Shown piece after piece: positions 1 to 64,000 of a stretch of DNA of 64,000 bases. Below the pieces are notes generated by a model. The model worked only from the letters and a program-made list of their open reading frames with translations, had not been told where the DNA came from and searched no databases. Numbering within the stretch: position 1 is the stretch's first letter; the number at the start of each line of letters is the position of its first letter. A program made the position numbers and the translations under genes. Source of the stretch: Streptomyces sp. NBC_01142 (GTDB lineage Bacteria > Actinomycetota > Actinomycetes > Streptomycetales > Streptomycetaceae); the NCBI RefSeq assembly GCF_026341125.1, contig NZ_JAPEOR010000001.1, positions 2,666,001-2,730,000 on the forward strand, read 5' to 3'.

Positions 1-437
1 TCGGGTTTGGCCCGGCCGATGCGGCAGGACAAGGCGCATACCTCAAAGCGCTTGAGCCATGCGTGGTGTGTTTCGTAGTGGTCGGCCAGCTCTTCGGGGA
101 TGTTGGACAGGAGCGCGATCCGCCGGTCCTGCGCGGCGAGTTCCTCGATGAGGTCGACCATGGTGCCGTCGACGCCACTCCAGCTGGCGATGTCGGCCGC
201 GACCAGGCGCTCGATCCGGTGGTCGTCGAAGTGGTTTCCCAGTGTCTTGGCCACTCTGCGCCAGTAGCCGGGGCCATTCACCTCACCGCGGTCGTATGGC
301 GGACGCAGCGTCCAGTAGGCGTCCCAGAGATCGGGCGCGGGTATGCCCGCCGTCCGGACGATCCGGTTCTTGCCCTCGGCGGACTGGTGGCGCGCGATGA
401 CGCCGAAGAGATCGAAGAGAAGCGCGGTGCCGGTCAT
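1..437 (-). CDS. HAD-superfamily hydrolase (3' part outside window)
   Basis: Reading the minus strand from an ATG at 437 gives an open frame of about 145 residues that runs off the left edge. HAD motif I is LFDLFGV (nucleophile D9). The usual second Asp of phosphatases is Phe, as in haloacid-dehalogenase-like members. Motif II is LSNIP and the motif-III lysine lies in IGRAKP at the window edge. The gene starts 4 bp after the DeoR-type regulator stop with AAGGTG as ribosome site, so the two are probably co-transcribed. The substrate is unknown; a sugar-phosphate or small phosphoester is a guess from the DeoR neighbour. Confidence 0.75.
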   Translation of the reverse strand, partial: MTGTALLFDLFGVIARHQSAEGKNRIVRTAGIPAPDLWDAYWTLRPPYDRGEVNGPGYWRRVAKTLGNHFDDHRIERLVAADIASWSGVDGTMVDLIEELAAQDRRIALLSNIPEELADHYETHHAWLKRFEVCALSCRIGRAKP

Positions 438-441
438 GAGG

Positions 442-1200
442 TCACACCTTCCGTACGGTCACGCCCGCCGTGCTCAGCCGGTCGGTCTGATCGTCGGGAG
501 CGGACTCGTCCGTGACGACGGCGTGCAAGGCAGAGGCGGGGGCGACGAAGCCGAGGGCGGTACGCGAGAACTTGGCGGCTTCTGCGACAGCGATGACTCG
601 GCGGGAGGAGGCGATCGCCGCACGCTTGACGGCGGCGTCGTCCAGGTCATAGGCGGTCAGGCCGTTGTCCGCGTCCAGTCCGCAGCAGCCGATGATCGCG
701 GTGTCGAAACGCAGGGTGGCGAGCGACGCCGCGGTGAGGGGGCCGGTCAGAGCCAGCTCACCGGGCCGCAGTCGGCCGCCGGGGACCAGCAGAGTCAGCT
801 GGGGGGCTCCAGCCAGCGCGTTCACAGCGTGCAGGGACAGCGGTAGCACGGTCAGCCGTCGGTGCTCCAGGGCGCGGGCCACCTCCAAGCACGTGGTGCC
901 GCTGTCGAGGACGACGGACTCGCCGTCGGCGATCAGCCGGGCAGCCTCGGCGGCGATGCGCCGCTTGGCCTCCAGCCCATCCTGGGCCCGCAGCGCGAAG
1001 GGCGGCTCCTCGCCGCGCAGTAGCAGGCTCCTGGCTCCCCCTCGATAGCGCTCGAGCACCCCCTGCGCGGCCAGGACTTCGAGGTCGCGACGGACGGTCA
1101 TCTCCGAGGCGCCGGTGAGCCCGGCCAGTTCCGCGACGCCGATGCTGCCGGCTTCGCGTACGGCGTCGGTGATTTGCCTGAGTCGTTCTGTACCAGCCAT
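442..1200 (-). CDS. DeoR-family transcriptional regulator
   Basis: The protein has 252 residues from ATG 1200. An ATG at 1215 is an alternative; neither has a clear ribosome site, so a leaderless message is possible. The N-terminal winged helix-turn-helix (residues about 5-55) contains the family signature GASEMTVRRDLEVLAAQG. The C-terminal DeoRC sensor domain, related to sugar-phosphate isomerases, carries DSGTTCLEVARAL and a conserved GCCGLD stretch. Family members usually repress sugar or nucleoside genes and respond to a phosphorylated metabolite. It diverges from the MFS gene over a 72-bp gap that holds TGTTCG repeats and precedes the HAD hydrolase gene, so it likely controls both directions. 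Confidence 0.85.
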   Translation of the reverse strand: MAGTERLRQITDAVREAGSIGVAELAGLTGASEMTVRRDLEVLAAQGVLERYRGGARSLLLRGEEPPFALRAQDGLEAKRRIAAEAARLIADGESVVLDSGTTCLEVARALEHRRLTVLPLSLHAVNALAGAPQLTLLVPGGRLRPGELALTGPLTAASLATLRFDTAIIGCCGLDADNGLTAYDLDDAAVKRAAIASSRRVIAVAEAAKFSRTALGFVAPASALHAVVTDESAPDDQTDRLSTAGVTVRKV

Positions 1201-1221
1201 GCCCAGATTGAACATCAGAAC

Positions 1222-1269
1222 TGTTCGAAAGGCAATCTTTCGAAAAGTGATTGTGTTCGATATGTTCGG
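1222..1269. promoter_or_regulatory. putative DeoR operator: TGTTCGA repeats and inverted repeat
   Basis: The divergent gap holds three TGTTCG(A/G) copies (1222-1228, 1254-1260, 1263-1269) and an inverted repeat TTCGAAAG-GCAAT-CTTTCGAA (1224-1231 / 1237-1244). The position between both starts suggests the binding site of the adjacent DeoR-type protein. The binding itself is inferred. Confidence 0.5.
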
Positions 1270-1272
1270 AGC

Positions 1273-2460
1273 ATGGAACAAGATCTGCGGGCCGGCCGGC
1301 TGGCCACCTTCGCCTACTTCTCTCTGAACGGCTTCCTTATGGGGATGTGGGTCGTCCACATCCCCGGCATCGAGCACCGCGTGGGAATCAGCCATGCTGT
1401 GCTCGGCTGGCTCCTGCTGCTCCTGGGCGCGGGAGCCTTCGCCGGCATGCAGGCCGTCGGCCCGCTCACCGACCGCTTCGGGGCCCGCACCGTCGTCCCG
1501 CTCAGCGCGGCACTGTGCAGCGCGGCCGTAGTCCTGCCCGGCGTGGCGACGAACGTCTGGACGCTGGGGGCCGCGCTCCTGGCGCTCGGCGTCGGCAACG
1601 GCTGTCTGGATGTCAGCATGAACGCCCATGCCGTCCAGGTAGAGCGCGGTTACCGGCGGCCCGTCATGTCCGCCTTCCACGCTGCCTTCTCCATCGGCGG
1701 TGTTCTCGCGGCGCTGACGGGATCCCGCACGCTCAGTCTGGACTGGAGTCCCGCGGTAACTCTCGGCGCGGTGGCGCTCGGCGGCCTGGCCGTCGCCGCG
1801 CTCGCGGCCCCCGCACTGCTGCGCCACGACGCCATCCGCCCCCTGGATGACGCCACCCCAGCCACGAAGACCCGCCGAAGGACACCCCGGCACATCTGGA
1901 TGCTGGCCGCGCTGGCATTGATGATCATGCTGTGCGAAGGCGTGGCGAACGACTGGAGCACCCTCCATCTGCGCCAGGTCCTCGACGCGACCGCTGCCAC
2001 CGCCGCCCTCGCCTACGGAGCCTTCGCCACCGCCATGACCGTCGGCCGACTGCTCGCCGACCGGGCCACCGCGCGCCTCGGCCCCGTAGCTGTCCTCCGC
2101 TACGGCGCATCCGTCGCTGCACTCGGCCTGACCGCGGCGGCCCTCTCGCCTTGGATTCCCCTGGCTCTGGCCGGCTGGGCCGTGTTCGGGGCGGGACTGT
2201 CCGGTTGCGTTCCCCAACTCCTCAGCGCCGCCGGCCATTCCGACCAGGACGCTGCCGGCGTCAATGTCTCCCGCGTCGCCGGACTCGGTTACCTCGGCAT
2301 GCTCGCCGGGCCCGCCGTCATCGGCCCGCTGACCCACGTCCTGCCGCTCAACCTCACGTTCCTCCTCCCCGTGGCGTGCTGTGTCATTGCCGCCTGCGTC
2401 GCCGGCATCCTGCGGCCACCGCACCCGGCCCCCGCTCGTCTGGAGGCCGAGGCGGTATGA
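1273..2460 (+). CDS. MFS transporter (YbjJ/FucP-like)
   Basis: The protein has 395 residues and about twelve hydrophobic segments across its length. The ATG at 1273 follows the operator repeats directly; the open frame extends upstream but lacks conserved sequence. The first loop has the MFS motif-A-like GPLTDRFGART. Segments such as MNAHAVQVE and AFHAAFSIGGV are typical of the YbjJ-like group, often annotated as sugar or drug exporters. The stop overlaps the hydrolase start (ATGA), so the two are translationally coupled. The divergent DeoR gene suggests metabolite-responsive control. Substrate unknown. Confidence 0.8.
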   Translation: MEQDLRAGRLATFAYFSLNGFLMGMWVVHIPGIEHRVGISHAVLGWLLLLLGAGAFAGMQAVGPLTDRFGARTVVPLSAALCSAAVVLPGVATNVWTLGAALLALGVGNGCLDVSMNAHAVQVERGYRRPVMSAFHAAFSIGGVLAALTGSRTLSLDWSPAVTLGAVALGGLAVAALAAPALLRHDAIRPLDDATPATKTRRRTPRHIWMLAALALMIMLCEGVANDWSTLHLRQVLDATAATAALAYGAFATAMTVGRLLADRATARLGPVAVLRYGASVAALGLTAAALSPWIPLALAGWAVFGAGLSGCVPQLLSAAGHSDQDAAGVNVSRVAGLGYLGMLAGPAVIGPLTHVLPLNLTFLLPVACCVIAACVAGILRPPHPAPARLEAEAV

Positions 2461-3251
2461 CCAACACCCACGACGTGAGCTCGCACCCTGGCCGGCTCCG
2501 TACGTTCACAGTGGACTGTGACGGTGCATCCCTCAGCTGTGCAAGGGTCGATGCCGTGAGGACGGCCGCGGGCCCGCGCACCTTCCCTGCGGTCGTCCTG
2601 CTGCACGGCGCAGGTACCAGCGACAAGGCACGCCTCACCGGCCTGATGACGGACTTCGCCGCCCGCGGACACCACGCCCTGGCCTGCGACTTCGCCGGGC
2701 ACGGTGACAGTTCCGGCACCCTCGCAGACCTCAGCCTGCAGCGTCGGTTCCGCCAGGCCCGCGCCGTGATCGACCACTGCGTTCCCGCTGAGGCCGACCT
2801 CGTGCTGATCGGATTCAGCATGAGCGGACAGACGGTCGCCGACCTGGTCGCGCACTACGGCTCACGGGTGGCCGCCATCGGGCTGTGCGCACCGGCGGTC
2901 TACGCCGCCCGTGCATGGACCGTGCCCTTCCGTGCGGGCTTCACCGAGATCATCCGCGCTCCCGAGAGCTGGCGAACGTCGCCGGCTCTCGAGGTCTTCC
3001 GCTCCCTGTCCACCCGCGCGGTGCTGGCCACGCCGGCCAACGATGCGGTGATCCCTCCAGCCGTCACCGAAGCCGTCGCCGCCGCCCTGGGCGCATCCCG
3101 ATCGAGCTTCACCCGGCTCACCTACCCAGAAGCCGACCACCGGCTCGGGCTGTGGTTCGCCGACAACGCCGCCCCCCGCGGACGCTTCGTCGATGCCGTA
3201 CTTCGAGGTGCAGGCGGCGCACACGCGCCCCGCTCGCCCCAGCCAGGATGA
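2457..3251 (+). CDS. alpha/beta hydrolase
   Basis: The protein has 264 residues and overlaps the MFS gene by 4 bp (ATGA). Alpha/beta-hydrolase features are visible: the oxyanion segment LLHGAG, the nucleophile elbow GFSMSG with S121, an acid D196 in PANDAVIPP and a base H228 in EADHRLG. No signal peptide is seen, so it should be cytosolic. Pairing with an MFS transporter under a DeoR-type regulator suggests it processes a transported ester or lactone, but no specific substrate can be read from the sequence. Confidence 0.8.
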   Translation: MTNTHDVSSHPGRLRTFTVDCDGASLSCARVDAVRTAAGPRTFPAVVLLHGAGTSDKARLTGLMTDFAARGHHALACDFAGHGDSSGTLADLSLQRRFRQARAVIDHCVPAEADLVLIGFSMSGQTVADLVAHYGSRVAAIGLCAPAVYAARAWTVPFRAGFTEIIRAPESWRTSPALEVFRSLSTRAVLATPANDAVIPPAVTEAVAAALGASRSSFTRLTYPEADHRLGLWFADNAAPRGRFVDAVLRGAGGAHAPRSPQPG

Positions 3252-3320
3252 GGTACACGGTCCGCCGGCGGCACCCGAGGCATCAGCCGAGGGGTTCTGG
3301 CGGCCGTCCCTGGGTTCACG

Positions 3321-3377
3321 TGTGGCTCTGGGGCCGAAGCGCTGGACGACACCTTCGGACATCTGACGCGTAAATAG
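3321..3377 (+). pseudogene. possible C-terminal remnant of a tyrosine integrase
   Basis: A frame ending at TAG 3375-3377 reads GAEALDDTFGHLTRK. This resembles the LDxYGHL segment around the catalytic tyrosine of phage-type integrases, with Phe at the Tyr position. There is no start and no upstream catalytic domain. It is short enough to be chance, but lies exactly where an IS pair begins. Confidence 0.25.
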
Positions 3378-3389
3378 CAGCAGGTCAGG

Positions 3390-3690
3390 GTGGGTGTGGG
3401 CAGGACTGGGTGCCCGGTGGCCGTGGAGGGCTGCCGGGTGTTCGGGGCTGTCGGTCAGGCTGCTCTACCTTCTTGATCGGGTTGGTCCTCCCATTCGTAG
3501 GGTGAGGACACCCAGGGGTGTCGGGTGTGGCTATCAGGCTGCTGCCGACGGTGGCTTCCCTCGCTTCGCCGCCCGGCGCCCCACGACGACTCGGCCGCCG
3601 ATTAGGAAGTGCGAACAAGTCGCTGAGTAGAGCAATGCCGGCGAGGTCGTCCGTGGTACGAACCGTACGAATACGCATGGCAGGAGCGCG
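3390..3690 (+). ncRNA. candidate bridge RNA region of the first IS110 element
   Basis: This stretch upstream of the first transposase has no convincing gene. IS110 recombinases are known to use a bridge RNA encoded in a non-coding end, typically upstream of the gene. A GC-rich hairpin GACACC-CAGG-GGTGTC lies at 3507-3522. Guide loops cannot be assigned without the element's ends and target. Confidence 0.35.
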
Positions 3691-4887
3691 ATGAGCCGGA
3701 TATGGGTGGGCATCGACAGCGGCAAGGGCCATCATCACGGCCTTGCGATGGACGCCGACAGCAAGACATTGCTCTCGCGGCGGGTCGCCAACGACGAGCC
3801 CGAGCTGCTGAAGCTGATCGGTGACGTCCTCGACCTGGCCGACGGCCGTCAGGTCACCTGGGCCATCGACATGACCGGGGGCGAGCCCGCGCTGCTGCTG
3901 GCCCTGCTGGTCAGCCACGGCCAGGAGGTCCTCTACATCCCCGGCCGCCTGGTCAACCGGGCCTCCGACGGCTACCGCGGTGAGGGCAAGACCGATGCCC
4001 GCGACGCCTACGTGATCGCCGACCAGGCCAGGATGCGCCGCGACCTGCGGCCCATCCGCCCCGGCGACGAAGCCGCCATCGAGCTCAAGCTGCTGACTGG
4101 ACGCCGTGCCGACCTTGTCGAGGACCGCACCCGCGTGGTCAACCGCCTTCGCGGCACCCTGATGAGCATGTTCCCGGCCCTGGAACGGGCCCTGGACGTG
4201 ACCAACGCCGGACCGCTCAAGCTGCTGACGGGCTACCAGACCCCGGCCGCGATCCGCCGCACCGGCACCTCGCGGCTGACCAAGTGGCTGGCCAACCGCA
4301 AGGTCCGTAACGCGAGGGCCCTGGCCGAGGCGGCGGTCGGGGCCGCCGAGCGCCAGCACACCTCGATCCCAGGGGAGAAGACCATCGCCAGGCTGGTCCA
4401 CACCCTGGCCGAGGAGGTGATGACCCTCAACGAGCAGATCTCCGAGATGGACAAGCTCATCGAGGGCCGGTTTCGCGAGCACGAACTCGCCGACATAGTC
4501 CAAAGTGTTCCGGGCATCGGCACCGTGCTCGGTGCGGAGTTCCTCGCCGCCATCGGCGGCAGCCTCGACGAGTTCGACTCCCCGGACGCCCTGGCGGCCT
4601 TCGCCGGTGTCGCTCCCGCGCCGCGTGACTCGGGCAAGGTCAGCGGCAATCTCCACCGGCCCATGGCATACCACCGGCGATTGCAGCGGGTGTTCTACAC
4701 CTCCGCGCTGGTCAGCATCCGATGCGATCCCAACTCCCGGAAGTTCTACGACCGCAAACGCGCCGAGGGGAAGAAACACGTCCAGGCCGTGCTCGCCCTC
4801 GCCCGCCGACGCGTCAACGTCCTATGGGCCCTGATCCGCGACCGACGGTGCTACCAGGTCGCACCCCCAGTGACACCGGCTGCTTGA
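3691..4887 (+). CDS. IS110-family transposase (DEDD recombinase)
   Basis: The protein has 398 residues, normal for the family. The N-terminal RuvC-like domain carries the DEDD set: D9 in VGIDSGK, E65 in GGEPA, D102 and D105 in KTDARDA. The C-terminal Tnp_20 domain begins near the helix-hairpin-helix SVPGIGTVLGAEFLAAIGG and contains PRDSGK with S314, fitting the catalytic serine of this family. All expected catalytic residues are present, so the gene may be active. It converges on the second transposase gene 8 bp away. Confidence 0.92.
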   Translation: MSRIWVGIDSGKGHHHGLAMDADSKTLLSRRVANDEPELLKLIGDVLDLADGRQVTWAIDMTGGEPALLLALLVSHGQEVLYIPGRLVNRASDGYRGEGKTDARDAYVIADQARMRRDLRPIRPGDEAAIELKLLTGRRADLVEDRTRVVNRLRGTLMSMFPALERALDVTNAGPLKLLTGYQTPAAIRRTGTSRLTKWLANRKVRNARALAEAAVGAAERQHTSIPGEKTIARLVHTLAEEVMTLNEQISEMDKLIEGRFREHELADIVQSVPGIGTVLGAEFLAAIGGSLDEFDSPDALAAFAGVAPAPRDSGKVSGNLHRPMAYHRRLQRVFYTSALVSIRCDPNSRKFYDRKRAEGKKHVQAVLALARRRVNVLWALIRDRRCYQVAPPVTPAA

Positions 4888-4895
4888 CAACAACA

Positions 4896-6140
4896 TTAGG
4901 AAGCGTTCTCCCTCGGGTTGAGGGTGACGGTGTAGCCGAGCTGGTTGAGCTGGGTGATGGCTCGGCGGGTGGCGCGTTCGGGGTCGCGTTGGGTGAAGTA
5001 GGTGCCGCCGAGTTCCTGGTAGGCGACGTTGTCGGTGAGCATGTGCCAGATCGCGGTGATGATCGAGTGCTCGACGGCGACCAGTGCCCGGAGCGGGCCG
5101 CGGCGGGCGGTCAGCCGCTTGTAACGGGCCTGCAGGTAGGTGTCCTTGGTTCTCACAGCGCCGAATGCCGCGAGGCCGAGGGCGCCTTTGAGATAGGGGT
5201 TGCCGGGCCGGACCTTCGTGTTCTTGGTACGGCCGGCGGACTCGTGGTGGCCGGGGCAGACCCCGGCCCAGGACGCGAGGTGTTTGGCGGAGGCGAACCG
5301 GGTCATGTCCCCGCCGGTCTCCGCGATGATCACTTCGGCGGTGGCCTGGTTGATGCCGGGGATGGTGTCGAGGAGGTCGAGGGCGCCACGAAAGGGGGCC
5401 ATCGCCTCCTCGATGCGTCCGGTGAGCTGGTCGATCATCGTGGTGAGCTGGTCGTACTGATCCAGATACAGTCGGGCCAGGAACGCGTGGTGCTCGCGGA
5501 ACCGTCCGGTCAGGGCCTCGGTGAGTTCGGGGATCTTGTTGCGGAGCTTGCGTTTGGCCAGGTCCGCGAGGACCCGCGGGTCGGCTTCGCCGCGGATGAG
5601 GGCTTCGAGCATGGCCCGGCCGGAGACGCCCATGATGTCGGAGGCGACCGCGGAGAGTTTGATGCCGGTGTCCTCCAGGAGTTTCTCCAGCCGCTGGACC
5701 ACACGGCCGCGTTCACGGGTGGCGGTGGTCCGGGCCCGGGTCAGGTCGCGCAGTTCGCGGACCGGCTCGGGCGGCACGAAGGAGGGCCTGACCAGGCCGT
5801 GGGCGCCGAGCTGGGCCAGCCAGGCCGCGTCCGAGACGTCCGTCTTGCGGCCGGGTAGGTTCTTGACCTGCCGCGCGTTGACCAGGACCACGTCCAGGCC
5901 CTCGGTCAGCACGTAGTAGAAGGGCTTCCAGTAGTCACTGGTCGCCTCGATCACTACCAGCGTCACCTGTGCGGCGAGCAGATGGTCCCGCAGATCCAGG
6001 ACCGCGTTCGTCGTTGATCCCCACGTCGTGGTCTCGGTCGTGAAGGACCCCCGCCGCTTCGTACTCGGGGTGCGGACGCAGACCTTGGCGTCCTTCTTGC
6101 TGATGTCGAGGCCGGCGCAGCGTTCGTGCAGTACGTCCAC
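4896..6140 (-). CDS. IS110-family transposase, second type
   Basis: The protein has 414 residues from GTG 6140, chosen because GGGAGG precedes it and conserved sequence begins there; an upstream ATG (6242) would add 34 unlike residues. The DEDD residues are D12 (AGLDISK), E65 (VIEATSDYW), D101 and D104 (KTDVSDA). The C-terminal half has the TIPGINQATAEVI hairpin and S301 in GHHESAGR, the expected catalytic serine. It is clearly different from the first transposase (IS116/IS902-like branch), so this is not a duplication. The gene appears intact. Confidence 0.92.
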   Translation of the reverse strand: MDVLHERCAGLDISKKDAKVCVRTPSTKRRGSFTTETTTWGSTTNAVLDLRDHLLAAQVTLVVIEATSDYWKPFYYVLTEGLDVVLVNARQVKNLPGRKTDVSDAAWLAQLGAHGLVRPSFVPPEPVRELRDLTRARTTATRERGRVVQRLEKLLEDTGIKLSAVASDIMGVSGRAMLEALIRGEADPRVLADLAKRKLRNKIPELTEALTGRFREHHAFLARLYLDQYDQLTTMIDQLTGRIEEAMAPFRGALDLLDTIPGINQATAEVIIAETGGDMTRFASAKHLASWAGVCPGHHESAGRTKNTKVRPGNPYLKGALGLAAFGAVRTKDTYLQARYKRLTARRGPLRALVAVEHSIITAIWHMLTDNVAYQELGGTYFTQRDPERATRRAITQLNQLGYTVTLNPRENAS

Positions 6141-6544
6141 GGCCTTGCTCCCTCCCTGGCGGACGGACCCGTCGTACGCCGTTCCGGGAGGACCAGGGTG
6201 GATCAGGAATTCTGACGCACGTGCTTCGCAGCAACACTCCACGGTTCCCGTGGACGGTCCCCAGCACCACGCTGACCTGCGAGCTCACCGGCATCACAGA
6301 GGCATCGGTTTCGGCCGGAACGAACCGCTCCAGCATCCCGGACCGGCATCAGCCCACGTCAGGGCAGACAGAAGCACCTCCGGCGCACGCCACGGCATTT
6401 ACCACGCCCCCGGCGCGCACCGAAGGTGCGCTGGATCGCTGACCTGCACAGGGAGCCCGAGGAGCCGCCGACAACGCGCTGACCGGGCGTCACGGCCTGC
6501 TGGGCCGGTCACAAATGGCAATGGCGGCGCGAACCTACAATTCG
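6141..6544 (-). ncRNA. candidate bridge RNA / left end of second IS110 element
   Basis: About 400 bp without a convincing gene lie between the second transposase start and the MerR gene stop. The transposase reads away from it, so this is its upstream non-coding end, where IS110 bridge RNAs are usually encoded. A perfect hairpin CCACGG-TTC-CCGTGG sits at 6239-6253. RNA boundaries and guide loops are unassigned. Confidence 0.3.
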
Positions 6545-7363
6545 TCAGAAGGTGCACGGTGGTTGGCGGATGTTCACGAGTGGGACGTCGGCCGCGGTCT
6601 TTGCGACCAGGTGCGGCTCGACGTCGACGTCCTGTCCGCGTTCGCGGAGGTAGGCCTCCAGCTCGGCGGCCCCGGTCAACATCGCGCGCCCGCGGGCGGA
6701 CAGCCGGCCGTGCCAGTCGCGCAGGGCGGCCTCCAGCGGCTCCAGCCCGCCTGCCGCCCGCACCTGGGCGATCAGCGGGGCGATCTGCTCCAGCAGGTAG
6801 CCGCCCCGCCTGAGCTGGTGGGCCAGCCGGGCGTCCCGCACGTCGGCCTCGTCGTAGATGCGGTATCCGGTCCGCTGGTCGCGGCGCGGGCGCACCAGCC
6901 CGGCGCGCTCCCATTTGCGCAGCGTGGCGGGCCGGATCCCGAGCTTCCCTGCCAGCGGCCCGATGAACGTGCCGTCGGGCCCGGGCGCCGAGGTGGGCTC
7001 GGACGCCGAGGTGGGCTCCAGGTCGCGGAGGGCGCTCTCCACGGCCTCGAGTGTCCGCCGGTCCTCGAGGAGCTGTGCGTGGCTCTCGTCGATGAGGCGG
7101 AACGCCTCATCGACGACACCCTCGTTCACGGCCCGCATGATCGACGCCGACCTCTGGTGGCCGTGGCCGGGCATCAGGGCGAGGAACGCGCCCAGCGCCC
7201 GTGCGTGCAGCGGGGTGTAGGTGCGGTAGCCGTGGGGTGTGCGCCCGGCGGCCGGAAGGATGCCGGCCTCCTCGTAGTTCCTGACGGCCTGTGTGGACAG
7301 ACCGTGGCCGCGCGCCAGGTCAATCGGTCTGAGCCGCTCGCCATTTTGAAGGTTTTGCCCCAT
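6545..7363 (-). CDS. MerR-family regulator with two HTH modules (TioE-like)
   Basis: The protein has 272 residues from ATG 7363. The N-terminal MerR helix-turn-helix reads RPIDLARGHGLSTQAVRNYE followed by the wing GYRTYT. A second MerR-like module in the C-terminal half contains LGIRPATLRKWERAGLV and GYRIYDEADVRDARLA. This two-HTH layout is known from TioE-like regulators. The gene diverges from an erythromycin-esterase-like gene; the gap holds a perfect inverted repeat, so it probably controls that gene and perhaps itself. Its 3' end lies beside the IS110 non-coding end; the C-terminus might be altered by the insertion, but nothing proves it. Confidence 0.85.
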   Translation of the reverse strand: MGQNLQNGERLRPIDLARGHGLSTQAVRNYEEAGILPAAGRTPHGYRTYTPLHARALGAFLALMPGHGHQRSASIMRAVNEGVVDEAFRLIDESHAQLLEDRRTLEAVESALRDLEPTSASEPTSAPGPDGTFIGPLAGKLGIRPATLRKWERAGLVRPRRDQRTGYRIYDEADVRDARLAHQLRRGGYLLEQIAPLIAQVRAAGGLEPLEAALRDWHGRLSARGRAMLTGAAELEAYLRERGQDVDVEPHLVAKTAADVPLVNIRQPPCTF

Positions 7364-7386
7364 GAGCCTGCCGATATCGCGGGAAA

Positions 7387-7418
7387 GTTTCAACCGAAGG
7401 TTCAACGATACCGTTGAA
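7387..7418. promoter_or_regulatory. MerR-type operator: TTCAACG-ATAC-CGTTGAA
   Basis: A perfect 7-bp inverted repeat (7401-7407 / 7412-7418) with a 4-bp spacer lies in the divergent gap, 3 bp before the esterase start codon. A further TTTCAACC copy is at 7388-7395. MerR proteins bind such palindromes in stretched promoters. Here the site touches the start codon, which would favour a roadblock or leaderless arrangement. Confidence 0.55.
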
Positions 7419-7421
7419 GGC

Positions 7422-8624
7422 ATGGCTACTGACATCAAGGACACCGCCCATGCCGTCGAGGCCGCCGCCGTCATGAGGCTGCTTCCGGCCCGGCCGCGGC
7501 TGCTTGCCCTGGGCGAGCCCACCCACGGCGAGGACACTCTGCTCGACGTGCGCAACGAACTCGTCCGGCAGCTCGTCGAGCAGGAGGGCTACCTGACGAT
7601 CGCGATCGAGAGCGACTGCATGATGGGCCTGGTCGTGGACGACTACGTCACCTCGGGCACGGGCACCCTCGACGAGGTCATGGAGCGCGGATTCAGCCAC
7701 GGGTTCGGCGCATCCGTGGCCAACCGCGAACTCGTGCGCTGGATGCGCGTGTACAACGACGGCCGGCCCGCGTCCGAGCGGCTCCGCTTCGCCGGTTTCG
7801 ACGGCCCGCTGGAGATCACCGGCGCCGCGAGCCCCCGGCAGGCCCTCACCGCACTCCACGACTACCTCGCGGTCCGGGTGGACGCGGACCTGCTCCCCTG
7901 CACCGCGGAATCGCTCGACCGCCTGCTCGGCGCCGACGACCGGTGGACCGATCCCGCCGCGATGACGGACCCGGCCCGGTCCGTGGGGCAGTCGGCCGAG
8001 GCCAAGGAACTGCGGCTGCTCGCCGACGATCTGATGGCGCTGCTCGACCAGCAGACGCCACACCTGATCACGGCGTCCTCGCGGGACGACTGGGACCGGG
8101 CGCGCCTGTACGGGCGCACCGCCGCAGGCCTGCTGCGCTACCACTACTGGATGGCCGACACCTCACCGGCCCGCATGACGCGGCTGGTGGGCCTGCGGGA
8201 TGTGATGATGGCCGACAACCTCCTCGCCCTCGCCGAACGGGGCCCGGCACTCATCCATGCCCACAACTCCCATCTCCAGCGGGAGAAGAGCACGATGCAG
8301 ATGTGGGAGGGGCCGGTGGAGTGGTGGAGCGCCGGCGCGATCGTGAGCGCCCAGCTCGGCGAGGGGTACGCCTTCCTGGCCACGGCCCTCGGCACGATCC
8401 GGCACCAGGGCGTGGACACCCCGCCACCGGACACCGTCGAAGGACTCCTGTACGCGCTCCCGGAGGACCGCTGCGTCATCGACGCCCCGCGGCTGGCCAC
8501 CGCCCTCGGCGACACGCGGCCCGCGCGCCGCGTAACCCCCTGGTTCGGCTACGCCCCGCTTGACCCGGCCCACCTGGCGCACAGCGACGGGATCGTGTTC
8601 GTCAAGGACCTCCCGCAGAACTAG
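7422..8624 (+). CDS. erythromycin esterase family protein
   Basis: The protein has 400 residues from ATG 7422, where conserved sequence (MATDIKDTAHAVEAAAVM) begins; an in-frame ATG at 7362 would overlap the divergent MerR start. Family landmarks include LLALGEPTHGEDTLLDVRN, IAIESDCMMG, the paired His of ALIHAHNSHLQREKSTM and DGIVFVKD near the end. Known Ere enzymes open macrolide lactones, but many actinomycete homologues are of unknown function and this one need not act on macrolides. The MerR gene next door suggests induction by a small molecule. Confidence 0.85.
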   Translation: MATDIKDTAHAVEAAAVMRLLPARPRLLALGEPTHGEDTLLDVRNELVRQLVEQEGYLTIAIESDCMMGLVVDDYVTSGTGTLDEVMERGFSHGFGASVANRELVRWMRVYNDGRPASERLRFAGFDGPLEITGAASPRQALTALHDYLAVRVDADLLPCTAESLDRLLGADDRWTDPAAMTDPARSVGQSAEAKELRLLADDLMALLDQQTPHLITASSRDDWDRARLYGRTAAGLLRYHYWMADTSPARMTRLVGLRDVMMADNLLALAERGPALIHAHNSHLQREKSTMQMWEGPVEWWSAGAIVSAQLGEGYAFLATALGTIRHQGVDTPPPDTVEGLLYALPEDRCVIDAPRLATALGDTRPARRVTPWFGYAPLDPAHLAHSDGIVFVKDLPQN

Positions 8625-8744
8625 GCTCCCCAGCCCTCGCGTGCCGTCTCCCTCGTCTTCCGCAAGGAAGCGCCGGTGGCCGGGAGTCATCCAGCAGCGG
8701 TATCGCGAGGACCGACTGTCAGTGGTGCCCCGTACGGTAGTTCT

Positions 8745-9224
8745 ATGTCCGGGATCGAGTATGTACGGGGGGACGCCACGGCGCCGCAGGGCAAGGGCGT
8801 CAAGCTGATCGCGCATGTCTGCAACGACCTGGGCGGCTGGGGGAAGGGCTTCGTGCTGGCGATATCCCGTCGCTGGCCGGAGCCCGAGGCGGCCTATCGG
8901 CGGTGGCACCGGGAGCGGGCGCGCAATGACTTCGGCCTCGGAGCCGCGCAGTTCGTCCGGGCCGGCCGATATGTCTGGGTGGCGAACATGGTCGGGCAGC
9001 GCGGGATGCGGACCGGCAGCAAGGGGGTTCCTGTGCGGTACGAGGCGATCGACGCCGCGCTCGCTTCGGTGGGCGACAAGGCTGTGGAGTTGGGGGCGTC
9101 CGTTCATATGCCGCGCATCGGCTGCGGGCTGGCGGGCGGACAGTGGTCACGGATCGAGCCGCTGATATCCGAGCGGCTGACGGCGCGTGGGATATCCGTG
9201 ACGGTGTACGACTACGCGGACTGA
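8745..9224 (+). CDS. macrodomain (ADP-ribose-binding) protein, TARG1/OARD1-like
   Basis: The protein has 159 residues, a single macrodomain. ATG 8745 is chosen because the fold begins there (GIEYVRGDATAP). The ligand-binding loops are visible as LIAHVCNDLGGWGKGFVLAIS and HMPRIGCGLAGGQW. Members bind ADP-ribose and may remove it from proteins or hydrolyse O-acetyl-ADP-ribose. No toxin or ADP-ribosyltransferase partner is adjacent, so a general ADP-ribose metabolism role is more likely than a toxin-antitoxin pair. Confidence 0.88.
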   Translation: MSGIEYVRGDATAPQGKGVKLIAHVCNDLGGWGKGFVLAISRRWPEPEAAYRRWHRERARNDFGLGAAQFVRAGRYVWVANMVGQRGMRTGSKGVPVRYEAIDAALASVGDKAVELGASVHMPRIGCGLAGGQWSRIEPLISERLTARGISVTVYDYAD

Positions 9225-9386
9225 CGGGACCGGCCGGACGACCCTGGTGTATCGAGGCAGGGCAACTACCGGGCGGTGGAGCGTGGTGGGCCCCGTCCGG
9301 TGGCGGCGCCGGTGGGCAGTCGCCGGACGTACACCTCCAACGCGGTCGGGGCGGTAGCGACTCGGCCGTTCGCTCCGGTCGGGGGA

Positions 9387-9419
9387 CGAGGGCGCGCCCG
9401 CCCTGGGGGCACGCCCTCG
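9387..9419. terminator. hairpin between convergent macrodomain and protease genes
   Basis: CGAGGGCG (9387-9394) pairs with CGCCCTCG (9412-9419) across a 17-nt GC-rich loop, in the gap between two convergent stop codons. Probably a bidirectional terminator. Confidence 0.45.
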
Positions 9420-9442
9420 CAGTGCGCTGCCCGCGTGGGGGG

Positions 9443-10528
9443 TCAGTACACGTTCACGCCGTACGCGCTCAGTGCTTCCCGCACCGGCTGGTGGATGGCC
9501 GAGCCGTTGGTGCCCGAGCAGCCGGAGCTGCCCGAGTGGATGCCGAGCGCCGTGGAACCGGCGAAGTGCGCGCCGCCGCTGTCGCCGCCGGCCGAGCAGG
9601 CGGTGGTGCGGACCATGTTGTAGACCGGCCCGTCGCCGTAGTTGACGGTGACGTTCACGGCGGTGACGGTGCCGTGGGTCACCTTCGTCGTGGAGCCGCT
9701 CTTCCTGATGGCCTGGCCGACGATGGCGTCCGCCGCGGACGTGATGTCCTGGTAGTTGCCGTTGTACAGGTTGACGTTCCCGGCGGGCGCCGTGGTGCCC
9801 GTGTAGCGGACGATGCCGTAGTCGTTGGTCGGGAAGCTGGTGCCCTCACGGGTCCCGATGGACGGTCCGCCGGAGACCGCCGACCAACTGGAGGACAAGG
9901 TGGTGCAGTGGCCCGCCGTCACGAAGTAACGCACCGTGCCCTTGGAGACGTTGAACGCCGTCGAGCAGCGGGAGCCCCCGCCGTATATGGCGTCGCCGCC
10001 GGCCACTTCCTTGGTGAAGACACCGGGCACGCGCTGGATCCGTACGGCCTCGCCGAGTCTCGCGGCCACCTTCTCGAGCCGCGCCATGGAGCGCGCGGAG
10101 ACGGACTGGTCGGCCTCGACCGAGACCTGGTTGGCCGCGGGGTCGATGCCCCACGAGGTGCCGGCGATCTTCGCCTGGGTATCGAGGGTGGCTATGGCGG
10201 ACTCGAGCTGAGCCGTGCTGCGCCCGACGATCTCCGCCCGGGCGCCGGCAGCCCGCACGTCGTCGGCGGCAGCCTCGTCCGTGACGGTGACGACCAGGGC
10301 GCCGCTCTCGGCGTCGAGATACGAACCCGCGGTCCGGTCGCCGAGTGCGCGGCCGAGGGCGGAGTGGAGCGAGTACTGCTGTGCGGTGGCCGAGACTCCC
10401 GGGTCGGGGTCCGGGGTGGCCGAGGCGTCGGGGTCGGCGGCGGCGCCGGCCGTGCCGGAGCCGAGAGCGGCGGCGGGGAGGGTGAAAAGGACACAAAGGC
10501 AGATGCGCGCGCGGAGCGTGCGTCTCAT
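9443..10528 (-). CDS. secreted streptogrisin-type serine protease (S1 family)
   Basis: The preproenzyme has 361 residues from ATG 10528 with AAGGAG upstream. A signal peptide (residues 1-31) is followed by an alpha-lytic-type pro-region (about 45-175) that should guide folding and inhibit the enzyme. The mature domain likely starts near GGDAIYGG (about 178). The catalytic triad is visible: H207 in FVTAGHC, D236 in TNDYGIVRY and S317 in GGDSGG, with cysteine pairs expected for streptogrisins. It is secreted and probably degrades extracellular protein. The stop converges on the macrodomain gene. Confidence 0.93.
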   Translation of the reverse strand: MRRTLRARICLCVLFTLPAAALGSGTAGAAADPDASATPDPDPGVSATAQQYSLHSALGRALGDRTAGSYLDAESGALVVTVTDEAAADDVRAAGARAEIVGRSTAQLESAIATLDTQAKIAGTSWGIDPAANQVSVEADQSVSARSMARLEKVAARLGEAVRIQRVPGVFTKEVAGGDAIYGGGSRCSTAFNVSKGTVRYFVTAGHCTTLSSSWSAVSGGPSIGTREGTSFPTNDYGIVRYTGTTAPAGNVNLYNGNYQDITSAADAIVGQAIRKSGSTTKVTHGTVTAVNVTVNYGDGPVYNMVRTTACSAGGDSGGAHFAGSTALGIHSGSSGCSGTNGSAIHQPVREALSAYGVNVY

Positions 10529-10669
10529 GGGGGGCTTCTCCTTCGTACGAGTCCGCGGTGGGGGGAGTGCCGAGGAGCTGTATGGACTGGACCAATCCGT
10601 ACTGCGCTCCAATGTGGCATGCCCCCGTCAAGCGGGCAAGCGTGCTGCACCCCGCCGTACACGAGGAAA

Positions 10670-10703
10670 GGTCCCCGCCGGGCAGTGCCCGTGTGCGGGG
10701 ACC
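10670..10703 (-). terminator. terminator of the CDF gene
   Basis: GGTCCCCGC (10670-10678) pairs with GCGGGGACC (10695-10703), with a nested GGGC-AGT-GCCC stem. It lies 18 bp past the CDF stop, and a TTTCC stretch follows on the minus strand. Confidence 0.7.
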
Positions 10704-10721
10704 CGAATGGCGGTCGGTCCG

Positions 10722-11651
10722 TCAGGGGCGGATCTGGACGGTGGCAACCGTCAGCCGCCGCACCCTGTGCAGCAGCGCGTGCTCGGCTGCGACCGCCACC
10801 GCATGCGCCTGGACCACCGTCAGCGCAGGGTCGACCGCGATCGAGGTCTCCATGCGCAGATCGTGCCCGAGCCACCGCATGCGTACGTCCCCCACGGACC
10901 GTACCCCCTCGACATGCGAGAGCGCGTGCTCGGCCTCGTCGACCAGCGCCGGGTCGACCGCGTCCATCAGCCGGTGCCAGATCTGGCGTGCCGCACCGCG
11001 CAGCACCAGCACGATCGCGCCGGTGATGGCGAGCCCGATCAGCGGATCGGCCCACCGCCATCCGAGTGAAGCCCCGCCCGCGCCCAGCAGTACGGCCAGC
11101 GAGGTGAATCCGTCGGTCCTGGCATGCAGCCCGTCGGCGACCAGCGCGGCCGACCCGATCCTCCTGCCCGTACGGATCCGGGCCCTGGCCACCCACTCAT
11201 TGCCGGCGAAGCCCACCAGACCGGCCGCCGCGACCGCCGGCAGATGGGTGACCTCCTGCGGCTCCAGCAGCCGTCGCACCGCTTCGTACCCGGCGAAGGC
11301 CGCGGAGGCGGCGATCACCAGCACCACGAAGACGCCCGCCAGATCCTCCGCCCGCCCGAACCCGTAGGTGTAGCGGCGGGTGGCCGTCCGCCTGCCGAGG
11401 ACGAAGGCGAGAGCGAGCGGCAGCGCGGTCAGTGCGTCGGTGACGTTGTGCACGGTGTCGCCGAGCAGTGCCACGGAGCCCGACGCGGCCGCGATCACCG
11501 CCTGGACGGCGCTGGTGACAGCGAGCACACCGAAGGAGAACCACAGCGTCCGGAGCCCCGCCGCCGACCCTTCGAGCGCGGCGTCGATCTTGTCGTGGCT
11601 GTGGTGATGGTGGTGACCATGGACGTGCCCCAGACCCGTCATGGTCACCAC
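10722..11651 (-). CDS. cation diffusion facilitator (Zn/Co-type exporter)
   Basis: The protein is up to 309 residues from GTG 11651; ATG 11642 is an equally plausible start. The N-terminus is His-rich (HVHGHHHHHSHD), a metal-binding feature. Six membrane segments follow with CDF metal-site signatures GDTVHNVTDAL and LVADGLHARTDGFTS, then a short cytosolic C-terminal domain (about 230-309) with VEGVRSVGDVRMRWLG. It should export divalent metal in exchange for protons. It is separate in sequence from the second CDF gene near 45.3 kb. Confidence 0.9.
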   Translation of the reverse strand: MVTMTGLGHVHGHHHHHSHDKIDAALEGSAAGLRTLWFSFGVLAVTSAVQAVIAAASGSVALLGDTVHNVTDALTALPLALAFVLGRRTATRRYTYGFGRAEDLAGVFVVLVIAASAAFAGYEAVRRLLEPQEVTHLPAVAAAGLVGFAGNEWVARARIRTGRRIGSAALVADGLHARTDGFTSLAVLLGAGGASLGWRWADPLIGLAITGAIVLVLRGAARQIWHRLMDAVDPALVDEAEHALSHVEGVRSVGDVRMRWLGHDLRMETSIAVDPALTVVQAHAVAVAAEHALLHRVRRLTVATVQIRP

Positions 11652-11720
11652 CGTGACACACCAACTCCCTTGCAGCCACTGCCGAAAAGCGGCCTCTGAC
11701 CAGCTGCGAAGGGCTTGCGA

Positions 11721-12737
11721 CTACTGTCCGGACGCGATGACGGGGTAGTGGTCGGAGAGATTGGTGTACGTGTACTTAGTGCCCCAGCTGGAGACCGTCC
11801 AGGGCGCGCTCTGTTCCTTGATCACCTCATTGGTCCAGCCGGCCGGCCTGGCGTGCCCGGCGCGGTGCAGGACGTAGTCGAGGTCCTCGCGCGCGTCGTC
11901 CGGGTAGCGCTCCGCGGCGATCGAATTCTGTTCCGTGTCGAAGGAGTACGGGTGCCCGGTGCGCGCGTCGGCGCCCGCGAGACCCGCGTCGGTGAGCATC
12001 GTGGCGTACTCCGGCGTCCGCGAGTCCACATTGAAGTCGCCCGCGACGACGACCTGCTCGGAGGCCGGGATGTTCTTCCCGTCGAGGAAGGCGTCCATCG
12101 CCTTGAACTGGCGGCTGCGCATCTGGGCCGCCTCGCCCGCGCCGCAGCCGGGGTCGGTCGACTGGGCATGCGTGCCGACCACGTGGACCCTCGCGCCGTT
12201 CACATTCAGCACGGCATAGACGAAGCCCTTGTTGGACCACCAGTCGGCCCCGCAGGCGTCCTTGTAGACGTACTGCTCCTTGCGGACGATCGGCCACTTG
12301 CTCAGCACCGTGACGCCGCCGTCCTCCGGCGTGGTGGCCGAGTAGGAACCTCCGGTCGCGTCCCAGCCGTCCTTGCTCCGCCCCATCACCGGGGTCTGGT
12401 ACGGGTACTGGGCGGCGGCGTTCCCCTTGAGCGCGTCCGACGAGGAGTTGTCGAAGGCCTCCTGCACCACGACGACGTCATTGCCCTTGAAGAAGGAGGT
12501 CGCGGGGATCGCCGCGGCCCGGTGGTCCTGGCCCCAGTTGGGGTACAGCGACTTGCTGAAAAGGAAGGCGTTGTACGTCAGCACCTTCAGGCTCGGCGTG
12601 GCCTGCGCCTGCGCCGGAGCAGCGGAAGCGGCAGCGGGGATGGCGGTGGCGGAGGGGGCGGCCGCGGCGAGAAGCGCGGCGGCGAGCGCGGTGGACAGGG
12701 CTGCGCCGGGTATACGGCGGAGCGCGGAGTGGGGCAC
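11721..12737 (-). CDS. secreted sphingomyelinase-like phosphodiesterase
   Basis: The protein has 338 residues from GTG 12737 with GGGAG upstream. A signal peptide covers about residues 1-40. The endonuclease/exonuclease/phosphatase fold shows LTYNAF, the metal-binding Glu in VVVQEAF, VVGTHAQS, VVVAGDFNVDS and the catalytic His in NLSDHYPVIA. The order and the SKSLYPNWGQ segment fit bacterial neutral sphingomyelinase (type C). It would release phosphocholine from sphingomyelin or similar lipids outside the cell; related DNase-like activities cannot be excluded. Confidence 0.82.
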   Translation of the reverse strand: MPHSALRRIPGAALSTALAAALLAAAAPSATAIPAAASAAPAQAQATPSLKVLTYNAFLFSKSLYPNWGQDHRAAAIPATSFFKGNDVVVVQEAFDNSSSDALKGNAAAQYPYQTPVMGRSKDGWDATGGSYSATTPEDGGVTVLSKWPIVRKEQYVYKDACGADWWSNKGFVYAVLNVNGARVHVVGTHAQSTDPGCGAGEAAQMRSRQFKAMDAFLDGKNIPASEQVVVAGDFNVDSRTPEYATMLTDAGLAGADARTGHPYSFDTEQNSIAAERYPDDAREDLDYVLHRAGHARPAGWTNEVIKEQSAPWTVSSWGTKYTYTNLSDHYPVIASGQ

Positions 12738-12908
12738 GGGATCTCCCGGATATGGGTGGGGGGTTGGACCGGCGCCGCACATCAAATCAGCCGGAGTTAC
12801 CTCCTGGTAATGGCCAGGTGCCGACTTTCTGTACGCAGCCGCACGATCACACCAACTCCCGGGCGCGCGTGCGCCACTACGTACCCGCGGACAGCTACTT
12901 TGTCCACT

Positions 12909-13403
12909 ATGGACGACTATCTCCTTCCTCTGGACCTGGGGCCGCTCAACCCGAGCAGATACGGACTCATCGTTGCGCTGGTGTCGTTCGGCATCACCTA
13001 CGCCGTACTCTCCAAGCGGCTGCTGCCCCGTGGCGCCCGCACTCTGGAGGAGCGCGACGCGAGGATCCACGGGGTGTCCCTGCAGGCCGAGTCGCTGCGC
13101 GAAGAGGCCGCGGCGGTACGGGCGGAATACGAAGCCGAGCTCGCCGCGGCCCGGCACGAGGCCGCCCGCACCCGTCAGCACGCGCACGAACAAGGCGTAG
13201 GGCTGATCATGGAGGCGCGCGCCGAGGGGCTGCGCGAGCGCGAGCGGATCCTCGCCGCGGGGGCGGTGCAGATCGAGGCCGAACGGATCGCGGCGGAGGC
13301 GGAGTTGCGCTCCGATGTGGACACCTGGGCCCGTGAACTGGCCGAACGGATTCTCGGCGAGCCGATCGGCGTGTCCGCGGACCGGTCCCGTACCACCGAC
13401 TGA
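12909..13403 (+). CDS. orphan F0 ATP-synthase subunit-b-like membrane protein
   Basis: The protein has 164 residues from ATG 12909. One membrane helix (about residues 18-42, YGLIVALVSFGITYAVLSKR) is followed by a long charged helix, predicted coiled coil (about 45-145), with patterns matching subunit b such as LEERDARI, AEYEAELAAARHEAARTR and ERERILAAGAVQIEAER, ending in LAERILGEPIG. It lies alone among unrelated genes; no other ATP synthase subunit is near. It may be a paralogue acting as membrane-anchored coiled coil rather than as stator. Confidence 0.75.
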   Translation: MDDYLLPLDLGPLNPSRYGLIVALVSFGITYAVLSKRLLPRGARTLEERDARIHGVSLQAESLREEAAAVRAEYEAELAAARHEAARTRQHAHEQGVGLIMEARAEGLRERERILAAGAVQIEAERIAAEAELRSDVDTWARELAERILGEPIGVSADRSRTTD

Positions 13404-13432
13404 AACCGGCATCGCCCCGCAGCAGCGCGAGT

Positions 13433-13461
13433 GCGCGGTATTCCTTTCGGGAATGCCGCGC
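13433..13461 (+). terminator. terminator after the subunit-b-like gene
   Basis: GCGCGGTATTCC (13433-13444) pairs with GGAATGCCGCGC (13450-13461) across TTTCG, with one G-U pair, 30 bp past the stop. Confidence 0.6.
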
Positions 13462-13653
13462 ATCTATGTGCGCCCCGTCCGCCGGGGAGGCCCGCGCGAG
13501 CGCTGATGCGGATTCAGCGACGAAAAGCGTGGGCCGCCGCAGCCCCGCCACCCCTCCTGACCGGCCGGAACCTCCGCGACGCATACTGGAACATGCCTGT
13601 ACGGGCACCGGGCGCACGGGGTCGTACGCCCGCCGAGAGCCAGGAGCGCGCGC

Positions 13654-14529
13654 ATGAGCAGGGCAGCAGCTGATCCCGTACCGCCCCCGCCCGGCGGAGT
13701 GCTGTGGTCCCTCGCCGGCGACATCCGCGCGCTGCTGATGCTGCCCGCCGCCCTCACCCTTCAGGTCGCTCATCCCGCAGTCGGCGCGGGCGTCGACGAG
13801 CACTCGATCTTCCGCACCGACCCCTGGGGACGCGGAGAGCGCTCTCTGCGATCGCTCCAGCTCTGGGTGTACGGCGGCGAGGCCGCGGCCGAGGAGGGCC
13901 GCAGGCTCCGGGAGCTGCACAAGACCATCCAGGGCACCGACGCCCGCGGCCGCCGCTACCACGCGCTCAGCCCGGCCAACTACGCCTGGGTCCACGCCAC
14001 CGGCTTCCCCGTCTACCAGCACGCGACGCGCTATCTGGTGCGCCCGCTCACCGGGGCGCAGGAGCGGCAGCTGTACGCCGAGTGGCTCCAGGTCGGCCGT
14101 ATCCTCGGTCTCCACGACCGGGACATGCCCCAGACCATCGAGGAGTTCTGGCCGTACTACCGCAAGATGCTCGCCGACGAGATCGAGGCGACCGTGGTCG
14201 TACGCGAACTGGTTGCCACCGATCAGCCGGTCCCGCCGCCCGACCGCGGGCCGCTGGCGGTCAGACTGCTGCTCAGAGCGCTGTGGCCGGTTCTGCTGCC
14301 CCCGCTCGCCCGCTTCCGCCGCTTCATGACCATCGGACTCATGCCGCCCGACGCCCGCGAGGCGATAGGCCTGGAGTGGAGCGACGAGCAGGAGCGGGCG
14401 CTGCGCAGATTCGCCCGGGTCGTACGGGTCGTGGTTCCCCTGCTCCCCGAGCGGATCCGCTATCTCCCGCTCGCGCGCGAGGCGCGGCGGGCCGCCGGGC
14501 TCAGCGGGTCAGACCGCCTCGCGCGATGA
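13654..14529 (+). CDS. oxygenase MpaB family protein (DUF2236)
   Basis: The protein has 291 residues from ATG 13654 with CAGGAG upstream. It has the DUF2236/MpaB layout: an early [20 protein letters not shown] segment with a conserved His, [12 protein letters not shown], and [14 protein letters not shown]. MpaB-type enzymes cleave polyketide-like chains, and latex-clearing oxygenases use the same fold with haem; the role of this member is unknown. Its 3' end overlaps the convergent beta-glucosidase gene by 29 bp. Confidence 0.8.
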
Positions 14530-15901
14530 CCCCCGCGTACCAGCGGGCACTGTCCTTGAACGTCCGGCGCTGGGTCGCGAAGTCGACATGGACGATGCCG
14601 AACCGCTTGCTGTAGCCGTACGCCCACTCGAAGTTGTCGAGCAGCGACCACAGGAAGTAGCCGCGCACATCCGCGCCGTCCTCGATCGCCCGGTGCACCG
14701 CCGTCAGATGAGAGCGCAGATACGCCACCCGCTCCGGGTCGTGGACCTCGCCGGACGGGTCGGCGTAGTCGTCGTACGCGGCCCCGTTCTCGGTGATCAC
14801 GAGCGGTACGCCCGGCAGCTCGTCGCGCAGCCGGGTCAGCAGCTCGTACAGCCCGTCGGCGTCGACCGGCCAGTCCATCGCGGTGCGCATGCCCGGCGCC
14901 GGCAGGAACCGTACGTGCTCCTCCGCCCCGGCCCACGGCGACGGCGTGTCCGAGGACCCCGCCCCGACGACCGTGGGGGAGTAGTAGTTGATTCCCAGCG
15001 AGTCGATCGGCGCCGATACGGCGTTCAGATCGCCCTCCCGGACGAACGACCAGTCGGTGACCGGGGCCGTGTCACGGACCAGATCCTCCGGCAGCCGGCC
15101 GTGGAAGACCGGATCGAGGAAGATCCGGTTCCCGACGGCATCGATCCGGCGGGCCGCATCGAGGTCGGCGTCGGAGTCCGTGAGCGCGCGTACGGCATGG
15201 AGGTTGAGCGTCAGCGAGATCTCGGACGACTCGGGCAGGGCGGCGCGCAGTACCTGAGTGGCCCACCCGTGCGCCAGGTTGAAGTGGTGCGCGGCGCGCA
15301 GTGAGGCGGCCGCGCCGGTGCGCCCCGGCGCGTGGACGCCGGAGCCGTAGCCGAGAAAGGCCGCGCACCACGGCTCGTTGAGCGTGGTCCACGTCGCCAC
15401 CCGGTCGCCGAGGGCGTCCGCCATGATCCCGGCGTACTGGCCGAAACGCCGGGCGGTCTCGCGCTGTGGCCAGCCTCCGGCGTCCTCCAGCTCCTGCGGT
15501 AGATCCCAGTGGTAGAGCGTGGCGACCGGCCGGATGCCCGCCCCGAGAAGCTCGTCGACCAGACGGCGGTAGAAGTCCAGGCCCTTCTGCACGGCGGGTC
15601 CGCGCCCGGTCGGCTGCACCCGGGGCCAGGAGACGGAGAACCGGTAGTCGGTGACGCCGAGTTGCTTCATCAGTCCGACGTCCGCGCGCATCCGGTGGTA
15701 GTGATCGGCGGCGATGTCGCCGGTGTCACCGTTGCGGACGTTGCCGGGAGTGCGGCTGAAGGTGTCCCAGATGGACGGCGTACGGCCGTCCTCGGCAGCC
15801 GCGCCCTCGATCTGGTACGCGGCGGTGGCGGTGCCCCAGCGGAAGCCGGCCGGGAACCGCAGCTCCGTCGTCGTCTCGGGGCGTGCGTCGACAGCGGTCA
15901 T
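14501..15901 (-). CDS. GH1 family beta-glucosidase
   Basis: The protein has 466 residues, full length for GH1, without a signal peptide, so it is cytosolic. The start segment [19 protein letters not shown] is the family N-terminal signature. The acid/base is E176 in TLNEPW and the nucleophile E371 in VITENGAA. It lies last in a run of binding protein, two permeases and hydrolase genes on the same strand. It should split imported disaccharides (laminaribiose or cellobiose) to glucose. The layout equals cebEFG-bglC, but the nearby GH81 glucanase and altered operator point to beta-1,3-glucan. Confidence 0.92.
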
Positions 15902-15947
15902 GAGGAAGGAACTCCCAGGAAGTGAGATGGGGCGGTGGGGGAGGTGG

Positions 15948-16853
15948 TCAGCCCTTGACGGCGCCCTGCATGATGCCGCCGACGATCTGCCGGCCGAGCA
16001 GACCGAAGACGAGCAGCACCGGGAGGGTGCCGAGCAGCGTGCCCGCCATGATCACGGACTGGTCGTGGACATAGCCGCCACCGAGCTGGCGCAGGGCCAC
16101 CTGCACGGTCGGCTCCTGCGAGGAGAGCGCGACGATCGGCCAGAAGAAGTCGTTCCAGGCAGCCATGAAGGTCAGCATGCCGAGCACGGCCATCCCGGGC
16201 CGGGCGACGGGCACCACGATCGACCAGAAGATCCGGGCGGTGGAGGCGCCGTCGACCCGGGCCGCCTCGATCAGCTCGTCGGGCAGCGACTGCACCAGGT
16301 ACTGGCGCATGAAGAAGACACCGAACGCCGAGACCAGACCGGGCAGGATCACCGCCTGCAGCTGGTTCACCCACTGCAACTCCGCGATCAGCATGAACAG
16401 CGGGATCACTCCGAGCTGCGGCGGAATCATCATCGTGCCGACCGTGACCGCCAGCAGCGCGCCCCGGCCGCGGAAGCGCAGCTTGGCGAAGGCGAAGCCG
16501 GCGAGAGTGCAGCACAGCACCGTGCCGACGGTGATCGAGCCCGAGACGATGAAGGAGTTGAGCAGGGCCTTGCCGATATCCGCCTCTTCCATCACCGCCC
16601 CGAAGTTGTGGAAGAGGTTCGAGCCGGGCAGCAGGGTCGGCGGCACCTTCGCCAGATCGGCATTGGAGCGGCTGGCGGCGACGATCGTCCAGTAGAACGG
16701 GAACGCCGAGATCAGGACGGCGACGATCAGGATCGCGTACGCGAGCCTGCCGCCCTGCATGGTGCGGCCCGCCCGGCTCCTCCTGCGGCGTACGGCCCCC
16801 GGTCGTGGGCTCGCGGCGGGCGGCTTGGCCGGCGGGGCGGCGAGCGCGGTCAT
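15948..16853 (-). CDS. ABC sugar transporter permease (MalG/CebG-like)
   Basis: The protein has 301 residues with six membrane segments and the ATPase-contacting EAA motif [23 protein letters not shown]. The cytosolic N-terminus is Pro/Arg-rich. Its ATG overlaps the stop of the partner permease gene by 4 bp. As in other Streptomyces sugar importers, no ATPase gene is present; a shared MsiK-type ATPase elsewhere probably powers it (family knowledge, not visible here). Confidence 0.9.
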
Positions 16854-17794
16854 CGGCCGGCCTCCTTACGGGAACGGCGGCGTGCGATCAGGGCGTTGAC
16901 CCCGACCAGCACCAGGATCAGCAGGAACATCACCCAGGCGATGGCGGCGGACCGGCCCAGATGGAAGAAGCCCCAGCCCTGCTCGTACATATAGAGACCG
17001 AGCGTCTGGTACTGGTGCGAGATGCCGCCGGATATGGAGCCCTCGAAGAGCAGTGGCTCACCGAAGAGCTGGGTGGCGCCGATCGTCGAGACGACCGTGG
17101 TGAAGACGATCGTGGGACGCAGCCCCGGCAGGGTGACATGGATGAACTGCCGCCGGCGCGAGGCCCCGTCCATCTCGGCGGCCTCGTACAGTTCGCTCGG
17201 GATGGACTGCATGCCCGCGAGATAGATCAGCGCGTTGTAGCCGGTCCAGCGCCAGACGACGATGGTCGAGACGGCGATCTGCGAGGCCACCGTGCCGGTC
17301 TGCCAGTCCACCGGATCGAAACCGACCAGCCCGATGACGTAGTTGATCAGACCGAAGTCGCGGCCGAAGAGCTGCGCGAAGACCAGCGTCGCGGCGGCGA
17401 CCGAGGTGGCGTACGGCAGCAGCATCGCCGTACGCAGAAAGGTCCGGCCGCGCAGCTTGTAGTTGAGCAGATGGGCCAGACCCAGCGCCATCACCAGCTG
17501 CGGGACCGTGGACAGGACCCCGATGGTGAAGGTGTTGCGCAGCGCGGTCCAGAAGAACTCGTCGCCGAGCAGCGCGGTGTAGTTGCCCAGGCCGCGCCAC
17601 TCCATCTCGCCGGGTGTCTGCAGCTCGACCCGGTACAGCGAGACGAACGCCGTGTAGATCAGCGGGAAGAGTCCGAAGGCGGCGAACAGGGTGAAGAACG
17701 GTGCGATGTAGGCGTACGGCGAGAGGGTGCGCCAGGTGCGGTACGCGGCCGAGGGCCGGGGCGAGGCCGGCTTCGCGGATGCGGTGAGGGTCAC
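16850..17794 (-). CDS. ABC sugar transporter permease (MalF/CebF-like)
   Basis: The protein has 314 residues with six membrane segments and the EAA motif ELYEAAEMDGASRRRQFIHVTLP. It pairs with the downstream permease (4-bp overlap). The gap to the upstream binding-protein gene is 231 bp and holds a strong hairpin and tandem repeats. It imports oligosaccharide captured by the lipoprotein; the likely substrate is a beta-glucan oligosaccharide, inferred from the neighbours. Confidence 0.9.
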   Translation of the reverse strand: MTLTASAKPASPRPSAAYRTWRTLSPYAYIAPFFTLFAAFGLFPLIYTAFVSLYRVELQTPGEMEWRGLGNYTALLGDEFFWTALRNTFTIGVLSTVPQLVMALGLAHLLNYKLRGRTFLRTAMLLPYATSVAAATLVFAQLFGRDFGLINYVIGLVGFDPVDWQTGTVASQIAVSTIVVWRWTGYNALIYLAGMQSIPSELYEAAEMDGASRRRQFIHVTLPGLRPTIVFTTVVSTIGATQLFGEPLLFEGSISGGISHQYQTLGLYMYEQGWGFFHLGRSAAIAWVMFLLILVLVGVNALIARRRSRKEAGR

Positions 17795-17840
17795 GGTGCG
17801 GCCCTTCGGGAAGTGGAGTCGGTGTGCGGGGGCTGTGGAG

Positions 17841-17884
17841 TCCTTCAGGCCGGTCCGGTCGGGAATCAGGACCGGCCTGAAGGA
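17841..17884 (-). promoter_or_regulatory. 16-bp perfect hairpin between binding-protein and permease genes
   Basis: The arm TCCTTCAGGCCGGTCC (17841-17856) pairs perfectly with GGACCGGCCTGAAGGA (17869-17884) across 12 nt. It lies inside the operon after the binding-protein gene. Such intercistronic stems often stabilise the upstream message or attenuate the downstream part, giving more binding protein than permease. That role is inferred. Confidence 0.7.
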
Positions 17885-17894
17885 GCCTGGCCGA

Positions 17895-17977
17895 CAGCCG
17901 GAACTACAGCCGGAACTACTGCCGGAACTACAGCCGGAACTACAGCTGTACCTGCGGCTGTACCTACGGCGGCTGTA
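17895..17977. repeat. 12-bp tandem repeats
   Basis: Four head-to-tail copies of CAGCCGGAACTA (one base varies) cover 17895-17942. A related degenerate series, CAGCTGTACCTG / CGGCTGTACCTA / CGGCTGTACG, follows. The array is non-coding, next to the intra-operon hairpin. Confidence 0.9.
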
Positions 17978-18025
17978 CGTCCGGCTCGATCAGTGGCCGG
18001 GGCGGCAGCGGTGCGGGCAGCCAGG

Positions 18026-19330
18026 TCAGCCGATGGTGTTCTCCACACCCTTCTTCGCGTTCGACCACGCCTTGTCGGGCGAGGTGCCCTTGCGCTCGAC
18101 CTCGCTCAGCGCGTTGGTGATCTGCTGGTTGACGTTCTGGTCGTGCAGACCGAGCACCTGGACCGGGGATGCCTTGGCCGCGTCACCGAAGATCTGACCG
18201 ATCGGCGCCTCGGAGAAGTACGGGTCCTTGGCGGCCGCCACCTTCTCGATCGCGCCGGTGGAGGAGGGGAAGTTGCCCTGCTTCTGGAAGAGCCTGGCCT
18301 GCTGCTCGGGGGCGGTGAGCCACTGGATCAGCTCGTACGCCTCCTTCTTGTGCTTGGCCGCACGCGGGATCGAGAGGTAGGAGCCGCCCCAGTTGCCGGC
18401 CCCGCCGGGCAGCTTGGCGATGTCCCACTTGCCCGTGCCGGCGTCGCCGGCCTGGCCCTTGATGTAGCCGAGCATCCAGGCGGGGCAGGGGATGGTGGCG
18501 AAGGAACCGGCGGCGAAGGCCTGGTTCCACTGCGGGGACCACTGGTCGAGCTTGGCGCTCAGACCTGACTGCGCGGCCTCGACGGAGGTGTCCCAGGCCG
18601 TCTGCAGTGCCGGGTTGGTGTCGTAGATCAGCTTGCCGGAGGCGTCGTAGTACCGCTCCTTCTCCTGGCCGATCATGATGGAGAAGAGGCTGCCGACACT
18701 GTCCAGCCAGGCACTCTTGGCGGGGGCCTTCTCCTTGTACTGCTTGCCGAGCTCCAGGTAGCCGTCCCAGGTGGACCACCTGGCCGCGAGCTGGTTGCGG
18801 TCGGTGGGCAGGCCGGCCTTCTTGAACAGGTCGGTGCGGTAGCACATCGCCTCGGGGCCGACGTCCGTGCCGAGCCCGAGAATCTGCCCGTCCCTGCCGG
18901 TCGCCGCCGACCACTTGGCCTCGGCGAACTGGTCCTTGAGCCTGTCCGCGCCGAACTGCTTCAGGTCCTCGAACTTGTCGGCCTGCTGCTGGGTCACCGA
19001 GGCGATCCGCCCGACCTCGATGCCCTGGACATCGGCGAGACCGCCGCCGCCGGCGAGGCGGGTCTGGAGCGACTTCCAGTAGTCGGCCTCGTCCTCGGTG
19101 TCGGTCTGCTTGATCTTGACGTCCGGGTGGAGTTTCTCGTACTCCGCGTAGAGCCCGGCCTCCTTGTAGCCGAAGGATCCGAAGAGGTCGACGGTGAGCG
19201 TGACCTTGCCGCCCGCACTGTCGGAGGCGCCGTCGGACGATCCGGATCCGCAGGCGGCGAGCAGTGCCCCGGCGAGTGCGACCGCGCCCAGGCGGACCGC
19301 GGCTCTCTTGGCGGCTCGGGCGATGGGCAT
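18026..19330 (-). CDS. ABC sugar transporter lipoprotein binding protein (CebE-like)
   Basis: The protein has 434 residues from ATG 19330 with AAGGGAG upstream. A twin-basic signal peptide ends in the lipobox LLAAC (Cys about residue 27), so it is a membrane-anchored lipoprotein. The rest is a family-1 extracellular solute-binding fold with VTLTVDLFGSFGYKEAGLY near the start. It is the first gene of the importer operon and lies below a LacI-type operator. It probably binds beta-glucan oligosaccharides; the assignment to beta-1,3 rather than beta-1,4 linkage rests on the divergent GH81 gene. Confidence 0.9.
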   Translation of the reverse strand: MPIARAAKRAAVRLGAVALAGALLAACGSGSSDGASDSAGGKVTLTVDLFGSFGYKEAGLYAEYEKLHPDVKIKQTDTEDEADYWKSLQTRLAGGGGLADVQGIEVGRIASVTQQQADKFEDLKQFGADRLKDQFAEAKWSAATGRDGQILGLGTDVGPEAMCYRTDLFKKAGLPTDRNQLAARWSTWDGYLELGKQYKEKAPAKSAWLDSVGSLFSIMIGQEKERYYDASGKLIYDTNPALQTAWDTSVEAAQSGLSAKLDQWSPQWNQAFAAGSFATIPCPAWMLGYIKGQAGDAGTGKWDIAKLPGGAGNWGGSYLSIPRAAKHKKEAYELIQWLTAPEQQARLFQKQGNFPSSTGAIEKVAAAKDPYFSEAPIGQIFGDAAKASPVQVLGLHDQNVNQQITNALSEVERKGTSPDKAWSNAKKGVENTIG

Positions 19331-19367
19331 GAGAAGACTCCCTTGGCTTCGGTGGAGCGAGACCGCG

Positions 19368-19381
19368 TGAGAGCGCTCTCA
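19368..19381. promoter_or_regulatory. LacI-family operator TGAGAGCGCTCTCA
   Basis: A perfect 14-bp palindrome lies 38 bp before the binding-protein start. A possible -35 box TTGACG lies on the minus strand at 19425-19420. It differs from the known CebR box TGGGAGCGCTCCCA at one symmetrical base pair. Confidence 0.75.
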
Positions 19382-19481
19382 ACAGATGCGTCTGGAGCGT
19401 GCCCCGCAGGCCCGCATCCCGTCAAGAGTCGAAGGCGTAACGGCTTGGACTCAGCGTCAACTGCCGCTTGTGTCCTGTCTA

Positions 19482-19511
19482 TTGACACCTGTGTTTCAGG
19501 AGTTTTACGTT
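19482..19511 (+). promoter_or_regulatory. putative promoter of the GH81 gene
   Basis: TTGACA (19482-19487) and TACGTT (19506-19511) are separated by 18 bp, close to a vegetative promoter. The LacI operator starts 10 bp after the -10 box. Confidence 0.55.
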
Positions 19512-19521
19512 CCATGACATC

Positions 19522-19535
19522 TGAGAGCGCTCTCG
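19522..19535. promoter_or_regulatory. LacI-family operator TGAGAGCGCTCTCG
   Basis: A second copy of the palindrome (12 of 12 core bases, GAGAGCGCTCTC at 19523-19534) lies just downstream of the putative GH81 promoter, a position suited to repression. It links the glucanase gene to the importer operon. Confidence 0.75.
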
Positions 19536-19571
19536 GCCACCCCATCCCGTGATGACTTCGAGGTGCCGCCC

Positions 19572-22355
19572 ATGCCAGCCCTCCGTACCGGATCAGCTGC
19601 CGCGCTGATACTGGTCACCGCCCTGGCCGCCGTCGGCCTGGGCCCGGCCGCCACTCCGGCGGCGGCCGCCACCATCCCCATAGGCTCAGGCAGTTACTCC
19701 GACACCCGCCCCGCCGGGACCTCGGGCCCGACCACCAACACCGGAGCCCCGGTCACCCCCAAGGTCACCCCCGCCGCCAAGGACAAGCCGGTCCCCACCA
19801 ACGACTGGTGGTCCTCCCTCGCCTTCCAGCGCTACGGCGACAACCCGTACTCCACGCCCATGTACGGCCACCCGCTCACCTACCAGGCCACCGCCGGGGG
19901 ACTGGAGGTCGGCTACCCGACGACCCCGGCCGTCGTCGGCGAGGGACGCCAGTACGAGTACGCCCACAAGCGCGACCTCACCCTCGGCCTGACCGGGCTC
20001 CAATCGCCCGACACCAAGGCCGACGACTGGTCCGACTGGACCGTCACCCCCTACTGGTCCGACGGGGCCCGCACGTTGCGCACCACCATCGGCCACGGAC
20101 TGCCCTTCGTATACGCCAAGGGCTCCGGCGCCAACGCACAGATCACCACCGCCGCCACCCCCACCGTCTTCGCCGACCGGGGCAATGTCCTCGGCATCAC
20201 CGTCGCGGGCCATCACTACGCCCTGTTCGCGCCGACCGGCAGCGACTGGACCGTCTCAGGGTCCACCGTGACCGCCCCACTCGGCGCCAGGGACTACTTC
20301 TCGCTCGCCGTACTGCCCTCCACCGACGCACTGGCTGCGTACACGAAGTACGCGTACAGCTTTGTCACCGGCTCCAAGGTGAGCTGGAGCTATTCCGGCG
20401 GCACCGTACGGGCCACCTACACCCTGACCACCGAGGCCAGGGAGGGCACTGAGCGCGGCACGCTCCAGGCCCTCTACCGCCACCAGTGGCTGAACACCAC
20501 CGACCCCCTCACTCCGTACACGTACGCCTCTCCGCGCGGCACCATGAAGGTGCGCGAGTCCGCCTCGTTCACCACCGGTCAGAAGGCGTCCGCGGTGCTG
20601 CCCGGGCTGCCGAGGACGAACGCCGTCGAGGCGGCCCGGCTCAAGGGCTATCTGGACCAGGTCGCCAACGATCCCGACCCCTTCAAGGGCTATACCGACA
20701 CCTACTGGACCGGCAAGGTGCTGGGGCAGCTCGCCCAGCTGGTGCCCCTCGCCGAACAGATCGGCGAGACCGCGACCCGCGACAAGCTCCTCGGCCTGAT
20801 CAAGGGACGACTCCAGGACTGGTTCACGGCCGGCGGCGCGAACGAGTTCTCGTACGACAAGGTCTGGAAGACACTCACCGGCTACCCGGCCTCGTACGGC
20901 AGTGACACCGAGCTCAACGACCACCACTTCCACTACAGCTACTACGTGTACGCGGCCGCGGTCGTCGCCCAGTACGACCAGGCCTGGGCCGCCGACTCCG
21001 CCTGGGGCGGCATGGTCAGGACTCTGGTGCGGGACGCGGCCAATCCCAGCCGTGCCGACACCGCCTTCCCCTTCCTGCGCGGCTTCGACGTGTACGCGGG
21101 CCACAGCTGGGCTTCGGGCCACCAGGGCTTCGCCGCCGGCAACAACCAGGAATCGTCGTCGGAGTCCACCAACCTCAGCGCGGGGCTGATCCTCTGGGGG
21201 TCGGCCACCGGAGACACCGCGCTGCGTGATCTCGGTACCTACCTCCTGACCACCGAGTCGGAGGCGATCGCCCAGTACTGGTTCGACGCCGACCAGCAGG
21301 TCTTCCCCTCCTCTTTCGGCCATGACACGGTCGGCATGGTGTGGGGCAGCGGCGGGGCGTACGCCACCTGGTGGACCGCCAACCCCGAGGAGATCCACGG
21401 CATCAACGCCCTGCCGGTGACCGGTGGTTCACTCCATCTGGGCGGGGAGAAGGCCGCGATCCGGCGCAATATCGCCGAGATGGAACGGGAGAACGGCGGC
21501 CCGGCCGTCGAATGGCGCGACATCCTCTGGGAGTTCCAGTCGCTCGCCGACCCGGCGGCGGCGAAGTCCAAGTGGGACGCGGGCCACGCGGGCTACACCC
21601 CGGAGCAGGGCGAGTCCAAGGCGCATACGTACCACTGGATCAGCACCCTCGACGCGATCGGCGCCCCCGACGGGACGGTGACCGGTGACATCCCGAGCTC
21701 CGCGGTCTTCACCAAGGGCACGGTACGGACCTACGCCGCGCACAACTACGGTGCCACCGCCCGCACAGTGACCTTCTCCGACGGCAAGACGCTCTCCGTA
21801 CCGGCGCGCTCGACGGCGACCGGCACAGGGACCGGAGGAGGCGACCCCGATCCGGACCCCGATCCCGATCCGCCCACGGGCAACACCTTCCAGCTCCGTA
21901 CGGGAGGGGTGCTCACCACCGCGACGGGCGGTACGGCGGCCAGTGACACGATCGCCTCGGCGGGCGGCGCCAACCACGACGGCACCCCGCACCAGCCGCT
22001 CGTCTACGAGATCAAGAAGGTCAACGGCACCCTGAACCCCGGGGCGTCGACGGCCTTCCGCCTCCCGTTGGACGCGGGCGCCACCGTCGGCCTCGGCCAG
22101 CAGGCCCGCATCAGCTACGACCTCACCGGCGACGGCACCTTCGACCGGACCGAGACCTACCACTACTTCGCCACCGACCCGGTGACCGGCTGGGAGGAGT
22201 ACGCCCAGTCCCGCGGCCTGAAGTCGGCCACGGGGACCCTCGGCAGCCTCAGGGACGGCACCGTACGGCTGGAGGTGTGGAGCGCCATCGGCAACGGCAC
22301 CGCCCGGCTCCAGACCGGCACGGACAAGTCCGTGCTGGTGATCCCCTTCGGCTAG
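19572..22355 (+). CDS. secreted GH81 endo-beta-1,3-glucanase
   Basis: The protein has 927 residues from ATG 19572 (GAGG 8 bp upstream); a GTG at 19563 is less likely. A signal peptide covers about residues 1-38. The GH81 domain spans about 50-720 and shows LNDHHFHYSYYVYAAAV with D450 and NNQESSSES with E527 and E531, the family's acidic catalytic set. A linker rich in Asp-Pro (about 757-768) leads to a C-terminal domain (about 770-927) that resembles beta-1,3-glucan-binding CBM56, from memory. It would cleave fungal or algal beta-1,3-glucan outside the cell for the divergent importer. Confidence 0.9.
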   Translation: MPALRTGSAAALILVTALAAVGLGPAATPAAAATIPIGSGSYSDTRPAGTSGPTTNTGAPVTPKVTPAAKDKPVPTNDWWSSLAFQRYGDNPYSTPMYGHPLTYQATAGGLEVGYPTTPAVVGEGRQYEYAHKRDLTLGLTGLQSPDTKADDWSDWTVTPYWSDGARTLRTTIGHGLPFVYAKGSGANAQITTAATPTVFADRGNVLGITVAGHHYALFAPTGSDWTVSGSTVTAPLGARDYFSLAVLPSTDALAAYTKYAYSFVTGSKVSWSYSGGTVRATYTLTTEAREGTERGTLQALYRHQWLNTTDPLTPYTYASPRGTMKVRESASFTTGQKASAVLPGLPRTNAVEAARLKGYLDQVANDPDPFKGYTDTYWTGKVLGQLAQLVPLAEQIGETATRDKLLGLIKGRLQDWFTAGGANEFSYDKVWKTLTGYPASYGSDTELNDHHFHYSYYVYAAAVVAQYDQAWAADSAWGGMVRTLVRDAANPSRADTAFPFLRGFDVYAGHSWASGHQGFAAGNNQESSSESTNLSAGLILWGSATGDTALRDLGTYLLTTESEAIAQYWFDADQQVFPSSFGHDTVGMVWGSGGAYATWWTANPEEIHGINALPVTGGSLHLGGEKAAIRRNIAEMERENGGPAVEWRDILWEFQSLADPAAAKSKWDAGHAGYTPEQGESKAHTYHWISTLDAIGAPDGTVTGDIPSSAVFTKGTVRTYAAHNYGATARTVTFSDGKTLSVPARSTATGTGTGGGDPDPDPDPDPPTGNTFQLRTGGVLTTATGGTAASDTIASAGGANHDGTPHQPLVYEIKKVNGTLNPGASTAFRLPLDAGATVGLGQQARISYDLTGDGTFDRTETYHYFATDPVTGWEEYAQSRGLKSATGTLGSLRDGTVRLEVWSAIGNGTARLQTGTDKSVLVIPFG

Positions 22356-22376
22356 GGCGGGTGCCGTTCCGTACGT

Positions 22377-22415
22377 GTGCGGCGGGCGCCGGCCTCAGGC
22401 CGAGGCCCGCCGCAC
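22377..22415. terminator. shared terminator of GH81 and LacI genes
   Basis: GTGCGGCGGGC (22377-22387) pairs with GCCCGCCGCAC (22405-22415), with a nested GGCC-TCA-GGCC. It starts 21 bp after the GH81 stop and its right half lies in the 3' end of the convergent regulator gene. Confidence 0.7.
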
Positions 22416-23435
22416 CAGCGTGGTGGGGGTGATCACCGAGGCGGGGGCACCGGCTCCCGGCTCGTCCTCGTTCAGCACCCGCATCAGCAGCCGGACCATC
22501 AACCGGCCCATTCCCTCGATGTCCTGACGGACCGTCGTCAGCGGGGGATCGGTCGACTCGACGACCGATGCCATGTCGTCGAAGCCGACCAACGCCACAT
22601 CCTCCGGCACCCGCCGGCCCCGCTCGCGCAGTGTCCGCAGCGCCCCCGAGGCCATCAGGTCGTTGGCGGCGAACACGGCGTCCAGATCCGGGCGGCGATC
22701 CAGCAGCTCGGCCATCGCCCGCGCACCGCTGTCCGCGGTGAAGGCGCCCTGGCAGACCAGCGCCGGGTCGGCGTCCAGCAGGACGTCGCGGTAGCCGTCG
22801 ATCCGGTCCAGCGCGGAGGTCTGGTCGCGCGGGCCCGCGATGTGAGCGATGCGCTCGCGCCCGAGGGAGACCAGATGGCGCACGGCCTCACGGGCACCGC
22901 CCCGGTTGTCGCAGTCGACATACGGGACGGCGAACTCGGAGGTGGCGCCGGGCCAGCCGGGCCGGCCGCCGAAGACGGTCGGCACCTTGACCCGGCGGAT
23001 GATGGAGGGCAGTTCGTCGTCGTTGTGGAGCGAGAAGGCCAGTGCGCCGTCGACATGGCCGCCGCCGAGGTAGCGGGCGATCCGGTCGTAGTCGCCGGGC
23101 CCCTCCACCCACAGCAGCACCAGCTGGGAGTCGTACGCCGTCAGTTCGCGGCTGATTCCCCGCACCTGCTGCTCGAAGAAGGGGTCCGAGAAGATCCTGA
23201 ACTCGGGCTCGGCGATGATCACGGCGACCGCGCCGTTGCGCCGCGTGACCAGGGTGCGCGCCGCGTGGTTCGGTATGTATCCGAGCTCCTCCACCGCCTG
23301 GCGCACCTTGTCGACCAGCGGCGGACGGACCCCCGCACCACCGTTGACGACCCGGGAGGCCGTGGCCCGGGAGACGCCGGCGCGCGCCGCGACGGCTTCC
23401 AGAGTGGGGCGGGCCCCAGTGGTCTGCTCGGGCAA
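22395..23435 (-). CDS. LacI-family repressor (CebR-like)
   Basis: The protein has 346 residues from a TTG start at 23435, supported by GAGGAG upstream and by the conserved start of the DNA-binding domain. The helix-turn-helix reads PTLEAVAARAGVSRATASRVVNG with hinge RRNGAVAVII, followed by a periplasmic-binding-like sensor domain ending in VALVGFDDMASVV. It most likely binds the TGAGAGCGCTCTCA sites before the importer and GH81 genes and is released by a beta-glucan disaccharide. A degenerate site upstream suggests self-control. Confidence 0.88.
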   Translation of the reverse strand: MPEQTTGARPTLEAVAARAGVSRATASRVVNGGAGVRPPLVDKVRQAVEELGYIPNHAARTLVTRRNGAVAVIIAEPEFRIFSDPFFEQQVRGISRELTAYDSQLVLLWVEGPGDYDRIARYLGGGHVDGALAFSLHNDDELPSIIRRVKVPTVFGGRPGWPGATSEFAVPYVDCDNRGGAREAVRHLVSLGRERIAHIAGPRDQTSALDRIDGYRDVLLDADPALVCQGAFTADSGARAMAELLDRRPDLDAVFAANDLMASGALRTLRERGRRVPEDVALVGFDDMASVVESTDPPLTTVRQDIEGMGRLMVRLLMRVLNEDEPGAGAPASVITPTTLVRRASA

Positions 23436-23528
23436 GGCGGGCGCTCCTCGTCTGGTTCGGTCAGCTGCTTCGGACGGCAGCGGGGGAGAACACTGGCGGG
23501 ACCAGGATATCCGGCTCTCCCGAGCTGC

Positions 23529-23542
23529 TGAGAGCGCTTCCG
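23529..23542. promoter_or_regulatory. degenerate LacI operator before the repressor gene
   Basis: TGAGAGCGCTTCCG matches the operator fully in its left half and core, with a weakened right half, 94 bp before the repressor start. It suggests weaker autoregulation. Confidence 0.5.
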
Positions 23543-23571
23543 GACGCCGGGGGCGGGCGGCCGGGCACGGC

Positions 23572-23606
23572 GAAGCGCCGCCGCCCCGGGGGGACGACGG
23601 CGCTTC
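23572..23606 (-). terminator. terminator of the M1 peptidase gene
   Basis: GAAGCGCCG (23572-23580) pairs with CGGCGCTTC (23598-23606), 11 bp past the stop on the minus strand. Confidence 0.65.
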
Positions 23607-23616
23607 CCGTTGCGCG

Positions 23617-25152
23617 TCAGTGGTCGTCGTGACCGTGATCGTGGATCGTGTTCGTCGCGGCGATCTTCTTCCACGACTTCGGCTGGGCAGGACGGACGGA
23701 CTGCGCAGGCCTACCGGACTCGGCAGCCTGCGACCGCGCGGTCCGCGCCTTCGCGGCGGCCGGGGCGCCCGGCTTCGACGGCTGGTAGAGCCAGGTGTCC
23801 AAGAGCCCGGCCAGCGGCTTGCCCGAGACCTTCTCGGCGTACTTCACGAAGTCGCCGACCTTGGCGTTGCCGTAGGCGTGCTCGGCCGGCCAGCCCTTGA
23901 GGATCTGGAAGAAGTCCTCGTCGCCGATCTCGTTGCGCAGTTCCTGCAGAGCCAGCGCACCCCGGTCGTACACGGCGATGTCGAACTGCTTCTCCGGGCC
24001 GGGGTCGCCCGGCTTGACCGTCCAGAAGGCGTCGTCGGCCGGGTGCTGGGCGTACACGTAGTCGGCGAGCTCCTGCGCGGTGCCCTCGCCCTCCTTCTCC
24101 GACCACAGCCACTGGCTGTAGCGGGCAAAGCCTTCGTTGACCCAGATGTCCTTCCAGCCGTCGACGGAGACGCTGTCGCCGTACCACTGGTGGGCCAGCT
24201 CATGGACAACCACGGAGATGTTCGCGCCGTTGGCGAACTGCCGCGGGCTGTAGAACGGCCGGGTCTGCGTCTCCAGCGCGTAACCACTGGTCACATTGGG
24301 GACGTACCCGCCGAGCGCATTGAACGGGTACGGGCCGAAGATCTCGGTCAGCCAGTCGGCGACCTCACCGGTCCGCTCGATGCTCGCCCGCGCCGCGCCG
24401 TCATTGTCGCCGAGGTCCTTGCTGTAGGCGTTGAGGATCGGCAGCCCGCTCGCGGTCCTGTCCGTCGTGATGTCGAACCTTCCGACGGCAAGAGTGGCCA
24501 GGTACGACGCCTGCGGCTTGTTGGAACGCCAGTTGTAGCGCGTCCAGCCGAGCTTCGAACTCTGCGACTGCAGCACGCCGTTGCTGATGGCCTGGGTGCC
24601 GTCCGGCACCGAGACCGAGACGTCGTACGTCGCCTTGTCCAGCGGGTGGTCGTTGCTCGGGAACCACCACACCGCGGAGTCCGGCTCCTGGGCGGCGACG
24701 CCGCCGTCCGGGGTACGGTGCCAGGCGGTGTACCCGCCGATCTTCAGCTCGGAGGGCTTGCCCGCGTACCGGACGACCACCGAGAGGGCCTTGCCCTTCT
24801 GCAGCGGCGCGGCCGGCGTGATCTCCAGCTCATGGTCGCCGCTCGTGGCGACCTTCGCCTTCTTGCCGTTGACCCGTACCTCGCTGACCTTCAGGCCGAA
24901 GTCGAGGTTGAAGCGGTTCAGATCCTGCTTGGCGGTGGCGAGGATCGTCGCCGTACCCTCCAGCAGGTCCGTCTTCGGCTGGTACTTGAGCCTCAGGTCG
25001 TAGTGGGATACGTCGTATCCGCCGTTTCCACTGGCCGGGTAGTAGGGGTCGCCGAGGCCCGGGGCGCCCGGCGAGGAGTCGGCGGCCGATGCCGGGATCG
25101 CCAGCAGCAGAGAGGCCGCGAGCGCGCTCGGGGCGAGGAGTCTGCGGTGCAC
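23617..25152 (-). CDS. secreted M1-family metallopeptidase
   Basis: The protein has 511 residues with a signal peptide (about 1-24). An M1 N-terminal beta domain precedes the gluzincin core: substrate loop GYALETQTRP (in place of GAMEN), zinc site HELAH (H317, E318, H321) and third ligand E340 in NEGFARY. It is shorter than aminopeptidase N and ends after a Lys/Arg/Ala tail in the His-rich TIHDHGHDDH, possibly metal-binding. It is likely a secreted aminopeptidase. It diverges from the S15/M14 peptidase operon. Confidence 0.9.
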   Translation of the reverse strand: MHRRLLAPSALAASLLLAIPASAADSSPGAPGLGDPYYPASGNGGYDVSHYDLRLKYQPKTDLLEGTATILATAKQDLNRFNLDFGLKVSEVRVNGKKAKVATSGDHELEITPAAPLQKGKALSVVVRYAGKPSELKIGGYTAWHRTPDGGVAAQEPDSAVWWFPSNDHPLDKATYDVSVSVPDGTQAISNGVLQSQSSKLGWTRYNWRSNKPQASYLATLAVGRFDITTDRTASGLPILNAYSKDLGDNDGAARASIERTGEVADWLTEIFGPYPFNALGGYVPNVTSGYALETQTRPFYSPRQFANGANISVVVHELAHQWYGDSVSVDGWKDIWVNEGFARYSQWLWSEKEGEGTAQELADYVYAQHPADDAFWTVKPGDPGPEKQFDIAVYDRGALALQELRNEIGDEDFFQILKGWPAEHAYGNAKVGDFVKYAEKVSGKPLAGLLDTWLYQPSKPGAPAAAKARTARSQAAESGRPAQSVRPAQPKSWKKIAATNTIHDHGHDDH

Positions 25153-25342
25153 GGATGCTCCAAATCGTGGGGATGAACGATCTTCTGCGACCCTATTCAG
25201 ACCCTCTGTTCGGAGTCATGTCCATGGCTCGGTGTTTCACGTGATCGCCATTCGGCCGACATGATGCTCTGTGTCCCATCGGTCGCTTTGGTGCCTCTAC
25301 TGCCCTCTGTTGCACGGGAGTTGACCGGAGTACCTTCCGCCC

Positions 25343-27343
25343 ATGCCGAAACGTGCGCGGGGCGCCCGCTTGACGTGCAGATCGCTGGTGGTGGCGGCTT
25401 CGGCCGCCCTGATGGCCGTGTCCCTGACTCCGACGGGGGCGCAGGGCGCGCCCGTCGGGGAGAGCAGACCCGTCTACTCGGGGGAGAGCAGACCCGTCTA
25501 CTCGTACGAGAACGCGATCCGCGAGTCCGTCTGGGTGGACACCCGGCTCGACGGCGACGGGGACGGGAAGAGCGACCGGGTCGCCGTCGACATCGTCCGG
25601 CCGCGCGAGCCCGCGCAGCAGGGCCGGAAAATCCCCGTGATCATGGATGCCAGCCCCTACTACTCCTGCTGCGGACGCGGCAACGAGAGCCAGAAGAAGA
25701 CGTACGACGCGCACGGGAATCCTGTCCTGTTCCCGCTCTACTACGACAACTACTTCGTCCCGCGCGGTTACGCCTTCGTCGCGGTCGACCTGGCGGGTAC
25801 CAACCGCTCCGACGGCTGCGTGGACGTCGGCGGCCGTTTTGACATCCAGTCCGCCAAGGCCGTCGTCGACTGGCTGAACGGCCGCGGCCGCGGCTACACC
25901 ACCCGCACCGGCGGCGAGCGCGCCGGGGCCGGCTGGAGCACCGGCGACACCGGCATGATCGGTAAGAGCTACGACGGCACGATCGCCAACGGCGTCGCCG
26001 CCACCGGAGTCGAGGGGCTGAAGACGATCGTCCCGATCGGCGCCATCTCCTCCTGGTACGACTACTACTTCGCCAAGGGTGCTCCGCTCTACAACTCCGG
26101 TCCCGCACGGCTCTCCGACCGTGTCGAGAGTCCGGAAGCCCGCACCCGCTGCCAGGCCGTGCAGCAGCGGCTGGTCGACGGGGCTCCCCGCACCGGTGAC
26201 CTGACCCGGCTGTGGAGCGAGCGCGACTACGTTCCCGACGCCGACAACGTCGGGGCGAGCGTCTTTGCCGTCCACGGGATGCAGGACCTGAACGTCCGCT
26301 CCAAGCACTTCGGTCAGTGGTGGGACGCCCTCGCCGAGGAGGGCGTGGAGCGCAAGATCTGGCTCTCGCAGACCGGGCATGTCGACCCGTTCGACTTCCG
26401 GCGCGCCGAGTGGGCCGCAACCCTGCACCGCTGGTTCGACCACTACCTCCTCGGCTACGACAACGGCATCGACCGCGAACCGATGGCCGACATCGAGCGC
26501 GCCCCCGACCAGTGGTCCACCGACCGTGTCTGGCCCCTGCCCGCCACCGACACCACCAGCCTCCGCCCCGGCAGGGGCACGGTCGCGGGCGTCGGCACGC
26601 TCGCGCTGAAGCCCGCCCGCCCCGGCGTCACCGAGACCTTCACCGACGACCAGCGTCTCGACGAGACCGACTGGGCCGCTCAGAGCGACCGGTCGACCCC
26701 GTCCAAGGCCGGGTTCATCACCCCACCGCTGGGCAGCGATCTGCGGCTGTCCGGCTCCTCCAAGGTGACGATCACCGCCACGTCGTCCACCACGAGCGCC
26801 CATCTCTCCGCGGTCCTCGTGGATCTCGGGCCCGACACCATCCGTGACTACGCCGCCGCCGGCGAAGGGATCACCACCCTTGCCGATCGCACCTGCTGGG
26901 GTGCGAGCACCGGCGGCGACAGCTCCTGCTTCAAGGAGACCCGGGCACACACGGCCGCCGTCGACTACACGATCTTCAGCCGCGGCTGGGCCGATCTGGG
27001 CAACCACGCCTCCGACGCCACGGGCCGCCCGCTGACCCCCGGCAGGCCGTACACCATCACCCTCGATCTGCATGCCAGTGACCATGTCGTCCCGGCCGGC
27101 CACCGGCTCGCCCTGATCGTCGGCGGCACCGACAGGGACCTCATCGACCCGCCGGCCACCACCCCGGTGCTCACCCTCGATCTGGCCCGTACGGCCGCGA
27201 AGCTTCCGGTCGTCGGCGGCGCGCCTGCCTTCGTACGCGCCACCGCCGGGTCCACTGAAGCGACCGACCCCCGCGAGTCCCGTCTCGACGGGGTGGCCGA
27301 ACCGCGTCCGATCCAGCCGATCCCGGGAGGCAGCACCCGATGA
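25343..27343 (+). CDS. secreted Xaa-Pro dipeptidyl-peptidase-like enzyme (S15)
   Basis: The protein has 666 residues with a signal peptide (about 1-36). The S15/CocE-type hydrolase core shows the nucleophile S209 in MIGKSYDG, acid D315 in VHGMQDLNV and base H346 in SQTGHVDP; a C-terminal jelly-roll domain (about 450-630) follows. An 8-residue duplication GESRPVYS occupies residues 39-54, just after the signal peptide. The stop overlaps the carboxypeptidase start by 4 bp (ATGA). It should remove X-Pro dipeptides from secreted-protease products. Confidence 0.9.
   Translation: MPKRARGARLTCRSLVVAASAALMAVSLTPTGAQGAPVGESRPVYSGESRPVYSYENAIRESVWVDTRLDGDGDGKSDRVAVDIVRPREPAQQGRKIPVIMDASPYYSCCGRGNESQKKTYDAHGNPVLFPLYYDNYFVPRGYAFVAVDLAGTNRSDGCVDVGGRFDIQSAKAVVDWLNGRGRGYTTRTGGERAGAGWSTGDTGMIGKSYDGTIANGVAATGVEGLKTIVPIGAISSWYDYYFAKGAPLYNSGPARLSDRVESPEARTRCQAVQQRLVDGAPRTGDLTRLWSERDYVPDADNVGASVFAVHGMQDLNVRSKHFGQWWDALAEEGVERKIWLSQTGHVDPFDFRRAEWAATLHRWFDHYLLGYDNGIDREPMADIERAPDQWSTDRVWPLPATDTTSLRPGRGTVAGVGTLALKPARPGVTETFTDDQRLDETDWAAQSDRSTPSKAGFITPPLGSDLRLSGSSKVTITATSSTTSAHLSAVLVDLGPDTIRDYAAAGEGITTLADRTCWGASTGGDSSCFKETRAHTAAVDYTIFSRGWADLGNHASDATGRPLTPGRPYTITLDLHASDHVVPAGHRLALIVGGTDRDLIDPPATTPVLTLDLARTAAKLPVVGGAPAFVRATAGSTEATDPRESRLDGVAEPRPIQPIPGGSTR
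25457..25504 (+). repeat. 24-bp in-frame tandem duplication
   Basis: Two near-identical 24-bp units encode GESRPVYS twice at the mature N-terminus of the S15 peptidase. The near-identity suggests recent slippage. Confidence 0.9.
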
Positions 27344-28638
27344 AGCCCCGCATTCCGCTTCGTGTCCGAACCCTCGCCCTCACCCTCTCGGCCGCGGCGC
27401 TCGCCGTGCCGCTGGTCAACGCACCCGCCGAGGCGGCGCACACCCCGCTGCCCCGCACCGGCTTCGAGACCAGTAACGGCGCGCGCTGGACCGGCCAGCC
27501 CGAGGAGCAGGCGTTTCTCGCGGCCGTGGACCGGGGCAGCAAACGCACCTCGATCGGCAGGATCGGGACGACGAAGCAGGGCCGTCCGCTCCAGCTCGTC
27601 CGCATCGGCGCACAGCACGCCTCCCACACCGTGCTGCTGATCTGCAGTCAGCACGGCGACGAGCCGTCCGGCCGCGACGCCTGTCTGAGCACCATCCGCG
27701 ATCTCGCGTACGCCAAGGACCGGAACACCGAGCGCCTTCTGGCCCGGACCCGGATCCTCGTCGTCCCCACCGCCAACCCGGACGGACGGGCAGCGAACAC
27801 CCGCGGCAACTCCGACGGGGTCGACATCAACCGCGACCACATCGCGCTGAAGACCGCCGAGGGGCGGGCGACGGCCGCCGTCATCCGGGACCAACGTCCT
27901 GATGTCATCTATGACTTGCACGAGTACGGCGCCACCCCGCCGTACTACGACAAGGATCTCTTCGATCTCTGGCCGCGCAACCTCAACACGGACGCGGGTG
28001 TCCACCGGGAGTCACAGGCCCTCTCCGGGCAGTACGTCCGTCCGGCCGCGCACCACGGAGGCTTCAGCACAGGTACGTACGGCATCTGGACCGACCCGGT
28101 CACCGGCGATCCCATCAAGCAGACCGCGGGCGACGGCCAGGAGCGCATTCTGCGCAACGCATCGGGAGTCAAGAACGCGGTGGGTCTGCTCATCGAGAGC
28201 CGCGTCGATCCGCTGACGGAGGAGGAGAGGGCCGATTCCTCGCTGAACAACCGGCGCAGGGTGGGCAGCCAGCTCTCGGCCCTGGGCGGACTGCTCTCCT
28301 TCACCGAGGAGCGGCGCGACCGGCTCGAGGCGACGACCACCGCAGCCCGGCTGTCGGGCTTCAGGGACCGGGGCCCGGTCTATCTGGGCGGCGCCGACAA
28401 CGACCCGGCGACGCCGGAGGAGACCCTGCAGGATCCGCCCTGCGGCTATCGGCTCGATGCGGCCCAGTATGCGGACATAAAGGACGAACTTGCCCTGCAT
28501 GGTGTGGTGTCGTGGCCGGCCGGGAACGACGGTGCTTTTGTGCCGCTGCGGCAGTCCCAGCGCGAACTGATCCCGCTTCTTCTCGACTCTCGTGCGACAT
28601 ATCACCTGGCACCGGGACAAGCGATCACCGCCTGTTGA
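27340..28638 (+). CDS. secreted M14 zinc carboxypeptidase
   Basis: The protein has 432 residues with a signal peptide (about 1-33). Zinc ligands H105 and E108 are in SQHGDEPSG, the third H194 in YDLHEYG, and the catalytic Glu E286 is in LLIESRVD. The VDINRDH segment matches the substrate-binding NR pair. It is translationally coupled to the upstream S15 peptidase, giving a two-gene secreted peptidase operon. It would trim C-terminal residues of extracellular peptides. Confidence 0.88.
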   Translation: MKPRIPLRVRTLALTLSAAALAVPLVNAPAEAAHTPLPRTGFETSNGARWTGQPEEQAFLAAVDRGSKRTSIGRIGTTKQGRPLQLVRIGAQHASHTVLLICSQHGDEPSGRDACLSTIRDLAYAKDRNTERLLARTRILVVPTANPDGRAANTRGNSDGVDINRDHIALKTAEGRATAAVIRDQRPDVIYDLHEYGATPPYYDKDLFDLWPRNLNTDAGVHRESQALSGQYVRPAAHHGGFSTGTYGIWTDPVTGDPIKQTAGDGQERILRNASGVKNAVGLLIESRVDPLTEEERADSSLNNRRRVGSQLSALGGLLSFTEERRDRLEATTTAARLSGFRDRGPVYLGGADNDPATPEETLQDPPCGYRLDAAQYADIKDELALHGVVSWPAGNDGAFVPLRQSQRELIPLLLDSRATYHLAPGQAITAC

Positions 28639-28719
28639 AGCAGGTGGCGTGCATCACATGTGGTAGGGGGTAGCGGAGAGCGAAAGCAGGTTCTCCGTAC
28701 CGCGTGAAAGGTGCCCCTC

Positions 28720-30462
28720 GTGCCGCAAGACGAACAGCAACCCGGAGACCGGGGGGAACGGCCGGTGACGGCGAATCTCCCCGATCATCCGCAGGAAACC
28801 GGGCGCCCCAGGACCGACCGCGTGGTCTTCGGCGTCACCGCCGTCCTGACCCTCGCCTTCGTGGTGTGGGGCTCCGTGGCCACCGACACGCTGGAGGAAG
28901 TCTCCAGCTCGATGCTGAGCGGGCTGATCCACAACGGCGGATGGGCTTTCGTTCTCGCCGCCTCCGGCTTTGTGGTCTTCGCTCTCTGGCTCGCGATCAG
29001 CCGCTACGGCAAGATCCCGCTCGGGCGGGAGGGCGAGGGCCCCGAGTTCCGCACGGTGTCCTGGGTCGCGATGATGTTCAGCGCGGGCATGGGTATCGGC
29101 CTGATGTTCTACGGAGTGAGCGAGCCGCTCGCGCACTTCATCACGCCGCCCCCCGGCACGGACCCCGCCGACGCGGCGGAGGCCATGCAGACGGCCATGG
29201 CCACCACCCTCTTCCACTGGACGCTGCACCCGTGGGCGATCTACGCGGTGGTCGGGCTCGCCATCGCCTACAGCACTTTCCGCCGCCGGCGGCGGCAGAC
29301 GATCAGCTCGGTCTTCGTGCCGCTCATCGGGGAGAAGAAGGCGCACGGCGCTCCCGGCCGGGTGATCGACATCCTCGCGATCTTCGCCACGCTCTTCGGC
29401 TCCGCCGCCTCGCTCGGCCTCGGTACCCTCCAGATCGGCAGCGGCTTCCTCGAGCTGGGCTGGATGGAGAAGGTCAGCACCGGGCTGCTGGTGGGCATCA
29501 TCGCGACACTGACGCTGGCGTTCGTCCTCTCCGCCGTCTCCGGCGTCGAGAGGGGAATCCAGTGGCTGTCCAACATCAATATGGTGCTGGCACTGCTGCT
29601 CGTCGTGTTCGTGTTCGTCGCCGGGCCGACCATCATCATCCTCGATCTGCTGCCGACGTCGATCGCCGCCTACTTCGGTGATCTGCCGGAGCTCGCGGGC
29701 CGCACCGAGGCGTCGAGCGGCGAGGGTGTCGCCGACTGGCTGGGCAGCTGGACGGTCTTCTACTGGGCCTGGTGGATCTCCTGGACGCCGTTCGTCGGTA
29801 TGTTCATCGCCCGCATCAGCCGGGGCCGTACGATCCGTCAGTTCGTCGGCGGCGTCATCCTGGTGCCGAGTACCGTCAGCCTGGTCTGGTTCGCGGTCTT
29901 CGGCGGTACGGCGATGAAGCTGCAGGAGGGCAAGCGGCTCGGCGAGGAGTCCACGCCCGAGGGGCAGCTGTTCGCCGTGCTTCAGCAGTATCCGATCGCC
30001 ACCGCGACAAGCCTGCTCGTGATGATCCTCGTCGCCATCTTCTTCGTGTCCGGCGCGGATGCCGCGTCCATCGTGATGGGGACGCTCTCGCAGAAGGGCA
30101 CCTTCGAACCGGCCAGGCTCGTGGTCATCTTCTGGGGTGCGGTGACCGGCGCCGTCGCGGCCATCATGCTGCTCATCGGCAACGGCAAGGGTGACGCGCT
30201 GGCGGGTCTGCAGAATCTGACGATCCTGGTGGCCGCGCCCTTTGTCCTGGTGATGGTGGGCATGTGTGTGGCCCTGATGCGCGATCTGCGCCACGACCCG
30301 CTGATCGTGCGGGGCGAGATCGGAGTGGAGGCCGTCGAGTCGGCCGTGATCGCGGGTCATACGAAGTACGACGGCGACTTCGAGATCCGCATCGGGCCGG
30401 GTGCGGGGCCAAGTGCGGGGCCGGATGCGGAGGGTGGTCAGAATCCGGTCAAAACTCCTTGA
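28720..30462 (+). CDS. BCCT-family glycine betaine/choline-type transporter
   Basis: The protein has 580 residues from GTG 28720 (GAAAGG 8 bp upstream; GTG 28711 would overlap that site). Twelve membrane segments are expected. BCCT signatures include FSAGMGIGLMFYGVSEP, HWTLHPWAIYA and YWAWWISWTPFVGMFIARIS, with aromatic residues that form the betaine box. N- and C-terminal tails are hydrophilic, typical of osmosensing members. It probably imports glycine betaine or ectoine-type osmolytes with sodium. Confidence 0.92.
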   Translation: MPQDEQQPGDRGERPVTANLPDHPQETGRPRTDRVVFGVTAVLTLAFVVWGSVATDTLEEVSSSMLSGLIHNGGWAFVLAASGFVVFALWLAISRYGKIPLGREGEGPEFRTVSWVAMMFSAGMGIGLMFYGVSEPLAHFITPPPGTDPADAAEAMQTAMATTLFHWTLHPWAIYAVVGLAIAYSTFRRRRRQTISSVFVPLIGEKKAHGAPGRVIDILAIFATLFGSAASLGLGTLQIGSGFLELGWMEKVSTGLLVGIIATLTLAFVLSAVSGVERGIQWLSNINMVLALLLVVFVFVAGPTIIILDLLPTSIAAYFGDLPELAGRTEASSGEGVADWLGSWTVFYWAWWISWTPFVGMFIARISRGRTIRQFVGGVILVPSTVSLVWFAVFGGTAMKLQEGKRLGEESTPEGQLFAVLQQYPIATATSLLVMILVAIFFVSGADAASIVMGTLSQKGTFEPARLVVIFWGAVTGAVAAIMLLIGNGKGDALAGLQNLTILVAAPFVLVMVGMCVALMRDLRHDPLIVRGEIGVEAVESAVIAGHTKYDGDFEIRIGPGAGPSAGPDAEGGQNPVKTP

Positions 30463-30496
30463 TCGAGTCGGTTAAAGTTACTGACTGGTATTGATC

Positions 30497-30513
30497 AGCC
30501 CCGCAACGGGGCT
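30497..30513 (+). terminator. small hairpin between BCCT and small secreted protein genes
   Basis: AGCCCCG-CAA-CGGGGCT is a perfect 7-bp stem 34 bp after the BCCT stop and 26 bp before the next start. It could be a terminator or 5' leader structure. Confidence 0.5.
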
Positions 30514-30539
30514 CGCACGACCCGTACTTGGAGACACCC

Positions 30540-30830
30540 ATGCGTCTACGCATCACCACCCTCGCCGTAACTGCCCTGATGGCGGGCGGCTTTGCGCTCG
30601 CCTCCGCGCCGGCCCAGGCCGCCCCCGGTGGCACGCAGGCCGTCGCGATGGCCGGCGGTGCCATCACCTGTCACCCCGAGGAGGACCGCGCCCAGGCGCA
30701 GAGGACCAAGCAGGCTGCCCAGCGGGCGCGCGTGGCGGGGAGGATCGCGGAGGCCAACCGTCTGAACGCCATCGCCAACGCGTACCTTCAGCGGGCCCAG
30801 CAGTGCGAGGACGCTGAGCGCAACATGTAG
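30540..30830 (+). CDS. small secreted protein of unknown function
   Basis: The protein has 96 residues from ATG 30540 (GGAG 6 bp upstream). A clear signal peptide ends near PAQAA (about residue 28). The mature part is about 65 residues, helical, rich in Ala, Arg and Gln, with two Cys (ITCHPEE and QQCEDAE) that could form a disulphide joining the ends of a helical hairpin. I do not recognise the family. Its own terminator follows, so it is probably monocistronic. Confidence 0.7.
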   Translation: MRLRITTLAVTALMAGGFALASAPAQAAPGGTQAVAMAGGAITCHPEEDRAQAQRTKQAAQRARVAGRIAEANRLNAIANAYLQRAQQCEDAERNM

Positions 30831-30844
30831 TCCCCGCTTTCCGT

Positions 30845-30883
30845 GATGCCGCCCGCCCCGGCCGGACCGGGGCGGGCGGCATC
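30845..30883. terminator. strong bidirectional terminator
   Basis: Perfect 17-bp arms GATGCCGCCCGCCCCGG (30845-30861) and its complement (30867-30883) with a 5-nt loop lie between convergent stop codons. Confidence 0.9.
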
Positions 30884-30959
30884 GTCCGGCGCACCCGGGC
30901 ATACGGCGCCGTTCTTCTTCTCGTTCTCGTTCTGTGCCAGGCCTATGACGGTGTTCGCT

Positions 30960-31925
30960 CTATGACGCCGCCCGGAGCGCCAGGCGGGCGGCCGTCTCCG
31001 CGCAGCCCCAGGCGACCGTGACCCCCGCCCCTCCGTGACCGTAGTTGTGGACCAGCAGGCCGCCGCCGGGCAGCGGCTCCGCCTCGATCCGTACCCCCTG
31101 CGCCCTCGACGGGCGCAGCCCCACCCGGTGGCCGAGAATCCGCGCCTTCGCGATCTCCGGACGGATCCGCGCACAGCGGGCCACGATCGCCTCCGCCGTC
31201 GCCGGATCGGGCACCAGGTTCCAGTCGTCCTCGTCCGCGGTGCCGCCGAGGATCAGCCGCCCGGGCTGCGGGAAGAAGTACGTCGTCCTGCTCGACCCGT
31301 GGTCGACCGAAGTGAACCACTCCTCGATCCCCGGGTTCTCCACCAGCACCAACTGCCCGCGCACGGGCCGTACTCGATCGTCGGGGACGAGATGCCGCGC
31401 GTCGATCCCCGTGCAGTTGACCACGACCGGTGCCTCGGCGGCAGCCTCGGCGAAATCGGTCACCGTACGGGTCTCCACCACGCAGCCCGCCGCCTCCAAC
31501 CGCCGCCGCAGCCAGCCGAGATGAACGGGCATGTCGATCAGCGGGATCCGGGCCCAGAGCCCGCCGTCGTGCCCCGGCGGAAGCTCGTGCGGATACGCGT
31601 CGCGCACCCCTTCCACCTGCGCCGACCACGGCCCCAGGTCCGCGGGCCGTTCATTGGCCTGCACGCCCGCGACGAGCCGCACGCCGGTCTGCTCGGGCTG
31701 GTCGGCCAGCTTTTCGTACACCCGCAGCGAGGCGATCGACCAGTCGCCGACCAGTTCCTCCGGCTCGATGCGGTACGGCCACCACAGCGCACCCGCCACC
31801 GCCGAGGTCGTCTCCCCGGCCGTGTCCCGGGACCAGACCCGCACCCGGGCGCCGCGCTCGGCCAGCACGATGGCGGTCGTCAGCCCGATGACTCCGCCGC
31901 CCACCACAATCACATCGGCTCTCAT
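30960..31925 (-). CDS. D-amino-acid oxidase
   Basis: The protein has 321 residues from ATG 31925. The FAD-binding Rossmann motif is VIVVGGGVIGLTTA at the N-terminus. DAO signatures are RVRPVRGQLV, a Tyr/Arg substrate region around RVGLRPSRAQ and the flavin-contacting HNYGHGGAGVTVAWG near the C-terminus. It oxidises D-amino acids to keto acids with H2O2 and ammonia. The open frame extends upstream through tandem repeats, but FAD-motif spacing supports this start. Confidence 0.9.
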   Translation of the reverse strand: MRADVIVVGGGVIGLTTAIVLAERGARVRVWSRDTAGETTSAVAGALWWPYRIEPEELVGDWSIASLRVYEKLADQPEQTGVRLVAGVQANERPADLGPWSAQVEGVRDAYPHELPPGHDGGLWARIPLIDMPVHLGWLRRRLEAAGCVVETRTVTDFAEAAAEAPVVVNCTGIDARHLVPDDRVRPVRGQLVLVENPGIEEWFTSVDHGSSRTTYFFPQPGRLILGGTADEDDWNLVPDPATAEAIVARCARIRPEIAKARILGHRVGLRPSRAQGVRIEAEPLPGGGLLVHNYGHGGAGVTVAWGCAETAARLALRAAS

Positions 31926-31937
31926 GGCGGGACCGTA

Positions 31938-31997
31938 GCCGATCGCCGATGTGCCGATCGCCGATGTGCCGATTACCGACTCCCGAATCGCCGATTG
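31938..31997. repeat. 15-bp tandem repeats upstream of D-amino-acid oxidase gene
   Basis: About four copies of GCCGATCGCCGATGT (two exact, two degenerate) lie in the divergent promoter region. On the minus strand they read in frame with the oxidase as a repeating five-residue pattern (SVIGT, SAIGT), but are probably untranslated. Confidence 0.85.
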
Positions 31998-32043
31998 CCC
32001 AATGCCGTGCTCAGAACGGGTCACAAGTGGGGATACTCAGGAC

Positions 32044-33081
32044 ATGTCTGCCGAGTACGCGACCTTCGGGCTGGCGCCGGCGATGCGGGCCGGGGGAGTC
32101 CTCGCAGGTGGTGGCTACCAAGTGCACCGGGACTTCATGGACTTCATCGTCGACGGGCGGCCGCTGCTGTTTCAGCTCTCCGACCTCGACGCCGTCTCGC
32201 CGCTGGCCTCCGACGTACCACCGGCGATCTTCACCGCCCAGGTGCGCACACTGCTGCTCGACGCGGCGGCGCCGCTGGAGGGCGGCCGCTGTGTGATCTA
32301 CGGCTGCCCCGAGTGCGAGGACATCCAGTGCGGAGCCGTGACCGCCGTGATCGAGCGCGACGGGGACGACATCGTGTGGCGGGACTTCGCCTGGCAGACG
32401 GACGGGAGGGCCGACCTGGAGCGCAACGGCTACCAGGGCATAGGGCCGTTCCGTTTCCGGGGCGTTGAGTACCGGGCCGAGCTGCAACAGCTGCTGCCCG
32501 ACCCGGACGACAAGGAGTCCGCGGGGCAACGGCGCCGCCGGGTGCTGCTCATCGGCGCGCGCGTGGCCGTGCTCGCCAGGCTCGCCGCGACGCTGCGGAC
32601 CATCGGCATCGGCGCCGAAATCACCCATGACGCGGCCGGGGTCCCCGCCGACGAGCTGCGGACATACGGCGCGGTCGCCTTCGGGCGCGCGGTCGGGGAG
32701 CAGGAACGGGCCGCGGTGCGCACGGCGTTCGAGCGGGCGGGCGCGGAGGTCGCGTACGTGAACGGGCTCGCCCCGATCATTCCGCTGCTGGTCGCACAGA
32801 TCGAACACGCCCTGGACCGCGCCCCGTCGCAGCTCCGGCGGCTGACCAGGCTGACGGCGGCGGACGGCGTGGCGGGTGTGGAGGTGACCTCCGCGTGCCG
32901 GGTGCAGCTGGTCGCGTACCGCCTGGACCGGCTCCACCGCACGCACACACGCGAGCTGTTCGACGGGATGCTGGAGCCGGGTGAGCACCGAATTCCGCTG
33001 GACGGGCAGGCGGTGAAGGGGCAGTCCTTCCTTGTGGCACGCACCATGGGGAGCGTGCTGGTCGCGCCGATGATCCACTGA
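32044..33081 (+). CDS. conserved hypothetical protein
   Basis: The protein has 345 residues from ATG 32044. I cannot name a family with confidence. A Cys-rich segment GCPECEDIQCGAVT (about residues 93-106) looks metal- or iron-sulphur-binding. The second half (from about 170) begins with RRVLLIGARVAVLARLAATL, a Rossmann-like strand-loop-helix, and ends with VARTMGSVLVAPMIH. No signal peptide or membrane segment is seen. It diverges from the D-amino-acid oxidase gene across 118 bp containing tandem repeats. Confidence 0.7.
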   Translation: MSAEYATFGLAPAMRAGGVLAGGGYQVHRDFMDFIVDGRPLLFQLSDLDAVSPLASDVPPAIFTAQVRTLLLDAAAPLEGGRCVIYGCPECEDIQCGAVTAVIERDGDDIVWRDFAWQTDGRADLERNGYQGIGPFRFRGVEYRAELQQLLPDPDDKESAGQRRRRVLLIGARVAVLARLAATLRTIGIGAEITHDAAGVPADELRTYGAVAFGRAVGEQERAAVRTAFERAGAEVAYVNGLAPIIPLLVAQIEHALDRAPSQLRRLTRLTAADGVAGVEVTSACRVQLVAYRLDRLHRTHTRELFDGMLEPGEHRIPLDGQAVKGQSFLVARTMGSVLVAPMIH

Positions 33082-33484
33082 CGATGACCCTGGCGAGCCG
33101 CGAATCGCCTCGCATGACGCATGGAGAGCCTCCCTGCGCGGCAGGCAGGGCTGTCCGGCGCTGCGAGGCCGGCGGCCGGGTTCCGAGCCGGTTCTTCCGC
33201 GCAGCGAACAGGAGCCGCCCTCCGGTGGCTGTCCTCCGCACCGCGAAGCCTGCGACGTTCTCCGGGGGCCGGGCCTTACGTGCTCCCGGGGCCGGGCCTT
33301 ACGTGCCGCGAGACGCCGGGAGGCGGGGGGCTCGCTCCCGTGTCTCCCTCGCCCTCCTGGGCCGGGCGCCGGGGGCCTGCCCCCGGCTCGGGGAGGGGGC
33401 GGGGCGGGGTGGGGAACAGCCCCGCGCAGCGGCCCACCTCCCCGGCACGCCCCGGCCGCCGGCCCGACTAGGATCGGTCTCCTC
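33082..33484. other. 403-bp gene-free interval
   Basis: No frame here has coding character or homology I recognise. It contains a 19-bp direct repeat GGGGCCGGGCCTTACGTGC (33266-33284 and 33289-33307). The last part must hold the ABC-F promoter; no clear box is seen. Confidence 0.6.
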
Positions 33485-35122
33485 ATGACTGCCACCCTCG
33501 TCGCCAAGGATCTCGCCGCCGGACACGGCGACCGCTCGCTCTTCTCCGGGCTCGACCTCGTCGTCGCGCCGGGCGATGTGATCGGGCTCGTCGGTTCCAA
33601 CGGCGCCGGCAAATCCACCCTGCTGCGTCTGCTCGCCGGCCTCGACCGGCCTGAGCAGGGCGCACTGCGGCTCTCCCCGCCCACTGCCACCGTCGGCCAC
33701 CTCCCGCAGGAGCCGGAGCGGCGCGCGGGCGAGACCGTACGGGACTTCCTCGCCCGCCGTACGGGCGTCGCCGCCGCCCAGATCGCCATGGACGAGGCGA
33801 CCCAGGCACTCGTCGACGGTGCGCCGGGCGCCGACGACGCGTACTCCATCAGCCTCGAGCGCTGGCTCGACCTGGGCGGCGCGGATCTCGACGAGCGCGC
33901 CGAGGAGGTCGCCGCCTCGCTCGGACTGACCATCGGTCTCGATCAGCCGATGACCGGGCTCTCCGGCGGCCAGGCGGCCCGCGCCGGCCTCGCCTCCCTG
34001 CTGCTGTCCCGCTACGACGTCTTCCTGCTCGACGAGCCGACCAACGACCTCGACCTGGACGGCCTCGAACGTCTCGAGACCTTCGTACGGGGCCTGCGTG
34101 CCGGTACGGTCGTCGTCAGTCACGACCGCGAGTTCCTCACCCGTACGGTGACCAAGGTCCTCGAACTCGATCTCGCGCAGCAGCAGATCACCCTGTACGG
34201 CGGCGGTTACGCGGCGTATCTGGAGGAGCGGGAGACCGCCCGCCGGCACGCCCGCGAGGACTTCGAGGAGTACGCCGACAAGAAGACGGCCCTGGAAGGC
34301 CGGGCCCAGATGCAGCGGTCCTGGATGGACAAGGGCGTCAAGAACGCCCGCCGCAAGGCGACCGACAGCGACAAGCTCGGCCGTAAGTTCCGCAGCGAGG
34401 CGAGCGAGAAGCAGGCGGCGAAGGCGCGCCAGACCCAGCGGATGATCGAACGGCTCGACACGGTGGAGGAACCCCGCAAGGAGTGGGAACTGCGGATGGA
34501 GATCGCCTCCGCGCCCCGCTCCGGCTCGGTCGTCGCCACCCTGCGCAGCGCCGAGGTCCGCCGCGGCGACTTCACCTTCGGCCCGGCCGACCTCCAGATC
34601 GACTGGGCGGACCGGGTCGCCATCACCGGCGCGAACGGCGCGGGCAAGTCCACACTGCTGGCCGCCCTGCTGGGCCGGCTCGACCTCGACACGGGTCACG
34701 CCTCGCTCGGCTCGGCCGTCGTGGTCGGCGAGGTCGACCAGGCCCGCGGCCTGTTCTACGGCACCGAGACCCTCCTCGACGCCTTCTGCGCGGCCGTCCC
34801 GGAGACGGAACCGGCCGAAGTCCGCACTCTGCTGGCCAAGTTCGGGCTGAAGGCGGAGCACGTACTGCGCCCGGCGACCACGCTCTCCCCGGGTGAACGC
34901 ACCCGCGCCGCGCTGGCACTGCTCCAGGGCCGCGGCGTCAATCTGCTCGTACTCGACGAGCCGACGAACCATCTCGACCTGCCGGCGATCGAACAACTGG
35001 AGTCCGCGCTCGACTCGTACACCGGCACCCTGCTGCTGGTCACCCACGACCGCCGCATGCTCGAAGCGGTCCACACCACGCGCCGCATCGAAGTGTCCGA
35101 CGGAAAGCTCACCGAACACTGA
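33485..35122 (+). CDS. ABC-F family ATPase (ribosome-associated)
   Basis: The protein has 545 residues with two ABC domains and no membrane segments. Walker A motifs are GSNGAGKST (about residue 38) and GANGAGKST (about 380); signatures are LSGGQ and LSPGE; Walker B motifs are LLDEPTNDLD and VLDEPTNHLD. The charged helical linker between domains (about 235-340) contains the ABC-F interdomain region that enters the ribosomal exit site. It may relieve stalled ribosomes or protect against antibiotics. No resistance neighbour is visible, so a housekeeping role is equally likely. Confidence 0.9.
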   Translation: MTATLVAKDLAAGHGDRSLFSGLDLVVAPGDVIGLVGSNGAGKSTLLRLLAGLDRPEQGALRLSPPTATVGHLPQEPERRAGETVRDFLARRTGVAAAQIAMDEATQALVDGAPGADDAYSISLERWLDLGGADLDERAEEVAASLGLTIGLDQPMTGLSGGQAARAGLASLLLSRYDVFLLDEPTNDLDLDGLERLETFVRGLRAGTVVVSHDREFLTRTVTKVLELDLAQQQITLYGGGYAAYLEERETARRHAREDFEEYADKKTALEGRAQMQRSWMDKGVKNARRKATDSDKLGRKFRSEASEKQAAKARQTQRMIERLDTVEEPRKEWELRMEIASAPRSGSVVATLRSAEVRRGDFTFGPADLQIDWADRVAITGANGAGKSTLLAALLGRLDLDTGHASLGSAVVVGEVDQARGLFYGTETLLDAFCAAVPETEPAEVRTLLAKFGLKAEHVLRPATTLSPGERTRAALALLQGRGVNLLVLDEPTNHLDLPAIEQLESALDSYTGTLLLVTHDRRMLEAVHTTRRIEVSDGKLTEH

Positions 35123-35256
35123 CGACGGTGAGTGCGGCCCGGGACGGCGGTCATCCGCGTGTTCCCTTGCTGCCGACGGCACAGGAGTGCCCGGACATAC
35201 GCGACGCGCGGTCGGGCGGCGGCCCACACCGGTGTGGTGCACCCCCCGGAACACGT

Positions 35257-35291
35257 GCGGGCGGGCGAGGGACAAACCCCCGCCCGCCCGC
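35257..35291. terminator. terminator between convergent ABC-F and tex genes
   Basis: GCGGGCGGGCG (35257-35267) pairs with CGCCCGCCCGC (35281-35291) across 13 nt. A 14-bp palindrome CCACACCGGTGTGG lies just before it (35224-35237). Confidence 0.7.
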
Positions 35292-35307
35292 GCCGTCGTC
35301 CCCGCGC

Positions 35308-37752
35308 TCAGCCGCGCCTGCCGCCGTTCTTCGGGTCGACCAGGCCCGCGCGGCGCAGTGCGTCCGCCATCGCGCTGTTCGACGGAGCCGCCGCCGGGGC
35401 CTGACGGGCTCCGCCACCGCCACCGCCGCCGTTGCCGCCGCGCCGGTCGCGGCCGCCGCCGCCCTGGCGCTGCTGCGGAGGCCGGCCGCCCGCGCCGCCC
35501 TGGCCGCCGCGCTCGCGCTTCGGCGTGCTCCCGCCTCCGTCCGCACCCGCACCTGCGCGGTCCGCCGCCTCGTCGTCCAGCCGCAGCGTCAGCGAGATCC
35601 GCTTGCGCGGGATGTCGACGTCCAGCACCTTCACCTTCACCACGTCGCCCGGCTTCACCACGTCCCGCGGGTCCTTGACGAAGGTCTTCGACATGGCCGA
35701 CACATGGACCAGGCCGTCCTGGTGGACACCCACGTCCACGAAGGCCCCGAACGCCGCGACATTGGTCACCACGCCCTCCAGGACCATCCCGGACACCAGA
35801 TCGCCGATCTTCTCCACGCCCTCCTTGAAGGTGGCCGTCCTGAAGGCAGGACGCGGGTCGCGGCCCGGCTTCTCCAGCTCCCGCAGAATGTCCGTCACCG
35901 TCGGCAGACCGAATGTCTCGTCCACGAAGTCCGCCGGCTTCAGCGACCGCAGCACCGGCCCGTTGCCGATCAGCGACGCGACCTGGTCACCCGTGGTCTT
36001 CACCATGCGCCGCACCACCGGATACGCCTCCGGGTGCACGCTGGACGCGTCCAGCGGATCGTCGCCGCCCCGGATCCGCAGGAAGCCCGCGCACTGCTCG
36101 TACGCCTTCGGGCCGAGCCGCGCCACATCCTTGAGCGCCCTGCGCGAACGGAAGGGACCGTTCGAGTCGCGGTGCGCCACGATGTTCTCGGCCAGACCCG
36201 CCCCGATGCCCGACACCCGTGACAGCAGTGGCGCGGACGCGGTGTTGACGTCGACGCCCACGCCGTTCACACAGTCCTCCACGACCGCGTCCAGCGAGCG
36301 CGAGAGCTTCACTTCGGACAGATCGTGCTGGTACTGGCCGACTCCGATCGACCTGGGATCGATCTTCACGAGCTCGGCCAGCGGGTCCTGGAGCCGACGG
36401 GCGATGGAGACGGCGCCGCGCAGCGACACATCCATGTCGGGCAGCTCCTGAGAGGCGAACGCCGACGCCGAGTACACCGAGGCGCCCGCCTCCGAGACCA
36501 TCACCTTGGTGAGGTTCAACTCCGGGTGCTTGGCACACAGTTCACCGGCGAGCTTGTCGGTCTCGCGGGACGCCGTGCCGTTACCGATGGCGATCAGATC
36601 GACCGCATGCTCCTTGGCCAGCCGCGCCAGCTTCGCGAGCGACTCGTCCCACCTGTTCGCCGGCACGTGAGGGTGGATGACGTCGGTGGCGACGACCTTG
36701 CCGGTGGCGTCGACGACGGCGACCTTCACACCCGTACGGAAGCCGGGGTCGAGCCCCAGCGTCGCCCGCGTACCGGCCGGCGCGGCCAGCAGCAGGTCCC
36801 GCAGGTTCGCCGCGAAGACCCGTACCGCCTCGTCCTCGGCCGCCGTACGCAGTCGCAGCCGCAGATCGATCCCCAGATGCACCAGGATCCGGGTCCGCCA
36901 CGCCCAGCGCACCGTGTCCACGAGCCACTTGTCGCCCGGCCGGCCGTGGTCGGCCACCTGGAAGCGGCGGGCGACCATCCCCTCGTACGCGGTGGGCCCG
37001 GGCGTCTCGGAGGGCTCCTCCGGCTCCAGCACCAGGTCGAGGACGTCTTCCTTCTCGCCCCGGAGCATGGCGAGCACCCGGTGCGAGGGAAGCGCGGTGA
37101 ACGGCTCCGCGAAGTCGAAGTAGTCGGCGAACTTCGCGCCCGGCCCCTCTTTGGCGTCGCCTTTGCCCTCCCGCACCTTCGCCACGAGCCGGCCCCGCGT
37201 CCACATCCGCTCGCGCAGCTCGCCGATCAGGTCGGCGTCCTCGGAGAAACGCTCCGTCAGGATCGCCCGCGCGCCCTCCAGAGCGGCGGCGGCGTCCGCG
37301 ACGCCCTTGTCGGCGTCGACGAAGGCCGCCGCGGCGGCGAGCGGCTCCACCGACGGGTCGGCAAGCAGCCCTTCGGCGAGCGGCTCGAGACCGGCCTCGC
37401 GGGCGATCTGCGCCTTCGTCCGCCGCTTCGGCTTGAACGGCAGGTAGATGTCCTCCAGCCGCGCCTTGGTGTCGGCGCCCCGGATCTGCGCCTCCAGCGC
37501 AGCGTCCAGCTTGCCCTGTTCGCGTACGGACTCCAGGATCGCGGTCCGCCGCTCCTCGAGCTCCCGCAGATACCGCAGCCGCTCCTCGAGCGTGCGCAGC
37601 TGCGCGTCGTCGAGCATCTCGGTTGCTTCCTTGCGGTAGCGCGCGATGAACGGCACGGTCGACCCGCCGTCGAGCAGCTCGACGGCCGCCTTCACCTGCC
37701 GCTCGCGTACGCCGAGCTCCTCGGCGATCCTGCCTTCGATGGACGTCGTCAC
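35308..37752 (-). CDS. tex: Tex-family RNA-binding transcription accessory protein
   Basis: The protein has 814 residues from GTG 37752 (GGGGAA upstream); a longer upstream frame is not conserved. Order: Tex N-terminal helical domain (GSTVPFIARYRKEATEML), YqgF/RuvC-like domain (TLGLDPGFRTGVKVAVVD, about 325-450), helix-hairpin-helix region (VSGIGAGLAENIVAHRDSNG, about 495-560) and S1 domain (VVTNVAAFGAFVDVGVHQDG, about 645-720). A Gly/Arg/Gln-rich low-complexity tail of about 80 residues follows. It binds RNA and affects transcription; homologues are broadly conserved. Confidence 0.93.
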   Translation of the reverse strand: MTTSIEGRIAEELGVRERQVKAAVELLDGGSTVPFIARYRKEATEMLDDAQLRTLEERLRYLRELEERRTAILESVREQGKLDAALEAQIRGADTKARLEDIYLPFKPKRRTKAQIAREAGLEPLAEGLLADPSVEPLAAAAAFVDADKGVADAAAALEGARAILTERFSEDADLIGELRERMWTRGRLVAKVREGKGDAKEGPGAKFADYFDFAEPFTALPSHRVLAMLRGEKEDVLDLVLEPEEPSETPGPTAYEGMVARRFQVADHGRPGDKWLVDTVRWAWRTRILVHLGIDLRLRLRTAAEDEAVRVFAANLRDLLLAAPAGTRATLGLDPGFRTGVKVAVVDATGKVVATDVIHPHVPANRWDESLAKLARLAKEHAVDLIAIGNGTASRETDKLAGELCAKHPELNLTKVMVSEAGASVYSASAFASQELPDMDVSLRGAVSIARRLQDPLAELVKIDPRSIGVGQYQHDLSEVKLSRSLDAVVEDCVNGVGVDVNTASAPLLSRVSGIGAGLAENIVAHRDSNGPFRSRRALKDVARLGPKAYEQCAGFLRIRGGDDPLDASSVHPEAYPVVRRMVKTTGDQVASLIGNGPVLRSLKPADFVDETFGLPTVTDILRELEKPGRDPRPAFRTATFKEGVEKIGDLVSGMVLEGVVTNVAAFGAFVDVGVHQDGLVHVSAMSKTFVKDPRDVVKPGDVVKVKVLDVDIPRKRISLTLRLDDEAADRAGAGADGGGSTPKRERGGQGGAGGRPPQQRQGGGGRDRRGGNGGGGGGGARQAPAAAPSNSAMADALRRAGLVDPKNGGRRG

Positions 37753-37843
37753 GGTTCCCCGACTCGCCTTCTCATGCTGGCTGTGCTGGCTGTGCTTGAG
37801 AGTGCATTGTGCCGGGTGGCCGGGGGCCGTGTCGCCCGCCGGC

Positions 37844-37978
37844 TCAGGCGCGGCGCGTCCGGCGGCCGCCACGCGAGGCTCCGCCGAAGAGCCTGGCCAG
37901 TGCCCGGAAGGGCAGGGTGACCACAGTGGCGATCGCCGAGCCGATCTGTCGGAGTACGTCTGCGATGGCGCGGAACAA
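37844..37978 (-). CDS. LPFR-motif small protein
   Basis: A 44-residue frame starts at TTG 37978 with GGAGG 7 bp upstream. It contains LRQIGSAIATVV, the motif TLPFRALARLFGG and an Arg-rich tail (GGRRTRRA). The pattern matches the small proteins annotated as LPFR-motif proteins in Streptomyces (from memory). It is likely an amphipathic or membrane-associated peptide. It follows the SCO6745-like gene and precedes tex on the same strand. Function unknown. Confidence 0.7.
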   Translation of the reverse strand: MFRAIADVLRQIGSAIATVVTLPFRALARLFGGASRGGRRTRRA

Positions 37979-38039
37979 GGGGTACCTCCAGGGTCGATGT
38001 TGTCGCCCGACGGGTAACCCTGGAGAGCCTCGGTAAACG

Positions 38040-38903
38040 TCAGCCCTTGCCGGTCAGGTCGGCCGGGAACGCTCCCGCACTCACCGCGGTCAGCAGGAAG
38101 CCGCGTCCCAGCTCCGTGAGCCGCTCGACGCCCGTGGCCCCCAGATGCTCGTACGGAGCCAGGTCGAGGCGGTCGCTGTGATCCTCCAGCTCCGCCCGGA
38201 GTCGTACACCCGCCTCGGTCAACTCGCCCTCGCCGTCCAGGAGCCCACGCGTGCGCAGCCGTTCCGCGGCCGCCTCCCAGTCCGTGCGCCGCCAGCCGCG
38301 CGTGGCGAGGATCCAGCGCGGCGCCATGCCCTTGCCGGTCGCGGTGTGGCTCACCAGCGCCTCGATCGGGTCGAGCCCGGCGGAGAGCAGCGCCGTGAGG
38401 TGGCCGTCGCCGCGGTGCTCGCGCAGCAGGGTCGCCGCATGCCAGTAGGCGAGATGCGGCTCCTCGGGCACCGGCAGATCGGCGTGGGCGGCATACAGGG
38501 GACGGGCGTGCCGGGTGCACGCCTCGGCGGCGCGCAGCGCGAGCCGTGCGGCTTCCGCCAGCTCCCCGGAGGCGATGATGTCCTCGCCGAGCAACCGCCG
38601 CAGCGTGGTGTCGGCGGCACGCAGCCGCGCCCGGACTACGGCCTCGGGGGAGGCGATGTCCCACACCGCGGGCAGATGCCGGGCGACCAGCTCGTGGTTG
38701 AAGTTGTAGAAGGCCGCGGTGACCGCCCCTGGCCCGACGGCGCCCATCGCGGCGCCGCGCCCTGCGAAGTAGGCGGCGCTCGAGTCCTCGATGCCGAGCT
38801 GGGCGAGCTCCTTGGCGAAGTCCGGCGAGAAGTAGACCGTCGAGTGCAGCGGGTTGATGGCGTTGTGGCAGCGGCGTCCCGCGCGCGGGGGCAGAGAGGT
38901 CAT
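38040..38903 (-). CDS. SCO6745-family / SalK-like protein
   Basis: The protein has 287 residues from ATG 38903. It matches, from memory, the SCO6745 family: an N-terminal RRCHNAINPLHSTVYFSP segment, a helical middle with YFAGRGAAMGAVGPGAVTAAFYNFNHELV, and a winged-helix-like C-terminal part (RGWRRTDWEAAAERLRTRGLL, then GELTEAGVRLRAELED). The C-terminal region resembles a MarR-type DNA-binding domain, so a regulatory role is possible but unproven. A TetR-like palindrome sits 12 bp upstream. Confidence 0.75.
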   Translation of the reverse strand: MTSLPPRAGRRCHNAINPLHSTVYFSPDFAKELAQLGIEDSSAAYFAGRGAAMGAVGPGAVTAAFYNFNHELVARHLPAVWDIASPEAVVRARLRAADTTLRRLLGEDIIASGELAEAARLALRAAEACTRHARPLYAAHADLPVPEEPHLAYWHAATLLREHRGDGHLTALLSAGLDPIEALVSHTATGKGMAPRWILATRGWRRTDWEAAAERLRTRGLLDGEGELTEAGVRLRAELEDHSDRLDLAPYEHLGATGVERLTELGRGFLLTAVSAGAFPADLTGKG

Positions 38904-39249
38904 ACCGAGCACGTTACCGACTGGTCGGTACGTCGGGAAGGGTGGGGTGTCGGCATGCCGCGAAAGCCGGAAGTCCGGAGGCCTGGAAGCCGGAGCAGGG
39001 CCCGGAGCCCGGGGTCCAGGGCCCGGCGCCCGGCAGATGAAAGCCGGGCAGCAGCCCGGAGAGATGGCGCCGGGAAGGCGGGAGCTCGGAAATCCAGAGC
39101 TGGAAACCCCGGTGCCGGAGCCCGGACGTGGGAGCCGCCCGGATGGCGGAGACCACCTCGGAGGCCGGCGGGGAGCATGGAGTTGGATGGCAGGAAAGGT
39201 GGGTTCTTTGTCATTGCAGCCAGATCGCCCGGCGCGAAGGATGGCAGTC
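38904..39249. other. gene-free interval with GCCCGGA-rich simple repeats
   Basis: About 345 bp between divergent genes. The middle (about 38960-39140) is an irregular array of GCCGGA/GCCCGGA/GGAGC motifs without a fixed period. No gene is seen; promoters for both flanking genes must lie at its ends. Confidence 0.6.
38915..38930. promoter_or_regulatory. TetR-type operator TACCGAC-TG-GTCGGTA
   Basis: A perfect 7-bp inverted repeat with 2-bp spacer lies 12-27 bp before the SCO6745-like start, overlapping where the promoter must be. The half-site ACCGAC is typical of TetR-family operators in actinomycetes. No TetR gene is nearby, so a distant regulator is implied. Confidence 0.6.
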
Positions 39250-40209
39250 ATGACAGAGCGATCCGTGCTCGTCGTCCTCTTCGACGGCCTGCAGAGCCTT
39301 GATGTGACCGGTCCCGTGGAGGTCTTCGCGGGGGCCGGCACGGTCATCGGCCACCCGGCGGCGTACCCGATCCGTACCGCCTCGCTCGACGGCTCGGCCG
39401 TCCGGACCTCCAGCGGGCTCACGCTCGTGCCGGACGGCACCCTGGCCGACGCCCCCGTGCCCCACACGCTTCTCGTCCCCGGCGGAGGGGGCACCCGCCG
39501 TCCCCACCCCGACCTGATCGACTGGCTCCGCGAGAACGCCCCGCACGCCGAACGTCTGGTCTCCGTCTGCACCGGGGCCCTGCTGCTGGCCGAGGCCGGG
39601 CTGCTCGACGGCCACCGGGCGACCACGCACTGGGTGGCGTGCGACCACCTTGCGCGCAACTACCCGGACGTCGACGTCCACCCGGACCCGATCTTCGTAC
39701 GCGACGGAAAGCTCGCCACCTCCGCCGGGGTGACCGCCGGTATCGATCTCGCTCTCGCCCTGGTCGAGGAGGACCACGGGCGGGACGTCGCCCTCACCAT
39801 CGCCCGCCATCTGGTCGTCTTCCTGCGGCGTCCGGGAAACCAGGCGCAGTTCAGCGCCCAGCTCGCCGCCCAGACGGCGCAGCGCGCGCCGCTGCGGGAG
39901 GTCCAGCAGTGGGTCACCGAGCACCCCGAGGGTGATCTGTCGGTCGAGTCGCTGGCCGGGCGAGCCCGGCTGTCGCCGCGGCATTTCGCCCGCGCCTTCC
40001 AGGCAGAGACCGGGACGACACCGGGGCGGTACGTCGAACGCGTACGCCTCGAGCACGCGAGAAGGCTTCTGGAGGACACCCCTGAGGGCATCGAGCAGAT
40101 ATCCCGGGCCTGCGGCTACGGCACACCCGAGGCGATGCGCCGCGCTTTTGTGAAGAGCCTCGGCGCCGCGCCCGCCGAATACCGGCGCCGGTTCCGCGCC
40201 CACCCGTGA
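39250..40209 (+). CDS. GlxA/FtrA-type AraC regulator with DJ-1/PfpI domain
   Basis: The protein has 319 residues from ATG 39250 (GAAGGA 9 bp upstream; ATG 39241 abuts that site). The N-terminal DJ-1/PfpI domain (about 1-185) has VCTGALLLAEAGLL with C107. The C-terminal AraC helix-turn-helix (about 215-315) contains LAGRARLSPRHFARAFQAETGTTP and ACGYGTPEAMRRAF. Such proteins are transcription activators with a non-enzymatic or sensor-like PfpI domain. The next gene encodes a free-standing PfpI enzyme, its most likely target. Confidence 0.88.
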   Translation: MTERSVLVVLFDGLQSLDVTGPVEVFAGAGTVIGHPAAYPIRTASLDGSAVRTSSGLTLVPDGTLADAPVPHTLLVPGGGGTRRPHPDLIDWLRENAPHAERLVSVCTGALLLAEAGLLDGHRATTHWVACDHLARNYPDVDVHPDPIFVRDGKLATSAGVTAGIDLALALVEEDHGRDVALTIARHLVVFLRRPGNQAQFSAQLAAQTAQRAPLREVQQWVTEHPEGDLSVESLAGRARLSPRHFARAFQAETGTTPGRYVERVRLEHARRLLEDTPEGIEQISRACGYGTPEAMRRAFVKSLGAAPAEYRRRFRAHP

Positions 40210-40342
40210 AGCCGGCTGCGAGCCGGCCGAGCCGATCGAAGCGTCACCAATCGATCAGGCCGATACAAGACGGCCAAAGCTCACATGGTCACGCCGAAGT
40301 CCACTGAAATTCAGCGAGAAATCTACAGAAAAGGAACATCTC

Positions 40343-40978
40343 ATGCAGATCGCCATCCTGCTCTTCGACCGCTTCACGGCACTGGACGCCGTAGGCCCCT
40401 ACGAGATGCTCTGCCGTCTCCCCGACGCCGAGGCGGTCTTCGTCGCCGAGCACACCGGACCGGTCGCCAACGACCGCGGTGAACTCGCACTTGTCGCCTC
40501 GAAGACCTTCGCCGAGGTACCCCGCCCGGACATCGTCGTCGTCCCCGGCGGCCCCGGCCAGAGCGAGATGATGGAGAACCAGGCGCTGCTGGCATGGCTG
40601 CGCGCCGTGGACGTCACCACCACCTGGACCACCTCGGTCTGCACCGGCTCACTGCTGCTTGCCGCGGCCGGACTGCTCAAGGGCCGCCCGGCCACCTCGC
40701 ACTGGCTGGCCCTGGACTTCCTCAAGAAGCTGGGTGCCGAGCCCACCGGCGACCGTGTCGTCGTCGACGGGAAGTACATCACTGCCGCAGGTGTCTCCTC
40801 CGGCATCGACATGGGGCTCACCCTGGTCGGCAGGATCGCCGGTGACGAGCACGCCCAGGCCGTACAGCTGCTCACGGAGTACGACCCTCAGCCGCCGTAC
40901 GACGCCGGGTCGCCGGCCAAGGCTCCGGCCGCGCTGGTCGAGGAGTTCCGTACGAAGAGCCGTTTCATCCTCCAGTAG
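40343..40978 (+). CDS. DJ-1/PfpI-family protein (isonitrile hydratase-like)
   Basis: The protein has 211 residues from ATG 40343 with AAAGGA upstream. The nucleophile elbow is TTSVCTGS with C100, and the acid region is FTALDAVGPYEML (D15), the arrangement of isonitrile hydratase. Gly-rich ITAAGVSSGIDMGL is also typical. It may convert isonitriles to N-formamides, or be a glyoxalase-like DJ-1 protein. It lies 133 bp after the GlxA-type regulator and its 3' end overlaps the convergent enoyl-CoA hydratase gene by 14 bp. Confidence 0.8.
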   Translation: MQIAILLFDRFTALDAVGPYEMLCRLPDAEAVFVAEHTGPVANDRGELALVASKTFAEVPRPDIVVVPGGPGQSEMMENQALLAWLRAVDVTTTWTTSVCTGSLLLAAAGLLKGRPATSHWLALDFLKKLGAEPTGDRVVVDGKYITAAGVSSGIDMGLTLVGRIAGDEHAQAVQLLTEYDPQPPYDAGSPAKAPAALVEEFRTKSRFILQ

Positions 40979-41732
40979 ACCAGGTGAACCTGGGTGCGCG
41001 GCGTTCCAGGAAGGCGGTGACCCCCTCCGCGGTGTCGCCGCTGCCGCGCGCCTGGTCCGCCCAGTGGGCGTCCCGGTCGGTGCGGCCTGTCGCGAACTCC
41101 TTCGCCGCGGCCTGGGTGAGCTGCGAGCGCGAGGCGATGATCCTGGTGAACTCCGCCACCCGCTTGCCCAGTTCGCCCTTCGGCAGCACCTCGTCCACCA
41201 GGCCGGTCCGCAGCGCCCGTTCCGTATCGATCAACTCGCCGGAGAAGAGCAGGTACTTGGCGGCGGACGGTCCCACCAGCGAGGCCAGCCGTCGCGTGGA
41301 CGAGGACGGATAGACGATCCCCAGCTTCGCCGGAGTCACCCCGAAGAGGGCGCCCTCCTCGGCGAACCGAAGATCGCAGGCGGCGGCGAGCTGGCAGCCG
41401 CCGCCCACGCAGTATCCGCTGACGGCGGCGAGCGTCGGCTTCGGGAACGCGGCGAGCGCCTCCTCGGCCCGTACGGCAAGGGACTGCGGGTCCTCGCCCG
41501 GCTCCCGCAGCGAGGAGATGTCGGCACCGGCGCAGAAGGTGGTGCCCTGCCCGGTCAGTACCAGCGTGCGTACCGCATCGTCGGCAGCCAGCCCCGCGAG
41601 CAGCTCGGGCAGTGCCCGCCACATCTCGGCGGTCATGGCATTGTGTTTGGCGGGATGGCTGATGACGACGGTGGCGACACCGTCCGCGACGGTGTGCGCC
41701 AGCTGCGGCAGCTGCGGTTCCAACGGATCCAT
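40965..41732 (-). CDS. enoyl-CoA hydratase/isomerase family protein
   Basis: The protein has 255 residues from ATG 41732, the length of a single crotonase domain. Landmarks: ISHPAKHNAMT, FCAGADISSL (oxyanion hole), GYCVGGGCQLAAACDLRFAEEGALFG with the crotonase core, and LGIVYPSSSTRRL. The position of one typical catalytic Glu is replaced or shifted around VYPSSST, so the reaction (hydration, isomerisation or other) is uncertain. No fatty-acid neighbours. Confidence 0.85.
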   Translation of the reverse strand: MDPLEPQLPQLAHTVADGVATVVISHPAKHNAMTAEMWRALPELLAGLAADDAVRTLVLTGQGTTFCAGADISSLREPGEDPQSLAVRAEEALAAFPKPTLAAVSGYCVGGGCQLAAACDLRFAEEGALFGVTPAKLGIVYPSSSTRRLASLVGPSAAKYLLFSGELIDTERALRTGLVDEVLPKGELGKRVAEFTRIIASRSQLTQAAAKEFATGRTDRDAHWADQARGSGDTAEGVTAFLERRAPRFTWSTGG

Positions 41733-41799
41733 GCGCCGGATGCTATCCGCCGTACCTGAACCTATGATCAAGAAGGGGGTGCGCGGCGAGGAGGCAGGC

Positions 41800-42438
41800 A
41801 TGCCCGGTACCACCCCCGAGAGCAGGAAGCTCAGCCGCCGTCTCGGCGGGCTCGCGGTGCTCGGCCTGATTCTTGTACTCGGCGGTCTCGTCGGCCTCGT
41901 CTACACCGGCGTCGCGACCCTCACCTCGATGCTGCTCTTCGGCTGGCTGCTCCTGATCGGCGGCGTGGTCGGCCTGCTGCACGCGCTCCAGTCACGCGGC
42001 ACCAACTTCTTCTGGCTGGCCGTGGTGGTCGCCGCACTGAACCTCGCGGCCGGGGTGGTCGTCATCCGCCACCCGGCGGGAGCGGCGGAGACACTCACGA
42101 TGTTCGCCGCCCTGCTCTTCCTGACGGGCGGCGTCTTCCGGCTGGTGGGCAGTGTGGTGGTGCGCGGCCCGCAGTTCGGATGGACGCTGGTGCAGGGTGC
42201 CTTCGGGCTGTTGCTGGGCATTCTGGTGCTCGTCGACTGGCCGGACAGCAGCCGCTACGTCCTGGGCTGCTTCTTCTCGCTCGCCCTGCTCTTCGACGGC
42301 CTCGGCCTGATCGCCATCGGCGTCGGCGGCCGCCGGATTGTCGGCATGGTCACCGAACAGGAGAAGGAGCAGGGAAGGGAGCGGGACAACGAGCAGGAGA
42401 AGCGGCCAGGAGGAGATCAGGAACAGTCACACAGCTGA
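41800..42438 (+). CDS. HdeD-like membrane protein (DUF308)
   Basis: The protein has 212 residues from ATG 41800 (GGAGG 7 bp upstream); ATG 41764 is possible. Six membrane helices (about 22-185) form two repeats of three, with HALQSRGTNFFW and DWPDSSRYVLG loops seen in DUF308/HdeD proteins. The C-terminal tail (about 190-212) is strongly charged (EQEKEQGRERDNEQEKRPGG). HdeD homologues are linked to acid stress, but function here is unknown. Confidence 0.8.
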   Translation: MPGTTPESRKLSRRLGGLAVLGLILVLGGLVGLVYTGVATLTSMLLFGWLLLIGGVVGLLHALQSRGTNFFWLAVVVAALNLAAGVVVIRHPAGAAETLTMFAALLFLTGGVFRLVGSVVVRGPQFGWTLVQGAFGLLLGILVLVDWPDSSRYVLGCFFSLALLFDGLGLIAIGVGGRRIVGMVTEQEKEQGRERDNEQEKRPGGDQEQSHS

Positions 42439-42573
42439 TGGTGTCGTACGTACACGGTCAAAAAGCGTCGATAGGCGCTGACTTCTGCTCAGCAGCCCGG
42501 TCCGGACCAACTGACTCCCAACACTAATTACTCGATGGTCAGTGGCAGTTGAGCCGAGGGTGGGTGCCGGACT

Positions 42574-43044
42574 ATGGAGAGCCGCGGGAGCATCCCGGCC
42601 CGGCCGCTGTCGTACGAAGGCGTCTGGCGATTCACCGCTGCCGCGGTCGACGTGTCCGTCCCGCAGGCCCGGCACGCCGTACGCGATCTGCTGAATCGTC
42701 AAGGCGTACCGGCCCAGGACGATCTCGTCCAGGGGCTGCTGCTGATCGTTTCCGAGCTGGTCACCAACGCCGTACGGCACGCGGCCCTGCTCTCGCCCGA
42801 GATCGCCGTCGAGGTTGCCATCGGCGCGGAGTGGATCCGGGTGTCCGTGGAGGACAACCACCCCTACCGGCCCAAGGCGCTGGAGACGGACTACGCACAG
42901 ACGGGCGGCCGCGGCCTGCTGCTCGTGCGCGAGATCACGCTGGAGGCCGGCGGCTCCTGCGACGTCGAGCACACGGCGAGCGGCGGCAAGATCATCTGGG
43001 CCGCGCTGCCGCTCACCCGGCCCGGCGCCACCGCCCCGCTCTAG
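42574..43044 (+). CDS. RsbW-like ATP-binding (anti-sigma/serine kinase) protein
   Basis: The protein has 156 residues, a single GHKL ATPase domain. The N-box reads LLLIVSELVTNAVRHA, the G1 box VSVEDNHPYRP and the G2 box GGRGLLLVREI. There is no transmembrane or histidine-kinase domain, so it is of the small cytosolic type that is abundant in Streptomyces and binds sigma factors or anti-anti-sigma proteins. No sigma gene is adjacent, so the partner is unknown. Confidence 0.85.
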   Translation: MESRGSIPARPLSYEGVWRFTAAAVDVSVPQARHAVRDLLNRQGVPAQDDLVQGLLLIVSELVTNAVRHAALLSPEIAVEVAIGAEWIRVSVEDNHPYRPKALETDYAQTGGRGLLLVREITLEAGGSCDVEHTASGGKIIWAALPLTRPGATAPL

Positions 43045-43126
43045 AACGCCGCCGCAGCCGTCCGGCCTCGGCCCCAGCCCCGGCCCGACCGGCAGGGGTT
43101 CCACCGGCCGACCGGTCCGACTGGAC

Positions 43127-43720
43127 TCACCAGCCGCCGGACGGCCCCGTGAGCTCCTTGATCGCGGGCCGTGCCGCGTCCAGCACCGTCATGAACCACG
43201 CGGAGAACGGTGCCTCGGCATGCCGGTCGGCCAGCTCCTCGGGCGTCACGAAAGCCGTCTCGCCGACCTCCTCCGGGTCCGGCCGCAGCGGAGCCTGCAC
43301 CATCCCCACGAAGAGGTGGTTGAACTCCTGCTCCACCAGACCCGAGTCCGGGTCCGGGTGGTTGTAGCGGACCGTGCCCGCCTCGGCGAGCAGCGAAGGC
43401 GAGATCCCCAGCTCCTCGTGCGTACGCCGGGCGGCGGCGGCGAAGGGCGCCTCGCCCGGGTAGGGGTGCCCGCAGCAGGTGTTCGACCAGACACCGGGGG
43501 AGTGGTACTTGCCCAGCGCGCGGCGCTGCAGCAGCAGCCGCCCCCGCTCGTCGAACAGGAACACGGAGAACGCCCGGTGCAGCTGCCCGGGCGCCTGGTG
43601 GGCGGAGAGCTTCTCCGCCGTGCCGATGGTATTGCCGTGCTCGTCGACCAGTTCGAGCAGGATCGCTTGAGGTGTGCCGTTCGACGAGCTGTTCGCCGCG
43701 GTGGCTGGTGAGGTCGGCAT
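43127..43720 (-). CDS. idi: isopentenyl-diphosphate delta-isomerase, type I
   Basis: The protein has 197 residues from ATG 43720 (GAAGGA 6 bp upstream; two nearer upstream ATGs overlap that site). The Nudix-like IDI fold shows LHRAFSVFLFDERGRLLLQRR, the catalytic Cys in NTCCGHPYPGE (C83 of CGHP) and the metal Glu pair in ARRTHEELGI. It interconverts IPP and DMAPP. The hopanoid operon 11 kb downstream consumes these units, but the gene is separately transcribed. Confidence 0.93.
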   Translation of the reverse strand: MPTSPATAANSSSNGTPQAILLELVDEHGNTIGTAEKLSAHQAPGQLHRAFSVFLFDERGRLLLQRRALGKYHSPGVWSNTCCGHPYPGEAPFAAAARRTHEELGISPSLLAEAGTVRYNHPDPDSGLVEQEFNHLFVGMVQAPLRPDPEEVGETAFVTPEELADRHAEAPFSAWFMTVLDAARPAIKELTGPSGGW

Positions 43721-43811
43721 AACCATCCTTCGCATCGGTCCTCGACCCTGAGGGGCCTGCCCAGTCTGCCGTACAAAAGCGGCTTGTCCGCACTTCGGCA
43801 GTCCGGGCATG

Positions 43812-43848
43812 TCCGCCCCCGCCGCGTCCGGTCCGCGGCGGGGGCGGA
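43812..43848 (-). terminator. terminator of the methyltransferase-GNAT gene
   Basis: Perfect 15-bp arms TCCGCCCCCGCCGCG (43812-43826) and CGCGGCGGGGGCGGA (43834-43848) with a 7-nt loop lie 8 bp past the stop on the minus strand. Confidence 0.85.
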
Positions 43849-43856
43849 TTCTCACA

Positions 43857-45104
43857 TCAGATGCCGAAGGCGGCCGGATAGCGGATCGTGCCCTGCGGCA
43901 CGTCCTCGCAACCGTCGAGAACGAGAGCCATCATGGCCTCGTCCGGCACCTCGAAAGTTGGCCTGATTCCGTACCGTGAGGCCGGTTCGAAGCCGAACTT
44001 CGGGTAGTAGCCGGGGTGCCCGAGGACGAGGACGAGCCTCTCCCCGCGCATCCTGGCCGCATCCAGCACGGCCCGGACGACCGCCTGCCCCGCGCCCTGC
44101 CGCTGGTGCTCGGGCGAGGTCGCTACCGGAGCCAGCGCCAGCGCGGACGTGTCACCGACCCGGCACCTGGTGAGCAGTGCGTACGCCGCGACCGAGCCGT
44201 CCGGCGCCTCGGCGACGTACGACATCCCGGGCAGCCACGCCTCGCCGTCCAGGCGCAGCGCGTCCACCAGGCCCGCCTCCTCGGCGGTCGGGAAGGCCGC
44301 CGAGTTGACGGCGCGCACGGCCGGGACGTCGGCCGCCGACTCCGGCCTGGTGCGCCAGCGCGGATCGGCGGGACGCAGCACGTACCCGGAGTAGCCGTAC
44401 TCCGTGCCGTGCTCACGGCGCATGGCGATCTCCGCCCGGGTGGCGTCGAGCGCCTGCGCCATGCCGGGAGCGGCGGCATCCGCGGCGTCGGCCCGCTCGC
44501 CGAGCGGGCGGTAGTACTCGTCCCAGTCGCTCTCGGGCTGCCGGTGCAGGCCGAGGACGGTGTAGCCCGCGGCCACGGCCGCCGAGGTGTTCTCGCGGTT
44601 GGTACGCAGCGCATAGTGCTGGTCCCAGAAGTCGCGGGCCTGGGCCGAGGGGTCCTCGGCCGTCCACTCGCACTCGGTCAGGACCAGCGAGCCGCCCGGA
44701 GCGAGCAGCCGCCGCCACTCCCGCAGGCCGGTGTCGAAGCCGATGCTGTAGACGGAGCTCTCCGCCCAGACGAGGTCGAACGAGCCGTCGGGGAAGGGGA
44801 GTTCGGCCATATCGGCCTGGACGGTACGGATCGTGTCACCGAGCCCGAGAGCCTCGGCGGACTGCCGCAGCTCGTCGAGGAACGGCTCGTGCAGATCGAC
44901 GGCGGTCACCTGTGCACCGGCCTCGGCGGCCAGCAGCAGGGCGGACCGGCCGGGGCCGCAGCCCAGATCGAGCACGCGCGGACAGGCCGGCAGCGGCCCC
45001 GCGAGGGACAGCAGCCGACGGGTGGTGGCGTCGGAGCCGGGACCCTGCCGCGGAAGACCGTGGTGCAGGGCGAAGAAGGCGTCATGCAGAGCGTTGTCGG
45101 ACAA
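43857..45104 (-). CDS. SAM methyltransferase-GNAT acetyltransferase fusion
   Basis: The protein has 415 residues from a TTG start at 45104 (AAGGG upstream). The N-terminal class-I methyltransferase (about 35-190) has RVLDLGCGPGRSALL, VTAVDLHEPF and the motif-II region LVWAESSVYSIGFD. A helical linker leads to a C-terminal GNAT domain (about 255-405) with the acetyl-CoA loop EHQRQGAGQAVVRAVL and LGHPGYYPKFGFEPA. Both halves look intact. It may modify one small molecule twice; the substrate is unknown. A 22-codon ORF with a strong ribosome site lies upstream. Confidence 0.85.
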   Translation of the reverse strand: MSDNALHDAFFALHHGLPRQGPGSDATTRRLLSLAGPLPACPRVLDLGCGPGRSALLLAAEAGAQVTAVDLHEPFLDELRQSAEALGLGDTIRTVQADMAELPFPDGSFDLVWAESSVYSIGFDTGLREWRRLLAPGGSLVLTECEWTAEDPSAQARDFWDQHYALRTNRENTSAAVAAGYTVLGLHRQPESDWDEYYRPLGERADAADAAAPGMAQALDATRAEIAMRREHGTEYGYSGYVLRPADPRWRTRPESAADVPAVRAVNSAAFPTAEEAGLVDALRLDGEAWLPGMSYVAEAPDGSVAAYALLTRCRVGDTSALALAPVATSPEHQRQGAGQAVVRAVLDAARMRGERLVLVLGHPGYYPKFGFEPASRYGIRPTFEVPDEAMMALVLDGCEDVPQGTIRYPAAFGI

Positions 45105-45140
45105 CGTGGGAACCCTTGAGTGTGGGGGCTCCGGCCGACG

Positions 45141-45173
45141 AACGAGATCAGGTCGAAGAAACGAGATCAGGTC
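45141..45173. repeat. 14-bp direct repeat AACGAGATCAGGTC
   Basis: Two exact copies (45141-45154 and 45160-45173) with 19-bp period lie in the leader of the methyltransferase-GNAT gene. This could be a regulator site or RNA element. Confidence 0.7.
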
Positions 45174-45240
45174 AGCCGAGAGCCCGGAAGCTGGGGATGG
45201 ACCGTGTGCTGCGCGGGGCAGCCTCCACTGCGGCGGTCAT
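45172..45240 (-). CDS. possible 22-codon leader ORF
   Basis: ATG 45240 is preceded by AGGAG at 8-nt spacing, and a 22-residue frame (beginning MTAAVEAAPRSTRS) ends 67 bp before the methyltransferase-GNAT start. Its stop lies at the second direct repeat. A leader peptide that senses translation is possible, but nothing in the residues names an amino acid. Confidence 0.35.
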   Translation of the reverse strand: MTAAVEAAPRSTRSIPSFRALG

Positions 45241-45301
45241 CAACCCAGCTCCTCTCAAGCGCGGCGAGACTCCAAGGTCTCTGCGGGAACCCTAACAGGC
45301 G

Positions 45302-46243
45302 TCAGTGACACAGCCTCGCCTCGTGCTCGGCATGACCTACGGGCTCCAACTGGAAGGTGCAGTGCTCGACATCGAAGTGATCGCCGAGGCAGCCCTGCAG
45401 TTCGTGCAGCATCTTCTCGTGGCCGACCGCGTCCAGGACGTCCTGGCTCACCACCACATGTGCCGACAGCACCGGCATCCCGGAAGTGATGGTCCAGGCA
45501 TGCAGATCGTGCACGTCCTCCACGCCGGGCAGGGCCACTATGTGCGCCCGGACCTCGCCCATGTCCACGCCCTTGGGGGCCGCCTCCAGCAGGACGTTGA
45601 GGGTCTCGCGCAGCAGCTTCCACGTACGCGGCACGATCATCAGGCCGATCACCAGGGACGCGATGGGGTCGGCCGGCTGCCAGCCGGTGGCGACGATGAT
45701 TCCCGCCGAGACCAGAACCGTGAGCGAACCCAGCGTGTCCGCCAGCACCTCCAGATACGCCCCGCGCACATTGAGGCTCTCCTTCTGGCCGCGCACCAGC
45801 AGGGAGAGCGAGACCATGTTCGCGACGAGACCGATCAGGGCGAAGACGATGGTCAGCCCGCCCTTCGTCTCGGCCGGGGTGATGAACCGCTGCACAGCCT
45901 CGAACAGCAGATAGCCGCCGACCACGATCAGCAGCAGGCAGTTGGCGAGCGCGGCGAGGATCTCGGCCCGCGCAAAGCCGAAGGTGCGGTTCCGTCCGGC
46001 CGGCCGGTTGGCGAAGTGGATGGCCAGCAGTGCCATCGCAAGACCCACCGCGTCCGTCGCCATGTGGGCGGCGTCGGCGATCAGGGCGAGAGAGTCGGAG
46101 AGGACGCCGCCGACGATCTCCAGGACCATCACGCCCAGCGTGATGGTCAGTGCGATGCGCAGCCGCCCCTGGTAGGCCGCGGCCGCGGTGCCTGTCGGCG
46201 GCGGCCCGCCGTGCGTGTGCCCGTGGTCGTGCCCAGCCCCCAT
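45302..46243 (-). CDS. cation diffusion facilitator (CzcD/ZitB-like)
   Basis: The protein has 313 residues from ATG 46243 (GGAGG 8 bp upstream). The N-terminus is His-rich (GAGHDHGHTHGG). Six membrane helices hold the metal sites ALIADAAHMATDAVGL and LEVLADTLGSLTVL; the C-terminal domain has VEDVHDLHAWTITSGMPVLSAHV and ends in His/Cys-rich GHAEHEARLCH. This pattern fits zinc export. No metal regulator is adjacent. Confidence 0.92.
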   Translation of the reverse strand: MGAGHDHGHTHGGPPPTGTAAAAYQGRLRIALTITLGVMVLEIVGGVLSDSLALIADAAHMATDAVGLAMALLAIHFANRPAGRNRTFGFARAEILAALANCLLLIVVGGYLLFEAVQRFITPAETKGGLTIVFALIGLVANMVSLSLLVRGQKESLNVRGAYLEVLADTLGSLTVLVSAGIIVATGWQPADPIASLVIGLMIVPRTWKLLRETLNVLLEAAPKGVDMGEVRAHIVALPGVEDVHDLHAWTITSGMPVLSAHVVVSQDVLDAVGHEKMLHELQGCLGDHFDVEHCTFQLEPVGHAEHEARLCH

Positions 46244-46341
46244 GAGGACGCCTCCTGGTCGTCGGACGTGATCTGCCGAGACCTCAGTCAACTACGGGTG
46301 GGGGGTATCGAGCAACACGGGACTGAACACCGTTGTCATCT

Positions 46342-46375
46342 GCTCTGACCTGCGGAAATGACCGCAGGTCAGAGC
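46342..46375 (-). terminator. terminator of galE
   Basis: Perfect 14-bp arms GCTCTGACCTGCGG (46342-46355) and CCGCAGGTCAGAGC (46362-46375) with loop AAATGA lie 10 bp past the galE stop. Confidence 0.85.
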
Positions 46376-46385
46376 GCTGGCAAGA

Positions 46386-47369
46386 TCACTCGGCGGCTGC
46401 CTCGGGGTGGTGCAGGCGCCAGCCGTCCCAGGCCGACACGACCATCTCGCGCACCTCGCGCGAAGCCGTCCAGCCCAGTTGCTTGGTGATCAGTTCGACC
46501 GAGGCGACCGCCCTCGCGGCATCGCCGGGACGGCGCGGCTCGACCACCGGCTCCCCGGCCCAGCCCGTGATCTCGCCCACCAGATCGGCGAGCTCGCGCA
46601 CCGAGACGCCGACCCCGCGCCCGATGTTGACGGTCAGATCCCCGGGGCCCTCCTGGTCGTCCAGCGCGCGGGCAACCGCGAGATGGGCATCGGCCAGATC
46701 CGCGACATGGATGTAGTCACGGATGCAGGTGCCGTCCGGGGTCGGGTAGTCGGCACCGAAGATGCGGGGGGACGCACCGCGGGTGATCCGGTCGAAGAAC
46801 ATCGGGATGATGTTGAACACGCCGGTGTCGGCCAGCTCCGGCTGTGCGGCGCCCGCCACATTGAAGTAGCGCAGACAGGCCGTGGACAGGGAGTGTGCCC
46901 GGCCGGTGGCCCGTACCAGCCACTCACCGGTGAGCTTTGTCTCGCCGTACGGATTGATCGGCTCGCACGGGGCGCTCTCGGGAATCAGATCCATCTCCGG
47001 TACGCCGTACACGGCGGCCGAGGAGGAGAAGAGGAACCGCTGCACACCGGCCGCCACGACCGCCTCGAGCAGCACGGTCAGCCCCTGCACGTTCTCGCGG
47101 TAGTAGCGCAGCGGCTGCTCGACGGACTCCCCGACCTGCTTCTTCGCCGCGAGATGTACGACACCGGTGACGGCGTGCTCGGCGAGGGCGCGGTCGAGCA
47201 CCTCGCGGTCCAGCACCGACCCGCGCACCAGCGGAACCTCGGCGGGCAGCCGCCCGGCAATGCCCGACGAGAGGTCGTCGAGGACGACGACCCGCTCTCC
47301 TGCCGCTGTCATGGTTCGCGTCACATGCGCGCCGATATATCCCGCTCCACCCGTGATCAACCAAGTCAT
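46386..47369 (-). CDS. galE: UDP-glucose 4-epimerase
   Basis: The protein has 327 residues from ATG 47369. The extended SDR fold shows the NAD motif TGGAGYIGAHV, the Ser in FSSSAAVYG and the catalytic YxxxK in NPYGETKL, with GalE-specific YFNVAGA and the GTCIRDYIHVADLADAH segment. It makes UDP-galactose. It diverges from the CDP-alcohol transferase operon and may supply sugar for a surface glycan assembled there. Confidence 0.93.
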   Translation of the reverse strand: MTWLITGGAGYIGAHVTRTMTAAGERVVVLDDLSSGIAGRLPAEVPLVRGSVLDREVLDRALAEHAVTGVVHLAAKKQVGESVEQPLRYYRENVQGLTVLLEAVVAAGVQRFLFSSSAAVYGVPEMDLIPESAPCEPINPYGETKLTGEWLVRATGRAHSLSTACLRYFNVAGAAQPELADTGVFNIIPMFFDRITRGASPRIFGADYPTPDGTCIRDYIHVADLADAHLAVARALDDQEGPGDLTVNIGRGVGVSVRELADLVGEITGWAGEPVVEPRRPGDAARAVASVELITKQLGWTASREVREMVVSAWDGWRLHHPEAAAE

Positions 47370-47573
47370 AACGGCCACCCTAGGCCCTGCGAGCCCGCGG
47401 TTTGTGGGGCGAGGCATTGATCGACGATGATGATCTCGGCGGGCCTCCGGGGCGTAAACAACCGGTGAAATCCCGCTTCCGTTCATCCGATAGCCTCTGC
47501 CGACATGCCGCCGCCCGTGCACCGGGTCGAGCCGCCGCACACCAGCAATGCCAGCTCCAAGGAGTGAGTTCGT

Positions 47574-49499
47574 CTGTCGACCGCCATCCTCACCGGTCCG
47601 CCAGTACCCGGATCGTCGCTCGAGGGCGATCTGCGGTCGCTGGGCTTTGACGTACGGGTCGCCGCCGGACCCGATGACACTGCCGCACTGATCGCCGCCG
47701 TACCGGGCGCCGACCGGGTGGCCGTCGTCGACCCCCGGTTCGTCGGGCACATCCACGCCCTGCGCCTGGCGCTGACGGACCCCCGCTTCCCGGCGGCCGC
47801 GGTCCCCGGCGCCCTGACGGTGCAGCCCGACGCCCGGACTGCGCTGACCCGCGCCATGCCGGCCGCGGCGGGCGAGGGCACCCCGTCCGGGGCCGCATCC
47901 GCGGCTTCCGGTGCCACCGCCGATGCGGCGGGCGGCGCGGCCGACGACGGCGACACCCTGTCGGCCGTCCAGGCCGCGGTGTGGCCCGGAACCCTCCCCG
48001 GCGCGGACACCGGGACGCAGGTGCTGCCCGACGCGCTCGCGGACGCTCTCGACGCCGACGGCACCGCTGTGCACCGGCCCGAGCTGGGGTCGCTCGTCGC
48101 GACCGTGCCCGGTGACCCCCAGGCCCGCAACGAGGCCCGTCAGGCCGTCAGCGCGGTCGACGACGAAGCCGTACGGCTGCGCTCCGCGGTCAAGGCCCGC
48201 GACGGCTTCTTCACCACCTTCTGCATCAGCCCGTACTCGCGTTACCTCGCCCGCTGGTGCGCGCGCCGCGGACTGACCCCGAACCAGGTCACCACCGCCT
48301 CGCTGCTCACCGCGCTGATCGCGGCCGGCAGCGCGGCCACCGGCACCCGGGGCGGCTATGTCGCGGCCGGCCTGCTGCTGCTCTTCTCCTTCGTCCTGGA
48401 CTGCACCGACGGGCAGCTCGCCCGCTACTCGCTGCAGTACTCCACGATGGGCGCCTGGCTGGACGCGACCTTCGACCGTGCCAAGGAGTACGCCTACTAC
48501 GCGGGCCTCGCCCTCGGCGCAGCCCGCAGCGGCGACGACGTATGGGCGCTCGCGCTCGGCGCGATGATCCTCCAGACCTGCCGGCACGTCGTCGACTTCT
48601 CCTTCAACGAGGCGAACCACGACGCGACCGCGAACACGAGCCCCACCGCCGCGCTCTCCGACAAACTCGACAGCGTCGGCTGGACGGTCTGGGTGCGCCG
48701 GATGATAGTGCTGCCGATCGGCGAACGCTGGGCGATGATCGCGGTGCTCACCGCCGTGACCACCCCCCGGATCGTCTTCTACGCGCTCCTGACCGGCTGC
48801 GCACTCGCCGCCTTCTACACCACGGCCGGCCGCGTCCTGCGCTCCCTCACCCGCAGGGCACGGCGCACCGACCGTGCCGCACAGGCGCTCGCGGACCTTG
48901 CCGACTCCGGCCCGCTTGCCGAGAGCGTCGCACGTGCCCTCAGGAAGAAAGCCCCGGGGCTCCCCGGGCTCATACCTCTCGCCGCCGCCGTGGCCGGCGC
49001 CGCCGCCCTCGTGGTCACGGCCGCCTTCACCGACTACGGCACCGTCTGGACGGCGCTCGCCGCCGCGGTGTACGTCGTCACCTCGGGCATCGCCGTCGCC
49101 CGCCCCCTCAAGGGCGCCCTCGACTGGCTCGTCCCGCCGGTGTTCCGGGCCGCCGAATACGGCACCGTCCTGGTGCTCGCGGCTCACGCCGAGGTGAACG
49201 GGGCATTGCCCGCAGCCTTCGGGCTGGTGGCCGCTGTCGCCTACCATCACTACGACACGGTGTACCGCATACGCGGCGGTACGGGGGCGCCGCCACGCTG
49301 GCTGGTGCGGGCGATCGGCGGACACGAAGGACGGATCCTGGCAGTCGCGCTGCTCGCTGTCCTGCTCAACAACTCGGACTTCACCATCGCGCTGGCGGCC
49401 CTTGCTGTGGCCGTCGCACTCGTGGTGCTCGTCGAGAGCATCCGCTTCTGGGTGTCCTCCGGAGCACCCGCCGTACATGACGAAGGAGAACCCGCATGA
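47574..49499 (+). CDS. CDP-alcohol phosphatidyltransferase with DUF5941-type extensions
   Basis: The start is probably CTG 47574: AAGGAGTGAG lies 6 bp upstream, an in-frame stop is at 47565, and the conserved N-terminus (LSTAILTGPPVPGSS) begins there; the first usual start codon, GTG 47718, would cut 48 residues. The 641-residue protein has an N-terminal domain (1-200) with an Ala/Gly-rich insert, a CDP-alcohol transferase core with the full motif D276-CT-D279-G..AR..G293..D297..D301, and a membrane-rich C-terminal DUF5941-like region. It should transfer a phospho-alcohol from CDP. It is the first of five overlapping genes. Confidence 0.85.
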   Translation: MSTAILTGPPVPGSSLEGDLRSLGFDVRVAAGPDDTAALIAAVPGADRVAVVDPRFVGHIHALRLALTDPRFPAAAVPGALTVQPDARTALTRAMPAAAGEGTPSGAASAASGATADAAGGAADDGDTLSAVQAAVWPGTLPGADTGTQVLPDALADALDADGTAVHRPELGSLVATVPGDPQARNEARQAVSAVDDEAVRLRSAVKARDGFFTTFCISPYSRYLARWCARRGLTPNQVTTASLLTALIAAGSAATGTRGGYVAAGLLLLFSFVLDCTDGQLARYSLQYSTMGAWLDATFDRAKEYAYYAGLALGAARSGDDVWALALGAMILQTCRHVVDFSFNEANHDATANTSPTAALSDKLDSVGWTVWVRRMIVLPIGERWAMIAVLTAVTTPRIVFYALLTGCALAAFYTTAGRVLRSLTRRARRTDRAAQALADLADSGPLAESVARALRKKAPGLPGLIPLAAAVAGAAALVVTAAFTDYGTVWTALAAAVYVVTSGIAVARPLKGALDWLVPPVFRAAEYGTVLVLAAHAEVNGALPAAFGLVAAVAYHHYDTVYRIRGGTGAPPRWLVRAIGGHEGRILAVALLAVLLNNSDFTIALAALAVAVALVVLVESIRFWVSSGAPAVHDEGEPA

Positions 49500-50242
49500 T
49501 CGGCCTCGTACTGGCAGCCGGTGCCGGAAGGCGCCTGCGCCCCTACACCGACACGCTCCCGAAGGCCCTCGTGCCCGTCGACGGCGATACCACCGTCCTC
49601 GACCTCACCCTGGGTAACTTCGCGGAGATCGGGCTCACCGAGGCCGCCATCGTCGTCGGCTACCGCAAGGAGGCCGTCTACGCGCGCAAGGCGGAGCTGG
49701 AGTCCACCTACGGCCTCAAGCTCACCCTCGTCGACAACGACAAGGCCGAGGAGTGGAACAACGCGTACTCCCTGTGGTGCGCCCGTGAGGTCCTCAAGCA
49801 GGGCGTCATCCTCGCCAACGGCGACACCGTGCACCCGGTCTCCGTCGAGAAGACCCTGCTCGCCGCCCGCGGCAACGGCCAGAAGATCATCCTTGCCCTC
49901 GACACGGTGAAGCATCTCGCCGACGAGGAGATGAAGGTCATCACCGAGGGCGACCGCGGCTTGGGAGGCGTGAAGCGCATCACCAAGCTGATGGACCCGG
50001 CCACCGCCACCGGCGAGTACATCGGTGTCACCCTCATCGAGCCCGAGGCCGCGGAGGAGCTCGCCGACGCGCTGAAGACCACCTTCGAGCGCGATCCCGA
50101 CCTCTACTACGAGGACGGCTACCAGGAGCTCGTGAACCGCGGCTTCACCGTGGACGTGGCCCCCATCGGCGATGTCACCTGGGTCGAGATCGACAACCAT
50201 GACGACCTCGCGAAGGGCCGTGAGATCGCGTGCCAGTACTGA
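49496..50242 (+). CDS. sugar/polyol-phosphate nucleotidyltransferase (cytidylyltransferase-like)
   Basis: The protein has 248 residues and starts inside the previous stop (ATGA). The nucleotide-binding signature is LVLAAGAGRRLRPYTDTLPKALVPV; a metal/product site ILANGDTVHP and a late EIDNHDDL follow. It joins NTP to a phosphorylated alcohol or sugar. Next to two CDP-alcohol transferases, CTP is the likely nucleotide, giving a CDP-polyol, as in inositol-phosphate or phosphocholine cytidylyltransferases. The acceptor is inferred from the next gene. Confidence 0.85.
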   Translation: MIGLVLAAGAGRRLRPYTDTLPKALVPVDGDTTVLDLTLGNFAEIGLTEAAIVVGYRKEAVYARKAELESTYGLKLTLVDNDKAEEWNNAYSLWCAREVLKQGVILANGDTVHPVSVEKTLLAARGNGQKIILALDTVKHLADEEMKVITEGDRGLGGVKRITKLMDPATATGEYIGVTLIEPEAAEELADALKTTFERDPDLYYEDGYQELVNRGFTVDVAPIGDVTWVEIDNHDDLAKGREIACQY

Positions 50243-51291
50243 CCCGGCTCATCCCGTCGCCGGTCGTCGTCGACATCGCCCGCGGTGCCCTGGACGATCT
50301 GGCCGGCCTCCTGGCCGACCAGCGGATCTCCTCCTCCGGCAAGCTGGCGATCGCTATCAGCGGCGGCTCCGGCCAGGCGCTGCGCGAGAAGCTCTCCCCG
50401 GTGCTCCCGGGCGCCGCGTGGTACGAGGTCGCCGACGGCACCATCGACTCCGCGGTCAAGCTCGCCGACGACATAAAGGGCAAGCGGTACGACGCCGTGG
50501 TCGGCCTCGGCGGCGGCAAGATCATCGACGTGGCGAAGTACGCCGCGGCCCGGGTCGGCCTGCCGATGGTGGCTGTTGCGACGAATCTCTCGCACGACGG
50601 CATCTGCTCCCCGGTGTCCATCCTGGACAACGACAACGGCCGCGGCTCCTACGGCGTCCCCACGCCCATCGCCATGGTCATCGACCTCGATGTGATCCGC
50701 GACGCACCGGTCCGGTTCATCCGTTCCGGCATCGGCGACGCGATCTCCAACATCTCGGCGATCGCGGACTGGGAGCTTTCCCACCGGATCAACGGCGAGC
50801 AGGTCGACGGACTGGCCGCCGCCATGGCCCGTACCGCCGGCGAGGCCGTTCTGCGCCACCCCGGCGGGGTCGGCGACGACGAGTTCCTCACCGTGCTCTC
50901 CGAGTCGCTCGTGCTGTCCGGCATCGCGATGTCGATCAGCGGAGACACCCGGCCCTCGTCCGGTGCCTGTCATGAGATCAGTCACGCCTTCGACCTGCTC
51001 CACCCCAAGCGCAGTGCGCTCCACGGTGAGCAGGTCGGCCTGGGCGCCGCCTTCGCGATGCATCTGCGCGGCGCCCGCGAGGAGTCGGGCCTCTTCGCCG
51101 ACGTACTGCGCAGACACGGCCTGCCGGTGCTCCCCGAGGAAATCGGGTTCAGCATCGACGAGTTCGTCAACGCAGTGGAGTACGCACCGCAGACCCGCCC
51201 GGGACGCTTCACGATCCTGGAGCACCTCGACCTGTCCGCAGACCACATCAGGGACGCTTACGCCGACTATGTCAAGACCATCAGTAGCTGA
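50230..51291 (+). CDS. iron-containing alcohol dehydrogenase, glycerol-1-phosphate dehydrogenase-like
   Basis: The protein has 353 residues from GTG 50230, overlapping the nucleotidyltransferase by 13 bp. The NAD(P) site reads YDAVVGLGGGKIIDVAKYAA and the metal-binding region includes SHDGICSP, then CHEISHAFDLL and LHGEQVGLGAAFAMHL. The pattern matches AraM/EgsA-type sn-glycerol-1-phosphate dehydrogenases. It would reduce dihydroxyacetone phosphate (or a related ketose phosphate) to a polyol phosphate that the preceding enzyme could activate with CTP. Confidence 0.85.
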   Translation: MPVLTRLIPSPVVVDIARGALDDLAGLLADQRISSSGKLAIAISGGSGQALREKLSPVLPGAAWYEVADGTIDSAVKLADDIKGKRYDAVVGLGGGKIIDVAKYAAARVGLPMVAVATNLSHDGICSPVSILDNDNGRGSYGVPTPIAMVIDLDVIRDAPVRFIRSGIGDAISNISAIADWELSHRINGEQVDGLAAAMARTAGEAVLRHPGGVGDDEFLTVLSESLVLSGIAMSISGDTRPSSGACHEISHAFDLLHPKRSALHGEQVGLGAAFAMHLRGAREESGLFADVLRRHGLPVLPEEIGFSIDEFVNAVEYAPQTRPGRFTILEHLDLSADHIRDAYADYVKTISS

Positions 51292-52051
51292 ACTCCGTCC
51301 GGTCGTTCACCCCGACGGTGTCAAGGACCGGCGCAGCGGAGAGCACTGGGCCGGGCGCATGTACATGCGAGAGATCTCGCTGCACATCGACCCGTACCTG
51401 GTGAACACCAAGATCACCCCCAACCAGCTCACCTACCTCATGGTCGTGGTGGGCGTGCTGGGCGGCGCGGCCCTGCTGATCCCGGGACTGACCGGCGCGA
51501 TCCTCGCGGTGGTGCTCTTCCAGATCTACCTCCTGCTCGACTGCGTCGACGGAGAGGTCGCCCGCTGGCGCGGCCAGACCTCGATCACCGGCGTCTATCT
51601 CGACCGGATCGGCCACTACCTCTGCGAGGCGGCCCTGCTGGTCGGCTTCGGCATCCGCGGCGCCGATGTCTTCCACCAGGAGGGCACCACCAACTGGCTG
51701 TGGGCCTTCCTCGGTACGGTCGCCGCGCTCGGCGCGATCCTGATCAAGGCCGAGACCGACCTGGTCGACGTGGCCCGTCAGCGCAGCGGTCTGCCCGCCG
51801 TCAAGGACGAGGCATCCGTGCCCCGGTCCTCCGGTCTGGCGCTGGCCCGCCGTGCCGCGGCCGCGCTGAAGTTCCACCGGCTCGTCGGCGGGATCGAGGC
51901 CAGCCTCTTCATCCTGGTCGTGGCGATCATCGACACGATCCAGGGCGACCTGTTCTTCACCCGCCTCGGTATCGCGGTCCTCGCCGGCATCGCGGTCGTC
52001 CAGACGCTGCTGCACCTGGTCTCCATCCTGGCGTCGAGCAGGCTCAAATGA
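51269..52051 (+). CDS. CDP-alcohol phosphatidyltransferase with variant active site
   Basis: The protein has 260 residues from ATG 51269, overlapping the dehydrogenase by 23 bp. Five to six membrane helices surround the motif D91-CV-D94-G95..A98-R99..G108..D112..H116. The first three Asp are kept, but the fourth, the usual catalytic base, is His (DRIGH). The N-terminus (VHPDGVKDRRSGEHWAGRMY) is hydrophilic. It should use a CDP-alcohol. The change suggests altered chemistry or a His base. The stop overlaps the GT2 start (ATGA). Confidence 0.85.
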   Translation: MSRPSVAELRPVVHPDGVKDRRSGEHWAGRMYMREISLHIDPYLVNTKITPNQLTYLMVVVGVLGGAALLIPGLTGAILAVVLFQIYLLLDCVDGEVARWRGQTSITGVYLDRIGHYLCEAALLVGFGIRGADVFHQEGTTNWLWAFLGTVAALGAILIKAETDLVDVARQRSGLPAVKDEASVPRSSGLALARRAAAALKFHRLVGGIEASLFILVVAIIDTIQGDLFFTRLGIAVLAGIAVVQTLLHLVSILASSRLK

Positions 52052-52944
52052 GTACGCAGACGAGCAGGCCGATGAAGCTGGGTGCCGTCGTCATCACGAT
52101 GGGCAACCGGCCGGACGATCTGCGTGCCCTCCTGGACTCGGTCGCCAAGCAGGACGGCGACCCGATCGAGGTGGTCGTCGTCGGCAACGGCACCCCGGTG
52201 ACCGGTGTCCCCGAGGGCGTACGGACCGTGGACCTGCCCGAGAACCTGGGCATCCCCGGTGGCCGAAACGTCGGCATCGAGGCCTTCGGCCCGTCCGGCT
52301 CGGCCGTCGACGCCCTGCTCTTCCTCGACGACGACGGTCTGCTGCCGAACTCCGACACCGCCACGCTGGTGCGCGAGGCCTTCGACGCCGACCCGGGGCT
52401 GGGCATCGTCAGCTTCCGGATCGCCGACCCGGAGACCGGGCTCACCCAGCGCCGCCACGTCCCGCGGCTGCGCGCCTCCGACCCCATGCGCTCCTCGCGG
52501 GTGACGACCTTCCTCGGCGGCGCCAATGCCGTACGGACCAAGGTCCTCGCCGAGGTCGGCTCGCTGCCGGACGAGTTCTTCTACGCCCATGAGGAGACCG
52601 ACCTAGCCTGGCGGGCACTGGACGCCGGATGGGCGATCGACTACCGCTCGGACATGGTGCTGTTCCACCCGACACTGCCCCCGTCCCGGCACGCGGTCTA
52701 CCACCGCATGGTGGCCCGCAACCGGGTCTGGGTCGCGCGCCGGAATCTGCCCGCGCCGCTGATCCCCGTCTACCTGGGGGTCTGGGTGCTCCTCACGCTC
52801 GCCCGGCGACCTACGATGCCCGCGCTGAAGGCCTGGTTCGGAGGTTTCAAGGAGGGTATGCGCACACCTTGTGGACCCCGCCGCCCCATGAGGTGGCGTA
52901 CGGTATGGCGGCTTACCCGGCTGGGCCGACCTCCTGTCATCTGA
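52048..52944 (+). CDS. family 2 glycosyltransferase
   Basis: The protein has 298 residues and starts inside the previous stop. The GT-A fold shows LGAVVITMGNRPDDLRALL, ENLGIPGGRNVGIE, the metal DxD-like LFLDDDG, and FFYAHEETDLAWRALDAGW with the putative base. The C-terminus is basic, and there may be one hydrophobic segment (PVYLGVWVLLTLA). It resembles rhamnosyl- or galactofuranosyl-type GT2 enzymes. It closes the five-gene overlapping operon and probably decorates the polyol product. Confidence 0.88.
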   Translation: MSTQTSRPMKLGAVVITMGNRPDDLRALLDSVAKQDGDPIEVVVVGNGTPVTGVPEGVRTVDLPENLGIPGGRNVGIEAFGPSGSAVDALLFLDDDGLLPNSDTATLVREAFDADPGLGIVSFRIADPETGLTQRRHVPRLRASDPMRSSRVTTFLGGANAVRTKVLAEVGSLPDEFFYAHEETDLAWRALDAGWAIDYRSDMVLFHPTLPPSRHAVYHRMVARNRVWVARRNLPAPLIPVYLGVWVLLTLARRPTMPALKAWFGGFKEGMRTPCGPRRPMRWRTVWRLTRLGRPPVI

Positions 52945-53021
52945 CAAGCTCGGCTCTGAGAGCATCGGGCCTGAACCAGCGCCCGAACTGCCGCGCATCT
53001 TGAACACGAAAGTTTCAACTT

Positions 53022-53951
53022 GTGAGTGACACAACCCACGACGGTGCCATCGCGATGAGCCCTACGCCATCCGCTGACGACGGCCTGTCCCCGGCGGAGC
53101 TCGCCGCCAAGTACGGCCTGTCGGTGAGTGGTGCCCGACCGGGGCTTGTCCAGTACGTCCGGCAGCTCTGGGGCCGCCGCCACTTCATCCTGGCCTTCTC
53201 GCAGGCCAAGCTGACGGCCCAGTACAGCCAGGCCAAGCTCGGCCAGCTGTGGCAGGTGGCGACCCCCCTGCTCAACGCGCTCGTCTACTTCCTGATCTTC
53301 GGGTTGATCCTCGAGGCCAGCAAGGGAATGCCGACGCACATCTACATCCCGTTCCTGGTGACGGGTGTGTTCGTCTTCACCTTCACCCAGAGCTCGGTGA
53401 TGGCGGGTGTCCGGGCGATCTCGAACAACCTCGGGCTGGTGCGCGCGCTGCACTTCCCGCGGGCCTCGCTGCCGATCTCCTTCGCGCTGCAGCAGCTCCA
53501 GCAACTGCTGTTCTCCATGATCGTGCTGGTGGTGATCGTGGTCGCCTTCGGCAGCTACCCCACCTGGTCCTGGCTGCTCATCGTGCCCGCGCTCGCGCTG
53601 CAGTTCGTGTTCAACACCGGCCTGGCCCTGATCATGGCGCGACTGGGCTCCAAGACTCCGGACCTTGCACAGCTGATGCCCTTCATCATGCGTACGTGGC
53701 TGTACGCGTCGGGCGTCATGTTCTCCATCCCGGTGATGCTGGCGGACAAGCCGGCCTGGATCGCCGATGTACTCATGTACAACCCGGCGGCCATCTACAT
53801 GGACCTCATCCGCTTTGCCCTGATCGACGGCTACGGCGCCGAGAACCTGCCGTCGCACGTCTGGGGTGCCGGCCTGATCTGGGCGGCCCTGATCGGCTGC
53901 GCAGGCTTTGTGTACTTCTGGAAGGCTGAGGAGCGGTACGGCCGTGGCTGA
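53022..53951 (+). CDS. ABC-2 type export permease (TagG/Wzm-like)
   Basis: The protein has 309 residues from GTG 53022. A hydrophilic N-terminus with an amphipathic stretch precedes six membrane helices; QYSQAKLGQLWQVATPLLNALVYFLI is the typical entry of polysaccharide/teichoic-acid exporters. The stop overlaps the ATPase start by 8 bp. It lies 77 bp after the glycosyltransferase gene on the same strand. It would export a lipid-linked glycan or teichoic-acid-like polymer, in line with the CDP-polyol genes before it. Confidence 0.9.
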   Translation: MSDTTHDGAIAMSPTPSADDGLSPAELAAKYGLSVSGARPGLVQYVRQLWGRRHFILAFSQAKLTAQYSQAKLGQLWQVATPLLNALVYFLIFGLILEASKGMPTHIYIPFLVTGVFVFTFTQSSVMAGVRAISNNLGLVRALHFPRASLPISFALQQLQQLLFSMIVLVVIVVAFGSYPTWSWLLIVPALALQFVFNTGLALIMARLGSKTPDLAQLMPFIMRTWLYASGVMFSIPVMLADKPAWIADVLMYNPAAIYMDLIRFALIDGYGAENLPSHVWGAGLIWAALIGCAGFVYFWKAEERYGRG

Positions 53952-54744
53952 CGAAAAGAACGACCGAAACGCCGGTGACGCCCGCATCCCCACGGTCATC
54001 GCCGACGATGTGCACATCGTCTACCGGGTCAACGCCGGCAGCGGCGGCAAGGGCAGCGCGACCGCGGCCCTGAGCCGGATACTGCGCCGGGACAAGGGCG
54101 AGTCGCGGGGTGTGCGCAAGGTGCACGCGGTCCGGGGCGTCACCTTCACGGCGTACCGCGGCGAGGCGATCGGCCTGATCGGGACCAACGGCTCCGGCAA
54201 GTCGACCCTGCTGCGGGCCATCGCGGGCCTGCTGCCCGCGGAGAGCGGCAAGGTCTACACCGACGGCCAGCCCTCCCTGCTGGGTGTGAACGCCGCGCTC
54301 ATGAACGATCTGACGGGCGAGCGCAACGTCATACTCGGCGGCCTGGCCATGGGAATGTCGCGCGAGGAGATCCGCGAGCGCTACCAGCAGATCGTCGACT
54401 TCTCGGGAATCAACGAGAAGGGCGACTTCATCACCCTTCCGATGCGTACGTACTCCTCCGGCATGGCGGCCAGGCTCCGGTTCTCCATCGCCGCCGCCAA
54501 GGACCACGACGTCCTGATGATCGACGAGGCGCTCGCGACCGGTGACCGGAGGTTCCAGATCCGCTCCGAGCAGCGCATCCGTGAGCTGCGCAAGGAGGCC
54601 GGCACGGTCTTCCTGGTCAGCCACAGCAACAAGTCGATCAGGGACACCTGTGACCGCGTCCTGTGGCTGGAGAAGGGCGAACTCCTGATGGACGGCCCGA
54701 CGGACGAGGTCATCAAGGCGTACGAGAAGGAGACCGGCAAGTAG
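53944..54744 (+). CDS. ABC export ATPase (TagH/Wzt-like)
   Basis: The protein has 266 residues from GTG 53944 (GAGGAG upstream). Walker A is GTNGSGKST, the signature the variant YSSGMAARL typical of polysaccharide exporters, Walker B VLMIDEALATGD, and the switch His lies in LVSHSNK. It lacks the C-terminal carbohydrate-binding domain of some Wzt proteins, so substrate choice must lie elsewhere. It works with the overlapping permease. A hairpin terminator follows. Confidence 0.92.
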   Translation: MADEKNDRNAGDARIPTVIADDVHIVYRVNAGSGGKGSATAALSRILRRDKGESRGVRKVHAVRGVTFTAYRGEAIGLIGTNGSGKSTLLRAIAGLLPAESGKVYTDGQPSLLGVNAALMNDLTGERNVILGGLAMGMSREEIRERYQQIVDFSGINEKGDFITLPMRTYSSGMAARLRFSIAAAKDHDVLMIDEALATGDRRFQIRSEQRIRELRKEAGTVFLVSHSNKSIRDTCDRVLWLEKGELLMDGPTDEVIKAYEKETGK

Positions 54745-54764
54745 TCCGCCCGGCAGCACGGCCC

Positions 54765-54800
54765 GACGGCCCCCGCCGCAGCAACCCGGCGGGGGTCGTC
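54765..54800 (+). terminator. terminator after the exporter ATPase gene
   Basis: GACGGCCCCCGCCG (54765-54778) pairs with CGGCGGGGGTCGTC (54787-54800) with one G-U pair and an 8-nt loop, 20 bp past the stop. Confidence 0.8.
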
Positions 54801-55071
54801 CGCGTCCTGGAAGGTGTCGGGCCAAGGTCACATCCCGCGACTGCGGGGACGGTTGGCCGGAACAGCGGCGTTCTTGTAATGCGCGCAACACCCCGACGTA
54901 TCACCGGGCGTTGTACAACGTAAGCTGTACCGGTGCTGAATTGCGGCAAGTGGGGCGATACCCCCTGGGTATCCCGTACACCGGACGGGCCACCGGCAGC
55001 CGGGAGGACCGGCGGCGTGTCCGAAATAGGATGTATTCGGTCGGCAGTGTAGAACGGGAGATGTGACGGCA
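54801..55071. promoter_or_regulatory. upstream region of the hopanoid operon with palindrome CGTTGTACAACG
   Basis: No gene is seen between the exporter terminator and the hopanoid leader ORF. A perfect 12-bp palindrome CGTTGTACAACG lies at 54909-54920, about 150 bp before the leader ORF; it is AT-richer than its surroundings and looks like a regulator site. No convincing -35/-10 pair is seen. A start-stop ATGTGA occurs at 55061-55066. Confidence 0.5.
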
Positions 55072-55134
55072 ATGACGGGAAATCTCCAGCTCCGCGAGGC
55101 TTTCGCCGTCCCCGTGCCGGGCAGCACGCAGTGA
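55072..55134 (+). CDS. 20-codon leader ORF overlapping hpnC start
   Basis: ATG 55072 follows GGGAG and opens a 20-residue frame (begins MTGNLQLREAFAVP) whose TGA overlaps the hpnC GTG (GTGA at 55131-55134). hpnC lacks its own ribosome site (GCAGCACGCA precedes it), so its translation probably depends on this ORF. The peptide itself has no recognised family. It could simply be a coupling device or a sensing leader. Confidence 0.5.
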   Translation: MTGNLQLREAFAVPVPGSTQ

Positions 55135-56042
55135 CGGGCACCCGGCAGGCGCGCGCCGAGACCTCCGCGCGCGCCACACTCGACAAGGCATCCGGTGAGA
55201 ACTTCCCGGTGGCCCCGTTCTTCCTGCCACGCGCCTGGCGCGACGACCTGATGGCGGTGTACGGCTACGCCCGCCTCGTCGACGACATCGGTGACGGCGA
55301 CCTCGCGCCCGGCGGCGCCGACGCCCGGCACCTCGGCGTCGACCCCGTGTACGGCGACGATCCCTCCGTCCTGCTCGACGCCTTCGAGGCCGATCTGCGG
55401 CGCGTCTTCGATGGCACGCCGCGGCACCCCCTGCTGCGGACCCTCCGGCCGACCGTGCGCCGCCGCTCGCTCACCCCGGCCCCCTTCCTCGGCCTGATCG
55501 AGGCCAACCGCCAGGACCAGCACGTACGCCGCTACGAGACCTACGACGATCTCCTCTCCTACTGCGAGCTGTCCGCCAACCCCGTCGGCCGACTGGTGCT
55601 GCAGATCACCGGGACGGCCAGCCCCGAGCGCGTGCGCCGCTCCGACGCCGTCTGTACGGCGCTCCAGATCATCGAGCACCTCCAGGACGTGGCCGAGGAC
55701 CTGGAGCGCGACCGGATCTATCTCCCCGCCGAGGACATGCTGCGGTTCCATGTCACCGAGTCCGACCTGGCCGCCCGGACCGGGGGCGCATCGGTGCGCG
55801 CACTGGTCGCGTACGAAGCCGAACGCGCCCGCGAGCTGCTGAATGAAGGCACGCCGCTGGTGGGTAGCGTCCACGGCAGGCTGCGGCTGCTGCTCGCCGG
55901 TTTTGTGGCCGGAGGGCGCGCCGCCCTCCACGCGATCGCGGCCGCCGGACACGACGTACTACCCGGACCGCCCAAGCGCACCAAGGCGAATCTGCTGCGT
56001 GAAGTGGGAGCTGTCTTGCGAAGAGCGCGTAGAGAGGGGTGA
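55131..56042 (+). CDS. hpnC: hydroxysqualene synthase HpnC (squalene synthase-like)
   Basis: The protein has 303 residues from GTG 55131. It is a trans-isoprenyl-diphosphate synthase of the phytoene/squalene synthase fold. The first aspartate-rich motif is YGYARLVDDIGD (DDIGD), the second LQDVAEDLERDRIYLP (DVAED); SYCELSANPVGRLVLQ is the typical helix. In the HpnCDE route HpnD makes presqualene diphosphate from two FPP and HpnC converts it to hydroxysqualene. It is translationally coupled to a leader ORF upstream and its TGA overlaps the hpnD reading start (GTGA). Confidence 0.92.
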   Translation: MTGTRQARAETSARATLDKASGENFPVAPFFLPRAWRDDLMAVYGYARLVDDIGDGDLAPGGADARHLGVDPVYGDDPSVLLDAFEADLRRVFDGTPRHPLLRTLRPTVRRRSLTPAPFLGLIEANRQDQHVRRYETYDDLLSYCELSANPVGRLVLQITGTASPERVRRSDAVCTALQIIEHLQDVAEDLERDRIYLPAEDMLRFHVTESDLAARTGGASVRALVAYEAERARELLNEGTPLVGSVHGRLRLLLAGFVAGGRAALHAIAAAGHDVLPGPPKRTKANLLREVGAVLRRARREG

Positions 56043-56050
56043 GCCGGACG

Positions 56051-56989
56051 ATGGAGGGACCGACCCAGGTGTCCGCACCGGTGCAGGCCGCGTACAGCTA
56101 CTGCGAGGCCATCACCGGGCAGCAGGCGCGTAACTTCGCGTACGGGATCCGGCTGCTGCCGACCGACAAGCGGCAGGCCATGTCGGCGCTGTACGCCTTC
56201 TCGCGGCGCGTCGACGACATCGGCGACGGCACCCTCGCCCCGACGGCCAAGCGTGACCGGCTCGAGGCGACGCGGCACCTTCTCGAGCGGATCAGCCAGG
56301 GCGCGGTCGACGAGGACGACACCGACCCGGTCGCCGTGGCGCTCGCGGACGCGGCGCGCCGCTTCCCGCTGCCGCTCGGCGGGCTCGACGAGCTCATCGA
56401 CGGCGTCCTGATGGACGTACGCGGCGAGACGTACGAGACCTGGGGCGAGCTCAAGGCGTACTGCCGGTGTGTCGCGGGTGCGATCGGGCGGCTCTCGCTC
56501 GGCGTGTTCGGCACCCAGCCCGGCGCGCGGGGCGCCGAGCGCGCCGCCGAGTACGCCGACACGCTGGGACTGGCGCTCCAGCTCACCAACATCCTCAGGG
56601 ACGTCCGCGAGGACGCCGGCAACGGACGTACCTACCTGCCCGCCGACGACCTCGCCAAGTTCGGCTGCTCCGCGGGCTTCCACAGCGCCACCCCGCCGCC
56701 CGGATCCGACTTCGCGGGCCTGGTGCACTTCGAGGTCAGGCGCGCCCGCACGCTCTTTGCCGAGGGCTACCGGCTGTTGCCCATGCTCGACCGGCGCAGC
56801 GGTGCCTGCGTCGCCGCGATGGCCGGCATCTACCGGCGTCTCCTGGACCGCATCGAGCGCGAACCCGAGGCGGTGCTGCGCGGCCGCGTGTCCCTGCCGG
56901 GGCGTGAGAAGGCGTACGTCGCCGTGCGCGGCCTGTCCGGACTCGACGCCCGGCACGTCACCCGGCAGACACTCAGGGGACGTTCCTGA
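56051..56989 (+). CDS. hpnD: presqualene diphosphate synthase HpnD
   Basis: The protein has 312 residues from ATG 56051 (GAGGGG upstream); GTG 56039 in frame overlaps the hpnC stop and is an alternative. Motifs are LYAFSRRVDDIGDG and NILRDVREDAGNGRTYLP, with YCRCVAGAIGRLSLGVFG. It condenses two FPP to presqualene diphosphate. Its TGA overlaps an ATG (TGATG) of a 34-codon ORF that leads into hpnE. Confidence 0.92.
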   Translation: MEGPTQVSAPVQAAYSYCEAITGQQARNFAYGIRLLPTDKRQAMSALYAFSRRVDDIGDGTLAPTAKRDRLEATRHLLERISQGAVDEDDTDPVAVALADAARRFPLPLGGLDELIDGVLMDVRGETYETWGELKAYCRCVAGAIGRLSLGVFGTQPGARGAERAAEYADTLGLALQLTNILRDVREDAGNGRTYLPADDLAKFGCSAGFHSATPPPGSDFAGLVHFEVRRARTLFAEGYRLLPMLDRRSGACVAAMAGIYRRLLDRIEREPEAVLRGRVSLPGREKAYVAVRGLSGLDARHVTRQTLRGRS

Positions 56990-57093
56990 TGCGGGCGCAC
57001 ACGCACCAGCAGGCGTACGCGCACCCGTGGTGCGCAACCGTCCGCCACGGCGCCGCGTCCCTCACTGCAACGGCCCGAGGGGAGGTCGCATGA
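56989..57093 (+). CDS. 34-codon ORF bridging hpnD and hpnE
   Basis: The ATG at 56989 overlaps the hpnD stop (TGATG) and its TGA overlaps the hpnE start (ATGA). AGGGGA lies 8 nt upstream. The peptide begins MRAHTHQQAYAHPW and contains CATVRHGAASLTATARG; the ATxRxGxASLTAT pattern resembles the small DUF6380 proteins of Streptomyces, from memory. It may be a real small protein or only a coupling reading frame. Confidence 0.45.
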   Translation: MRAHTHQQAYAHPWCATVRHGAASLTATARGEVA

Positions 57094-58478
57094 CGGACGA
57101 CGACGACATGCGTTCCCGGCACGCGGTGGTGGTCGGCGGAGGACTCGCCGGCGTCACCGCGGCGCTGCAACTCGCCGACGCGGGAGTCCGCGTCACCCTG
57201 GTCGAAGGCCGCCCGCGCCTGGGCGGCCTTGCCTTCTCCTTCCGCCGCGGCGACCTCACCGTCGACAACGGGCAGCATGTGTACCTGCGCTGCTGTACCG
57301 CCTACCGCTGGTTCCTCGACCGGGTCGAGGGCGCGCATCTCGCCCCGCTCCAGAACCGCCTGGACGTACCCGTCCTCGACGTGGCCCCCGCGAGTGGACC
57401 GCGTCTCGGACGGCTGCGCCGCACCGCACTGCCCGTACCGCTGCACCTTGCCGCCGGCCTGGCCGGCTACCCGCACCTCTCGCTCGCCGAGCGGGCGGGC
57501 GTCGGGCGCGCCGCACTCGCCCTCAAGCGGCTCGACCCGGCCGACCCGGCCCTCGACGGCATCGACTTCGGTACCTGGCTGGGCCGCCACGGTCAGTCGC
57601 CGCGCACCATCGACGCGCTGTGGGACCTGGTCGGCGTGGCGACCCTGAACGCCACCGCGCCGAACGCCTCCATGGGTCTCGCCGCGATGGTCTTCAAGAC
57701 CGGGCTGCTCTCCGAGCCCGGTGCCGCCGACATCGGCTGGGCGCACGTGCCCCTCGGTGAACTGCACGACACGCTGGCCCGCAAGGCCCTCGACTCCGCC
57801 GGCGTACGCACCGAGCTGTCCACCCGCGTCAGGAGCATCTCCCGCGCCGAGCACGGGCGTTGGTATGTGGAGGTGGACGGCGAGCGGCTCGACGCGGACA
57901 GTGTCGTCCTGGCCGTACCGCAGCGCGAGACCCACACGCTGCTGCCCGAAGGCGCGCTCGAGGACCCCGACCGGCTGCTCGACATCGGTACCGCGCCGAT
58001 CCTCAACATCCATGTCCTGTACGACCGCAAGGTGCTGCGCCGTCCCTTCTTCGCCGCGCTCGGCACCCCCGTCCAGTGGGTCTTCGACCGCACCGATGCC
58101 TCGGGACTGAAGGACGGCCAGTATCTGGCGCTGTCCCAGTCCGCGGCACAGGACGAGATCGACACGCCTGTCGCCGATTTGCGCGAGCGCTATCTGCCCG
58201 AGCTGGAGCGGCTGCTGCCCGCCGCGCGCGCCGCTCGGGTACGCGACTTCTTCGTCACCCGGGAGCGGACGGCGACCTTCGCCCCCGCCCCCGGAGTCGG
58301 CCGGCTGCGACCGGGTGCGCGCACCCGGGCCCCCGGCCTGTACCTTGCGGGCTCGTGGACCGCCACCGGGTGGCCCGCAACCATGGAGAGCGCCGTACGC
58401 AGCGGCTTCAGCGCCGCGGGCGCGGCACTCTCCGCGCTCGGCCGCCACCATGAACATCCGCTCAAGGAGGCGGCGTGA
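57090..58478 (+). CDS. hpnE: hydroxysqualene dehydroxylase HpnE
   Basis: The protein has 462 residues from ATG 57090 (GGGGAGG 6 bp upstream). The FAD motif is AVVVGGGLAGVTAALQLADAG with RLGGLAFSF; the C-terminal FAD-contact segment is GLYLAGSWTATGWPATMESAVRSG (read in two parts), typical of phytoene-desaturase-like amine oxidases. It reduces hydroxysqualene to squalene, the last HpnCDE step. The TGA overlaps the start of the prenyl synthase gene (GTGA). Confidence 0.92.
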   Translation: MTDDDDMRSRHAVVVGGGLAGVTAALQLADAGVRVTLVEGRPRLGGLAFSFRRGDLTVDNGQHVYLRCCTAYRWFLDRVEGAHLAPLQNRLDVPVLDVAPASGPRLGRLRRTALPVPLHLAAGLAGYPHLSLAERAGVGRAALALKRLDPADPALDGIDFGTWLGRHGQSPRTIDALWDLVGVATLNATAPNASMGLAAMVFKTGLLSEPGAADIGWAHVPLGELHDTLARKALDSAGVRTELSTRVRSISRAEHGRWYVEVDGERLDADSVVLAVPQRETHTLLPEGALEDPDRLLDIGTAPILNIHVLYDRKVLRRPFFAALGTPVQWVFDRTDASGLKDGQYLALSQSAAQDEIDTPVADLRERYLPELERLLPAARAARVRDFFVTRERTATFAPAPGVGRLRPGARTRAPGLYLAGSWTATGWPATMESAVRSGFSAAGAALSALGRHHEHPLKEAA

Positions 58479-59593
58479 GCCTCAGTACTGGAACAAGAGG
58501 AGAGACCGTGCCGACTGTGCCCTCGGCGAACCCGGCTGATGACCTCGCAGCCGGCGGAGAGAGCCTGGACATCCTGGCGCTGCTGGAACGCGGGCGGACC
58601 ATGTCCACCCCGGTGCTGCGCGCCGCCGTGAACCGGCTCGCGCCGCCCATGGACACCGTCGCCGCCTACCACTTCGGCTGGATCGACGCACAAGGACGGC
58701 CCGCCGACGGGGACGGTGGCAAGGCCGTACGTCCCGCGCTCGCGCTGCTCTCCGCCGAGGCGGCCGGAGCTGCGCCGGAGGTGGGCGTCCCCGGCGCAGT
58801 CGCCGTCGAGCTGGTGCACAACTTCTCACTGCTGCACGACGACCTGATGGACGGCGACGAGCAGCGCCGCCACCGCGACACCGTCTGGAAGGTCCACGGG
58901 CCCGCCCAGGCGATCCTCGTCGGCGACGCGCTCTTCGCCCTCGCCAACGAGGTCCTGCTGGAACTCGGCACCGTCGACGCGGGGCGTGCCACACGCCGGC
59001 TGACCACTGCCTCGCGCAAGCTGATCGACGGCCAGGCCCAGGACATCTCCTACGAGCACCGCGAGCGGGTCACCGTCGAGGAGTGCCTGGAGATGGAGGG
59101 CAACAAGACCGGCGCGCTGCTGGCCTGTGCCGTCTCCATCGGCGCCGTGCTCGGCGGGGCGGACGACAGGACGGCCGACACGCTGGAGGCCTACGGCTAC
59201 CACCTCGGTCTCGCCTTCCAGGCCGTCGACGATCTGCTCGGCATCTGGGGCGACCCGGAGGCCACCGGCAAGCAGACCTGGAGCGATCTGCGCCAGCGCA
59301 AGAAGTCCCTGCCGGTCGTCGCCGCGCTCGCCGCCGGCGGACCGGCCTCGCAGCGCCTCGGGGAGCTGCTCGCGGCCGACGCCAAGAGCAATGACTTCGA
59401 CAGCTTCTCCGAGGAGGAGTTCGCCACCAGGGCGGCCCTGATCGAGGAGGCGGGCGGCCGCGAATGGACCTCCCAGGAGGCCCGCAGGCAGCACGCCGTC
59501 GCGATCGAGGCGCTGGACCGCGTCGACATGCCGGATCGGGTGCGAGCGCAGCTCGTCGCGCTCGCGGACTTCGTCGTCGTACGAAAGAGATGA
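58475..59593 (+). CDS. polyprenyl diphosphate synthase
   Basis: The protein has 372 residues from GTG 58475 (AAGGAGG just upstream, GTGA overlap with hpnE); GTG 58508 with AGGAG is also plausible. The first motif is LLHDDLMDGDEQRRH (D122, D123; DDxxD type) and the second AFQAVDDLLGIWGD. Product-length residues before the first motif are small or aliphatic (FSLLHDD), so chain length cannot be read off. In this operon it probably supplies FPP for squalene, though a longer product is possible. Confidence 0.9.
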   Translation: MSLSTGTRGETVPTVPSANPADDLAAGGESLDILALLERGRTMSTPVLRAAVNRLAPPMDTVAAYHFGWIDAQGRPADGDGGKAVRPALALLSAEAAGAAPEVGVPGAVAVELVHNFSLLHDDLMDGDEQRRHRDTVWKVHGPAQAILVGDALFALANEVLLELGTVDAGRATRRLTTASRKLIDGQAQDISYEHRERVTVEECLEMEGNKTGALLACAVSIGAVLGGADDRTADTLEAYGYHLGLAFQAVDDLLGIWGDPEATGKQTWSDLRQRKKSLPVVAALAAGGPASQRLGELLAADAKSNDFDSFSEEEFATRAALIEEAGGREWTSQEARRQHAVAIEALDRVDMPDRVRAQLVALADFVVVRKR

Positions 59594-59733
59594 TCGCCAT
59601 CACCCGTATACGCGTGTCTTCTGGGGGCTAGCCCCCAGGCCCCCAAGCAGTCGCCGGTCGGCGCACGGGAAACCGGGCGCCGGCCGACGGAGACCCCAGC
59701 ACAGCAGAGAACCACTGCAACGAAGGGGAAGCC

Positions 59734-61746
59734 ATGACAGCGACGACCGACGGAAGCAGCGGGCCCCTGGGGGCCGGCGCGGCCGTGGCCGGTGAAACCA
59801 CCGATACGCGCACTGCCGAGCGCCCTGCCGCGGGCGACATCCTCGAGGCCGCCGGGCGGGCCGCGGAACGCTCCGTCGCGCATCTGCTGGGCAGACAGGA
59901 CGCCCAGGGCTGGTGGAAGGGCGACCTCGAGACCAATGTGACGATGGACGCGGAGGACCTGCTCCTCCGTCAGTTCCTCGGCATCCGGGACACGCGGACC
60001 ACCGAAGCGGCCGGACGCTTCATCCGGGGCGAGCAGCGCGAGGACGGCACCTGGGCCACCTTCTACGGCGGGCCCGGCGAACTCTCCGCCACCATTGAGG
60101 CGTACGTGGCGCTGCGGCTGGCCGGCGACCGGCCGGACGATCCGCACATGGCGCGCGCCTCCGCCTGGATCCGCGGCCGCGGCGGCATCGCGGAGAGCCG
60201 GGTCTTCACCCGGATCTGGCTCGCGCTCTTCGGCTGGTGGAAGTGGGACGACCTCCCCGAGCTGCCGCCCGAGCTGATCTTTCTGCCGAAGTGGTTCCCG
60301 CTGAACATCTACGACTTCGGCTGCTGGGCGCGGCAGACCATCGTGCCCCTCACCGTCGTCTCCGCGAAGCGGCCCGTACGGCCCGCTCCCTTCGCCCTCG
60401 ACGAACTGCACACCGACGCCCGTCGGCCGAACCCTCCCAAGCCTCTTGCTTCCGCCGGGAGTTGGGACGGTTTCTTCCAGCGCACCGACAAGGTGCTGCA
60501 CGCGTACCACAGGCTCGCGCCGCGCAGGCTGCGGCGCGTCGCGATGAACGCCGCCGCCCGCTGGATCATCGAGCGTCAGGAGAACGACGGCTGCTGGGGC
60601 GGAATCCAGCCGCCGGCCGTGTACTCCGTGATCGCCCTGCATCTGCTCGGCTACGACCTTGAGCACCCCGTCATGCGGGCCGGTCTTGAGTCACTCGACC
60701 GGTTCGCCTTATGGCGCGAGGACGGCGCGCGGATGATCGAGGCCTGTCAGTCGCCCGTCTGGGACACCTGCCTGGCCACCATCGCCCTCGCCGACGCGGG
60801 GCTGCCCGCCGACCATCCGGCGCTGGTGAAGGCCGCCGACTGGATGCTGGGGGAGGAGATCGTACGACCTGGCGACTGGTCCGTACGCAGGCCCGGACTG
60901 GCCCCTGGCGGCTGGGCGTTCGAGTTCCACAACGACAACTACCCGGACATCGACGATACGGCCGAAGTCATTCTCGCCCTGAGGAGGGTGCGGCACCCCG
61001 ACCCCGCGGCCGTCGATTCGGCGATCGAGCGGGGCACCCGCTGGAGTCTCGGCATGCAGTCCAGGAACGGCGCCTGGGCCGCGTTCGACGCCGACAACAC
61101 CAGCCCGTTCCCCAACCGGCTGCCGTTCTGCGACTTCGGCGAGGTCATCGACCCGCCGTCGGCGGACGTCACCGCGCATGTCGTGGAGATGCTGGCCTAC
61201 GAGGGCAAGGCCCACCACCCCCGTACCCGGAGCGGCATCGAGTGGCTGCTCGCCGAACAGGAGGCGAACGGCGCCTGGTTCGGGCGCTGGGGCGTCAACC
61301 ATGTCTACGGCACCGGGTCGGTGGTGCCCGCGCTGACCGCGGCCGGGCTGCCGGTTTCGCACCCCGCGATCCGCCGGGCGGTCCACTGGCTCGAATCCGT
61401 CCAGAACGACGACGGAGGCTGGGGCGAGGACCTGCGCTCCTACCGCGACGAGCAGTGGATCGGCCGTGGCGCCTCCACCGCCTCCCAGACCGGCTGGGCG
61501 CTGCTCGCGCTGCTGGCGGCGGGGGAGCGGGAGAGCAAGCCGGTGGAGCGTGGAGTGGCCTGGCTCGCCGAGACCCAGCGGGCGGACGGCTCCTGGGACG
61601 AGCCGTACTTCACCGGCACCGGCTTCCCCTGGGACTTCTCCATCAACTACCACCTCTACCGGCAGGTCTTCCCGCTCACGGCGCTGGGGCGGTATCTGCA
61701 CGGGGAGCCGTTCGCCGACCGCACGGACACCGGCAAGGGGGGCTGA
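59734..61746 (+). CDS. shc: squalene-hopene cyclase
   Basis: The protein has 670 residues from ATG 59734 with AAGGGGAAG upstream, after a 140-bp gap. The catalytic acid motif is DIDD (D405, D407, D408) in NYPDIDDTAEV. Several QW repeats are visible, for example QENDGCWGGIQP, QEANGAWFGRWG, QNDDGGWGED and QRADGSWDEP. It is a monotopic membrane enzyme that cyclises squalene to hopene/hopanol. The TGA overlaps the hpnG start (TGATG). Confidence 0.95.
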   Translation: MTATTDGSSGPLGAGAAVAGETTDTRTAERPAAGDILEAAGRAAERSVAHLLGRQDAQGWWKGDLETNVTMDAEDLLLRQFLGIRDTRTTEAAGRFIRGEQREDGTWATFYGGPGELSATIEAYVALRLAGDRPDDPHMARASAWIRGRGGIAESRVFTRIWLALFGWWKWDDLPELPPELIFLPKWFPLNIYDFGCWARQTIVPLTVVSAKRPVRPAPFALDELHTDARRPNPPKPLASAGSWDGFFQRTDKVLHAYHRLAPRRLRRVAMNAAARWIIERQENDGCWGGIQPPAVYSVIALHLLGYDLEHPVMRAGLESLDRFALWREDGARMIEACQSPVWDTCLATIALADAGLPADHPALVKAADWMLGEEIVRPGDWSVRRPGLAPGGWAFEFHNDNYPDIDDTAEVILALRRVRHPDPAAVDSAIERGTRWSLGMQSRNGAWAAFDADNTSPFPNRLPFCDFGEVIDPPSADVTAHVVEMLAYEGKAHHPRTRSGIEWLLAEQEANGAWFGRWGVNHVYGTGSVVPALTAAGLPVSHPAIRRAVHWLESVQNDDGGWGEDLRSYRDEQWIGRGASTASQTGWALLALLAAGERESKPVERGVAWLAETQRADGSWDEPYFTGTGFPWDFSINYHLYRQVFPLTALGRYLHGEPFADRTDTGKGG

Positions 61747-62399
61747 TGGAAGGATCCTCTCAGCCGTCCGGCTCCGCCGCGCCGCTCCTGATCGCCTGTG
61801 CGCTCGGCATCGAGAAGCTCGCCCTGCGCAGCGGCGACCGCAGCGGAGCCCGCGGCACGGTGAGCGTGCTGCGCACCGGCATGGGGCCGCACAGCGCGGA
61901 ACGTGCCGTCCGGGACGCACTGGGTGAGGAGGCGCTGCGGGATGCGGCGGTCGTCGCGTCCGGCTTCTGCGCGGGGCTGGCCCCCGGGATGCACCCCGGG
62001 GACCTGGTCGTCGCGGACGAGACCCGCCACGCCGACGGCTCCACGGCCTGTACGCAGACGGAACTGCTGGTCGGGGCGGTGACCCGGGCGGCGCCGGGGC
62101 GCACGGTGCACACCGGTCCGCTGATGGGATCCGACCACGTCGTACGCGGGCACGAGCGGGCCGAGCTCGCCGCCACCGGGGCGATCGCGGTGGACATGGA
62201 GTCCGCGGCCACGCTGCGTACCGCCGTGGGCGTTGGGCCCCGCCCGGTTGCGGCCGTCCGGGTGGTCGTGGACGCTCCAGAGCATGAGCTGGTCCGTATT
62301 GGGACGGTACGCGGTGGAATATCGGCTTTCCGCGTTCTTCGTGCCGTCCTTCCTGCTTTCTTCGAATGGCACCGTTCTTTGCTGCTCCCCAGGAGGTGA
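61746..62399 (+). CDS. hpnG: adenosylhopane nucleosidase/phosphorylase HpnG
   Basis: The protein has 217 residues and starts inside the shc stop (TGATG). The nucleoside-phosphorylase fold shows VASGFCAGLAPGMHPGDLVVADE and VDMESAATLRTA, the latter holding the ribose-contacting Met-Glu. HpnG removes adenine from adenosylhopane on the way to ribosylhopane and bacteriohopanetetrol. It ends 5 bp before hpnH. Confidence 0.9.
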   Translation: MEGSSQPSGSAAPLLIACALGIEKLALRSGDRSGARGTVSVLRTGMGPHSAERAVRDALGEEALRDAAVVASGFCAGLAPGMHPGDLVVADETRHADGSTACTQTELLVGAVTRAAPGRTVHTGPLMGSDHVVRGHERAELAATGAIAVDMESAATLRTAVGVGPRPVAAVRVVVDAPEHELVRIGTVRGGISAFRVLRAVLPAFFEWHRSLLLPRR

Positions 62400-62404
62400 G
62401 CTAG

Positions 62405-63427
62405 ATGGCCATGCCGCTCCGCCAGACCATCAGGGTCGGGACGTACCTCTTTGAACAGAAGCTCCGCAAGCGTGAGAAGTTTCCGCTCATCGTCGAGCTG
62501 GAACCGCTCTTCGCCTGCAATCTGAAGTGCGAGGGCTGCGGGAAGATCCAGCATCCGGCCGGAGTTCTCAAGCAGCGCATGCCGGTCGCGCAGGCGGTCG
62601 GGGCGGTACTGGAATCCGGGGCGCCGATGGTCTCCATCGCCGGTGGCGAGCCGCTGATGCATCCGCAGATCGCTGAAATTGTGCGGCAGCTGGTGGCAAA
62701 GAAGAAGTACGTATTCCTCTGCACCAATGCCATGCTGCTGCGCAAGAAGATCGAGGAATTCACCCCTTCCCGCTTCTTCGCATTTGCTGTGCACATCGAC
62801 GGCCTGCGGGAGCGGCACGATGAATCGGTGGCCAAGGAAGGGGTGTTCGACGAGGCGGTGGAGGCGATCAAGGAGGCCAAGCGGCGCGGCTTCCGGGTCA
62901 CCACCAATTCGACCTTCTTCAACACGGACACCCCGCAGACCGTCATCGAGGTCCTCAACTACCTCAATGACGATCTGAAGGTGGACGAGATGATGATCTC
63001 GCCCGCCTACGCCTATGAGAAGGCGCCCGACCAGGAGCACTTCCTGGGCGTCGAGCAGACCCGCGAGCTCTTCAGGAAGTCCTTCGCCGGAGGAAACCGG
63101 CGGCGGTGGCGGCTCAATCACTCGCCGCTCTTCCTCGACTTCCTCGAGGGCAAGGTGGACTTCCCGTGCACGGCGTGGGCAATCCCCAACTACTCGCTCT
63201 TCGGCTGGCAGCGCCCCTGCTATCTGATGAGCGACGGGTACGTTCCCACCTACCGGGAGCTCATCGACGACACCGACTGGAGCAAGTACGGCCGCGGCAA
63301 GGACCCACGCTGCGCCAACTGCATGGCGCACTGTGGCTACGAGCCCACCGCCGTCCTCGCCACCATGGGCTCCCTCAAGGAGTCGCTGCGGGCGGCGCGC
63401 GATACGGCCTCGGGAAGCCGCGGGTGA
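62405..63427 (+). CDS. hpnH: adenosylhopane synthase HpnH (radical SAM)
   Basis: The protein has 340 residues from ATG 62405. The iron-sulphur motif is [12 protein letters not shown] (C38, C42, C45), followed by the SAM-binding [12 protein letters not shown] and [14 protein letters not shown]. The C-terminal DUF3463 region contains extra Cys ([17 protein letters not shown]). HpnH adds the 5'-deoxyadenosyl radical to diploptene, starting C35 hopanoid side chains. The TGA precedes ispG by 4 bp. Confidence 0.95.
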
Positions 63428-63431
63428 CGTT

Positions 63432-64000
63432 GTGAGCGCCGGCGAGCCTGTCGCACTGGGGCTCCCCGGGCTGCCTGCCCGGCCGATCGCGATGCGCCGC
63501 ACCTCGCGGCGCATCGAGGTCGGCTCGGTGGCTGTGGGCGGGGATGCCCCCGTGTCGGTGCAGTCGATGACGACGACCAGGACTTCCGATGTCGGGGCGA
63601 CGCTGCAGCAGATCGCCGAGCTGACGGCGTCGGGCTGTCAGATCGTGCGGGTGGCCTGTCCCACTCAGGACGACGCGGACGCGCTGGCGACGATCGCGCG
63701 CAAGTCGCAGATCCCGGTGATCGCGGATATTCACTTCCAGCCGAAGTACGTCTTCGCGGCGATCGACGCGGGCTGTGCGGCGGTCCGGGTCAATCCGGGC
63801 AATATCAAGCAGTTCGACGACAAGGTCAAGGAGATCGCCAGGGCGGCCTCCGCGGCCGGCACCCCGATCCGTATCGGCGTCAACGCCGGTTCGCTGGACG
63901 CGCGGCTGCTGAGGAAGTACGGCAAGGCCACCCCGGAGGCGCTGGTGGAGTCCGCGCTGTGGGAGGCGTCCCTCTTCGAGGAGCACGGTTTCCGTGACAT
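63432..64000 (+). CDS. ispG: 4-hydroxy-3-methylbut-2-enyl diphosphate synthase IspG (3' end outside window)
   Basis: An open frame from GTG 63432 continues to the window edge (189 codons seen). It reads [20 protein letters not shown], then [51 protein letters not shown] and RVNPGNI, all typical of the TIM-barrel half of IspG/GcpE. The Cys ligands of the 4Fe-4S cluster would lie beyond the edge. It makes HMBPP in the MEP pathway, tying precursor supply to the hopanoid operon. Confidence 0.93.

Follow-up and report, generated by a model that had tools for sequence, protein, structure and literature searches.

A conserved seven-gene block of Streptomyces with a predicted CDP-1-glycerol route to an exported, teichoic-acid-type product

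Seven genes (g1 to g7) lie on the forward strand at positions 47574 to 54744 of the window, the whole stretch of 64,000 nt that was analyzed. Pfam and NCBIfam searches recovered all of them where the initial annotation had placed them. The block and its neighbor comprise the following features:

47574..49499, + strand: g1, a CDP-alcohol phosphotransferase (CDP-AP) with an extra N-terminal domain and a fused DUF5941, 641 amino acids (Pfam CDP-OH_P_transf, 37.5 bits; DUF5941, 325.8 bits)
48192..48863, + strand: CDP-AP core, roughly residues 207-430 of g1 (Pfam PF01066, residues 235-379; motif DCTDGQLAR...GAWLDATFD)
48870..49496, + strand: residues 433-641 of g1, comprising DUF5941; modelling suggests another, degenerate CDP-AP fold
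49496..50242, + strand: g2, a predicted CTP:glycerol-1-phosphate cytidylyltransferase (Pfam NTP_transferase; solved relatives LicC 1jyk, 6pd1 and 4jd0)
50230..51291, + strand: g3, a predicted sn-glycerol-1-phosphate (G1P) dehydrogenase, AraM/G1PDH-like (Fe-ADH_2; NCBIfam G1P dehydrogenase, 246 bits)
51269..52051, + strand: g4, a second CDP-AP homolog with the fourth motif Asp changed to His (Pfam CDP-OH_P_transf, 43.2 bits)
52048..52944, + strand: g5, a GT2 glycosyltransferase (Pfam, 41.2 bits)
53022..53951, + strand: g6, an ABC-2 permease, TagG/TarG-like (ABC2_membrane; solved relatives)
53944..54744, + strand: g7, an ABC ATPase, TagH-like (ABC_tran; solved relatives)
46386-47369, opposite strand to g1-g7: galE

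The overlaps among g1 to g5 that had been proposed are borne out by the coordinates, which give 4 nt for g1/g2, 13 nt for g2/g3, 23 nt for g3/g4 and 4 nt for g4/g5. The exporter announced downstream of g5 corresponds to g6 and g7, which overlap by 8 nt and follow after a gap of 77 nt, and galE diverges as described. Translation of g1 starts at a CTG codon (position 47574) preceded by AAGGAG; the matching start in eight Streptomyces relatives was CTG in four and TTG in four. The order g1 to g7 was kept in all 11 Streptomyces loci read, where the exporter genes join the conserved row that includes the GT2 gene. Outside the genus we read 80 named loci, a sample biased to near relatives because only the best-scoring 80 of the scan were taken. 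Among these, g2 and g3 were adjacent in 80/80, g3 and g4 in 77/80 and g4 and g5 in 77/80, and a g1-like match lay upstream in 70/80. Both parts of g1 were present in 50 of the 80, the CDP-AP part only in 1, DUF5941 only in 19 and neither in 10. The genes are thus not scattered; scattering was the outcome that the initial annotation had held to speak against its reading. The hopanoid genes hpnC/D/E stood beside the block in 11/11 Streptomyces loci and in none of the 112 other loci read (12 + 20 + 80); therefore, we treated them as mere neighbors and rejected a hopanoid side pathway. Reading of the open reading frames (ORFs) also suggested an rplU/obg site in loci L190, L194, L195 and L198.

A profile of 10 g2 orthologs was compared to solved structures and scored highest with LicC (1jyk, 76.9 bits), 6pd1 (72.4 bits) and 4jd0 (68.3 bits), followed at a distance by the next match (45.1 bits). 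The named CTP-inositol enzymes ranked lower (2xme, 36 bits; 4mnd, 33 bits). We take 6pd1 to be PntC and 4jd0 to be the IPCT of T. maritima; both presumably use CTP, although their database entries call them nucleotidyl transferases only. With a CTP enzyme as its top-scoring solved relative, g2 resembles the LicC/IPCT kind and is predicted to be a CTP-dependent cytidylyltransferase. A preference for UTP or dTTP had been named beforehand as counterevidence; g2 appears closer to cytidylyltransferases, LicC being the best profile match, than to UTP/dTTP enzymes. Its Pfam match is to NTP_transferase and not to CTP_transf_like, which puts it outside the TagD family.

The g3 protein reached 246.3 bits against the NCBIfam G1P dehydrogenase model NF002022. 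This lies under the equivalog cutoff of 413 bits, and g3 was therefore filed as G1P-dehydrogenase-like only. A profile of nine orthologs matched G1P dehydrogenases (4rgq/4rfl, 214 bits; 5fb3, 178 bits; 9h4x, 116 bits) far better than most glycerol dehydrogenases (at most 77 bits, including 1kq3), with the exception of 3ce9, the top single match (217 bits), which its depositors call a glycerol dehydrogenase. Accordingly placed nearer to the G1P dehydrogenases by its profile, g3 would be expected to yield the glycerol enantiomer opposite to that of the TagD route. Alternatively, g3 could reduce another ketose or triose phosphate, which g2 would then activate, so that a CDP-polyol other than glycerol serves an unusual-polyol polymer or glycolipid. 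The score under the cutoff fits this alternative, as do the identity of g3 to relatives outside the genus (about half) and an IspD-SDR fusion, another polyol module, in 33 of the 80 best-scoring named loci. However, the named relatives of g3 are G1P and glycerol dehydrogenases, and extra copies sit in the vicinity of TagF-like CDP-glycerol glycerophosphotransferase homologs. Second g2-g3 copies without CDP-APs occur in Streptomyces genomes G539 and G433 and a second g3 alone in G403; TagF-like genes lie 7.1 kb (G539) and 5.7 kb (G403) from the second g3 copy. We consider a non-glycerol polyol unlikely.

The predicted supply of CDP-1-glycerol by g3 and g2 was then set against the distribution of TagD. 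The TagD model TIGR01518 had no match in the own genome at an E value of 0.001 (the control was positive in 12 of 14 genomes), and the only two CTP_transf_like proteins there are NadD and CoaD. The same genome carries three TagF-like genes (349-419 bits), all on contig C2. No TagF-like gene was found in the 64,000-nt window, nor any TagF/TagB-like polymerase clustered there with g1 to g7. In a survey of 296 class-level genomes, from which the weak g3 matches of G533 and G565 were dropped, g3 was present in 72. A TagF-like polymerase accompanied it in 69 of these 72, and TagD matches of at least 100 bits, seen in 22 of the 296 genomes, occurred in 0/72. Counted by genus, the values were 28/29 for TagF-like genes and 0/29 for TagD at the same threshold. 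The surveyed genomes are not independent, and Fisher values for the co-occurrence overstate it. Weaker TIGR01518 matches (68 bits at most) were detected in 46 of the 72 g3 genomes, so another cytidylyltransferase is possible there. Neither g3 nor TagD of at least 100 bits was present in 52 of 140 TagF-positive genomes; TagF enzymes therefore also live on other polyols. DUF5941 was missing in 10 of the 72 g3 genomes and occurred without g3 in 17 genomes. Among the matches listed, 5 genomes had g3 and 9 had DUF5941 no more than 10 kb from TagF, one DUF5941 match being under its cutoff. The TagF queries from the own genome had no match in the 80 best-scoring named loci. A family seen in 23 of 90 loci includes one ORF that passed the PF04464 cutoff (38.6 bits).

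The two CDP-APs differ in their catalytic motif. All four Asp residues of DxxDGxxARx8GxxxDxxxD were kept in g1 in 120/120 among the homologs listed. The AF2 model of g1 matched AF2299 over ranges spanning the N-terminal domain and the CDP-AP core, and both g1 and g4 matched AF2299 and IPCT-DIPPS. For AF2299, the excerpted text of PMC4634129 describes CDP-glycerol rather than CDP-diacylglycerol as the ligand. Modelling suggests that DUF5941 is likely a further, degenerate CDP-AP fold, and the predicted route would offer it a function; sequence-level proof of DUF5941 as a CDP-AP was sought with a control and not obtained. A cholinephosphotransferase-like acceptor site, hinted at by a structure match, was weakened by the later modelling of DUF5941 and set aside. 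In g4, the fourth Asp is replaced by His (codon 51614-51616), and the homology to CDP-APs is nevertheless clear (43.2 bits). This position held His in 120/120 among the homologs listed; in a set of 106 sequences it was His in 81, Ala in 24 and Asp in 1, the sole Asp keeper being the outlier L053 (30% identical). The D4N variant of MtPIPS nearly lost its activity (PMC4634129, in the part available). In g4 we have a natural CDP-AP whose presumed catalytic base has been lost. It is also conceivable, if rather improbable, that the acceptor of g1 is diacylglycerol or a glycolipid, to which it would pass glycerol-1-phosphate taken from CDP-1-glycerol, much as CDP-choline is used by choline phosphotransferases. 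The block would then make a glycerophospholipid or glycolipid headgroup, and its product would be a membrane lipid or lipid anchor and no polymer.

The remaining genes point to glycosylation and export. The sole solved relative of g5 was 9jma (E value of 1.1e-5). The top solved relatives of g6 were the 9cfp/9cfl permease, partner of a TagH, and TarG (6jbh); those of g7 were TagH (7dd0, 183 bits) and TarH (6jbh, 176 bits). Against the TagH NCBIfam equivalog, g7 scored 173 bits, under the 320-bit cutoff, and it shares 73% identity with a paralog located close to the TagF-like genes of the own genome. A TetR-like ORF, identified by reading ORFs, adjoins the TagH paralog in locus L200. By these relatives the g6-g7 exporter is closest to TagGH, a predicted function. 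A product akin to di-myo-inositol phosphate or glycerophosphoinositol, acting as a soluble compatible solute, would agree with the resemblance of both CDP-APs and g2 to parts of IPCT-DIPPS, but the conserved GT2 and, in Streptomyces, the exporter genes in the row make it very improbable. Scarcely credible is an archaeal-type ether lipid, made as in Bacillus by AraM with PcrB, or a phosphonate pathway of the PntC type: g3 is AraM-like and bears the name araM in Streptomyces (PMC13118837, as excerpted), and 6pd1 ranks second among the profile matches of g2, but the PcrB family PF01884 was unmatched in the own genome (control positive in 7 of 14), and PEP mutase TIGR02320 gave one match there of 24 bits (cutoff, 320; the control likewise had nothing over the cutoff), and both were rejected.

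From the computed gene content, order, family resemblance, TagD absence, TagF co-occurrence and motif change we infer the following substrates, stereochemistry, acceptor and product. Dihydroxyacetone phosphate would be reduced by g3 to sn-glycerol-1-phosphate, which g2 would couple with CTP to CDP-1-glycerol, the mirror image of TagD's CDP-glycerol. In Streptomyces and Streptosporangiales, the g2-g3 pair would replace TagD and supply the polyol phosphate for a teichoic-acid-type polymer. Within the block, the CDP-glycerol would be consumed by the membrane CDP-APs. With its four catalytic Asp residues, g1 would move glycerol-1-phosphate onto a lipid or glycolipid acceptor, while g4, which lost the fourth Asp, and the DUF5941 half of g1 may be nonstandard CDP-AP-like partners. 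A sugar would be added by g5, and g6-g7 would export the product. Judged on sequence comparisons, we consider this route as a whole somewhat probable. The initial annotation's hedged proposal, that glycerol-1-phosphate or a similar CDP-polyol leads to an exported phosphoglycolipid or polymer, remains the best-supported reading given the conserved order and the cytidylyltransferase likeness of g2. The product, which it had called unknown, is still a prediction but can be narrowed to most likely a teichoic-acid type, as the synteny in PMC13118837 (in excerpt) also suggests. More tentatively, and short of probable, Streptomycetales and Streptosporangiales may make CDP-sn-1-glycerol by the G1P dehydrogenase-cytidylyltransferase pair and feed it to TagF-like polymerases and CDP-APs. 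The sn-1 poly(glycerol phosphate) would let wall and lipoteichoic acid share a backbone without TagD and LtaS, and the CDP-AP machine would pair a canonical half with a degenerate one fused to it (DUF5941), joined by a partner in which the catalytic Asp is gone.

According to the excerpted text of a paper on CDP-glycerol enzymes, lipoteichoic acid synthesis transfers a Gro1P moiety and bacteria probably lack CDP-1-glycerol (PMC8262930); the block, if read correctly, would be a counterexample. Streptomyces wall and lipoteichoic acids are both polyglycerolphosphate of nearly the same structure, and their synthesis is an open question because clear LtaS orthologs are lacking (PMC3196553, in the part available). 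The predicted route names genes for this question, and the handedness of the glycerol provides a sharp test. A 2026 paper lists, in its available text, a "teichoic acid" synteny group with clusters 14531, 14532 and 14538 and with araM, tagG, tagH and crtB (PMC13118837); by its gene names, we matched it to the same Streptomyces block. The teichoic-acid-related synteny was thus already known, in that excerpt for Streptomyces only and with no mention of a mechanism, of CDP-1-glycerol or of the TagD absence. To the initial annotation, the present analysis adds the TagD absence, the TagF co-occurrence, the Asp loss of g4 and the CDP-AP fold that DUF5941 likely has. No earlier proposal of CDP-1-glycerol for actinobacterial teichoic acid was found among the open-access PMC papers that our searches listed.

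Compared to known systems, the block is predicted from its genes to provide CDP-polyol specifically for a polymer exported by TagGH, like TagD (CDP-3-glycerol) and TarI-TarJ (CDP-ribitol), and it shares with TarJ-TarI a dehydrogenase beside a cytidylyltransferase. It differs in that g2 is outside the TagD family, without a TIGR01518 match in the genome, that g3 resembles G1P dehydrogenases and that two CDP-APs are attached. The combination of cytidylyltransferase-like and CDP-AP domains recalls IPCT-DIPPS/AF2299 of Archaeoglobus; however, the cytidylyltransferase is here a separate gene beside a G1P dehydrogenase-like gene, a GT2 and an exporter, DUF5941 is added and g4 lacks the fourth Asp. 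A bacterial G1P dehydrogenase-like enzyme is shared with the AraM-PcrB pathway of Bacillus, whereas PcrB was not found in the own genome and g3 is paired with a cytidylyltransferase. As in the LtaS lipoteichoic acid pathway, the block would yield glycerol-1-phosphate units, but their donor would be CDP-1-glycerol instead of phosphatidylglycerol.

All seven genes from which the initial annotation had proposed a CDP-polyol locus were found at the positions it gave, and the architecture of the block is certain:

g1, start 47574, 641 aa: CDP-alcohol phosphotransferase (CDP-AP) domain plus DUF5941
g2: NTP_transferase domain
g3: Fe-ADH_2 domain
g4: CDP-AP domain
g5: GT2
g6 and g7: ABC-2 exporter

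The junctions from g1 to g5 overlap by 4, 13, 23 and 4 nt, in that order. The start codon of g1 is a CTG at 47574, and the equivalent start in eight Streptomyces relatives is CTG (4) or TTG (4). Streptomyces proteins were the nearest relatives of g1 and g4. The genome of the strain comprises 10.1 Mb on 15 contigs.

A profile built from 10 g2 orthologs matched LicC best (76.9 bits), followed by 6pd1 (72.4) and 4jd0 (68.3), with the next match at 45.1. LicC is a CTP:phosphocholine cytidylyltransferase; we take 6pd1 and 4jd0 to be CTP enzymes as well, namely PntC and an inositol-phosphate cytidylyltransferase, respectively. The g3 profile (9 orthologs) scored 217 bits against 3ce9, deposited as a glycerol dehydrogenase, and 214, 214, 178 and 116 bits against sn-glycerol-1-phosphate (G1P) dehydrogenases; the other glycerol dehydrogenases scored 77 bits or less. 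g3 itself fell below the curated G1P dehydrogenase cut-off (246 versus 413 bits). As a dehydrogenase of this kind is strictly paired with a neighbouring cytidylyltransferase of this kind, we infer that the product of the pair is, most simply, CDP-sn-1-glycerol.

With g3 as the query, 42 of 296 genomes matched at E 1e-20 or better in a draw from the phylum and 74 of 296 in a draw from the class, where all 28 Streptomyces genomes, our own counted, matched. Stretches of 20 kb were read for 11 Streptomyces main copies (L038-L045, L196, L197, L199) and likewise for further loci from the phylum draw (12), the class draw (20) and a contig scan with nine orthologs, which yielded 80 named loci, the best 80 of at least 594 matching stretches (including Nocardiopsis, Streptomonospora, Actinomadura, Nonomuraea, Streptosporangium, Microbispora and others). 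For Streptomyces, phylum, class and best 80 named loci, respectively, g2 stood immediately before g3 in 11/11, 8/12, 19/20 and 80/80, and g4 followed g3 in 11/11, 4/12, 15/20 and 77/80. The complete row of g1-like, g2, g3, g4 and g5 was present in 11/11, 2/12, 13/20 and 70/80, and both exporter genes lay inside the stretch in 11/11, 2/12, 9/20 and 22/80. In one locus (L047:8378-10858), g2 and g3 formed a row with another, distinct CDP-AP-like ORF, and g4 and g5 matches were absent. Upstream of g3, the best 80 named loci carried both parts of g1 in 50 cases, CDP-AP alone in 1, DUF5941 alone in 19 and neither in 10. In some loci (e.g., L150 and L101), DUF5941 and the CDP-AP-side part are encoded by two distinct ORFs, so g1 of Streptomyces appears to be two partners fused into one protein. 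Within DUF5941 (48870-49496; alignment A4), an Asp, an Arg, a Glu, a His-His pair and an Asp are invariant and lie inside predicted helices.

The hopanoid genes hpnC, hpnD and hpnE follow the block (window 55131-58478); such genes adjoined it in 11/11 Streptomyces loci and in 0/112 others (12 + 20 + best 80 named). A polyprenyl synthase at 58475-59593 of the window scored 412 bits against its top NCBIfam match, the family 2 encapsulin cargo polyprenyl transferase, narrowly missing the cut-off of 450.

Three TagF/TagB-like proteins (349-419 bits) are encoded on one contig, C2, of the genome. TIGR01518 (TagD) had no match in this genome and matched 12 of 14 control genomes, 2 of these over the cut-off; the only two CTP_transf_like proteins of our genome are NadD and CoaD. 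Among the 296 genomes of the class draw, 140 had TagF-like proteins and 22 had TagD at 100 bits or more, 3 of these over the curated cut-off. TagF-like proteins occurred in 69 of 72 genomes with g3 orthologs (74 minus the weak matches G533 and G565) and in 28 of 29 genera, and TagD at 100 bits or more in 0/72 and 0/29, counts that rest on genomes not independent of each other. However, 46 of the 72 did have a TIGR01518 match, none above 68 bits, and both g3 and TagD at 100 bits or more were absent from 52 of the 140 TagF-positive genomes (26/104 at E 1e-60). Among the matches listed, 5 genomes had g3 and 9 had DUF5941 no more than 10 kb from a TagF-like gene; one of these DUF matches was below the cut-off.

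Three other Streptomyces carried a second copy without CDP-APs, comprising g2-g3 in G539 (locus L194) and G433 (L198) and g3 alone in G403 (L195). TagF-like genes lay 7.1 kb away in L194 and 5.7 kb away in L195; none was found in the 20-kb stretch of L198. ORF reading of L190, L194, L195 and L198 placed these three second copies at an apparent rplU/obg site, where our genome instead holds an IspD-SDR fusion. This fusion shares 64-65% identity with its counterpart in L143, contains SDR and IspD domains and may have a CDP-ribitol role. With g2-g3 or g3 in three genomes and this fusion in ours, the site looks like one where polyol-supply modules are swapped between Streptomyces genomes.

The exporter proteins were closest to TagH and TarH (g7) and to the TagGH and TarGH permeases (g6), and contig C2 carries a g7 paralog (73% identical) ~5 kb downstream from the third of its TagF-like matches. 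In PMC10269677, complementation showed a wall teichoic acid export role for an S. roseosporus TagG, which may correspond to g6 or its paralog. g5 had only a weak solved relative.

A CDP-polyol and teichoic-acid direction of the block is likely, and the sn-1 handedness of the glycerol is plausible. Our full reading is more tentative and somewhat less probable than its negation: the g3-g2 pair would make CDP-sn-1-glycerol, feeding TagF-like polymerases and the CDP-APs and yielding an sn-1 poly(glycerol phosphate) without TagD or LtaS. Its stereochemistry is the riskiest and also the most testable part. PMC3196553 describes a polyglycerolphosphate lipoteichoic acid backbone in Streptomyces hygroscopicus very close to its own wall teichoic acid, and tagB/tagF orthologs without clear LtaS orthologs in Streptomyces; PMC8262930 deems CDP-1-glycerol likely absent from bacteria. 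The block was noted once before, in PMC13118837, as a Streptomyces synteny group linked with teichoic acid; to that published synteny our proposal adds a mechanism, the lack of TagD, a broader taxonomic distribution and the unusual features of the CDP-APs.
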